Assembly: GCA_029265875.1 (NCBI GenBank)
Contig: JAJUGS010000010.1
Coordinates: forward strand, 1-32,328
Length of the DNA stretch: 32,328 nt
Source: Prolixibacteraceae bacterium
GTDB taxonomy: Bacteria > Bacteroidota > Bacteroidia > Bacteroidales > Prolixibacteraceae
Direction: 5' to 3'
The notes under the pieces are model-generated. The model was not told the origin of the DNA, did not search any database, and saw only the letters and a program-made list of their open reading frames with translations. Positions 1 to 32,328 of the stretch are shown here, one piece after another. Both the position numbers and the translations under genes were made by a program. How positions within the stretch are numbered: the first letter of the stretch is position 1; every line of letters starts with the position of its first letter.

Positions 1-731
1 AGGCCGGCTGAAACCACAATCCAACGAAGGATTTCGGGTTTTATCCGGCCTGCCAGTTTTCCGCCAATCCAGCCACCGGTGAGGGAACCGAAAATCATGA
101 TAAACGCAATCCACCAGTCAACTTTGCCTGAAAAAGCAAAATAAATAGCGGCAGCCAGATTGATCACAAAGCCCAGTGCCTGCTTCAGAAAATTCAGCCT
201 TGTCATGTTTTCGTCGGTGACAAAACCCAGAACAGCCATCAATATCACACCCAGTCCGGCTCCAAAATAACCACCATAAACAGCCGCCATAAAAACAGCC
301 CCCATCATAAAAACCGGGTTGTGATGCTCCGAGTGTTTTTGTCCTAAACGGCTGATAACCCAGTTCTTTATTTTAACCTGGAACGCCAGCAGTGCAGTGG
401 CCAACAAAATCAGGTACGGAATCAGGCTTTTAAATGCATCTTCGCTGGTATTCAGAATTAGCAATCCTCCTGCCAATCCTCCTAAAATAGATACTGGCAG
501 TAACTTTTTGAGTCTTACCGATTGCGATTTGAAAGCATCGCGTTGTGCCCACATTCCGCCAATGGTGCCCGGAACCAATGCCACAGTGTTAGTTACATTG
601 GCAACCACCGGCGAAATGCCAATTGCCAGCAAAGCCGGGAAACTGACCAAAGTTCCGCCACCCGCCATGGCATTGATAAATCCGGCTGCCAAAGCTGCCA
701 TAAAAACCAGTATTTCGTTCAAATGCGGCAT
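1..731 (-). CDS. Sulfite exporter TauE/SafE family permease (3' end beyond window)
   Basis: This is a predicted inner-membrane permease of the TauE/SafE (DUF81) family, whose members export sulfite, sulfoacetate or related anions; the substrate here cannot be told. I translated it by hand because the ORF track lists only its plus-strand shadow. It begins MPHLNEILVFMAALAAGF, followed by the family's typical NAMAGGG loop and a long series of hydrophobic segments. The last visible residues (GGKLAGRIKPEILRW) match the usual family C-terminal region. I checked the codons nearest the window edge and saw no stop. About 243 codons are present, close to the usual 250, so only a few residues are missing. 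The ATG at 731 is the first start in frame. It is transcribed divergently from the hydrolase at 883, and no neighbour hints at a substrate. Confidence 0.85.
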   Translation of the reverse strand, partial: MPHLNEILVFMAALAAGFINAMAGGGTLVSFPALLAIGISPVVANVTNTVALVPGTIGGMWAQRDAFKSQSVRLKKLLPVSILGGLAGGLLILNTSEDAFKSLIPYLILLATALLAFQVKIKNWVISRLGQKHSEHHNPVFMMGAVFMAAVYGGYFGAGLGVILMAVLGFVTDENMTRLNFLKQALGFVINLAAAIYFAFSGKVDWWIAFIMIFGSLTGGWIGGKLAGRIKPEILRWIVVSAG

Positions 732-844
732 CAGATTTTTTTCAAGATTTGCAAAGATGGAAATTGCTTGAATATCTCAATTCATAAATCCGGCTTTTTA
801 TTGAAGTTTTTAACCCGAAAAATACATAGTGATTCAATATATTT

Positions 845-852
845 TAAATTTG
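845..852 (+). promoter_or_regulatory. Possible -7 box (TAAATTTG) of the alpha/beta hydrolase gene
   Basis: TAAATTTG matches the Bacteroidota -7 consensus TAnnTTTG and lies 30 bases before the ATG at 883. I see no TTTG or TTG at the right distance upstream, so this is a weak call in an AT-rich stretch. Confidence 0.3.
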
Positions 853-882
853 ACATAAGCAGAACATCTTAAAATCAGAATT

Positions 883-1893
883 ATGAAAAAAGTATTGCAA
901 TTTGCTGTCATCGTGATTGTTGCCATTGTACTGATTTATATACTTGGCCCAAAACCTCCAAAACCGGTTTTGAAAAACGATTTACCTGTAATTACGGCAT
1001 CAATTGCCGGGCTTGATAATATTGCTGCAAAAAATGATTCAGGTCTCAATATAAAACCGGATAACCAAACCCGAATTATCTGGGCAAACGACACGCTGAA
1101 ACAGCCCACAAAATATGCAGTGCTTTATCTGCATGGCTTTTCGGCATCGTGGTACGAAGGATATCCCGCCAACGTGGATTTTGCAAGGAAATTTGGGTTC
1201 AACGCCTATTTCCCACGCCTGGCCTCGCATGGAATTATTACTGATGATGCATTGATTGACATGACACCCGACCGTTTGTGGGAATCGGCCAAACAGGCGC
1301 TGATGGTTGCCCATATTCTGGGCGAAAAAGTGATAATTATGAGTACTTCAACGGGCGGAACACTGGGGTTGAAGCTGGCTGCCGAATTTCCTGATTTGGT
1401 CGATGCTTTAATATTATATTCTCCCAACATCAAAATCAATAACAGTGCTGCCTTTTTGCTGTCGAAACCCTGGGGATTGCAGATTGGCAGAAAAGTAACC
1501 GGCAGCACTCACCGTGTTACAAGCGAAAATTTTGATTCAAAAGACTGCCAGTACTGGGATTGCCGCTACCGGATGGAAGCCGTGGTTTACCTGCAACAAC
1601 TGGTGGAGGCCACCATGAATAAATCGACATTCGAAAGGGTGAAAACACCTGTTTTTCTGGCTTATTATTACAAAGACGAAACACACCAGGATGAAACTGT
1701 TCGGGTTGACGCCATGCTTGAAATGTTCGATAAGTTGGGAACAACTCCGGAAATGAAAGAAAAAATGGCGTTCCCGGATGCCGGAAACCATGTGATTGCC
1801 TGTGAACTGACTTCAAAATCGTACAGGGAAGTTTTTGACGAAACTGTAAAATTTGCTGAAAAGGTTTTGAAACTTCAGCCGGTAGCCGAATAA
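883..1893 (+). CDS. Membrane-anchored alpha/beta hydrolase (serine hydrolase)
   Basis: This is an alpha/beta-hydrolase-fold protein of 336 residues, probably a lipase, esterase or serine aminopeptidase-like enzyme facing the periplasm. Residues 5-22 form one hydrophobic segment without a lipobox or clear cleavage site, so an uncleaved anchor is likely. The oxyanion-hole motif LHGFSAS follows at about residue 83. The nucleophile elbow reads STSTGG, a Ser-x-Ser-x-Gly variant of the usual GxSxG. The acid is probably in the YYKDETHQDE stretch and the histidine in AGNHVIAC near the C-terminus. The start is the ATG after an A-rich leader, typical of genes without a Shine-Dalgarno site. It stands alone between divergent and convergent neighbours. 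The fold is clear; the substrate is not. Confidence 0.75.
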   Translation: MKKVLQFAVIVIVAIVLIYILGPKPPKPVLKNDLPVITASIAGLDNIAAKNDSGLNIKPDNQTRIIWANDTLKQPTKYAVLYLHGFSASWYEGYPANVDFARKFGFNAYFPRLASHGIITDDALIDMTPDRLWESAKQALMVAHILGEKVIIMSTSTGGTLGLKLAAEFPDLVDALILYSPNIKINNSAAFLLSKPWGLQIGRKVTGSTHRVTSENFDSKDCQYWDCRYRMEAVVYLQQLVEATMNKSTFERVKTPVFLAYYYKDETHQDETVRVDAMLEMFDKLGTTPEMKEKMAFPDAGNHVIACELTSKSYREVFDETVKFAEKVLKLQPVAE

Positions 1894-1916
1894 TTGCTGT
1901 TTCAATATTGTTTCCG

Positions 1917-2648
1917 TTATAAAATTTTAGCTGCAGCAGCTTCATCAATAAACCAGATCAATTCACCATTTTGAGGTGTGATGTAATAGGCAGGTAATAA
2001 TTTGGCCGCTTCGTCATCGTTCATAATTTCGGCAATCCGCTGGGCTTTGCTTTCGCCAGTCACCAGAAAGTAAATCCGGTTGGCATTGTTCAACACTTTT
2101 CCGGTCAGCGTGATTCGTTTTTGTCCCGACAAAGGATGACTGGTAACTGCGCAAATCCTTTCATCTTCAAATAGTTCAATTTCATCGGGGAAGATTGATG
2201 CTGTATGGCCATCTTCGCCCAAACCCAGAATCACCAGGTCAAAAACCGGACTGTCGCCCCGAAAATTGAGGTTCGCTTTTATTTCTTCAGAATAACGGAT
2301 GGCTTCTTTTTCAGGGTCTTCTTCTCCCCTGATGCGGTGAACATTTTCTGCAGGGATCAGAATCGCAGAGAGTAAAAGATCGTTTGCTGCCTTGAAATTA
2401 CTTTGATCATTTTCCGGTGAAACACATCTTTCGTCGCCCCACCAGAAATGAACCCGTCCCCAATCTATTTCCGCCTGGTATTTTGTGGCCAGCTTTCGAA
2501 ACAACAACGACGGCGTTTTGCCCCCTGACAACAGAATATGAATTGGTTCCTGAACTGAAGCTTTGGTCAACTGGTAAATTTCTTTTGCCAGTGCTTTAAC
2601 TGTTTTTTTCGGATTCTTATAGATTTTTACTTCTGTTGTGCCTGCCAT
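1917..2648 (-). CDS. pgl: 6-phosphogluconolactonase
   Basis: This is the DevB/Pgl type of 6-phosphogluconolactonase, which hydrolyses 6-phosphogluconolactone, the second step of the oxidative pentose phosphate pathway in the cytosol. Family motifs are present: LSGGKTPSLLF, WGRVHFWWGDERCV, and the LGLGEDGHTASIFP signature. The ORF track starts at 2744, but the first 32 residues are not family-like and would overlap zwf. I therefore chose the ATG at 2648 (MAGTTEVKIY), giving 243 residues, the normal length. It follows zwf by 41 bases on the same strand, matching its place in the pathway. The 6-phosphogluconate dehydrogenase gene, often next to this pair, is not in the window. Confidence 0.92.
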   Translation of the reverse strand: MAGTTEVKIYKNPKKTVKALAKEIYQLTKASVQEPIHILLSGGKTPSLLFRKLATKYQAEIDWGRVHFWWGDERCVSPENDQSNFKAANDLLLSAILIPAENVHRIRGEEDPEKEAIRYSEEIKANLNFRGDSPVFDLVILGLGEDGHTASIFPDEIELFEDERICAVTSHPLSGQKRITLTGKVLNNANRIYFLVTGESKAQRIAEIMNDDEAAKLLPAYYITPQNGELIWFIDEAAAAKIL

Positions 2649-2689
2649 GCTTCTGGATATTATTTTTGAATTGAAAAATAGGTAAAAAA

Positions 2690-4183
2690 TTACAGTTCGC
2701 AATAAAGTCCGTCGTTGGTGAGGTTTTTGCACGGATAGCGCCAACTGGCACCGGTAATCAGTTTGTCAGCATTTTCGGGTCCCCAGGTTCCGGCCGGATA
2801 ACCATAAATCGGTATTTCAGGATTGGTTTCCCAGGCATTCAGAATGGGCTGAACAAACTGCCAGGCCTGTTCAACAGCATCGCCCCTGGCATACAAAGTG
2901 GCATCGCCCTGCATGCAATCCAGCAGCAATCTTTCGTAAGCCGATGGCACCGTAACATTGGCAAGATCGGAGTAATGAAAATCCATGTTTACGGTCTGAA
3001 CATCAAACCCGGCGCCCGGTGTTTTCATGCCAAATTTCAGTAGAATTCCCTCGTCGGGCTGAATTCTGATGATCAGCTGGTTATTTACAGGGCCGGCAGT
3101 TTTGCCAAAAAGCTGGTGTGGTACTTTTTTAAAATGAATGACCACCTCGGTTACCCGCGTTGGCATTTTTTTCCCGGTGCGGATGTAAAAAGGCACGCCT
3201 GCCCAGCGCCAATTATCGATAAAAAACTTCAGTGCCACAAATGTTTCGGTCCTCGAAAGCGGATCAACACCACTTTCCTCGCGATACCCCGGTATTTTTT
3301 CGCCTTTGATAACCGACGATGTGTATTGTCCGCGGATTACGCAGCGGTCAATCATGTTCTCGCGAAATGGCCGGAGCGACTGAAAAACCTTGACAATCTC
3401 GTTTCTGATGGCATTGGCTTCGATAATAACCGGTGGCTCCATGGCCACAAATCCCACAAGTTGCATCAGGTGGTTTTGCACCATGTCGCGCAAAGCGCCC
3501 GAGTGGTCGTAATATCCGCCACGCCCTTCCACTCCCAGGCTTTCAGCAGAGGTGATTTCCACACGGTCGATGTAATTGTGGTTCCAGAGTGGTTCAAAAA
3601 TGCCGTTAGAAAAACGGGTAACCAACATATTCTGAACCGTTTCTTTGCCCAAATAATGATCGATGCGGTAAATCTGGTCTTCATCAAAATAATTAAGCAA
3701 CTGAATGTTCAGTTCTTTGGCAGTTTCGAGGTTGGTGCCAAAAGGTTTCTCAACAATCAGTCTGCGGAAATATTTGTTGGAACGGCTTAATCCGTTTTCA
3801 TGCAGAAAGCGCGGTATTACACTGTAAAGCGAAGGAGGGGTTGAAAGATAAAAAATGTAATTTTCGGGTATTTCGAGTTTTTTTGATAGTTCGTCCAACC
3901 GGTTTTTCAGCGGAATAAAATCACCAGCCGAATCGTTTGAAACAGGTTGGTAATAAAGTTTTTGCAGAAATGTTGCAGTTTCTGCATCATCCGGCAAAAA
4001 TCCGGTTGACCGTTTTCTGAATTCGTCGTCAGACAAAACAGAACGCGATGCGCCCAGAACGGCAAATTTTTCGGGCAGCAGTTTTTGTTTGAAAAGATCA
4101 AAAATCGCCGGTATCAGTTTGCGTTTGGTGAGATCACCCGATGCACCAAAAATAATTAGAATATGATTTGCGGTCGTTTTCAT
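2690..4183 (-). CDS. zwf: Glucose-6-phosphate 1-dehydrogenase
   Basis: This enzyme oxidises glucose 6-phosphate to the 6-phosphogluconolactone with NADP, the entry step of the oxidative pentose phosphate pathway. The nucleotide-binding motif GASGDLTKRK lies at residues 13-22, EKPFG at 145-149, and the substrate-binding and catalytic signature RIDHYLGKE at 173-181. At 497 residues it has normal full length. Its ATG overlaps the stop codon of the phosphopantetheinyl transferase gene upstream (ATGA, 4180-4183), so translation of the two is probably coupled. pgl follows 41 bases downstream. I see no promoter of its own, so expression probably depends on the transcript coming from gldE. Confidence 0.96.
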   Translation of the reverse strand: MKTTANHILIIFGASGDLTKRKLIPAIFDLFKQKLLPEKFAVLGASRSVLSDDEFRKRSTGFLPDDAETATFLQKLYYQPVSNDSAGDFIPLKNRLDELSKKLEIPENYIFYLSTPPSLYSVIPRFLHENGLSRSNKYFRRLIVEKPFGTNLETAKELNIQLLNYFDEDQIYRIDHYLGKETVQNMLVTRFSNGIFEPLWNHNYIDRVEITSAESLGVEGRGGYYDHSGALRDMVQNHLMQLVGFVAMEPPVIIEANAIRNEIVKVFQSLRPFRENMIDRCVIRGQYTSSVIKGEKIPGYREESGVDPLSRTETFVALKFFIDNWRWAGVPFYIRTGKKMPTRVTEVVIHFKKVPHQLFGKTAGPVNNQLIIRIQPDEGILLKFGMKTPGAGFDVQTVNMDFHYSDLANVTVPSAYERLLLDCMQGDATLYARGDAVEQAWQFVQPILNAWETNPEIPIYGYPAGTWGPENADKLITGASWRYPCKNLTNDGLYCEL

Positions 4184-4827
4184 TGTTCATTTTTACCCAT
4201 TTCAACACAAAAAACAAGCATATTGTTTTTTACAGATAAAAACCAAAGATTGAAATTTTCAGTTCCGGCCTCTGAATTAAGCACTGCCTTAAATTCCCTT
4301 TCACAAGTCAGGTCAAACGGAGTAATCAGAATTTGTTTGTTGAACTGAACTCCTTTTTGCGGGCTACACTTAAAAATTGCTTCTTTGGCGCACCAGTAAA
4401 GCAATTGCAGCAATTTTGGCTGATCCGATTTTTGTATGTTTTCCATTTCTGCAGGATGAAGAAACCGTTTGGCAATGCGGTCGGTATCGCGGTTTATGGT
4501 TTCAACATCCACCCCACAGTTTAACTCCGAAATAAAAACCACAACCAGGTTGGCTGAATGTGAAATGCTGATGAATTTCCGGCTGTTCAGCAAGGTTGGT
4601 TTTCCGTCGGGTTGGTAAACAATTTCACTTTTTTCGCCGGTGATTTTTTCAGTCAGTATTCTTGTTGCAAGAAATTCAACCTGCCTTTTGGGGGCTGAAA
4701 TCATCGAAAACCGGGCTTTCCCGGCATCCGAAAGTTTTAACCTGTTTAGCAATTCAGCAGGTGTTTCGGTCATTTCCCAAATCCCTGCATTTCCGTATTC
4801 GAATTGTATTTGCTGAATAAACGGCAT
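4180..4827 (-). CDS. 4'-phosphopantetheinyl transferase superfamily protein (Sfp type)
   Basis: This enzyme is predicted to move phosphopantetheine from coenzyme A onto a serine of carrier proteins. The Sfp-type motifs are visible: the magnesium-binding GVDVE at about residue 103 and WCAKEAIFK, the WxxKEA motif, at about residue 145. Length is 215 residues, as expected for the single-chain type. The gene begins on the last base of the gldD stop codon and ends in an ATGA overlap with zwf. No carrier protein, polyketide or peptide synthetase lies nearby, so the partner is probably the fatty-acid acyl carrier protein encoded elsewhere, though this is inference. Confidence 0.88.
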   Translation of the reverse strand: MPFIQQIQFEYGNAGIWEMTETPAELLNRLKLSDAGKARFSMISAPKRQVEFLATRILTEKITGEKSEIVYQPDGKPTLLNSRKFISISHSANLVVVFISELNCGVDVETINRDTDRIAKRFLHPAEMENIQKSDQPKLLQLLYWCAKEAIFKCSPQKGVQFNKQILITPFDLTCEREFKAVLNSEAGTENFNLWFLSVKNNMLVFCVEMGKNEQ

Positions 4828-5456
4828 CAGTTCCAGCTTGTTGATTCAATCAACCTGATTACATCGGGTTCCAGAAAATCGATGACCGGTTTCAGCGAGT
4901 CGATATTCGGAACATCGCGTATGTAAAGGGCTCCGCGCAGAAAATGAGTGGTGCTGTCGGTTAAAAAAAACTGTAGCGGAGAGGCTGCATTCCCTTCAAT
5001 TTTATAAATCAGGCCATAAACTTTCTTTCCTTTATTCACAAAAACCTGTTCGGTAATGGCGTCGGCTTTAATGGAATGTTTGTAGGCGAGTGTCCTCGAT
5101 TCTTCCATTAACTCGTTGAGCAATATCTTTTTGCCTTTTTCAGCTTCATTCAAGGTAAAATAGGAAATATGAATTTCGGCTTTATTCGCAGGTACTTCAA
5201 TATTTGTCCAGAATAGTTTATCCGGATTATCCGGGTCTTGCTCAATATGCGAATAATCAGGTATTTCAAAACTGTAGGGATAGCTTTCTGTGATCCGATG
5301 GTAGCTTTTTTCAGGGAAGTCAATCCGGAAATAGGAACGTGGTTTGGGTGTGTATTTTTGTTTGCAACTGTTTGCAAAAATGAATGCCACCACGGAAAAA
5401 AAGATGACAACTGTTTTGAAGGCTCCGTATTTATTCGTCATCTGTATTTTTGTCAA
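4827..5456 (-). CDS. gldD: Gliding motility lipoprotein GldD
   Basis: GldD is an envelope lipoprotein needed for gliding motility in Flavobacterium johnsoniae and is conserved even in non-gliding Bacteroidota, where it is linked with the type IX secretion apparatus. The protein has a hydrophobic signal region ending in a cysteine (IFANSC), then the family hallmark PKPRSYFRIDFPEK. It has 209 residues. The start at 5456 overlaps the end of gldE by 26 bases; a second ATG at 5441 (MTNKYGAF) would reduce the overlap to 11 bases and is equally likely. The gldE-gldD order is the usual one. The T9SS protease at 25212 shows that the export machinery is used by this organism. Confidence 0.9.
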   Translation of the reverse strand: MTKIQMTNKYGAFKTVVIFFSVVAFIFANSCKQKYTPKPRSYFRIDFPEKSYHRITESYPYSFEIPDYSHIEQDPDNPDKLFWTNIEVPANKAEIHISYFTLNEAEKGKKILLNELMEESRTLAYKHSIKADAITEQVFVNKGKKVYGLIYKIEGNAASPLQFFLTDSTTHFLRGALYIRDVPNIDSLKPVIDFLEPDVIRLIESTSWN

Positions 5457-6756
5457 TTTCCACTTTTATTTTTTTGATTCGGCGCTCATCTGCCTCTTCA
5501 ATGGTAAACGTGTATTGGTTGTAAACTATTTTATCATGCAGTTGCGGAATTGCGCCTTTCAGTTCAAGAATCAATCCTGCAAGGGTTTCAGAATCTCCTT
5601 TAACATCTTCGAAATCAAGTTCATTGCTCCGGGTGGTTTTAATAAAGTCAGTCAGTAATATTTTACCATCGAACAACCAGGTTTTTTCATCAATGCGACT
5701 GAAAAAGTGGTCTTCTTCATCAAACTCGTCCACAATTTCCCCCACAATTTCTTCGAGCACATCTTCCAGTGTTACGATTCCCGAAGTACCTCCATATTCG
5801 TCGATTACAATAGCCAGATGAACTTTGTTCTTTTGAAATTCACCCAGTAACGAATTAATTTTCTTGGTTTCAGGTACATAGAATGGCGGTCTGATTAAAG
5901 TTTGCCAGTTAAACGAATTTCCTTTGTGGCTGTGAATCAGAATATCCTTGATATACAAAACTCCCTGAATGTTGTCGAAGGAGCCCGAGTAAACCGGGAT
6001 TCTTGAAAACCCGGATTCAACAATCACATTCAGCACCGTTGAAAAACTCGATTTTATATCCAGTGAAACCACGTCAACGCGGGGTTTCATGATGTCACCC
6101 ACATTTTTGTTGCCAAATTTCACAATCCCTTCCAGAATTTCTTTGTCTTCTTCCAAAACCGGGTCATCCGACATTTTTAAAGCCTGCGTAATGTCTTCCA
6201 TCGACAGGGGGGAGCGATGATTGCCGTTTGTATATCTCAGGAAATTTGGGAAACTACGAATAAAACCAGTTACCGGGCTAAACAGGAATCCGGCAAAAAT
6301 CAGAGGCCATTCTGCAATTTTCAGGATTAAATCAGGCAAAAGTCCGGCTAATAAAAGCGGTACAATTTCTCCAAAAACAAGCAGAATTCCAACAATTAAA
6401 AGAATCAATACCGATTGATGTTGAACAGACTGTTCAGAAAAAAAGGTAAAACCACCGAACAAATAAACGAGTGAAATAACAACTGATATGTTAATTATTC
6501 CTTTTAACAATATAAATGTGGATTTCAGTTTTTCCTGATTTTCAACAAGATTCAGAAAGTACCTGCTGAAACTGAATTTCCTTTTTTTCTGAAATTCTTT
6601 GTCGAGGATATGGCTGAAACTGGCTGTTTCAGAACTTCGGATAAAGACAAGCAAAAGCAATAAAATGATGACAATCACCAAAAACTGAGAAGTTTCAGGA
6701 GTGTTTAAAACTTCTGTGCCGGGTGGCAATGATGATTGTAACGTGTCCGTTTCCAA
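5431..6756 (-). CDS. gldE: Gliding motility-associated protein GldE (CorC/HlyC-type CBS membrane protein)
   Basis: GldE resembles the CorC/HlyC family of CBS-domain membrane proteins, some of which move divalent cations. In F. johnsoniae extra GldE can partly make up for weak gldB alleles, and gldE sits next to gldD. Hydrophobic segments lie near residues 20-40 and 80-160, followed by a CBS pair (DIMKPRVDVVSLD at about 220) and the family motif IVIDEYGGTSGIVTLEDVLEE at about 315. A CorC_HlyC C-terminal domain occupies roughly the last 90 residues. Length 441 is normal. ssb ends 16 bases upstream on the same strand, so ssb and gldE may share a transcript. Assignment as GldE rather than a generic hemolysin-like protein rests on its contact with gldD. 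Confidence 0.92.
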   Translation of the reverse strand: METDTLQSSLPPGTEVLNTPETSQFLVIVIILLLLLVFIRSSETASFSHILDKEFQKKRKFSFSRYFLNLVENQEKLKSTFILLKGIINISVVISLVYLFGGFTFFSEQSVQHQSVLILLIVGILLVFGEIVPLLLAGLLPDLILKIAEWPLIFAGFLFSPVTGFIRSFPNFLRYTNGNHRSPLSMEDITQALKMSDDPVLEEDKEILEGIVKFGNKNVGDIMKPRVDVVSLDIKSSFSTVLNVIVESGFSRIPVYSGSFDNIQGVLYIKDILIHSHKGNSFNWQTLIRPPFYVPETKKINSLLGEFQKNKVHLAIVIDEYGGTSGIVTLEDVLEEIVGEIVDEFDEEDHFFSRIDEKTWLFDGKILLTDFIKTTRSNELDFEDVKGDSETLAGLILELKGAIPQLHDKIVYNQYTFTIEEADERRIKKIKVEIDKNTDDE

Positions 6757-6772
6757 AATTCAGTTGAATTGG

Positions 6773-7216
6773 TTAAAAAGGAAGGTCTTCGTCGCCTTCG
6801 GGAGCTTCAATTTCGGGTGCCGGAGCAGGCTGAAATGAATCAGTCTGGTTGCTTCTGCCATTTGCAATTCCCCTGTTTTCAGCCGATTCGCGGTTGCCCA
6901 GCAACTGCATCACATCGCCATAAATTTCGGTGATGTATCTTTTATTACCGGACTGGTCGTCGTAACTGCGGGTTCTGAGTCTTCCTTCGATATACAATTG
7001 GCGGCCTTTTGTAACATATTTTTCGGCCACATCAGCCAGCCCCCGCCATAAAACGATATTGTGCCATTCGGTGGTGGTAACTTTTTCGCCATTTTTTGCG
7101 GTGTAGGTTTCAGAGGTGGCCAGTGTAAAATTGGCAACTTTCACACCTGCATCAAGATTCCTGACTTCGGGATCTTTCCCCACATTTCCAACTAAGATTA
7201 CTTTGTTAACTGACAT
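6773..7216 (-). CDS. ssb: Single-stranded DNA-binding protein
   Basis: SSB coats single-stranded DNA in replication, repair and recombination. The N-terminal OB fold begins MSVNKVILVGNVGKDPEVR and includes the typical EWHNIVLWRGLADVAEKY and LYIEGRLRTR strands. A low-complexity linker leads to the acidic protein-docking tip DEDLPF at the C-terminus. At 147 residues it is a usual length. It lies between mutY and gldE on the same strand, a gene order common in Bacteroidota. The leader before the ATG is A-rich and lacks a Shine-Dalgarno site. Confidence 0.95.
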   Translation of the reverse strand: MSVNKVILVGNVGKDPEVRNLDAGVKVANFTLATSETYTAKNGEKVTTTEWHNIVLWRGLADVAEKYVTKGRQLYIEGRLRTRSYDDQSGNKRYITEIYGDVMQLLGNRESAENRGIANGRSNQTDSFQPAPAPEIEAPEGDEDLPF

Positions 7217-7285
7217 ATCTTTATTTTTTAAAAGGATAACATCTAAAAATACAAAACAATCAGAATAAACTGAATACTAATAAAA

Positions 7286-8335
7286 TTATCTGTTGCCCGT
7301 TTTTATTACTGCCGCCTCAAGCAGGCGCGGCACTGCAAATTTAAAAATATCTTTCTTATGAATTTTTAAAAAACCATTACAGTCAGCAGGTATTTTTCCA
7401 ATTGTTAAATAAATAAAGCGGGCATAAATAATCTGGTGGGTGAGTACGTGTTTATATAATTCAGATATTGAATTGATTGTGAGGTTTTCGTTTTTTATAA
7501 AATCAAACGGGATTTCAAGAATTTTCTCATCTCTTAATTGATGATGGCTTTCTGCCAACGGAAATTGGTAAAGATTTTTCCAGATGTCATTTCCGGTTCT
7601 TTTCTGAAGTAAAACAAAATCGCTGTCTTCTATTATATAATAGTAAAAATACCGGTTGACGGTTTTTACTTTTTTCGATTTTACCGGTAATTCATTTATT
7701 GTTTCATGAATAGCAGAGTAACAGGATTTTGCCAATGGGCAAGTTGCACAATCGGGATTGGATGGTACACACTGCAGGGCTCCGAATTCCATCATGGCCT
7801 GGTTATAATTCCCGGCATTTTTTTCTGGAACCAAACTGTTTGCCAGGTCCTGAAATTCTTTTTTGCCGTTTGTAGAATCAATCGGGGTAAAAATGCCAAA
7901 ATACCGGCTGAGCACACGATAAATATTGCCGTCAATTGCTGCAACCGGTATGTCAAAGGCTATCGATGCGATTGCTGCTGCGGTGTAATTACCAATCCCG
8001 GGAAGTTTTTTAATTGCGTTGAAATCATCGGGGAAAACACCTGAAAAGTCATTTGCGATTATTTTGGCAGCCAGGTGGAGGTTGCGCGCACGTGTGTAGT
8101 ATCCGAGGCCCTGCCACATTTTCAGTACCAAATCTTCGGGAGCCAAAGCAAGATCAAATACTGTGGGGAATTGTTGCAAAAAGCGGTTGTAATAGTGAGT
8201 AGCCTGCGCCACACGGGTTTGCTGCAACATAATTTCTGAAATCCAGATATTGTATGGATCGCGGGTTTCGCGCCACGGAAGATCACGCTTGTTGATTTTA
8301 TACCAATCAGAAATTGCGCGTTTAAAAAAGTCCAT
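7286..8335 (-). CDS. mutY: A/G-specific adenine glycosylase
   Basis: MutY removes adenine mispaired with 8-oxoguanine. The N-terminal catalytic domain shows LPWRETRDPYNIWISEIMLQQT with the catalytic Glu, the helix-hairpin-helix LPGIGNYTAAAIASIAF, and the catalytic Asp in AIDGNIYRV. The Fe-S cluster motif is exact: C-x6-C-x2-C-x5-C in CVPSNPDCATCPLAKSC. The last 120 or so residues form the NUDIX-like 8-oxoguanine-recognising domain. Length 349 is normal. It is divergent from the HU gene at 8471 and followed by ssb. A possible -7 box TATTTTTG is read on the minus strand at 8369-8376, without a clear -33 partner. Confidence 0.95.
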   Translation of the reverse strand: MDFFKRAISDWYKINKRDLPWRETRDPYNIWISEIMLQQTRVAQATHYYNRFLQQFPTVFDLALAPEDLVLKMWQGLGYYTRARNLHLAAKIIANDFSGVFPDDFNAIKKLPGIGNYTAAAIASIAFDIPVAAIDGNIYRVLSRYFGIFTPIDSTNGKKEFQDLANSLVPEKNAGNYNQAMMEFGALQCVPSNPDCATCPLAKSCYSAIHETINELPVKSKKVKTVNRYFYYYIIEDSDFVLLQKRTGNDIWKNLYQFPLAESHHQLRDEKILEIPFDFIKNENLTINSISELYKHVLTHQIIYARFIYLTIGKIPADCNGFLKIHKKDIFKFAVPRLLEAAVIKTGNR

Positions 8336-8391
8336 ATTTGATAAGTACTTTAAAATCTTTTAGAAAAACAAAAATAAATAATTGAAAAGCT

Positions 8392-8420
8392 TTTGGGTTT
8401 TTAAATAATTTTTATTTTTG
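8392..8420 (+). promoter_or_regulatory. Promoter of the HU gene (TTTG-N17-TAnnTTTG)
   Basis: TTTG at 8392-8395 and TATTTTTG at 8413-8420 match the Bacteroidota -33 and -7 boxes with a 17-base spacer. The -7 box lies 50 bases before the ATG of the HU gene. The promoter probably also serves the small basic gene and perhaps rng. Confidence 0.6.
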
Positions 8421-8470
8421 CACACTCAAAATAATCGTTTAATATATTGAAAATTAAATAATTTAAAAAA

Positions 8471-8755
8471 ATGACAAAGGCAGATATCGTAAACGAAGTA
8501 GCGAAGAATACCGGAATTGAAAAGGTAACAGTACAGAAAGCAGTTGAAGCTTTTATGGAAACAGTGAAAGATTCGTTAGTTGATGGTAAGAATGTTTACC
8601 TGAGAGGTTTCGGAAGTTTTGTAGTGAAGAAAAGAGCTGAAAAAACAGCCAGGAATATTTCTAAAAACACTACAATTATTATCCCATCTCACAATATTCC
8701 TTCGTTCAAACCAGCAAAAACTTTTATCTCTGAAGTTAAAAAACAAGTAAAATAA
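8471..8755 (+). CDS. HU/IHF family DNA-binding protein
   Basis: This is a 94-residue histone-like protein that bends and packs DNA as a dimer. It starts MTKADIVNEVAKNTGI and has the family beta-arm entry LRGFGSFVVKKRAEK. The arm reads ARNISKNTTIIIPSHNIPSF, which departs from the standard RNPQTGKEI form carried by the second HU in this window (14135-14404). That makes it the divergent HU/IHF type found beside rng in Bacteroidota. It is first in a plus-strand cluster with the small basic gene seven bases downstream and RNase G after that. Promoter boxes lie at 8392-8420. Whether it works as a homodimer or with the other HU cannot be seen. Confidence 0.93.
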   Translation: MTKADIVNEVAKNTGIEKVTVQKAVEAFMETVKDSLVDGKNVYLRGFGSFVVKKRAEKTARNISKNTTIIIPSHNIPSFKPAKTFISEVKKQVK

Positions 8756-8761
8756 AAAGTT

Positions 8762-8854
8762 ATGCCAAGCGGAAAGAAGAGAAAAAGACATAAAATGGCC
8801 ACCCACAAACGCAAAAAAAGATTGCGGAAGAACAGGCACAAAAAGAAAAAATAA
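8762..8854 (+). CDS. Small, extremely basic protein (30 aa), probable ribosome-associated protein
   Basis: The ORF was too short for the track. It runs ATG to TAA over 30 codons: MPSGKKRKRHKMATH followed by KRKKRLRKNRHKKKK. About 60% of residues are Lys or Arg and none are acidic, as in small ribosomal proteins. The pattern recalls the AURKAIP1/COX24 motif of mycobacterial bS22 and mitochondrial mS38. It could also relate to the extra protein bL38 found in the Flavobacterium ribosome; I cannot decide between these from sequence alone. It sits six bases after the HU stop codon and 114 bases before rng. I recall the same arrangement across Bacteroidota, which supports it as a real gene. Confidence 0.75.
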   Translation: MPSGKKRKRHKMATHKRKKRLRKNRHKKKK

Positions 8855-8887
8855 GATTTTAACGAAATTCTTATTTATACATTTTGA

Positions 8888-8919
8888 TTAAACCTAAGGC
8901 ATTTCTGTCTTAGGTTTAA
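8888..8919 (+). terminator. Perfect 11-bp hairpin in the rng leader (terminator or regulatory stem)
   Basis: TTAAACCTAAG and CTTAGGTTTAA form an uninterrupted 11-bp stem around a 10-base loop. The hairpin is AT-rich and is followed by a mixed sequence, not a run of T, so it is a poor intrinsic terminator. Its position, 50 bases before the rng start, would also suit a structured leader. Confidence 0.5.
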
Positions 8920-8968
8920 TCTGTTTAATGAATTATATTTATCATAGTTAAAGTTAAAGAAACTGGTT

Positions 8969-10519
8969 GTGAGTAGCGATTTAATAATTGATGTAACTCC
9001 ATCCGAAATCGTAATCGCTTTACAGGAAGACAAAAAGCTTGTTGAATTAACCCGCGAACGTAGCGGTGCAAAATTTGCTGTTGGCGACATTTACCTGGGG
9101 AAAGTTAAAAAAATAATGCCCAGTTTAAATGCTGCATTCGTTGATGTTGGATACGAAAAAGATGCATTTTTGCACTACCTCGATCTTGGCCCCCAGTTTG
9201 CCACCCTCAATAAATTCGTCAGGATGGCCATTTCAAAAAAAAACAAACTTTCCTCAATCGGGCGTTTACAATCTGAACCCGATATCAATAAAGAAGGAAA
9301 AATTGGTGATTTGCTGAAAGAGGGACAAAAAATACTGGTTCAGGTTTCAAAAGAACCCATTTCAACAAAAGGACCGCGTTTAACCTCCGAAATCTCGATT
9401 GCCGGAAGAAATATTGTTTTAATGCCTTTCAGCGATAAAGTTTCTGTGTCGCAGAAAATTAAAACGAACGAAGAAAAAAACAGGCTTAAAAAGCTGGTAC
9501 AAAGTATTAAACCCAGGAAATTCGGTGTTATTGTGCGAACAGTAGCCGAGGGTAAAATGGTCGCAGAGCTCGACCAGGAACTCAATGGCCTGGTGAATAA
9601 ATGGGAATCGGTTTTCGGGAAACTGGCCAAAGCAAACGCCCCATCGCTTATTATTGGCGAAATTGACAGAACAACAGCATTGCTCCGCGATATTTACCAT
9701 TCCGATTTTAACAGCATCATTGTTAACGATCAGGATGTTTGTAACGAAATCAGTGAATATCTCGGAAGCATTCAGGCTGAAAAAAGAAAGATTGTAAAAT
9801 TTTATAAGGGCAAAGCGCCAATTTTCGAATATTACGGAATCGAAAAACAGATAAAGGCGGCATTTGGCAAAACAGTATCGTTTAAAGACGGGGCCTATTT
9901 AATTGTTGAACACACAGAAGCTTTTCATGTAATTGATGTAAATAGCGGTAACCGGGTAAAGATGGGAGTTGACCAGGAAGCCAACGCATTGGAAGTCAAC
10001 CTGGCAGCCTGTAACGAAATTGCCCGTCAGCTCAGGCTGAGAGATATGGGCGGGATAATTGTGATCGATTTCATTGATATGCACCTGCCTGCTAACAGGC
10101 AAAAGGTGTACGACCACATGAAACAGGTAATGGAATCTGACAGGACAAAACACAATATTTTGCCATTGAGCAAGTTTTGCCTGATGCAAATCACCCGCCA
10201 ACGCGTGAGACCGGAAGAAAGCATTGAAACTGCTGAAAATTGCCCGGTTTGTAAAGGAAGTGGTAAGGTTTCGCCTACTATTTTGTTTGCCGATGAAATT
10301 GGAAACAAAGTGAATTATGCTTTCAAGGATTTGCAAAAGAAAAAGCTCACACTCAAAGTTCACCCTTATTTGGCTGCATATCTTACAAAGGGGCTGATGA
10401 GTATCAGAAACAAATGGTACCTGAAATATTTCAGATGGGTGAATGTGGAAGCCAACAATTCGTTCTCCTACCTCGAATATCATATTTTTGACGAAAATCT
10501 GGAAGAATTAATACTTTAG
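8969..10519 (+). CDS. rng: Ribonuclease E/G family protein (RNase G)
   Basis: This endoribonuclease cuts single-stranded AU-rich RNA and matures rRNA ends and mRNA. An N-terminal S1 domain starts at GDIYLGKVKKIMPSLNAAFVDVG (residues 39-61). The catalytic metal-binding aspartates are in DVNSGN (323-328) and DFIDM (367-371). The zinc-link motif CPVC is at 425-428, followed by KGSGKV. At 516 residues it is an RNase G-like core without the long C-terminal scaffold of E. coli RNase E. The start is GTG at 8969; no ATG in frame nearby gives the conserved N-terminus. It follows HU and the small basic gene. A good terminator lies at 10524-10554. Confidence 0.95.
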   Translation: MSSDLIIDVTPSEIVIALQEDKKLVELTRERSGAKFAVGDIYLGKVKKIMPSLNAAFVDVGYEKDAFLHYLDLGPQFATLNKFVRMAISKKNKLSSIGRLQSEPDINKEGKIGDLLKEGQKILVQVSKEPISTKGPRLTSEISIAGRNIVLMPFSDKVSVSQKIKTNEEKNRLKKLVQSIKPRKFGVIVRTVAEGKMVAELDQELNGLVNKWESVFGKLAKANAPSLIIGEIDRTTALLRDIYHSDFNSIIVNDQDVCNEISEYLGSIQAEKRKIVKFYKGKAPIFEYYGIEKQIKAAFGKTVSFKDGAYLIVEHTEAFHVIDVNSGNRVKMGVDQEANALEVNLAACNEIARQLRLRDMGGIIVIDFIDMHLPANRQKVYDHMKQVMESDRTKHNILPLSKFCLMQITRQRVRPEESIETAENCPVCKGSGKVSPTILFADEIGNKVNYAFKDLQKKKLTLKVHPYLAAYLTKGLMSIRNKWYLKYFRWVNVEANNSFSYLEYHIFDENLEELIL

Positions 10520-10523
10520 GCAG

Positions 10524-10554
10524 AAAAGCCGTTCGTAAACCGGGCGGCTTTTTT
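10524..10554 (+). terminator. Rho-independent terminator of rng
   Basis: AAAAGCCG and CGGCTTTT form an 8-bp stem around a 13-base loop, followed by TT and a T-rich tail. It begins five bases after the rng stop codon. Confidence 0.85.
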
Positions 10555-10707
10555 GTTGTTTGTCATTTATGTTTTTTAATATTGCTGTGTTGTTTTAACC
10601 CCGAATAAGAATTTTTGACAGTTTGGAAGTTTGGATTGATTTTTGAATGTAAATATCTATATTATTAAATACGTTTCGGTAATCAGTAATAACAAATTTT
10701 TGTTGAC

Positions 10708-12645
10708 ATGAGGAAAGCACTTTTTATAATTTTATTGATTTTTAGTTCAGTACTGTTAAATGCCCAGATTGTAAATCCTACAAAATGGGAATTCAGTTCG
10801 AAACAAAATGGAAATGAAGCAGATTTAATTTTCAAAGCCACCATCGAATCAGGCTGGCATCTTTATGATACTGAACTTCCGGAAGGTGGGCCGATTGCCA
10901 CAGCTTTTGTTTTTGCCGATTCAACACTTTTCGATTTTGTTGGGCCGTTACAGAAAAATCCTCAGCCTGAAATTCATTTCGATCCCAATTTTCAGATCAA
11001 TGTCGGATATTTCAATGGTGAAGCCACACTGGTTCAAAAGATAAAACTCAAATCATCTGAAAAGGTGGAAATAAAAGGGTATGTTTTATTTATGAGCTGC
11101 AACGATGAAAACTGCACGCCTCCTGAAGAAACGCCTTTTTCATTTGTTTTTAATGCTGATAATTCAAAAGAAAAAAATGAATCAGTTGCAATAACCAATA
11201 ACGATATTGCTTCAGCAAGCGGAAATTCTGCCCAGACAATCTGGATTTTTATACTGATTTCGGCCTTGGCAGGATTTGCGGCAGTGCTCACGCCCTGTGT
11301 TTTCCCCATGATTCCGATGACCGTTTCATTTTTTATGCGCGGAAGCGAAAATCGTGGAAAAGCCATCAAAACCGGGTTTTTCTTCGGATTTTCCATTATC
11401 CTGATTTTTACATTGTTGGGTGCCTTGTTTTCGCTTGGGATTTTCGGTCCCAATGTCGGGAATATTCTAAGTACCCACTGGATTCCCAACCTTTTGTTTT
11501 TTCTTTTGTTCCTGGTTTTTGCTGTTTCCTTTTTTGGAGCATTCGAAATGGTTTTGCCCAGCAGTCTTGTAAATAAAACCGATGCGCAAGCTGACAAAGG
11601 TGGTTTGATTGGCGCGTTTTTTATGGCCTTAACAACGGTGATTGTTTCATTTTCGTGTACAGGGCCATTTATCGGGGCGTTGATTATTGAAGCGGTTCAG
11701 GGTGGGGGGATGCGACCTCTCATAGGGATGTTTTTCTTTGGTCTCGCATTTGCAACTCCATTTACATTGCTTGCCATTTTCCCTTCGGCACTCAATAAAT
11801 TGCCACGTTCAGGTGGCTGGCTGAATTCGATTAAAGTGGTTTTTGCCTTTATTTTGCTGGCTTTTGGAATGAAATTTCTCAGCAATATCGACCAGGTTTA
11901 TGGATTTAACCTGATTTCGCGCGAAATCTATCTTTCAATCTGGATTGTATTATTCTTTATGCTCGGGCTCTATTTGCTGGGCAAAATCAAATTCCCGCAC
12001 GACAGCGATCTTCCATATCTGGGAGTTGGAAGATTTTTACTTTCGGTGGCCGTTTTTTCATTTGTAGTTTACCTTTTCACTGGATTGGTTGGCAATTCGC
12101 TTTCCGGAATTGCTTCACTGATTCCGCCAGCGAGCGAAAAACCGTATTCAGTGCAGACGGTTTCAGGTCAGGCTGCCGCGCCTGTGGCGCTTTGCGGTAC
12201 TCCCAAATACGCCGATAAATTGCACCTTCCGCATGGACTAACGGGTTATTTCGATTTTGAACAAGGTGTAGCCTGCGCAAAAGAACAAAACAAACCCTTG
12301 CTGGTGGTTTTTAAAGGACACGCCTGCGCCAATTGTAAAAAGATGGAAAGCACAGTTTGGGACAACCCGGAATTGCTGAAAAAGATTGCTGAAAAATACG
12401 TGATTGTTGGTTTATATACCGATGACAGGACTGCATTACCTGAAAATGAGTGGATAACTTCTGCGGTTGATGGAAGTGTGAAAAAAACAATGGGGAAAAA
12501 GAATCTGGATATTCAGATTTCGAAGTACCAGACCAACAGCATTCCTTTTCATGTAATTATAAAACCTGACGGAAGTGAAATAAAAATGGGCGTGACTTTT
12601 GATGATGCCGAATTCCAGACTTTTATCGATAAAGGACTTGAATAG
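10708..12645 (+). CDS. dsbD: DsbD-type protein-disulfide reductase / thiol-disulfide interchange protein
   Basis: DsbD carries electrons from cytosolic thioredoxin across the inner membrane to periplasmic disulfide-exchange proteins and cytochrome c assembly. All three parts are present. A signal peptide (1-19) precedes the N-terminal beta-sandwich domain with paired cysteines C131 and C136 (MSCNDENC). The CcdA-like membrane domain runs from about 178 to 470, with cysteines in TPCVFPMIPMT (C197) and SFSCTGPF. A C-terminal thioredoxin fold carries CANC (C540, C543) and a cis-proline in SIPFHV. At 645 residues it is a complete protein. The nicotinamidase-like gene follows after 13 bases. The haem-binding proteins at 24126-25061 are plausible clients of such a system, though not adjacent. 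Confidence 0.93.
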   Translation: MRKALFIILLIFSSVLLNAQIVNPTKWEFSSKQNGNEADLIFKATIESGWHLYDTELPEGGPIATAFVFADSTLFDFVGPLQKNPQPEIHFDPNFQINVGYFNGEATLVQKIKLKSSEKVEIKGYVLFMSCNDENCTPPEETPFSFVFNADNSKEKNESVAITNNDIASASGNSAQTIWIFILISALAGFAAVLTPCVFPMIPMTVSFFMRGSENRGKAIKTGFFFGFSIILIFTLLGALFSLGIFGPNVGNILSTHWIPNLLFFLLFLVFAVSFFGAFEMVLPSSLVNKTDAQADKGGLIGAFFMALTTVIVSFSCTGPFIGALIIEAVQGGGMRPLIGMFFFGLAFATPFTLLAIFPSALNKLPRSGGWLNSIKVVFAFILLAFGMKFLSNIDQVYGFNLISREIYLSIWIVLFFMLGLYLLGKIKFPHDSDLPYLGVGRFLLSVAVFSFVVYLFTGLVGNSLSGIASLIPPASEKPYSVQTVSGQAAAPVALCGTPKYADKLHLPHGLTGYFDFEQGVACAKEQNKPLLVVFKGHACANCKKMESTVWDNPELLKKIAEKYVIVGLYTDDRTALPENEWITSAVDGSVKKTMGKKNLDIQISKYQTNSIPFHVIIKPDGSEIKMGVTFDDAEFQTFIDKGLE

Positions 12646-12658
12646 AAAACACTAAATT

Positions 12659-13312
12659 ATGGTAAATATCAGCAGGCTGAACCTTCAAAACACCCTTTTC
12701 TGGAATGTGGATACCCAGGTCGATTTTATGGAACCTGGCGGGAAATTATATGTTCAGGATGCTGAAAAATTAAAACCTGTATTGAAGAAAATCACGAAAC
12801 TGGCAGAAGAAAAGTCGGTTTTTGTGGTGAATACTGCCGATTATCATCACGATGGTTCTGCGGAATTGTCGCAAAATCCGGATTTCAAATCAACATTCCC
12901 GCCTCACTGTATGGCGGAATCTCCAGGGGCCGCGTATATCCCAGAAACAAATCCGGCAAATCCGGTGATTATTAACTGGGATAGAGGACAGGATATTGAT
13001 GGTTTAATTGAGAAGATTCAAAATACAAAAGAAGTTATTATCAGAAAAGACGCCTTTGATGTATTTGCCGGAAATCCATACACCGACATAATACTTCAGC
13101 GTTTGAACCCCGAAACCGTGGTGGTTTATGGTGTTACCACCAATGTTTGTGTGAACGATGCAGTTGTGGGGCTATTAAAAAGAGGGAAAAATGTATTGGT
13201 TGTCAGCGATGCAATTAAAGAGTTGCCAAATCTTCCGCTGCCATTTGAAAAATGGGGCAAACTCGGAATTGATTTGATTACTTTCAGTGAATTAAAAGCC
13301 ATGATAGGTTAA
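12659..13312 (+). CDS. Isochorismatase-family cysteine hydrolase, nicotinamidase-like
   Basis: This belongs to the isochorismatase-like hydrolases; the details favour a nicotinamidase, which turns nicotinamide into nicotinate for NAD salvage. The catalytic triad is visible: D18 in NVDTQVDF, K130 in RKDAFDVF, and C164 in TTNVCVNDAV. A metal-binding stretch DYHHDG (61-66) and FPPHCMAESPGA resemble the WPDHC-GTPGA region of PncA. Length 217 is normal. It follows dsbD by 13 bases, so they probably share a transcript. Its stop codon overlaps that of the convergent trmH gene. Other amidases of the superfamily remain possible. Confidence 0.82.
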   Translation: MVNISRLNLQNTLFWNVDTQVDFMEPGGKLYVQDAEKLKPVLKKITKLAEEKSVFVVNTADYHHDGSAELSQNPDFKSTFPPHCMAESPGAAYIPETNPANPVIINWDRGQDIDGLIEKIQNTKEVIIRKDAFDVFAGNPYTDIILQRLNPETVVVYGVTTNVCVNDAVVGLLKRGKNVLVVSDAIKELPNLPLPFEKWGKLGIDLITFSELKAMIG

Positions 13313-14004
13313 CTTTTCCGGTGATATTCTTCTAAAAACCGTTTTTCAATTAATGAGCTGCTTTTTACTGAATTTCGCAACCACTGAAGTTTGATCGTTG
13401 TTTTCTCGAAGTCAGTCAATTTCCAGGGTATATTTTCTGAATTCCTGAGCTTTTCAGTTAAGTAATACAAAATAATGGCAGCAGAAACCGAAATATTGTA
13501 GCTTTCGGTGAAACCAAACATCGGTATTTTTAAAAACTCATCAGCTTCCTGCAAAATGGTTTCAGTTACACCCGGCAATTCAGAGCCAAAAACAAGGGCA
13601 AATTTTCCTTTTGAATAATCGAAACCGGGCAATTCCACATCGTTAATATGCGGGGTTGTGGCAACAATCCGGTAGCCTTCTTTTTTTAGCCTTTGCAGTG
13701 CCTCCCGGCTTTTGTTTTCCGACTTTTCGTAAGTATGAAGAGTAAGCCATTTCGAGGCTCCCATTGCCACTTCCGTGTCAACCTGGAATTTGTTCCTGTT
13801 TTCAATTACATGAACGTTTTGAATTCCGGTACAATCGCAGGTCCGCAATACAGCACTGGCATTTTGTGCCTGAAAAATATCTTCCAGCACAACTGTTATA
13901 TAATTTGTGCGGTTTTCCACAATGCGGTTAAATAAAGCCAGTCTTTCTTCAGTAACTGCTGATGATAAACAATTGAAAAGCTGATAAACCAGTTCCTGTT
14001 CCAT
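13309..14004 (-). CDS. trmH: TrmH/SpoU family tRNA 2'-O-methyltransferase
   Basis: This SPOUT-class enzyme is predicted to methylate the ribose 2'-OH of a guanosine in tRNA, probably G18, using S-adenosylmethionine. The three SpoU motifs are present: the first in VLEDIFQAQNASAVLRTCDCTG, the second in FALVFGSELPGV, and the third in IPMFGFTESYNISVSAAIILYYL, which forms the knot. At 231 residues it matches E. coli TrmH in size. The G18 target is inferred from overall likeness to TrmH rather than to the 23S enzyme RlmB, which has an extra N-terminal domain. It converges on the nicotinamidase-like gene, and the two share a TTAA stop overlap. Confidence 0.88.
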   Translation of the reverse strand: MEQELVYQLFNCLSSAVTEERLALFNRIVENRTNYITVVLEDIFQAQNASAVLRTCDCTGIQNVHVIENRNKFQVDTEVAMGASKWLTLHTYEKSENKSREALQRLKKEGYRIVATTPHINDVELPGFDYSKGKFALVFGSELPGVTETILQEADEFLKIPMFGFTESYNISVSAAIILYYLTEKLRNSENIPWKLTDFEKTTIKLQWLRNSVKSSSLIEKRFLEEYHRKS

Positions 14005-14084
14005 TTATGAATTCCTATTAACTAATACTTACAGGTTTTTATATTTTGTAAAAAAACAAAAATCTTTGTAAAAAGCGGGGCATA

Positions 14085-14115
14085 AAAAAAGGGGAAATGT
14101 CATTTCCCCTTTTTT
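14085..14115 (-). terminator. Terminator downstream of the second HU gene
   Basis: AAAAAAGGGGAAA and its complement TTTCCCCTTTTTT form a 13-bp stem around TGTCA. The T-run follows on the minus strand, 20 bases past the HU stop. The symmetry of the stem could also stop transcription from the other side. Confidence 0.85.
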
Positions 14116-14134
14116 AATTTTGTCTGCTTTTGCA

Positions 14135-14404
14135 CTAAACTGCGTCAGCAAGTTCAGCACCAGCTTTAAATTTCACCACTTTTTTAGCAGGAATTGTAAT
14201 TTCTTTACCGGTTTGCGGATTTCTGCCGGTTCTTTTACCACGTTCAGATACTGAGAAAGATCCAAAACCAATGAGAGCAACACGGTCGCCAGCTTTTAAA
14301 GCGTCGGTTGTTGCAGCAATGAAAGCGTCAATCGCTTTTTTTGCATCTACTTTAGTCAGGCCAGCTCCTGCGGCCACTGCATCAATTAGTTGTGCTTTGT
14401 TCAT
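14135..14404 (-). CDS. hup: HU family DNA-binding protein
   Basis: This is a textbook 89-residue HU protein, a nucleoid protein that bends DNA. It begins [18 protein letters not shown] and has the standard DNA-binding arm [20 protein letters not shown]. It ends with [11 protein letters not shown]. It is closer to classic HU-beta than the divergent paralogue at 8471. It is a single-gene unit with a strong terminator downstream. The leader before the ATG is rich in A and T; I found no exact TAnnTTTG box. Confidence 0.96.
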
Positions 14405-14645
14405 ACGGCAAAAATTTAATTAAATGTTTAAAATGTTGATAGATAATTGTTTAATAAAACGGTTAAGTTTTTATCGTGTAAAGTTAATCTTCAATTCTTA
14501 TGTCAAAAGTTCTGAAACGCCAATAAAATCAATTGTTTCAGAGAACTTTTATAAGTGTTCACTAAATTCTGAAATATGTTTTAAAAAAACAATTTTTATC
14601 TCATATTTTTTTTTGAACGGGTTTTTAACTTTTTTAAAAATAGTA

Positions 14646-14675
14646 TTTGCGAATTAAAAATTTGTTCTACTTTTG
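14646..14675 (+). promoter_or_regulatory. Promoter of tRNA-Ser (TTTG-N18-TACTTTTG)
   Basis: TTTG at 14646-14649 and TACTTTTG at 14668-14675 match both Bacteroidota promoter boxes with an 18-base spacer. The -7 box ends eight bases before the mature tRNA 5' end. Confidence 0.7.
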
Positions 14676-14683
14676 TCGCGCCT

Positions 14684-14769
<86 letters not shown>

Positions 14770-14803
14770 AAAAAATCCACAAGTTTCTGCTTGTGGATTT
14801 TTT
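14770..14803 (+). terminator. Terminator of tRNA-Ser
   Basis: AAAAAATCCACAAG and CTTGTGGATTTTTT form a perfect 14-bp stem around a 6-base loop, ending in a T-run just after the tRNA. Confidence 0.9.
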
Positions 14804-14902
14804 AATAAAAACGTTTTGGCAAACATAAAATGCCAATTGACAATTTAAAAGAAATTTGAGGGCTGCAAAATGGAACTGTATAGGTATTCAGGAATGAATT
14901 AC

Positions 14903-14910
14903 TATATTTG
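14903..14910 (+). promoter_or_regulatory. -7 box (TATATTTG) of tRNA-Trp
   Basis: TATATTTG matches TAnnTTTG and ends 17 bases before the mature tRNA-Trp. No good TTTG is seen at the usual distance upstream, so the -33 part is weak. Confidence 0.5.
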
Positions 14911-14927
14911 CAACCGCAAAAATAAAC

Positions 14928-15001
14928 ACGGGCGTAGTTCAAGGGTAGAATAGCGGTCTCCAAAACCGTTGATGGGAGTTCGAATCTCTCCGCCCGTGCC
15001 A
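14928..15001 (+). tRNA. tRNA-Trp (anticodon CCA)
   Basis: The acceptor stem ACGGGCG pairs with CGCCCGT, followed by the G discriminator usual for tRNA-Trp. The anticodon loop CTCCAAA gives CCA, reading UGG. The T arm carries GAGTTCGAATCTC. In contrast to tRNA-Ser just upstream, the 3' CCA is encoded (14999-15001). Confidence 0.96.
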
Positions 15002-15003
15002 GC

Positions 15004-15036
15004 AAAAAGCTGCAGAAATGCAGCTTTTTCTTTTTT
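15004..15036 (+). terminator. Terminator of tRNA-Trp
   Basis: AAAAAGCTGCA and TGCAGCTTTTT form a perfect 11-bp stem capped by a GAAA tetraloop and followed by CTTTTTT. It separates the tRNA from the LutA-like gene. Confidence 0.92.
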
Positions 15037-15078
15037 ATTCAGTTTTGATGCTTTATTTTCGGTTTTAAATTCCAATAC

Positions 15079-15807
15079 ATGGAGGTTGATGTTTTTATTC
15101 CGTGTTTTATCGATCAGTTATATCCTGAAACTGCCCGAAGTTTTATTAAAGTGCTTGAAAAGGCTGGTTGTAAAGTGTTTTATAACCCTGAACAAACCTG
15201 TTGCGGACAGCCATCGTTTAACAGCGGATACTGGAAAGAAACACGTAAACTGGCCAGGAAATTCATCACCGATTTTAGTTCAGGGAGGGTTATTGTTGCT
15301 CCATCGGCATCCTGTACCGGTTTTATCAGAAATAATTACGGAAAACTGTTTACCGATGATGCCCGGTTGCTTGCCGAAGTGAAAAAACTGACACCCAAAG
15401 TTTTTGAATTTACCGACTTTCTTGTCAACCATTTAAACCAAATTGAATTTGGTGCTGAATTTTGTCACAAAGTTACTTTTCATGATGCGTGTAGTGGTTT
15501 ACGCGAATATGGGATTAAAGATGAACCAAGGATATTGCTCGGCAATGTAAAAGGCCTGGAACTGGTGGAAATGGAGAATACAAATGTTTGTTGCGGTTTC
15601 GGGGGGACTTTCTCAGCCAAGTTTCATCACATTTCAACAGCCATGACCGAACAAAAAGTGGAAAATGCCCTGAAAACCGGTGCTGATTATATCGTTTCCA
15701 CGGAAGCTTCGTGTATTATGAATATCGAGGCATACATCAAAAAACAAAAACTGCCGGTAAAGGCAATTCATCTTGCCGATATCCTGGCTGCAAATATCAA
15801 AAGTTAA
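15079..15807 (+). CDS. (Fe-S)-binding protein, LutA/LldE type (cysteine-rich CCG domains)
   Basis: This is a 242-residue protein with two cysteine-rich CCG domains, the type found in LutA/LldE of lactate oxidation and in heterodisulfide reductase subunits. The first domain shows IPCFIDQLYPE and then TCCGQPSFNSGYW. The second has FHDACSGLREYG, then VCCGFGGTFSAK, and a final cysteine in TEASCIMN. In LutABC it helps pass electrons from L-lactate through Fe-S centres. Here lutB and lutC are not adjacent: upstream is a tRNA and downstream is a convergent ABC exporter. The lactate role is therefore likely only if the partners lie elsewhere; another electron-transfer role remains open. Confidence 0.85.
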   Translation: MEVDVFIPCFIDQLYPETARSFIKVLEKAGCKVFYNPEQTCCGQPSFNSGYWKETRKLARKFITDFSSGRVIVAPSASCTGFIRNNYGKLFTDDARLLAEVKKLTPKVFEFTDFLVNHLNQIEFGAEFCHKVTFHDACSGLREYGIKDEPRILLGNVKGLELVEMENTNVCCGFGGTFSAKFHHISTAMTEQKVENALKTGADYIVSTEASCIMNIEAYIKKQKLPVKAIHLADILAANIKS

Positions 15808-15853
15808 TCCTTTCTAATTCTTCTTCTGACTTGCGACTTGACTTCCTTCATTC

Positions 15854-17674
15854 TCAGAACACCTGCATTTTATGTAAATGGGTGTACCGGCCTTTCAATG
15901 CCAGAAGTTCCTCGTGAGTTCCCCGCTCTACAATTTTACCCTCGTGGAAAACGCAAATAAGGTCGGCATTGCGGACGGTTGAAAGCCGGTGTGCAATTAC
16001 AAGGGAAGTACGGTTTTTCATGAGGTTTTCCAGAGCATCCTGTACCAGTCGTTCCGATTCGGTATCCAGGGCCGAAGTGGCTTCATCGAGAATTAAAATC
16101 GGCGGGTTTTTGAGAATAGCACGCGCAATACTGAGCCGCTGGCGCTGTCCGCCTGAAAGTTTGCTGCCGCGGTCGCCAATAACTGTATCATAACCGTTTT
16201 CAGTTTCGATGATGAAATTATGCGCATTGGCAACTTTAGCCGCTGCTATCACTGCTTCCATAGTTGTGTTTTCAACCCCGAAAGCGATGTTATTATAGAT
16301 TGTATCATTAAAAAGAATGGCGTCCTGGTTCACATTTCCCATCAGGTCGCGCAGGTCATGCAGTTTTATATCCCTGATATCAACCCCATCGATAAGAATT
16401 TGTCCTTCAATTACATCATAAAAACGGGGAAGGAGATCCACAAATGTGGTTTTTCCGCTTCCCGACTGGCCCACCAGTGCAATGGTTTTCCCCTTTTCAA
16501 TTTTCAGCGAAACATTTTTCAATACAATTTTTTCATCGTATGCGAATGTTACATTTCTGTATTCAATTGCTTCATTCAATGTTTTTACTGTTTTAGCATC
16601 TTTTGCTTCCGGAATGGTAACTTCGGCAAGCAGGATTTTATCAATACGGTCCATCGAAGCGAGTCCTTTCTGGATACTGTAGATGGCTTGAGTAAAGGCT
16701 TTTGCCGGGTTGATGATCTGGTAGAAAATTCCGAGATAAATAATAAATGAGGCGCCGTTTAGTTCGCTGTGTTTCCCAATAATCAGTGAGCCGCCATACC
16801 AGACAACAATTATAATTACAAAAGTCCCGATCAGTTCACTCAACGGGTGGGCAAGTTCTCTTCTCCACATCAGGCGGTTCATGATACTGCGGTAATCACT
16901 CAGTTCTTGTCCGAACCGGTTATTCATCTTTTTTTCGGCATTGAAAGCTTTTATGATTCGTAATCCGCCTAAAGTTTCTTCCACCGTGGTAAGGATCATG
17001 CCCATTTTATTTTGCCCTTCCATCGACACTTTTTTCAGCGACTTGCCAATGCGGCCGATTAAAAAGCCAGCCACCGGCAGAACAAGAAAAATAAAAATTG
17101 TCAGGCTCGGGCTCATAACCAACATGGAAATCAGCAACACAATAATGATGACCGGATTTTTCAGAAACATGTCAAGCGATGACATAATCGAGTTCTCAAC
17201 TTCCGCAACATCACCGGTGATTCGGGCAATAATATCGCCTTTTCGTTCTTCTGAAAAGAAGGGCAGTGCCAGCCTCAGGATTTTAGCATAAATCTGTTCG
17301 CGCATGTCTTTTACAACTCCGTTGCGGATAAAAACTGCTTCGTAAGCCCCGAGATATGCAAATCCGACTTTCAGGAAAGTTGCAAATACAACAAACAGAC
17401 CGACCAGCAGGAGCGTCATTCCCGTTCCATAATCGTGTTTGATTAAAGTAACATAGTAGTAGAGATTATTTTTTATCACATCGAAATTGACCGACCAGGG
17501 CAAAAGCTGGTTAACATCTTCCGATAATTCAAAAAGAATTTCGAGGATAGGGCTCATCAAAGCCATCGAAAAAACAGTAAAAAGTGCTGAAAGCAGGTTG
17601 AAAAGAAAATTCAGAATCAACTGCTTTTTATAAGGCGGAATGTATCTTTTTAAAACTCCAAAAAACTCCTTCAT
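15854..17674 (-). CDS. ABC exporter, fused permease and ATPase (MsbA-like)
   Basis: This is a half-transporter of 606 residues that would work as a homodimer in the inner membrane. Residues 1-330 hold about six membrane helices of the ABC type-1 exporter fold. The ATPase domain has Walker A GQSGSGKTT, Q-loop, signature LSGGQRQR, Walker B ILILDEATSALD and the H-loop AHRLSTVR. Likeness to MsbA, the lipid A-core flippase, suggests lipid export, but peptide or drug exporters share the same plan and the neighbours do not decide it. purB lies 39 bases upstream on the same strand, so the two may be cotranscribed. Confidence 0.9.
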   Translation of the reverse strand: MKEFFGVLKRYIPPYKKQLILNFLFNLLSALFTVFSMALMSPILEILFELSEDVNQLLPWSVNFDVIKNNLYYYVTLIKHDYGTGMTLLLVGLFVVFATFLKVGFAYLGAYEAVFIRNGVVKDMREQIYAKILRLALPFFSEERKGDIIARITGDVAEVENSIMSSLDMFLKNPVIIIVLLISMLVMSPSLTIFIFLVLPVAGFLIGRIGKSLKKVSMEGQNKMGMILTTVEETLGGLRIIKAFNAEKKMNNRFGQELSDYRSIMNRLMWRRELAHPLSELIGTFVIIIVVWYGGSLIIGKHSELNGASFIIYLGIFYQIINPAKAFTQAIYSIQKGLASMDRIDKILLAEVTIPEAKDAKTVKTLNEAIEYRNVTFAYDEKIVLKNVSLKIEKGKTIALVGQSGSGKTTFVDLLPRFYDVIEGQILIDGVDIRDIKLHDLRDLMGNVNQDAILFNDTIYNNIAFGVENTTMEAVIAAAKVANAHNFIIETENGYDTVIGDRGSKLSGGQRQRLSIARAILKNPPILILDEATSALDTESERLVQDALENLMKNRTSLVIAHRLSTVRNADLICVFHEGKIVERGTHEELLALKGRYTHLHKMQVF

Positions 17675-17713
17675 GAAATTGGATTATTGTTGATTGGCAA
17701 CCTTTGCTGTTGC

Positions 17714-19060
17714 TTAAAAAATACCGGTATAATTTTGTGGTGTAATCTTTTTCAATTCTTCTTTTACCTGTTCTGAAACGTCCAATGTGTCAATAAAATT
17801 GTGAATTGATTGCTGTGTAATTGTTTCATTTTTCCGTGTCAGATCTTTCAGTGCTTCGTAGGGATTTGGGAAAAACTCGCGCCGCAAAATGGTTTGAATC
17901 GCTTCGGCCACCACGGCCCAGTTTTCTTCCAGGTCTTTTGCAATGGCTGCTTCATTCAGTAAAAGTTTGTTCAATCCTTTTAAAGTCGATTGCAGCGCAA
18001 TAAGCGTGTGGCCAAACGGCACACCCACGAATCGGGTAACCGTTGAATCGGTGAGGTCGCGTTGCAGGCGCGAAACCGGCAGTTTGTCAGAAAGCTGGAC
18101 AAACCCGGCGTTGGCAATCCCTATGTTTCCTTCCGAGTTTTCAAAATCAATGGGGTTTACTTTGTGGGGCATGGTTGACGAACCCACTTCGCCTTTTTTG
18201 ATTTTCTGTTTAAAATAGCCCATCGAAATGTACATCCAGATATCGCGGTCGAGATCGAGAACGATGTTGTTGATGCGCCGCAAGGCATCGAAAATGGCGC
18301 TGTGATCGTCGTAATGCGCGATCTGCGTGGTGTATTTCGACCGTTCGATTCCCAGCGAATATTTACAAAAATCATTGGCAAAACTCTCCCAGTCAATATT
18401 CGGATAAGCTACAAAATGGGCATTGAAATTACCCGTCGCCCCGCCAAATTTGGCAAAACAGGGGAGGGCTTTCAGTTGCTCCAGCTGAACATTCAATCGT
18501 TCAACAAAAACCATAATTTCTTTGCCGAGCTTTGTGGGTGACGCGGGTTGTCCGTGTGTTTTGGCCAGCATCGGAATGTCTTTCCATTGTTCCGCCAATT
18601 CCGAAAGTTTGGCAACCAGCTCATCAATCACCGGGTAGTATTCAAATTTTAAGGCATCCAGTATCGAAAGCGGGAGCGAAGTGTTGTTGGCATCCTGCGA
18701 GGTGAGCGCAAAATGGATAAATTCTTTGTAAGCTGAAAGCCCGATTTGGTCAAATTCTTCTTTCAGAAAATACTCAACGGCTTTCACATCATGATTGGTT
18801 ATGCTTTCGATATCTTTTATCCGCGAGGCATTTTCAACCGAAAATTCGCGGTGTATCTTCCGCAGCGCTTCTTTTTTGTCATTTTCAACGTTAGCAAGCT
18901 GAGGAAGCGGAATATCACAAAGCGCAATAAAATATTCAATCTCCACAAAAACACGGTATTTGATGAGTGCGTATTCGCTGAAATACTTCCAAAGATTTTC
19001 GACTTTGTTGCTGTACCTGCCATCAACCGGCGAAACTGCCAAAAGTGCATTCATTCCCAT
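17714..19060 (-). CDS. purB: Adenylosuccinate lyase
   Basis: PurB catalyses two fumarate-releasing steps of purine synthesis: SAICAR to AICAR and adenylosuccinate to AMP. The fumarase/aspartase superfamily signature GSSTMPHKVNPIDFEN is present, as are the catalytic-region motifs TSQDANNTS and KTHGQPASPTKLGKE. At 448 residues with an N-terminus ALLAVSPVDGRYSNKV it belongs to the E. coli-like long form. The ATG at 19060 (MGMNALL) and the one at 19054 are both possible starts. A good promoter lies upstream at 19112-19144. Confidence 0.95.
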   Translation of the reverse strand: MGMNALLAVSPVDGRYSNKVENLWKYFSEYALIKYRVFVEIEYFIALCDIPLPQLANVENDKKEALRKIHREFSVENASRIKDIESITNHDVKAVEYFLKEEFDQIGLSAYKEFIHFALTSQDANNTSLPLSILDALKFEYYPVIDELVAKLSELAEQWKDIPMLAKTHGQPASPTKLGKEIMVFVERLNVQLEQLKALPCFAKFGGATGNFNAHFVAYPNIDWESFANDFCKYSLGIERSKYTTQIAHYDDHSAIFDALRRINNIVLDLDRDIWMYISMGYFKQKIKKGEVGSSTMPHKVNPIDFENSEGNIGIANAGFVQLSDKLPVSRLQRDLTDSTVTRFVGVPFGHTLIALQSTLKGLNKLLLNEAAIAKDLEENWAVVAEAIQTILRREFFPNPYEALKDLTRKNETITQQSIHNFIDTLDVSEQVKEELKKITPQNYTGIF

Positions 19061-19111
19061 TCTGCTGATATTATTTGAATTACAACGAAATTACTGATTT
19101 TGTTTTTTGTT

Positions 19112-19144
19112 CAAAACTATCTTTTATCTGTTCAACTCTTCAAA
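19112..19144 (-). promoter_or_regulatory. Promoter of purB (TTTG-N21-TAGTTTTG)
   Basis: On the minus strand TTTG (19144-19141) and TAGTTTTG (19119-19112) match the Bacteroidota boxes with a 21-base spacer. The -7 box ends about 51 bases before the purB ATG. Confidence 0.5.
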
Positions 19145-19287
19145 AGAGAGGCGCAAAGTTAATAATAAACAGGGGTTTTTCAGAAAGAATGATATTGTTC
19201 AAAAATTATCAGGATTAATGTTTCTATCTTCGCTGCTGAACCTTCGTATTTTGACGGTGTTTATTGTGAGTTGAAAAGATTTTTGTG

Positions 19288-20058
19288 ATGGATAAAACAC
19301 GCGTTTCGGTTGTGTCGTATTTAAACAGCAGACCATTTATGTATGGTTTACAACATGCCGAAGTATTGAAAAAACTGGATGTTACTCCTGATATTCCTTC
19401 GAAAGTTGCCGCCAAACTGGCGTTTAACCAAACCGATATCGGGCTGATTCCGGTTGCCGGACTTGAGGACCTCGACGAATATTATATTATTGGTGACTAT
19501 TGCATCGGGGCGGTGGGAAAAGTAAAAACAGTTGTGATTGTTTCCGACGTTCCGATTGAGGAAGTGGATACCATTTTAATGGACTACCAGTCGCGCAGTT
19601 CGGTTTTGTTAGCCAAAGTGCTGGCAAAATTCTGGTGGAAAAAGGAGTTTACGTGGGAAAATACCTGTAACGATTTTCACAGAGTTTCGATTGCTGGAAA
19701 AACTGCCGGTGTGGTAATTGGCGACAGGGTTTTTGAAATTGAAAACCAATACAAATACCTTTATGATTTGAGCGAGGAATGGCTCCGTTTTACGGGTTTG
19801 CCTTTTGTATTTGCTGTTTGGGCTGCCAATAAAAAAATAGAAAGTTCGCTTGTAACTGAGTTTAATGAAGCCTTAAAGCTGGGAATCAGTGAAATCAGCC
19901 AAACAATCGATAACCTGCAGATTGAATATCCGGGTGTTGATATTGCCGGTTATTTCGCACAAAATATTAGTTTTGAACTGGATGAGCAAAAAAAGGCCGG
20001 CATGAAACGATTTCTTGAGCTGGCCCGAAAACTCGAACCTGTTGAAACTGGAAAATGA
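19288..20058 (+). CDS. mqnA: Menaquinone biosynthesis protein MqnA (chorismate dehydratase)
   Basis: MqnA removes water from chorismate to give 3-enolpyruvylbenzoate, the first step of the futalosine route to menaquinone. The protein has the family start VSVVSYLNSRPFMYGL, then the substrate-region motif IGLIPVAGLEDL, QSRSSVLLAKVL, and GLPFVFAVWAANK. The fold is that of periplasmic binding proteins, but there is no signal peptide, which fits a cytosolic enzyme. I prefer the ATG at 19288 to the track's GTG one codon earlier. The stop codon overlaps the NfeD gene start (ATGA at 20055). No other mqn genes are in the window. The result implies menaquinone respiration through futalosine rather than the classic Men pathway. 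Confidence 0.9.
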   Translation: MDKTRVSVVSYLNSRPFMYGLQHAEVLKKLDVTPDIPSKVAAKLAFNQTDIGLIPVAGLEDLDEYYIIGDYCIGAVGKVKTVVIVSDVPIEEVDTILMDYQSRSSVLLAKVLAKFWWKKEFTWENTCNDFHRVSIAGKTAGVVIGDRVFEIENQYKYLYDLSEEWLRFTGLPFVFAVWAANKKIESSLVTEFNEALKLGISEISQTIDNLQIEYPGVDIAGYFAQNISFELDEQKKAGMKRFLELARKLEPVETGK

Positions 20059-21452
20059 AAACACTGAATTTTTGGGGATTATTTTTTCTGTTGCTGATAA
20101 TGGCAACCGGAACCGGAGCAAAGGAAACCGGAGAGAAACTGGTTTACAAACTCAACATCAAACAAGATATCAGCAAAGCCACCTGGCGGCAAACCCGGCA
20201 GGCTTTTGATGCTGCTGACTCACTCGGGGCCGATATTTTTCTGATCCACATGAATACTTACGGCGGAACCGTGCTGGATGCCGATTCCATCCGCACAAAA
20301 ATCCTGCACAGTAAAATTCCGGTTTTTGTTTTTATCGATAACAACGCAGCTTCGGCCGGAGCACTCATTTCAATTGCCTGCGACAGTATTTATATGCGCC
20401 CGGAAAGCAGTATCGGGGCGGCAACCGTGGTGAACCCCACCGGTGAGGCCATGCCCGACAAGTACCAGAGTTACATGCGTTCCACGATGCGGGCAACCGC
20501 CGAAGCACACGGAAAAGACACGATAATTACAGCCACCGATACCATTATTAAATGGCGGCGCGATCCGAAAATTGCCGAAGCAATGGTCGATCCTTCGGTT
20601 TTTATACCTGGTTTGATTGACTCGGGAAAAGTGCTGACTTTTACGCCCACCGAAGCTATCGAAAACGGTTTTTGCGAAGGAACCGCCGAAAATATTGAAG
20701 AGGTAATGAAAAACGCCGGCATTGAAAAATATACCCTCGTTGAATATGAACCCACAACAATTGAACGGATAATCGGATTCCTTGTTTCTCCGTTGGTTTC
20801 GGGATTGCTGATTATGGCCATCATTGGAGGGATTTATTTTGAAATGCAATCGCCCGGGATCGGTTTTGCGCTCGGAGTTGCGGTGGTGGCGGCCATTCTG
20901 TATTTTGCCCCGCTTTATCTCGAAGGGCTGGCTGCCAACTGGGAAATCCTTGTTTTCATCATCGGGATCATCCTCGTTATTGTCGAAATATTTGTATTTC
21001 CCGGGTTTGGTGTAGCCGGAATCTCGGGGATTGTGCTGATTTTCGGTGGTCTGGTTCTAAGTCTCATCAACAATGTGAATTTTGATTTTGAAGGGGTTGA
21101 AATGTCGGCGGTGGCGGTGGCTGTAACCACGGTTGTATTGGGAGTTTTTGGCGGTTTTGTTGGTTCGCTTTTATTGGGGAAAAAACTTTTTACGGCGGAA
21201 TCGGGAGCGTTTGCCAACCTTTCCCTGCAATCGATTCAGGACGTAAAAGAGGGTTTTGTGTGTATCGAAAACGGTATGTTGGAACTAAAAGGAAAAACCG
21301 GCGTTGCACAAACTGTTCTCCGCCCATCAGGGAAAGTGCTGATTGAAAACGAAATTTATGATGCCGTTGCGCTGACCGGCTACATCGAGAAAGGCGACAA
21401 AGTGCTGGTTACTAAAGTGGAAGCCACACAACTCTATGTCGAAAAAGTCTGA
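20055..21452 (+). CDS. NfeD-type membrane-bound ClpP-class serine protease
   Basis: This is a long-form NfeD protein of 465 residues: signal segment (1-22), ClpP-like protease domain, about five membrane helices (230-390), and a C-terminal OB-fold NfeD domain. The Ser-Lys dyad is visible, with S100 in NNAASAGALIS and K136 in MPDKYQSY, close to S97/K138 of the Pyrococcus 1510-N protease. YGGTVLDA (69-76) forms the oxyanion region. Such proteins are usually paired with a stomatin-like partner that they cut; none is present in this window. Its start overlaps the mqnA stop codon, so the two are translationally coupled. The DUF1080 lipoprotein follows after 45 bases. Confidence 0.9.
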   Translation: MKTLNFWGLFFLLLIMATGTGAKETGEKLVYKLNIKQDISKATWRQTRQAFDAADSLGADIFLIHMNTYGGTVLDADSIRTKILHSKIPVFVFIDNNAASAGALISIACDSIYMRPESSIGAATVVNPTGEAMPDKYQSYMRSTMRATAEAHGKDTIITATDTIIKWRRDPKIAEAMVDPSVFIPGLIDSGKVLTFTPTEAIENGFCEGTAENIEEVMKNAGIEKYTLVEYEPTTIERIIGFLVSPLVSGLLIMAIIGGIYFEMQSPGIGFALGVAVVAAILYFAPLYLEGLAANWEILVFIIGIILVIVEIFVFPGFGVAGISGIVLIFGGLVLSLINNVNFDFEGVEMSAVAVAVTTVVLGVFGGFVGSLLLGKKLFTAESGAFANLSLQSIQDVKEGFVCIENGMLELKGKTGVAQTVLRPSGKVLIENEIYDAVALTGYIEKGDKVLVTKVEATQLYVEKV

Positions 21453-21497
21453 ATCGTTGCAACGATGCTGAATCGTGCAGGTTAATTTTGAAGGCAC

Positions 21498-22208
21498 ATG
21501 CGGATGTCAGAAACTATGAAACGATTTTATCAAACACAGAAAATATTTCTGCTGATTTTTATGGGAATTTTGCTGATAACCGGGTGTAAACAGCAAAAGA
21601 AACCGGCAGAAATAAAACCGGAATCAATGCAAACTGATTCTGTTCCGATCAGCGAAAATTCACTTTTTGATGGTAAAACCCTCGACGGCTGGGCTGTTAC
21701 GGAATACGGAACACAGGGAATTGTTTCGGTATCGGAGGGGAAAATTGTGCTGAATTACGGTGACGGTTGTACCGGGATTAACTGGCTGGGTGATTTCCCC
21801 AAATCGGATTACGAAGTTACACTCGAAGCCCGCAGAACCGTTGGCAACGACTTTTTCTGTGGCATAACCTTCCCGGTAAACGAACAGTTTTGCAGCCTGA
21901 TTGTGGGTGGCTGGGGCGGCCCGGTGGTAGGGTTGAGTTGTATCGACGGCGAAGATGCTGCCCATAATATCACCAAAACACTCAAAAAATTTGAAAAGAA
22001 CACGTGGTACAAAATCAGGCTCAGGGTTGATAATAAAAATATTTCAGCCTGGATTGATGAGGAAAAACTGGTTGATTTTGCATACAATGGCCACAAACTC
22101 TCGCTCCGTGCCGAAGTGGGGCTTTCAAAACCTTTCGGATTGTTTACCTGGGAAACAACGGGCGAAATCAGAAACCTGGCGTTGAAAAATCCTGCTATTA
22201 ACGAATGA
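21498..22208 (+). CDS. DUF1080-domain lipoprotein (3-keto-disaccharide hydrolase-like fold)
   Basis: This is a predicted envelope lipoprotein of 236 residues. The signal region ends in the lipobox LLITGC. After a short linker comes a DUF1080 domain, a concanavalin-like jellyroll, starting SLFDGKTLDGWAV and including DYEVTLEARR, NTWYKIRLRV and IRNLALKNP. Some DUF1080 proteins act on 3-keto sugars or bind glycans; no carbohydrate genes are nearby, so its ligand is unknown. Three ATGs (21498, 21504, 21516) are possible; the one at 21516 (MKRFYQTQK) gives the most typical signal peptide. The last codons and the stop come from a sequence resembling the repeat unit found at 23548, so the C-terminus may have been altered. 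Confidence 0.8.
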   Translation: MRMSETMKRFYQTQKIFLLIFMGILLITGCKQQKKPAEIKPESMQTDSVPISENSLFDGKTLDGWAVTEYGTQGIVSVSEGKIVLNYGDGCTGINWLGDFPKSDYEVTLEARRTVGNDFFCGITFPVNEQFCSLIVGGWGGPVVGLSCIDGEDAAHNITKTLKKFEKNTWYKIRLRVDNKNISAWIDEEKLVDFAYNGHKLSLRAEVGLSKPFGLFTWETTGEIRNLALKNPAINE

Positions 22209-22276
22209 TAATTAACGAATGGCGATTTTGCGATTTTCAGAATAATGATTAATCAATCATAACTAATCATTTATCA
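22197..22276. repeat. Degenerate copies of the 21-bp repeat and small palindrome between convergent genes
   Basis: ATTAACGAATGAT and ATTAACGAATGG occur 14 bases apart (22197 and 22211). They share their core with the tandem array at 23548. They are followed by an AT-rich palindrome (ATGATTAATCAATCAT). The first copy overlaps the end of the DUF1080 gene. The stretch may serve as a weak shared terminator for the two convergent genes. Confidence 0.6.
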
Positions 22277-23515
22277 TTACTTTTTCTTCTTTTTCTTCAG
22301 GTAATCCGCCTGCTCTTTTTCGTGGTCTTTCATCAGTTTTTTCCAGTTGTAGTTGGTATCGAGGCTGAAATCGACAATCTGATTGTACAAACCCATGTCA
22401 ACTTCCAGCACCGGGATTTCGTGACCCAGAAATTCTTCAATTTGTGCCAGTATTTCTTTTTCCCCGCTGCTGCAAAACGAAACTGCCAGCCCTTTTTTTG
22501 TTCCGCGTCCGGTGCGTCCAACCCGGTGAACGTAGTTTTCGGCCACTTCCGGCAGGTCGTAATTCACCACAATGTCAACATCCGGAATATCGATCCCGCG
22601 GGCACTCACGTCGGTGGCGATCAGCAGTTTGTTGATACCTTTTTTGAAATTCTCCATGGTGCGTGTACGTTCGGCGTGGCTCTTGTCGCTATGAATGGTA
22701 GTTCCCAAAATCTCAACTCTTTCCATGGCACTTTTCACCCTTTCTGCCCGCACTTTGGTACGCACGAAAACGAGAATTTTGGCATCGGGATGTTGACCAA
22801 TCAGCCTTTCGAGAAAAGCCCTTTTGTCGTCCATTTCGATAAAAGCCACCGAGTGCTCAATGTTTTTGGCAACCGGGTTTTTGGGTGATATCTGGATGCG
22901 GATGGGTTTATTCACCAGCGAATAAGCCAGTTTTTTGATGGTGGGATTGATGGTGGCCGAGAAAAACAAGGTTTGGCGTTTAACCGGTAAAAACCGCATC
23001 ATGTCCCTGATATCTTTGATAAAACCGAGGTCGAGCATGTGGTCGGCTTCATCCAGTATCAGTATTTCAATGTTATCGAGTTTCAGAAATCCCTGGCTGA
23101 CAAGGTCGAACATGCGGCCCGGCGTTGCCACCAATACATCGGTCCCCTGTTGCAGCGCCTCAATTTGCGGGGCCTGCTCAACACCGCCGTGTAAGGCTAA
23201 AATTTTCACGCCTGTATTTTCTGCCAGCGATATAAAAACACCCGCAATCTGCCGGGCCAGTTCGTGCGTGGGAACCATTACCAGGCAACGGATGTTGGTT
23301 TTCCGGCCGGTTTTTTTGGCCGATTGTATTTTGTTTATCACCGGGATGGCAAAAGCTGCTGTTTTTCCGGTACCGGTTTGGGCAATTGCCAGCACATCTT
23401 CCCCATTTAAAACCGGAGGGATGGCTTTAAACTGAATATCGGTTGGCCGGCGGAATCCCAGTTTTTCAAGGTTTGTTTTCAGTTCAGTGGAAATATGGTA
23501 ATCGGTAAATTTCAT
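22277..23515 (-). CDS. DEAD-box RNA helicase (RhlE-like)
   Basis: This ATP-dependent RNA helicase has the full motif set: Q motif RPTDIQFKAIP, motif I AQTGTGKT, Ia PTHELARQ, Ib TPGRMFDL, II DEAD, III SAT, then ATDVSARGIDIPDVD and the final HRVGRTGRG. At 412 residues, with only a short lysine-rich tail (YLKKKKKK), it fits the RhlE class, which acts in ribosome assembly, RNA decay and cold adaptation. It is a single-gene unit. A -7 box lies just upstream, and behind it stands the tandem repeat array, so its transcription may depend on that array. The lysine tail probably binds RNA. Confidence 0.93.
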   Translation of the reverse strand: MKFTDYHISTELKTNLEKLGFRRPTDIQFKAIPPVLNGEDVLAIAQTGTGKTAAFAIPVINKIQSAKKTGRKTNIRCLVMVPTHELARQIAGVFISLAENTGVKILALHGGVEQAPQIEALQQGTDVLVATPGRMFDLVSQGFLKLDNIEILILDEADHMLDLGFIKDIRDMMRFLPVKRQTLFFSATINPTIKKLAYSLVNKPIRIQISPKNPVAKNIEHSVAFIEMDDKRAFLERLIGQHPDAKILVFVRTKVRAERVKSAMERVEILGTTIHSDKSHAERTRTMENFKKGINKLLIATDVSARGIDIPDVDIVVNYDLPEVAENYVHRVGRTGRGTKKGLAVSFCSSGEKEILAQIEEFLGHEIPVLEVDMGLYNQIVDFSLDTNYNWKKLMKDHEKEQADYLKKKKKK

Positions 23516-23532
23516 TGGATGTGATATTTCGG

Positions 23533-23540
23533 CAAAGATA
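23533..23540 (-). promoter_or_regulatory. Possible -7 box (TATCTTTG) of the helicase gene
   Basis: TATCTTTG on the minus strand matches TAnnTTTG and lies 17 bases before the helicase ATG. The place where a -33 box should sit falls inside the first tandem repeat unit and shows no TTG, so any upstream contact would be with the repeats. Confidence 0.45.
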
Positions 23541-23547
23541 AAAGAAA

Positions 23548-23694
23548 GATTAACGAATGAAGAATGATGATTAACGAATGAAGAATGATGATTAACGATT
23601 GAAGAATGGTGATTAATGAATGAAGAATGGTGATTAATGAATGAAGAATGGTGATTAACGATTGAAGAATGGTGATTAACGATTGAAGAACCTG
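23548..23694. repeat. Seven tandem copies of a 21-bp repeat
   Basis: The unit is GATTAACGAATGAAGAATGAT. Copies 1 and 2 are identical, copies 3 and 6 read GATTAACGATTGAAGAATGGT, copies 4 and 5 read GATTAATGAATGAAGAATGGT, and copy 7 decays after 16 bases. Two subtypes arranged in mirrored order (3-4-5-6) point to unit duplication. There are no spacers, so this is not CRISPR. The period equals two turns of DNA. The array fills the space between the helicase promoter and the editing-domain gene. Confidence 0.95.
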
Positions 23695-23715
23695 AAATCG
23701 TGAAGACTGGAACTA

Positions 23716-24129
23716 TTACAACGACGCCCAGATTCTTGCCAGCGAATACCCCGGAGCTTTTATTTCGAGGTCGAGAAAATAGCCAAAGGGAGTTTGTGCA
23801 GTGGTGTAACCTGCATTCTGTAAACGTTTTTCGGCCAGGTTAAAAATTTCGCGGGTAAACTCAACCGAAGCTTTTGATTCGGAAAGATGGGCAAACGAAT
23901 GAAGAATGAGGCTGTTGCAGTTATTTTTCCGGGCGGTCCATTTCAGGTGGTTGACCAGTTTTTTTTCGCGGCTGGCAACGTCGAACTGTTCGTCGGCCTC
24001 TTCAACCTGGATAAATGCAAGAATGCTGTTGGCGAAAGTTTTTCCTTCGGTAATTTCTTCGGCTGAATCAAGGTTTCGGGTATTTGGGCGGTAACTGAAT
24101 TCATCAACAAACATCACCAATACTTTCAT
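23716..24129 (-). CDS. Free-standing threonyl-tRNA synthetase editing domain protein
   Basis: This 137-residue protein matches the archaeal threonyl-tRNA synthetase editing domain (tRNA-Thr_ED, with a D-aminoacyl-tRNA deacylase fold) over its whole length. In archaea that domain removes serine wrongly attached to tRNA-Thr. Shared landmarks are the N-terminal strand MKVLVMFVDEFSY, AFIQVEEAD (38-46), LHSFAHLSES with H81 at the position of the active-site histidine, and TPFGYF (113-118) followed by APGYSLAR. The lysine that follows the PFGYY motif in Pyrococcus seems to be Leu119 here, so activity is uncertain. Its ATG overlaps the stop codon of the haem-binding gene upstream (24126-24129). No synthetase is attached or adjacent. 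Confidence 0.82.
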   Translation of the reverse strand: MKVLVMFVDEFSYRPNTRNLDSAEEITEGKTFANSILAFIQVEEADEQFDVASREKKLVNHLKWTARKNNCNSLILHSFAHLSESKASVEFTREIFNLAEKRLQNAGYTTAQTPFGYFLDLEIKAPGYSLARIWASL

Positions 24130-24596
24130 TCTTCCGGCTGGTTCATCAGTTCATCACTTTTTTTATCGATCCACTCAATTATTGCTTTTTGGGTTTCTTT
24201 GTCCAGTTTTGCTTCGCGATGCATCATTACATAAGGTTTCAAGGGCATGGTTCCGCGCTCAATTTCCTGTTTCATATCTTCCAGCGCTTTTATTTTATCG
24301 TAATCATCCAGCGTCTTCCATTCCGAAAGATTCAGTTCTTTTTTGCCATTGGTGATATGTTGGTTGATCATCCACGAAACCGGGGAAATTTTATGGTACC
24401 ACAGGTACTTTGTGTTGTTGGAATGACAATCGAGACAGGCATTTTGAAAAGCTTCCTTAACTTCAGATGGCATATTTTCGGAATTGATAACCAGGTTTTC
24501 CGTGCTTTCTGAAATATTTTTTTCAGGCTGAAAAAACTGGGTAACAACAAAAGCGACAAACAATGCTGCGGCGGAAATGATGATCAGCTTCTTCAT
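24126..24596 (-). CDS. Haem-binding domain protein (cytochrome c-like, periplasmic)
   Basis: This 156-residue protein has an N-terminal hydrophobic segment (5-20) that is a signal peptide or anchor. It is followed by a single haem c site in NACLDCHSNNTKYLWYHK, the signature of the Haem_bd family. The partner motif GTMPLKPYVMMH supplies a likely methionine axial ligand, and LDKETQKAIIEWID is the usual C-terminal helix. The family is small and its role is mostly unknown, probably electron transfer in the periplasm. It is followed with overlapping stop and start by the editing-domain gene. A strong hairpin separates it from the second haem protein upstream. Confidence 0.85.
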   Translation of the reverse strand: MKKLIIISAAALFVAFVVTQFFQPEKNISESTENLVINSENMPSEVKEAFQNACLDCHSNNTKYLWYHKISPVSWMINQHITNGKKELNLSEWKTLDDYDKIKALEDMKQEIERGTMPLKPYVMMHREAKLDKETQKAIIEWIDKKSDELMNQPEE

Positions 24597-24611
24597 AATC
24601 TTAATCGGTAA

Positions 24612-24657
24612 AAAATACCCGGAAAATCTGTCACGACAGCACTCTTCCGGGTATTTT
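24612..24657 (-). terminator. Hairpin terminator between the two haem-protein genes
   Basis: AAAATACCCGGAA and TTCCGGGTATTTT form a 13-bp stem enclosing a 20-base loop that itself can pair (CTGT-CACG-ACAG). On the minus strand the stem ends in a T-run. It would end, or thin out, transcription from the upstream haem gene. Confidence 0.8.
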
Positions 24658-24671
24658 GGTTAAAAATGCCA

Positions 24672-25061
24672 TTATTTTTTCATCAGGGCTTTGCCTTCAC
24701 TTTTTGCCCAGTCGATCAGGATTTTCTTTTCTGCATCCGTTAATTTTTTGTCGGGGAATTTTTCAAGGAATTTTGCCGGTGGCATTTCGTTTTCCTCAAC
24801 GGTTTCGGCAATTTCGCCCAACGCGTGGATCATCTCTTTTTTGCCCAGCGTATCAAATGTTTTCAGGTCGAGTTTTTCCTTGGCCTTGTCGTTCTTCGAG
24901 TCGGTGTTGTGGCAGCCAAAACATGATTTTTCAATCACCGCCTTAACATTGTCGGGCATCACAGGGGCTTTTGTTTCGGTAGGGTTAACCGACGCTTTCA
25001 GCCAACCTGCCGAAACAAATAATGCAAACAGTGTGATAACAAAGTGTTTTTTTCTGATCAT
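24672..25061 (-). CDS. Small haem-binding domain protein (cytochrome c-like, secreted)
   Basis: The 129-residue protein has a clear signal peptide (MIRKKHFVITLFALFVSAG, cut near residue 24) and one haem c site in SCFGCHNTDS. ENEMPPAKFLEKFPDKKLTDAEKKILIDW follows, with a probable methionine ligand in EMPP and the C-terminal helix of the Haem_bd family. It appears related to the next gene downstream (24126-24596), the pair probably coming from an old duplication. A periplasmic electron carrier role is likely but unproven. The DsbD-type protein at 10708 could supply the reductant needed to attach haem. Confidence 0.82.
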   Translation of the reverse strand: MIRKKHFVITLFALFVSAGWLKASVNPTETKAPVMPDNVKAVIEKSCFGCHNTDSKNDKAKEKLDLKTFDTLGKKEMIHALGEIAETVEENEMPPAKFLEKFPDKKLTDAEKKILIDWAKSEGKALMKK

Positions 25062-25159
25062 GGTAATTTAGTTTTATAGTGAATAAATTCGTTATATTCA
25101 ATATTATAACATTATTGGTCCATTTTTGTTTTAAACATAAATCTGTCTTTGTACCGAAA

Positions 25160-25189
25160 TTGTTTTTGAGATATTAAAAATTACATTTG
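25160..25189 (+). promoter_or_regulatory. Promoter of the T9SS protease gene (TTG-N19-TACATTTG)
   Basis: TTG at 25160-25162 and TACATTTG at 25182-25189 fit the Bacteroidota promoter with a 19-base spacer. The -7 box ends 22 bases before the ATG at 25212. Confidence 0.5.
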
Positions 25190-25211
25190 TGGATAAAAAT
25201 CGCCAGTTTTT

Positions 25212-27407
25212 ATGAACCGATTATATTCAGGGATTTTGATATTGATACTCATTTTGGCAACAGGGCAAATTAGTGCCCAGTTATCAAAAATGGGGGTTCC
25301 GTTGAAAATAAAACAGTTAAAAAGTTCACGTGGCGGGAAAGTCGAAATGCCCTCATTTCTTTCGTATTTCAGCAGCGAAGTGCAAACCGTGCAGGATGAA
25401 AAGCAACTGAAACCATTCAAATTTGCTCATGGTTACCCGGTGAACCTGACAACCGGGAATTCTGGAGAATGGTTTTCTGCAGCCGATTCAGAAGATATGG
25501 CTGTGTGGCGGTTAACCATAAAATCGGCGGGTGCCTATTCGCTCAATCTTGTTTTTGATGATTTTGAGATACCAGAAAACGCCCGCTTATTTGTTTACAG
25601 CGAAACAGAAGAATATCTTTTAGGTGCTTTTACACAAGATAACAATTCAGCATCACGAAAATTTGCCATTTCCCCGGTTGCGGGCGATGAGATTACCGTA
25701 CAATACGAAGTACCGGAAAAACTCAGTCATGTCGATCCTTTCAGGATTATACAGGTGAATCACGATTATGTGGGAATTTTAAAGTCGGGCACTCGCCGGC
25801 CAATGGGCAAAACAGCAGGCTCGTGCAATATTGATATTAATTGTGATGCCTGGGGCAGTTGGGAAGAACCTAAAAATTCAGTGGTGCGCATCATTATTAA
25901 TAAACCGGGAGGATCGGAAATCTGCACTGGTGTGCTTGTAAATAACACAGCCGAAAATCAAAAGCCGTATGTTTTATCGGCGGCACACTGTTTCGACAAG
26001 TGGAGCTATGCTGAAACCTCTGTTTTTACATTTAATTACGAAAGTCCGTTTTGTAAACCTTTAGATGGCGATCCATCCAATTCAATTTCAGGTGCTGCCA
26101 TGAAAGCTCAGTTCGACAGTCTTGATTTTGCCCTGGTGCTGCTGAATACGGTTCCGCCTCCTGAGTACCGTCCGTATTATGCAGGTTGGAACAGAATCTC
26201 TGAAGTTTCCGAATCATCTGTTAGCATTCATCATCCACAGGGCGATATTAAAAAGCTGGCCAACGACAATGATGCTTCGGTAATTGCCACATTCGACTCG
26301 CCATACGTAAAAAACGGGCATCTCAGGATCTTAAAATGGGAAGGCGGTACTACCGAACAGGGTTCTTCAGGAGGCCCGTTGTTCGATCAGAATAAACTGT
26401 TAAAGGGAACTTTAACCGGCGGTTCGGCGGTTTGTGGAAAATCGGTGGATGATTATTTTGCCAGGCTGGCACTTGCCTGGGATTACAAAAACGATTCAAC
26501 GAAACAGTTAAAATACTGGCTCGACCCTTTAAAAACAAACCCCGCGACCCTGCAGGGAAAACAGTTTTATACGGAAGCAGATTTATGCGGGGCGTTTACC
26601 AATCTGACAGATATTGACTCTTATGCACTTGTTCCAATAAAAAACGGGACCGAATTTGCCGGTTATTGGGGTGGTTCAAACAGCGTTGGGATTACTGAAA
26701 TAACTGAAAAATTCAAGACCGAGGCAAATCTGCATTTAAAAGGAATATCGCTTGGAGTGGGCCGTATTAAAAACGCTATAAAAAGCCAGAACAGCGAGAT
26801 TACCATCAAAATTTATAATGGCACTTCGGTACCCGGGCAACCCATTTATTCGCAAAGCGTGAAAACTTCGGAATTGGCTCCTGATGCCATGAATTATATC
26901 CCGTTTACAAAAGTTGTAAAACCCGGAACCGAGTTTTTTGCCGGTTTCGAGATTTCAAATGTTGCTGCACCCGATTCTTTTGCCATTTACCAGTCATTAA
27001 AAGCATCCACCCAAACTAACAGCTGTTTTATCAGGAAGAATAATCAATGGAATGCTTTTTCCAGCCTGAACGCCGAAAAAAAAACCATGTCGAACATTAT
27101 CGAACTGGTTGCCTGCAATATCAACAATTTCAATACCGATACACCCAGGGTTGAAAATCCGTTAGATATTGTGGTGTTCCCGAATCCTGTCACTTCAACA
27201 TTCACGGTTGAAGCTGGTAAAGAAATTACTGCACAGCAAATAAAAGTATATAATGTCGCAGGACAATTGTGCACCTGCAAAATCACCCCAATCGGCGACA
27301 GAAAATTAAATGTGGATATGAGAGGCAATGTTTCGGGGATCTATTTTGTACATTATAACAACGGCAACAGTTTCATTACCAAAAAGATTTCATTTGTTCA
27401 GTGGTGA
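25212..27407 (+). CDS. Secreted lysyl-endopeptidase-like serine protease with T9SS type A sorting domain
   Basis: This is a 731-residue exported protease. A signal peptide (1-22, ending in SAQ) is followed by an N-terminal propeptide-like region to about 200. The trypsin-fold domain runs from about 204 to 440. Catalytic residues are H259 (LSAAHC), D305 (SLDFALVLLN) and S386 (EQGSSGGPL). CNIDINC, LVNNTAENQ, AGWNR and the IHHPQGD loop resemble Achromobacter lysyl endopeptidase (Lys-C), though lysine preference is not proven here. A beta-rich module (about 450-640) comes next. The end is a T9SS sorting domain with FPNPVTSTFTV and SGIYFVHYNNG, which sends the protein through the outer membrane. 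Mature activity probably needs removal of the N-terminal part. Confidence 0.9.
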   Translation: MNRLYSGILILILILATGQISAQLSKMGVPLKIKQLKSSRGGKVEMPSFLSYFSSEVQTVQDEKQLKPFKFAHGYPVNLTTGNSGEWFSAADSEDMAVWRLTIKSAGAYSLNLVFDDFEIPENARLFVYSETEEYLLGAFTQDNNSASRKFAISPVAGDEITVQYEVPEKLSHVDPFRIIQVNHDYVGILKSGTRRPMGKTAGSCNIDINCDAWGSWEEPKNSVVRIIINKPGGSEICTGVLVNNTAENQKPYVLSAAHCFDKWSYAETSVFTFNYESPFCKPLDGDPSNSISGAAMKAQFDSLDFALVLLNTVPPPEYRPYYAGWNRISEVSESSVSIHHPQGDIKKLANDNDASVIATFDSPYVKNGHLRILKWEGGTTEQGSSGGPLFDQNKLLKGTLTGGSAVCGKSVDDYFARLALAWDYKNDSTKQLKYWLDPLKTNPATLQGKQFYTEADLCGAFTNLTDIDSYALVPIKNGTEFAGYWGGSNSVGITEITEKFKTEANLHLKGISLGVGRIKNAIKSQNSEITIKIYNGTSVPGQPIYSQSVKTSELAPDAMNYIPFTKVVKPGTEFFAGFEISNVAAPDSFAIYQSLKASTQTNSCFIRKNNQWNAFSSLNAEKKTMSNIIELVACNINNFNTDTPRVENPLDIVVFPNPVTSTFTVEAGKEITAQQIKVYNVAGQLCTCKITPIGDRKLNVDMRGNVSGIYFVHYNNGNSFITKKISFVQW

Positions 27408-27417
27408 TCAGCATTGC

Positions 27418-28161
27418 TTATCTCGTTAATTTAAGCAACCCATTGATGATCGTTAACGGGTGAGGCGGATTGCCTGGGATGTACAGATCGATTTTTACAT
27501 CTTTCAGAATACTGCGTTCGAGTGCTGCGCTGTCGGCAAAAATGCCACCGCTGATTGCATCGACTCCGCACAAGATAAAGAGTTTGGGTGATGGAATGGC
27601 TTCCCAGGTAGTTTTCAGTGCTTCGGCCATGTTTTCCGAAATGGGGCCGGTAACCACCACGCCATCAGCATATCGCGGTGAAGCCACAAATTCAATTCCA
27701 TACCTGCCCATATCAAAATTGGCATTTCCACAGGCGTTCAGTTCAAACTCACACGAATTGTCGCCACCTGCCGAAACCTGCCTTAATTTCAGTGATTTGC
27801 CAAAAACTGTTTTAATTTTTGGGTCGATCAAAGTCTGGTCCAGCTCAATATTTTTTTTCTCACCCTCAGAAATAATAAGGTTTTCGAGCTTGTTTGTACT
27901 GATTTTATGGTCGTTTGTGAAAGTGATTTTTTCAGGAAAACGAAAAGCACATTCGCCGCAGAAGTTGCATTTTGCAAGGTTAATTCTGACAGGATTTGCC
28001 GAAATGGCATTTAACGGGCAGCAACTCACCAGTGCATTTTCATCCACTTTTAGGGAACTGATTTCCGTCCGTCCGCGAAAAGGTGCCGGAACTTCGGCTT
28101 TTGTGGGATCAGTGATAAATTGTTTGCCGTTGTGTTTTATGATTTTAATTTCCTGTAACAT
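27418..28161 (-). CDS. HyfI/NuoB-like small subunit fused to a one-cluster ferredoxin domain (Ehr-type complex)
   Basis: This 247-residue protein joins a ferredoxin-like part (about 40-80) to a domain related to group 4 hydrogenase small subunits and NuoB (about 120-247). The ferredoxin part has C48 (CCPLNAI) and C65, C68, C71 (CNFCGEC), which is one cluster's worth of ligands. The position of the next CP cysteine is F75. In the NuoB-like domain the proximal-cluster cysteines, by comparison with HycG, read D134, C137, D201 and N231 (PGNPP instead of PGCPP). That cluster is therefore probably absent. The rest of the fold is kept (SPRYADGVVVTGPIS, SGGIF). It is the last gene of the minus-strand operon, 10 bases after the large subunit. 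It probably accepts or passes electrons through its single ferredoxin cluster. Confidence 0.82.
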   Translation of the reverse strand: MLQEIKIIKHNGKQFITDPTKAEVPAPFRGRTEISSLKVDENALVSCCPLNAISANPVRINLAKCNFCGECAFRFPEKITFTNDHKISTNKLENLIISEGEKKNIELDQTLIDPKIKTVFGKSLKLRQVSAGGDNSCEFELNACGNANFDMGRYGIEFVASPRYADGVVVTGPISENMAEALKTTWEAIPSPKLFILCGVDAISGGIFADSAALERSILKDVKIDLYIPGNPPHPLTIINGLLKLTR

Positions 28162-28171
28162 CTTCAGTTTT

Positions 28172-29695
28172 TTAAAGGTCGAATCCGCAGTAACTTAAAT
28201 TGTAACTCTTATTGTTGATCGGAAAGTCGGAAATTTCAAGGTTTCGCAACGAAAGTTCCAGTGCTTTCCAGTTGTGAAACGATGGGTCCTTTATTTTGTA
28301 ATAAACCAGTTCCCCGTTTTTGCCCGTCACAGCGGTGTGGCAAATCTCACCGCGCCAGCCTTCCACCAGCGAAACGGCCAGTCTTCCGGGTTTCAGCGCA
28401 ATATCACTGACTGGTTTTGGAGAAGGATGGACAAATTCTTCGTTTTTTAATACTTCCCTGATCCAGAAAATGGATTGTTTTATCTCTTTCCGGCGCAGCA
28501 AAAAACGGGAGAAAACGTCACCTTTTGGCAAAACTATTGGGGTGTATGGATGTTTTACAAATGCTTTGGAAGGGTGGCTTTTCCGAACATCGCGCGGAAT
28601 ATTTGCCATTCGTGCAACCATCCCGACTGCCCCGATTTTCCGCATTTGTTGCTCGGTAACAGTTCCGATATCATCAAAACGGTTTTCAACACTGGGCAAA
28701 CGGTAAGTGAGGTGGGCCAGTTCAACAAATTGTTTTTCGTATTTATCGAGAGTTTGCAGAATCTGACTTTTGAGCTGATTTGTCAAAGGGTAGTGCGTTC
28801 CTCCTGTTCTGATCATTCCTTTTCCAAGCCGGTTTCCGCACCACGCCTGGGTTTGGTTGATGATTGCCGTGCGGAGAATTCCAAAAATACTGGCTCCGAG
28901 GTTGTAAGCCACGTCTGTGCAAAGTGCAGAAATATCGGCAGTGTGCACGGCAATGCGCTCCAGTTCCAGTGCGATTGAGCGTTCAATATCAAGCTGAGTG
29001 GCTGTTTCAATTCCGGCAAGCGATTCCATTATACCGGCAAAGGCCAGGCTGTGACCAACTGTCGTATCTCCCGCAACCGATTCGGCCACAATATTACGTT
29101 GCAGCAAAGTTTGTTTATCCAATAAAGTCTGTTCAACTCCGCGGTGTTGCCAGCCCAACTGTATTTCGAGGTGCAACACATTTTCGCCATTACAGATAAA
29201 CCTGAAATGCCCCGGTTCGATAATTCCGGCATGAACGGGACCAACGCCAACTTCGTGCAGTTCATTACTTTCGATGGAATAAAACGGATAATCGTTAATT
29301 TTTAGGTTCGTATCAGCGCGGTTATGCGCAAATCTGACCGGTTTCAGCCACGGATGCCCCGGAAAACCAACACCAAAGTTCTCGTGAATTTCGCGCTCGA
29401 AAATATGAAGTGCGTTGATTTGTGGTGTCAGCGATGCGAGTTCCTGTTCGACATTTTTCGGTAAAAAATGGGAGAGAATAAAAATATTTTGGGTGGAGTC
29501 GTTTGCAATGGCAGCTATAAATTTAAGTCCATCATCCTGGGGAAAAGCAAAATAGGTGACACAGTGATTTTCGTTAAGCGTCAGCAATTCAATTATTTCT
29601 TTGCTGAAATCCGCGTAATTTAAAACCGGGATCAAATCGGTTTCAATGGATTTGCAATTTTGAATTATACAATATTTTTTGTTTTCAGAAACCAT
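28172..29695 (-). CDS. HyfG/HycE-like large subunit without NiFe ligands (Ehr-type complex)
   Basis: This 507-residue protein fuses a NuoC-like part (about 1-115; HIFEREIHENFGVGFPGHPW is typical) with a NuoD/hydrogenase large-subunit part. Family landmarks are VGPVHAGIIEPGHFRF, LGWQHRGVEQTLL and ELERIAVHTADI. The first metal motif, ERVCGICGFAHS in E. coli HycE, reads ESVAGDTTVGHS here, so both cysteines become A208 and T211. The second, DPCxxC, reads DPSFHN, giving S472 and N475. No NiFe centre can be held in the usual way, so it is not a working hydrogenase. It could bind a quinone or another substrate in the vacated cavity, as NuoD does. It lies six bases after the antiporter-like subunit. 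Confidence 0.88.
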   Translation of the reverse strand: MVSENKKYCIIQNCKSIETDLIPVLNYADFSKEIIELLTLNENHCVTYFAFPQDDGLKFIAAIANDSTQNIFILSHFLPKNVEQELASLTPQINALHIFEREIHENFGVGFPGHPWLKPVRFAHNRADTNLKINDYPFYSIESNELHEVGVGPVHAGIIEPGHFRFICNGENVLHLEIQLGWQHRGVEQTLLDKQTLLQRNIVAESVAGDTTVGHSLAFAGIMESLAGIETATQLDIERSIALELERIAVHTADISALCTDVAYNLGASIFGILRTAIINQTQAWCGNRLGKGMIRTGGTHYPLTNQLKSQILQTLDKYEKQFVELAHLTYRLPSVENRFDDIGTVTEQQMRKIGAVGMVARMANIPRDVRKSHPSKAFVKHPYTPIVLPKGDVFSRFLLRRKEIKQSIFWIREVLKNEEFVHPSPKPVSDIALKPGRLAVSLVEGWRGEICHTAVTGKNGELVYYKIKDPSFHNWKALELSLRNLEISDFPINNKSYNLSYCGFDL

Positions 29696-29701
29696 GTGGC
29701 G

Positions 29702-31126
29702 TCAGTTTAAAAGTTGAATGGTCTGTTTGATCAGATCGGTTAAAATTGCTGGAGGATTGAATCCCATGTAAATTACCGCGAAAAACAGCACAAACTGCGA
29801 AACCGGTTCAAGGCGGTTGGCGAAAACGGCATCAGGTTTAAAATTCTCGGGGAGATCAGCAAAAAGCAGGTGCATGGTTTTTGAAATTATAAAATACATA
29901 ATAATAGTCATCATGATCAGAACCGCAACGGCAGTAACAATGAATCCCTCTGAAAAAAGCGCTTTGAAAATCATGAACTCGGTAATAAACAAACCCGATG
30001 GCGGAATGGCAGTTACAGAGATAATTCCCAATAAAAAGGCGAGCGCCCCGGTCGGATTCAACTTAAAGTAGGAACCGGTGTCTTTGATCCATCCGCTGTG
30101 AAAGAATGCCCGCACCTGTCCGAACTGAAAAAATAATCCGCCTTTTATAAACGAGTGAAAAACAAGGTGCAGCAATGCCGCGTAATACCCTGCTTTCCCT
30201 GCAGAAATGGTAATTAAAATAAGTGCAACATGTTCCATGCTGGAAAAGGCAAACATCCTTTTGTATCGTTTAATTCTGAATAACTGAATGGTTGCCAGCG
30301 AAATGCTGATTAACCCGGTAACCAGTAAAACGTTTTGTGCCCACGAATTCAGCGGGGTTTGATTGATAACTGTGTACACCCTGAAAATGGCTATGAAACC
30401 CGCATTGATCATGGCAGTTGAAAAAATGGCATTCACCGGCGACGGCGCAACTGTTTTGGCATCAATGGTTCCGGCGTAAAACGGGAAAACATTCAGCTTG
30501 GCGCTGTAACCGGTAAGTATCAGAACGAAAGCGGTTTTCAGAAAAAACGGGTCCATTTTCTGTGCGACCGATGCAAGATACGACACCGAAAGATTGGCGC
30601 CTTCGGGCGAAGTAGCCTGGGTTGCCAAAATCAGAATACCCAAAAATGCGATGGCAATTCCCACTGACGAAAGAAAAAGATATTTCCAGGCAGCTTCGAG
30701 CGGTGTTTCATACCGGTTGTGAAAAATCAGGAAGGTCATGCAGAGTGTGGTCGCTTCAATGCTGACCCACATCAACACAATATTTTCGGCAAAATAAACT
30801 GACGAAAGTGCCGTGGCCAGAATAATCATAATTGCAGCAAAACGGGTTTCGCTTTTTACGTCTTTTACATGCCTTTTGAAATAGAGATTGGAATGAAACA
30901 GCGTCGGGACCAGCAGGATGCTTAAAAGTGCATTCATCAGCACCGACAAGCTGTCGAACTGATAATAGACCGTATCGAAAGAATCCAGATTTTTGTAGGA
31001 ATAAACGGTTAACAGACAATGAAGGGCTACAAACAGTGTGCTTCCGACTGCCATGATGATTCTGTTAGCAAACAGAAAAATCAGCAGGCTCAAAACAAAC
31101 GCTATCCCGAAAAAAAGTAAAATCAT
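29702..31126 (-). CDS. HyfF/NuoN-like proton- or ion-translocating membrane subunit (Ehr-type complex)
   Basis: This 474-residue protein is almost entirely membrane helices (about 13-14) and belongs to the NuoL/M/N and Mrp antiporter family, closest to hydrogenase-4 subunit F. The key charged residues of the family are visible: Glu in WVSIEATTL, Lys in GYSAKLNVFPFY, and Lys in KRYKRMFAFSSMEHVALI. The conserved APSPVNAIFST segment is also present. It lacks the usual HxWLPDA stretch (FYAGTIDAKTVAPSP instead). It would form the ion channel arm of the complex. The leader upstream contains the palindromic element at 31153-31250, which separates it from the HyfE-like gene. Confidence 0.88.
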   Translation of the reverse strand: MILLFFGIAFVLSLLIFLFANRIIMAVGSTLFVALHCLLTVYSYKNLDSFDTVYYQFDSLSVLMNALLSILLVPTLFHSNLYFKRHVKDVKSETRFAAIMIILATALSSVYFAENIVLMWVSIEATTLCMTFLIFHNRYETPLEAAWKYLFLSSVGIAIAFLGILILATQATSPEGANLSVSYLASVAQKMDPFFLKTAFVLILTGYSAKLNVFPFYAGTIDAKTVAPSPVNAIFSTAMINAGFIAIFRVYTVINQTPLNSWAQNVLLVTGLISISLATIQLFRIKRYKRMFAFSSMEHVALILITISAGKAGYYAALLHLVFHSFIKGGLFFQFGQVRAFFHSGWIKDTGSYFKLNPTGALAFLLGIISVTAIPPSGLFITEFMIFKALFSEGFIVTAVAVLIMMTIIMYFIISKTMHLLFADLPENFKPDAVFANRLEPVSQFVLFFAVIYMGFNPPAILTDLIKQTIQLLN

Positions 31127-31152
31127 AGTCTAATTTGTAATTAACGTTTTAT

Positions 31153-31250
31153 TACGCATCACCCCCTGCCCCCTCAAGGGGGTAATTGTTTCAATGTTTT
31201 TAGTGCGTATTTTAACGGTAAATCTCCCCATGAGGGGATAAAGGGGTGAT
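31153..31250. repeat. Palindromic REP-like element inside the Ehr-type operon
   Basis: ATCACCCC (31158-31165) pairs with GGGGTGAT (31243-31250). Inside it lie two GC-rich hairpins, CCCCC-TCAA-GGGGG (31169-31182) and TCCCC-ATGA-GGGGA (31225-31238), giving a three-way shape. TACGCA (31153) can also pair with TGCGTA (31204). It stands out by base composition from the AT-rich flanks. The form suggests a dispersed intergenic palindrome; a role as attenuator is possible. Confidence 0.65.
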
Positions 31251-31284
31251 AAATAGCTATACATTAATGTTTTATTCATCTCAC

Positions 31285-31914
31285 TTAATCTTTTAACTGG
31301 CTCAGTTTACTGGCCGAAATTGTATCAAAAGTATCCTTCACCTTGTTCATAAAAACACCGATTACCAACACTGCAATCAACACGTCTAACAAAACCGCCA
31401 GGCTCACAAGAAATGGCATTTCGCCACCAACCGCAAGCGACAGCAAAAAAGCGCCGTTTTCAATAATGAGAAAACCAACGAGGTGACTGAAAATATTTTT
31501 ATGGATGATGATGAAATACATTCCTCCTATCACGGTTGCCAGCGCCACGGTAAAAAATCGTAACTGAATCACTTCGTTGTTGATGGTGTAGCTCATCAGA
31601 AAACATCCGATCAGAACCGCTGAAATAATGATTAATGAATAAAAAACGGGCACTTTGCTTTCGTGGACCCTTTTTAACTGGTTTTGATGACGCAGCCGGT
31701 TCAGAAACCAGGGAATTATAATTGCCTTGACAATCAAAGTTTCAAGCAGAATTACAATCAGTCCGAGGAGTTGAATATGAATGAGGTTGTTAAAGGCAAT
31801 TCCAAAAAGTAAAGTTCCCTGAATGGCAAGCAACCAGATAAAATTCGATACTCTTTCGGAAAGGAAAAAGTACACGAGGGTTGCGGCGAACAAAACAATC
31901 AGAACAATAACCAT
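31285..31914 (-). CDS. HyfE-like membrane subunit (hydrogenase-4 component E / NuoK-MrpC type)
   Basis: This 209-residue protein has about six membrane helices and resembles hydrogenase-4 component E, whose C-terminal half is related to NuoK and MrpC. The family pattern includes LIVILLETLIVKAIIIPWFL, the conserved glutamate in GFLIIENGAFLLSL, and VLLDVLIAVLVIGVFMNK near the end. It would join the channel arm of the complex. It starts two bases after the HyfC-like stop codon (TGA-T-ATG), so the two are translated from one message. A gap of 158 bases with a palindromic element follows before the HyfF-like gene. Confidence 0.87.
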   Translation of the reverse strand: MVIVLIVLFAATLVYFFLSERVSNFIWLLAIQGTLLFGIAFNNLIHIQLLGLIVILLETLIVKAIIIPWFLNRLRHQNQLKRVHESKVPVFYSLIIISAVLIGCFLMSYTINNEVIQLRFFTVALATVIGGMYFIIIHKNIFSHLVGFLIIENGAFLLSLAVGGEMPFLVSLAVLLDVLIAVLVIGVFMNKVKDTFDTISASKLSQLKD

Positions 31915-31915
31915 A

Positions 31916-32328
31916 TCAATTCATTAAAATTATTTTTCCGGTAATAATCAGTACCGACAGAAATCCAAGTATGGCTAACGCTGTCAGTGAAATGATCCAC
32001 TGCGCATTTTTGGCCATTTTGTTTCTTGCCCTGAACGACTCAAAAACACCAACCGAAATGGCAAAAAGAAATTCAACAACAAGAAAAATAACCAGTTGAG
32101 CAGCAAAATAATCTTGCATCGGCAGTACAAAATTAAAAATGAGTGCGCCATAAACCGCAAACTTAAATCCGTTGGCAAACTGAATCAAAGCAAGATCGAA
32201 CCCACTGTAATCGAGCTACATCTCTTCGTGTAACATGGTTAGTTCGAGATGTGTTTTTGGGTCGTCAACCGGCAGGCGTCTGTTTTCGACCATGGCAATC
32301 AACAAAAAGATGTAAACTGCAAGCAGTG
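31916..32328 (-). pseudogene. HyfC/NuoH-like membrane subunit, C-terminal part, broken by an in-frame TAG (5' end beyond window)
   Basis: Reading the minus strand from the window edge gives VENRRLPVDDPKTHLELTML, the NuoH/HyfC-type loop that contacts the soluble arm and quinone site. It continues HEEM, then TAG at 32218-32216, then LDYSGFDLALIQFANG and three membrane helices to the stop at 31916. Both sides are in the same frame and both match the family, so this is one gene with a nonsense codon rather than two genes. The track's 90-residue ORF starts at a TTG after the TAG and is just the tail. A sequencing error, a real mutation, or readthrough are the options. The 5' part of the operon, including any HyfB-like gene, lies outside the window. 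Confidence 0.8.
32216..32218 (-). other. In-frame amber codon inside the HyfC/NuoH-like gene
   Basis: The codon order is GAA GAG ATG TAG CTC GAT TAC. One base change from GAG, CAG, AAG or TGG would explain it. It falls just before the conserved LDYSGxDLA motif. Confidence 0.85.

Follow-up and report, generated by a model that had tools for sequence, protein, structure and literature searches.

Why would a bacterium whose threonyl-tRNA synthetase (ThrRS) has an intact editing site of its own also encode a separate protein that corresponds to the ThrRS editing domain of archaea? The question is raised by an open reading frame (ORF) in a 32,328-nucleotide stretch of a contig (the window) from a genome that places with the Prolixibacteraceae, the nearest named relatives among the matches listed being Draconibacterium, Maribellus, and Mariniphaga. 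The ORF (24129..23716, minus strand) opens with ATG, closes with TAA, and encodes 137 amino acids. In the profile search, residues 1-135 aligned to positions 1-135 of 137 of PF08915 with an E value of 2.9e-32 and a score of 112 bits (cut-off, 30.2), and this was the single PF08915 match in the host genome. Lower-scoring NCBIfam matches were to PRK03991 (archaeal ThrRS) and PRK14938 (Ser-tRNA(Thr) hydrolase), and a PDB sequence search returned archaeal ThrRS editing domains, all other matches being spurious and partial. An AlphaFold2 model computed from 94 family members (mean pLDDT, 93) is predicted to adopt the archaeal editing-domain fold, with TM scores of 0.93 to 0.95 to the Pyrococcus abyssi domain (1y2q/4s0j), 0.91 to 0.92 to the M. 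jannaschii domain, and 0.83 to the A. pernix domain, versus about 0.6 to 0.7 to D-aminoacyl-tRNA deacylases (DTDs). The ORF is not a chance reading frame, given its 129 distinct homologues, the confidence of the model, and a median dN/dS of 0.09 over 39 close pairs, which indicates purifying selection. Profile and fold thus confirm the protein as a member of PF08915. An earlier note made from the letters of the window had proposed a free-standing archaeal-type ThrRS editing domain in Bacteroidota, to be checked by a search against PF08915 and by structural comparison with the Pyrococcus domain, and both checks bear it out.

Features of the editing-domain locus, with P. abyssi (Pab) equivalents of the pocket residues
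Feature	Coordinates	Strand	Basis
Free-standing tRNA-Thr_ED (PF08915) protein, 137 aa	23716..24129	-	PF08915 E=2.9e-32; AF2 model
Motif H77-S78-F79-A80-H81-L82 = Pab Y79-P80-F81-A82-H83-L84	23884..23901	-	alignment
F115-G116 = Pab Phe117-Gly118, A76 adenine-stacking pocket, kept	23782..23787	-	alignment
F118-L119 = Pab Tyr120-Lys121, changed	23773..23778	-	alignment
R132 = Pab Glu134, charge reversed	23734..23736	-	alignment
Haem_bd (PF14376) CxxCH protein, 156 aa, upstream	24126..24596	-	PF14376 E=1.9e-42
Second small Haem_bd CxxCH protein, upstream	24672..25061	-	PF14376 E=3e-16

The gene is a normal, conserved part of the chromosome in the GTDB-order Bacteroidales. A PF08915 protein occurs in 87 of 140 genomes of the host's family and in 53 of 295 genomes of the order, and the fetched relatives are single-domain proteins of about 132 to 146 residues; more than 522 loci of the family were found in named genomes. 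In the rest of the phylum the domain appears in about one per several hundred genomes. A phylum sample of 396 genomes yielded the host genome, one true match (genome G439), and one false match. The G439 copy (locus L062, G439:C22:69600-70007) is the lone true member in another class, of which 197 genomes were searched; the genome measures 2.4 Mb, and the copy likely reflects a transfer or a contaminating contig. The second PF08915 match outside the order, in G578, was rejected by eye as a YggS-like protein. Mariniphaga sediminis (G108, loci L071 and L072) has two PF08915 genes on separate contigs, with equal score and identity to the query, which represent either a recent duplication or an assembly artefact. 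Carriage as mobile-element cargo is ruled out, since searches for the bacterial family in phages, plasmids, and viral contigs found nothing; the P. abyssi domain used as a query likewise had no match in plasmids and viral contigs.

Free-standing editing enzymes are known in bacteria and include the INS, AlaX, and DTD groups. We found no description of a bacterial free-standing PF08915 family in the open-licence literature. The protein resembles the editing domain at the N terminus of archaeal ThrRS (P. abyssi and M. jannaschii) in its fold (TM, 0.91 to 0.95), in the full-length profile match, and in the A76-stacking Phe, the Gly, and the FAHL motif with the equivalent of His83. It differs in being free-standing, bacterial, and only 23 to 26% identical, and in that Pro80, Tyr120, Lys121, and Glu134 are all replaced. 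It also resembles ThrRS-ed of the archaeal ThrRS-ed/ThrRS-2 systems (A. pernix and S. solfataricus), whose DTD-like editing domain is separate from the synthetase and works in trans; however, ThrRS-ed includes an anticodon-binding domain and accompanies a catalytic ThrRS without editing, whereas the bacterial protein is a single domain of 137 residues and the host ThrRS has an editing site of its own, its N2 motifs being intact. PF08915 proteins that are not part of ThrRS have also been described: standalone domains near SepCysS genes in archaea and, in a small number of bacteria, fusions to SepRS (PMC5424206, PMC8762117). The SepRS fusions keep a complete serine-recognition motif (PMC8762117), whereas that of the free-standing family is changed. 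An association with SepCysS is ruled out, as no match over the cut-off was found in the host genome and none among the recurrent neighbours. Bacterial DTD (PF02580) and animal ATD are free-standing deacylases with the same general fold (TM, about 0.6 to 0.7), and DTD too has a hydrophobic residue at the Lys121 position. Unlike DTD, the protein has HSFAHL and PGxSLAR in place of SQFTL and Gly-cisPro, it gave no match to the PF02580 profile, and its host has a DTD of its own.

Residues were mapped by alignment to wild-type P. abyssi (1y2q), and conservation was read over 129 distinct sequences, with region L248 left out. Loci from the named-genome listing were seeded with the motif, but the set also takes in low-scoring profile matches that were fetched on purpose, so the invariance of the pocket is not merely an artefact of seeding. 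In the P. abyssi domain, the seven side chains within 6 Å of the scissile bond are Pro80, Phe81, Ala82, His83, Tyr120, Lys121, and Glu134 of the other subunit (PMC4491819), and Phe117 stacks on the adenine (PMC3845328). The equivalents of Phe81, Ala82, and His83 (F79, A80, and H81) are kept in all 129 sequences, as is G116, and position 115 is Phe in 127 and Tyr in 2. The bacterial family thus has the adenine-stacking Phe, the Gly, and the His83 equivalent that mark Ser-tRNA-Thr editors, and the survival of the A76 pocket suggests that a charged tRNA would still be bound by its 3′ end.

The remainder of the pocket has changed. S78 replaces Pro80 in all 129 sequences. The Tyr120 and Glu134 that mark Ser-tRNA-Thr editors are Phe118 and Arg132 in 129 of 129, and Lys121, a further mark of such editors, is Leu (126) or Met (3) throughout. 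A new residue, Asp120, is present in 121 of 129, and outside the pocket K63, W64, K68, N69, and H77 (in place of Tyr79) are invariant, with K86 in 127. The earlier note had spotted the loss of the expected lysine at Leu119, which is real and fixed as Leu or Met across the family, although it is one of four changes in all, the others being Ser78, Phe118, and Arg132. Tyr120 and Glu134 are the only amino-acid-pocket side chains and are completely conserved in archaea, where Glu134 reaches across the dimer to grip the substrate's α-amino group in P. abyssi and M. jannaschii; P. abyssi and A. pernix can nonetheless tell Ser from Thr without either side chain, and Ser/Thr specificity in archaea is set by main-chain atoms (PMC4491819). 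Lys121 positions the catalytic water, and its change to Met severely impairs three archaeal domains, whereas DTD functions with Met at this position (PMC4491819). In M. jannaschii, the Glu135-to-Ala change abolished activity. Nature has here run an experiment of its own on a domain said to work without side chains: Tyr120, Lys121, and Glu134, the pocket side chains that had been probed by mutation, have been replaced, and the result has been kept across an order.

Loss of the Lys together with reversal of the Glu to Arg amounts to a real change in pocket chemistry, and Ser-tRNA-Thr activity cannot be assumed with both positions altered. The changed activity suggested in the earlier note is therefore more plausible than it had claimed, as two further substrate-contacting residues, the equivalents of Tyr120 and Glu134, are replaced as well. 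Loss of these two need not kill the enzyme, since their side chains are dispensable in P. abyssi, and we conclude that the protein probably acts on mischarged tRNAs, with a specificity that differs from the archaeal one. Because the pocket lacks part of the signature of a Ser-tRNA-Thr editor, we do not file the protein as one; of the earlier proposal of Ser-tRNA-Thr proofreading in trans, trans-editing of mischarged tRNA stands as the best reading.

The nature of the replacements invites two other readings. Since Arg132 stands where Glu binds the α-amino group, the substrate might be one whose amino group is blocked or whose side chain is acidic: either an N-acyl-aminoacyl-tRNA or a tRNA with U at the discriminator position (U73) that is charged with an acidic or unusual amino acid. 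The fixation of this Arg, with the new Asp120 and the invariant Ser78 nearby, is consistent with such a substrate, but no bacterial pool of a U73 tRNA charged in this way is known and Arg132 may simply pair with Asp120, and we regard this reading as improbable. Alternatively, the domain may have left translation altogether and become a binding or signalling protein that keeps the adenosine pocket after loss of the deacylase; the lost Lys121, the reversed Glu134, and the lack of a link to translation genes would fit. This is the least likely of the readings considered here, given that the A76 pocket, the FAH motif, and the basic K63, K68, and K86 have all been kept.

The editing repertoire of the host limits the role further. 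Both N2 editing motifs of the host ThrRS are present (WHSSAH and FTDLCRGPH), and the HxxxH and CxGPH motifs are intact in each of 30 further genomes, of which 22 have the free domain and 8 lack it (two have CKGPH or CYGPH instead of CRGPH). The host also keeps AlaRS and a canonical DTD, and DTD occurs in 130 of 140 genomes of the family. The free domain therefore adds an activity and replaces none; roles as a stand-in for lost ThrRS editing or for DTD are both ruled out. With the host ThrRS site intact, no need for a further editor is apparent.

One such need could be oxidative. Catalysis in the editing-domain fold is by the 2′-OH of the tRNA. Cys is not conserved in the free domain (0 to 3 per protein, and no Cys in any invariant column), which makes a back-up resistant to oxidants a reasonable rival: a plain Ser-tRNA-Thr trans-editor, its pocket changes neutral to the substrate, standing in for an oxidation-sensitive ThrRS. 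The host ThrRS has the CRGPH Cys/His site, in E. coli, H2O2 or air oxidises the editing Cys of ThrRS and proofreading is lost (PMC4041444), and in archaea Ser/Thr specificity is set by main-chain atoms. However, four positions changed together and fixed in 129 of 129 sequences are not neutral drift, and the near loss of Ser editing on Lys121-to-Met change in three archaeal enzymes (PMC4491819) also speaks against it, which leaves this rival unlikely. The link to oxidative stress drawn in the earlier note is conceivable on this ground, by way of the oxidisable ThrRS Cys, and not on that of the haem gene from which it was drawn (see below).

The discriminator base gives an indication of the target. 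In archaea the domain apparently depends on the U73 that tRNA-Thr carries, and bacterial tRNA-Thr has A73 or U73 (PMC11295145). In the host, all three tRNA-Thr genes and the tRNA-Gly and tRNA-Cys genes found have U73, and tRNA-Ser has G73. Across 22 Bacteroidota genomes plus the host, with host genes counted twice where two loci overlap, U73 was read in 44 of 44 tRNA-Thr and 22 of 22 tRNA-Gly genes, in genomes with and without the domain. The U73 of tRNA-Thr and the archaeal reliance on it make tRNA-Thr the most likely target. As a reason for retention of the gene, U73 is ruled out, because genomes without the gene have it too. An ATD-like action on Ala-tRNA-Thr with G4-U69 was set aside by inspection, as host tRNA-Thr show G4-C69 or A4-U69. 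In several loci (L181, L184, L185, and others) a recurrent Bacteroidota cluster, tRNA-Thr(TGT)-Tyr-Gly-Thr(GGT), was seen with tRNA-Trp about 1.3 kb further on; its host counterparts lie on separate contigs.

The same base bears on D-aminoacyl-tRNAs, whose clearance had also been suggested. Position 73 has to be a purine for bacterial DTD (PMC11295145), and U73 tRNAs are disfavoured by it (PMC6097841), so D-aminoacyl-tRNAs of the U73 type (tRNA-Thr, -Cys, and -Gly in the host) might fall to the free domain, which has Leu or Met where DTD has Met. This seems very unlikely and is not otherwise indicated: the enantioselective SQFTL and Gly-cisPro are absent, a canonical DTD is present, and the closest fold is that of the ThrRS domain, not DTD.

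The base may also create a hazard. Position 73 of tRNA-Gly is A in archaea and U in bacteria. Archaeal domains deacylate Gly-tRNA-Gly better than Ser-tRNA-Thr (PMC4491819), and a free archaeal domain would therefore be expected to drain the Gly-tRNA-Gly of a bacterium; a similar remark has been made to explain the SepRS fusion (PMC8762117). We therefore prefer, at a level of belief midway between acceptance and rejection, a trans-editor that provides second-line proofreading of mischarged tRNA-Thr through a rebuilt pocket that spares Gly-tRNA-Gly. Phe115, Gly116, and His81 would bind the 3′-terminal A76 of the charged tRNA, as in archaeal domains, and the 2′-OH of the tRNA would activate water to hydrolyse the ester, presuming that the protein is catalytically active. 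The pocket has been rebuilt in a fixed way (Pro80 to Ser78, Tyr120 to Phe118, Lys121 to Leu119, and Glu134 to Arg132), so that amino-acid specificity would differ from the archaeal one. The putative target, tRNA-Thr, would be recognised through U73 and receive a second line of proofreading when mischarged, while the fixed changes would spare U73 Gly-tRNA-Gly.

The end-to-end PF08915 match, a fold closer to the P. abyssi domain than to DTDs, the A76 pocket and FAH motif kept in 127 to 129 of 129 sequences, wide retention under purifying selection, the U73 of tRNA-Thr and tRNA-Gly beside the G73 of tRNA-Ser, the archaeal preference for Gly-tRNA-Gly, and the Met that DTD tolerates are all consistent with such a trans-editor. 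Against it stand the archaeal Lys121-to-Met and Glu135-to-Ala results and the phylum-wide U73 of tRNA-Thr, which leaves the patchy retention of the gene unexplained; nor does any conserved gene partner link it to ThrRS or tRNA genes. More tentatively, the family may represent an archaeal domain taken over as a free enzyme, its pocket rebuilt and Gly-tRNA-Gly spared, with a new specificity for U73 tRNAs beyond the reach of DTD. Because tRNA-Thr and tRNA-Gly share U73 here, the family bears on how the tRNA discriminator base and trans-editors have shaped each other.

The editing-domain gene starts within the last 4 bases (ATGA) of the Haem_bd gene upstream (24596..24126), start and stop codons overlapping; the earlier note spoke of coupling to a haem protein. 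Haem_bd lies directly upstream in 20 of 70 analysable loci, all from close relatives, with the second Haem_bd gene as second gene upstream in 18 of these 20, while 46 loci with more than 1.5 kb of upstream sequence have no Haem_bd. A general haem partnership is thus ruled out, and the pairing is a local operon without general meaning. The neighbour survey in other Bacteroidota proposed in the earlier note gave no general neighbour, and no conserved partner tying the domain to ThrRS or tRNA genes was found among the recurrent neighbours.

Directly downstream of the editing-domain gene (23548-23690) is a tandem array of 6.8 copies of a 21-bp unit (95% matches), which is missing from the near relative L064. 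A Complex-I-like cluster occupies 27418-31914 on the minus strand (Oxidored_q6, Complex1_49kDa with 30kDa, Proton_antipo_M, and Oxidored_q2-like); its large subunit, by eye, is without the paired CxxC motifs of NiFe hydrogenases, and the cluster may encode an energy-converting hydrogenase-related complex. A 731-residue trypsin-like protein with a type IX secretion sorting tail is encoded at 25212-27407 on the plus strand, and in 40 of 70 related loci a homologue lies immediately upstream in divergent orientation, which makes it a commoner neighbour of the editing domain than the haem gene.

What the first reader, a model, noticed from the sequence alone, without database searches (positions are those of the whole stretch)
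27418..28161. Small subunit has lost three of four proximal-cluster ligands but kept the fold
Compared with HycG (CxxC, C, PGCPP), the positions read D134, C137, D201 and N231. If right, the electron route that ends near the active site in all known relatives is missing its last cluster. Loss in both subunits at once suggests a common change of mechanism.
Basis: partly seen in the sequence, partly recalled or inferred. Interest (0 to 1): 0.7.

Follow-up and report, generated by a model that had tools for sequence, protein, structure and literature searches.

The report
Hydrogenase-like pump without last iron-sulfur cluster
In a widespread group of Bacteroidales, a relative of hydrogenase and respiratory complex I has swapped the cysteines that hold its last iron-sulfur cluster for a conserved acidic set, so the usual electron wire is cut while the membrane ion-pump parts look intact.

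Summary
The small subunit (27418-28161, minus strand) keeps the NuoB/HycG fold, but its proximal [4Fe-4S] ligand positions read D134, C137, D201, N231.

It is not a one-off. Aligned relatives show only two states: CCCC (32) or acidic-x-D-N/D (71 with the window; 63 distinct full-length). Position 134 is always D/E, 201 always D, 231 N (one D). Position 137 is free (C/A/S/N/T/G/V), and three members have no cysteine in this domain, so no cluster can form there. The type is one clade (support 97/92, one origin) under purifying selection. The ferredoxin domain keeps exactly one [4Fe-4S] ligand set.

'Loss in both subunits at once' is wrong: sister complexes that keep all four proximal cysteines already lack the NiFe cysteines, so the losses were sequential.

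The complex is a six-gene Ehr (energy-converting hydrogenase-related) operon without recurrent partners; its membrane subunits keep their conserved charged residues.

Best explanation: a complex-I-family ion translocator whose electron route is cut, with the cluster replaced by a carboxylate/amide (proton or hard-cation) site. Ligand loss is shown; mechanism is inferred. No prior report was found in the papers searched, but the founding Ehr paper was not available.

The parts
27418..28161 (-). small subunit: N-terminal single-cluster ferredoxin-like domain fused to a NuoB/HycG domain without proximal-cluster ligands
27760..27762 (-). codon of D134 (first Cys of CxxC in hydrogenases); D or E in every member of the type
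27751..27753 (-). codon of C137 (second Cys of CxxC); free to vary (C/A/S/N/T/G/V) in the type
27559..27561 (-). codon of D201 (third cluster Cys in relatives); always D in the type
27469..27471 (-). codon of N231 (PGCPP Cys in relatives); N, once D, in the type
27949..28020 (-). ferredoxin-like cluster ligands C48, C65, C68, C71 (one complete [4Fe-4S] set, invariant in both types)
28172..29695 (-). large subunit (NuoC-like + NuoD/HycE-like, 507 aa), NiFe Cys motifs replaced by ESVAGDT and NLSYCGFDL
29702..31126 (-). HyfF/NuoN-type antiporter-like subunit; conserved Glu/Lys residues kept
31285..31914 (-). HyfE/NuoK-type membrane subunit
31916..32328 (-). HyfC/NuoH-type subunit, cut by the end of the contig (a HyfB-type gene is expected further upstream, as in L033)
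   Evidence: position and order by comparison with L033

Best explanation
This is the hydrophilic small subunit of a six-subunit Ehr complex (complex I / group 4 hydrogenase superfamily), in a Bacteroidales-centred clade where the proximal [4Fe-4S] ligands were replaced once by an acidic-x-D-N set. SHOWN: the ligand loss, its conservation and single origin; prior loss of the NiFe ligands; one intact ferredoxin-type cluster ligand set; conserved charged residues in the membrane subunits; no recurrent partner gene. INFERRED: with the proximal relay gone, electrons arriving at the ferredoxin cluster cannot reach the former active-site chamber at useful rates. The complex therefore does no redox chemistry there. 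It works as an H+/cation translocator or antiporter in which D134-D201-N231 bind a proton or hard cation (Na+, Mg2+, Ca2+). Two carboxylates would mimic the negative charge of the lost cluster and gate the coupling between chamber and membrane. The remaining ferredoxin cluster would be structural or a redox switch.
For: Two discrete states at the four positions with no intermediates; 134 only D/E, 201 only D, 231 N/D, while 137 drifts. Of nine small-subunit positions diagnostic for the clade, four (134, 136, 201, 231) are at or beside the cluster site. Three members have no Cys at all in residues 100-247. One origin on a tree built without the trait columns, support 97/92, 98% of bootstrap trees. 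dN 0.08 against dS 1.3 to the nearest relative. Charged residues conserved in HyfB, HyfC, HyfE and HyfF. Six-gene operon without recurrent partners in 47 loci of 10 kb or more. Own genome has no HypD match. Fold kept.
Against: No measurement of ion transport, metal binding or redox activity exists. The strict conservation of the ferredoxin cluster ligands argues that electrons may still matter somewhere. Membrane residues are conserved equally in the four-Cys relatives, so they do not prove a redox-free function. The geometry of the triad was not measured.
Confidence: 0.45

Rival explanations
1. Redox enzyme with a re-routed electron path: the retained ferredoxin cluster exchanges electrons with an unlinked soluble partner, or another cofactor (flavin, or a mononuclear metal at the D-D-N site) takes the place of the proximal cluster.
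For: C48/C65/C68/C71 are invariant in the members that cover them; two carboxylates and an amide could hold a metal; the conserved large-subunit chamber (D210, R448, E450, H453, D506) is unchanged from the four-Cys relatives.
Against: No partner gene recurs next to the operon; hard-oxygen ligands are unlikely for a low-potential relay (established coordination chemistry); no flavin or extra metal domain in the Pfam/NCBIfam scans.
Confidence: 0.25
2. Non-redox chemistry in the chamber: the D-D-N site plus the vacated NiFe pocket is a new catalytic or substrate-binding site whose turnover is coupled to ion flow, in the way that DabA-DabB is thought to couple ion flow to CO2 hydration.
For: Strict conservation of both vacated sites; a SulP-like transporter gene lies beside the operon in the closest relative L033 (read by eye).
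Against: No known catalytic motif recognised; the SulP-like neighbour does not recur widely; relation to DabA was not tested.
Confidence: 0.15
3. Regulatory or structural relic: the peripheral arm is only a cap or assembly scaffold for a membrane antiporter, and the triad is a hydrogen-bond staple filling the hole left by the cluster.
For: Loss of both metal sites in sequence; fold kept.
Against: A simple staple would be expected to tolerate more variation than D/E-D-N across diverged members, and the large-subunit chamber residues are nearly invariant.
Confidence: 0.15

Closest known systems
[quoted passage not shown]
   Same: Group 4 hydrogenase/complex I architecture, NiFe Cys absent, antiporter-like membrane subunits, function unknown
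   Different: The passages read mention loss of the NiFe ligands only; here the proximal [4Fe-4S] ligands are also gone and replaced by a conserved acidic set. The defining paper (Marreiros 2013) was not available to me.
MBS sulfane sulfur reductase of Pyrococcus (PMC7684303)
   Same: No NiFe site; altered ligation of the proximal cluster
   Different: MBS keeps the cluster on three Cys and uses it for catalysis; here no Fe-S ligation is possible
HycG/HycE of E. coli formate hydrogenlyase and MbhJ/MbhL
   Same: Closest sequences among solved structures for both subunits, and closest folds for the small one
   Different: They carry the proximal [4Fe-4S] and the NiFe site
Respiratory complex I NuoB/NuoD (own genome has a separate NuoB, L001)
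   Same: NuoB/NuoD homology, membrane antiporter-like chain
   Different: Complex I keeps N2 on four Cys and reduces quinone
Mrp cation/proton antiporters
   Same: Suggested mode of action: ion exchange by antiporter-like subunits
   Different: Mrp has no NuoB/NuoD arm

Membership tests
Ehr complexes | Homology of large/small subunits to group 4 hydrogenases and complex I | tested here: met
Ehr complexes | NiFe-binding CxxC motifs absent from the large subunit | tested here: met
Ehr complexes | Antiporter-like membrane subunits in the same operon | tested here: met
Ehr complexes | Proximal [4Fe-4S] ligands in the small subunit (present in the sister complexes here; I do not know whether any author makes it defining) | tested here: not met
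Group 4 [NiFe] hydrogenase | Four NiFe-ligating Cys | tested here: not met
   no HypD match in own genome
Group 4 [NiFe] hydrogenase | Proximal [4Fe-4S] with four Cys | tested here: not met
MBS-type sulfane reductase | Three-Cys proximal cluster | tested here: not met
   at most one of the four ligand positions is Cys
Complex I | N2 cluster on NuoB (four Cys, two in tandem) | tested here: not met
Complex I | NADH module encoded with the complex | tested here: not met
   no such gene recurs beside the operon
Cation/proton antiporter (mode of action) | Measured Na+/H+ or other antiport | not testable with these tools
   only conservation of charged residues

The most novel reading that the evidence does not exclude
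A complex I superfamily machine that no longer uses electrons at its coupling site: the terminal cluster has been exchanged for a protonatable or cation-binding carboxylate set whose charge mimics the cluster, so that ion or proton binding, not redox, drives or gates the same membrane pump.
Probability: 0.35. Interest if true: 0.85.

Novelty: new variant of a known kind. Interest (0 to 1): 0.62.

Why it matters
How redox chemistry near N2 or the NiFe site is coupled to ion pumping tens of angstroms away is a long-standing question. A natural, common and conserved branch in which both metal sites are gone, while the chamber and membrane charges are kept, offers a way to separate the electron part from the ion part of the coupling mechanism. 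It also adds a further step to the stepwise loss of metal ligands in this superfamily, and gives a simple sequence signature (GGDNS / GxDA / PGNP against GCNGC / GACA / PGCP) for annotation.

Tried and rejected
Alternative cluster from C137, C144 or C198: rejected, none is conserved and three members have no Cys in the domain. Sequencing error or a decaying gene: rejected by many independent genomes and dN much lower than dS. Simultaneous loss in both subunits: rejected. Low pLDDT of the former CxxC segment as a sign of the loss: rejected, a four-Cys relative is equally low. Recurrent accessory gene giving the function: none found in 47 loci. Link to NiFe maturation: the own genome has no HypD match, and only 17 of about 64 order-level genomes with the protein (four known non-members left out; counted by eye over the two lists) are among the 101 of 295 with HypD. 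Literature: no report found of proximal-cluster loss; Marreiros 2013 is not held. MAG organism names (for example the SulCav bins named Melioribacter, Rikenella, Methylomirabilis) are too unreliable to claim transfer between phyla.

Full report
OBSERVATION. The 247-aa ORF at 27418-28161 (minus strand) is a NuoB/HycG-like small subunit (Pfam Oxidored_q6, 5e-20) with an N-terminal ferredoxin-like domain. An AlphaFold model (pLDDT 86, pTM 0.85) finds MbhJ and HycG as nearest solved structures (TM 0.75 on MbhJ length). The fold is kept.

CONSERVATION. A phylum-wide search and a scan of 85,000 species genomes gave relatives mostly of 43-87% identity; a search in the own order found a relative in 68 of 295 genomes, 54 of 183 genera. 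In the alignment of all of them only two states occur at the four ligand positions: CCCC (32 sequences) or acidic-x-D-N/D (71 including the window; a further fragment, L070, shows only the first half). Some genomes were fetched from two collections; after removal of duplicates and fragments there are 63 and 32. Within the second state, position 134 is D (E in two), 201 always D and 231 N except one D, while 137 varies freely (C, A, S, N, T, G, V). Three members have no cysteine at all in residues 100-247. So no Fe-S cluster can be held by this domain, in this or another place. Of 49 order-level loci inspected, 45 are of this type, three keep CCCC and one (L117, partial) is the DCDD outlier. 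About 20 further matches were not read.

HISTORY. A maximum-likelihood tree built without the trait columns makes the acidic type one clade with one change of state (SH-aLRT 92; bootstrap/SH-aLRT 97/92 and 98% of bootstrap trees). The nearest CCCC rows (L100, L101) have long branches, so their exact place is unsure. The gene is under purifying selection (dN 0.080, dS 1.30 against L033). Nine small-subunit positions separate the two types, and four of them are 134, 136, 201 and 231: the change is focused on the cluster site.

LARGE SUBUNIT. All four NiFe ligand positions are replaced (A208, T211, S501, G504, by the alignment) in this clade, and in almost the same way in the CCCC sister complexes; only the Gastranaerophilales sampled keep one Cys at 208. 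D210, R448, E450, H453 and D506 are conserved in both types. So the NiFe site was lost first, in the common stock, and the proximal cluster later. The own genome, 94% complete, has no HypD match.

ELECTRON WIRE. The ferredoxin domain keeps exactly one [4Fe-4S] ligand set (C48, C65, C68, C71), invariant in all aligned members that cover it. Several sister proteins have cysteines for a second cluster there, while L008, L010 and L016 have only one set, so the chain may have shortened step by step (three, two, one cluster; inference). With the proximal cluster absent, the gap from the ferredoxin cluster to the former active-site chamber should exceed the distance for fast electron tunnelling (about 14 A; established knowledge; the distance itself was not measured here).

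OPERON AND MEMBRANE ARM. In 47 loci of at least 10 kb the only widely recurrent genes are the HyfB-, HyfC-, HyfE- and HyfF-like membrane subunits plus the large and the small subunit; no donor, acceptor or maturation gene recurs. The window is a whole contig and ends inside the HyfC gene. Charged residues in the membrane subunits (for example HyfF E124, K210, K289, K328, E383; HyfC E118, E125, E133, E184, E198, E204, D209) are conserved in both types, which suggests that ion translocation is still selected.

MECHANISM. Best-supported reading: an Ehr-type ion translocator without electron delivery to its chamber, in which two carboxylates and an amide occupy the site of the lost cluster. D/E, D and N/D are hard-oxygen ligands suited to a proton, Na+, Mg2+ or Ca2+, and two carboxylates match the net charge of an oxidised [4Fe-4S](Cys)4 cluster; both points are inference from established chemistry. 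The retained ferredoxin cluster could be a redox switch or a structural element. Rivals are a re-routed redox enzyme, non-redox chemistry in the chamber, and a structural relic.

KNOWN WORK. Ehr complexes are described as lacking the NiFe ligands and having unknown function (PMC6349859, PMC10284858, PMC7304191). MBS has a three-Cys catalytic proximal cluster (PMC7684303). Filing: a new variant of Ehr, neither a hydrogenase nor complex I.

Noticed in passing
L035:1-10747 (Delongbacteria MAG): Parts of two Ehr operons of the acidic type in tandem; the two small subunits differ (DCDN and DADN).
   Followed up: partly
L117 (genome G407, partial gene on a short contig): Divergent relative with D, C, D, D at the four positions; could be an early branch of the clade or an independent loss.
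   Followed up: no
L056-L068 (Gastranaerophilales) large subunits: These Ehr complexes keep one of the four NiFe Cys positions (ESICGDS) and all four proximal Cys, a possible intermediate stage.
   Followed up: partly
L101:8952-13526: In a CCCC relative of the same order the Ehr operon is followed by genes that look like a soluble NAD-reducing hydrogenase set (read by eye, not searched).
   Followed up: no
window 25212-27407, + strand: 731-aa secreted protein that by eye looks like a trypsin-like protease with a C-terminal sorting domain; the closest relative L033 has a similar gene directly beside the operon.
   Followed up: no
window 24126-25061, - strand: Two small exported proteins each with a CxxCH haem motif; a similar pair lies near the operon in L033.
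   Followed up: no
window 23716-24129, - strand: 137-aa protein that by eye resembles a stand-alone threonyl-tRNA editing domain; a similar one is present in L033.
   Followed up: no
L033:1473-3134: SulP-like transporter gene next to the Ehr operon in the nearest relative; it does not recur widely.
   Followed up: partly
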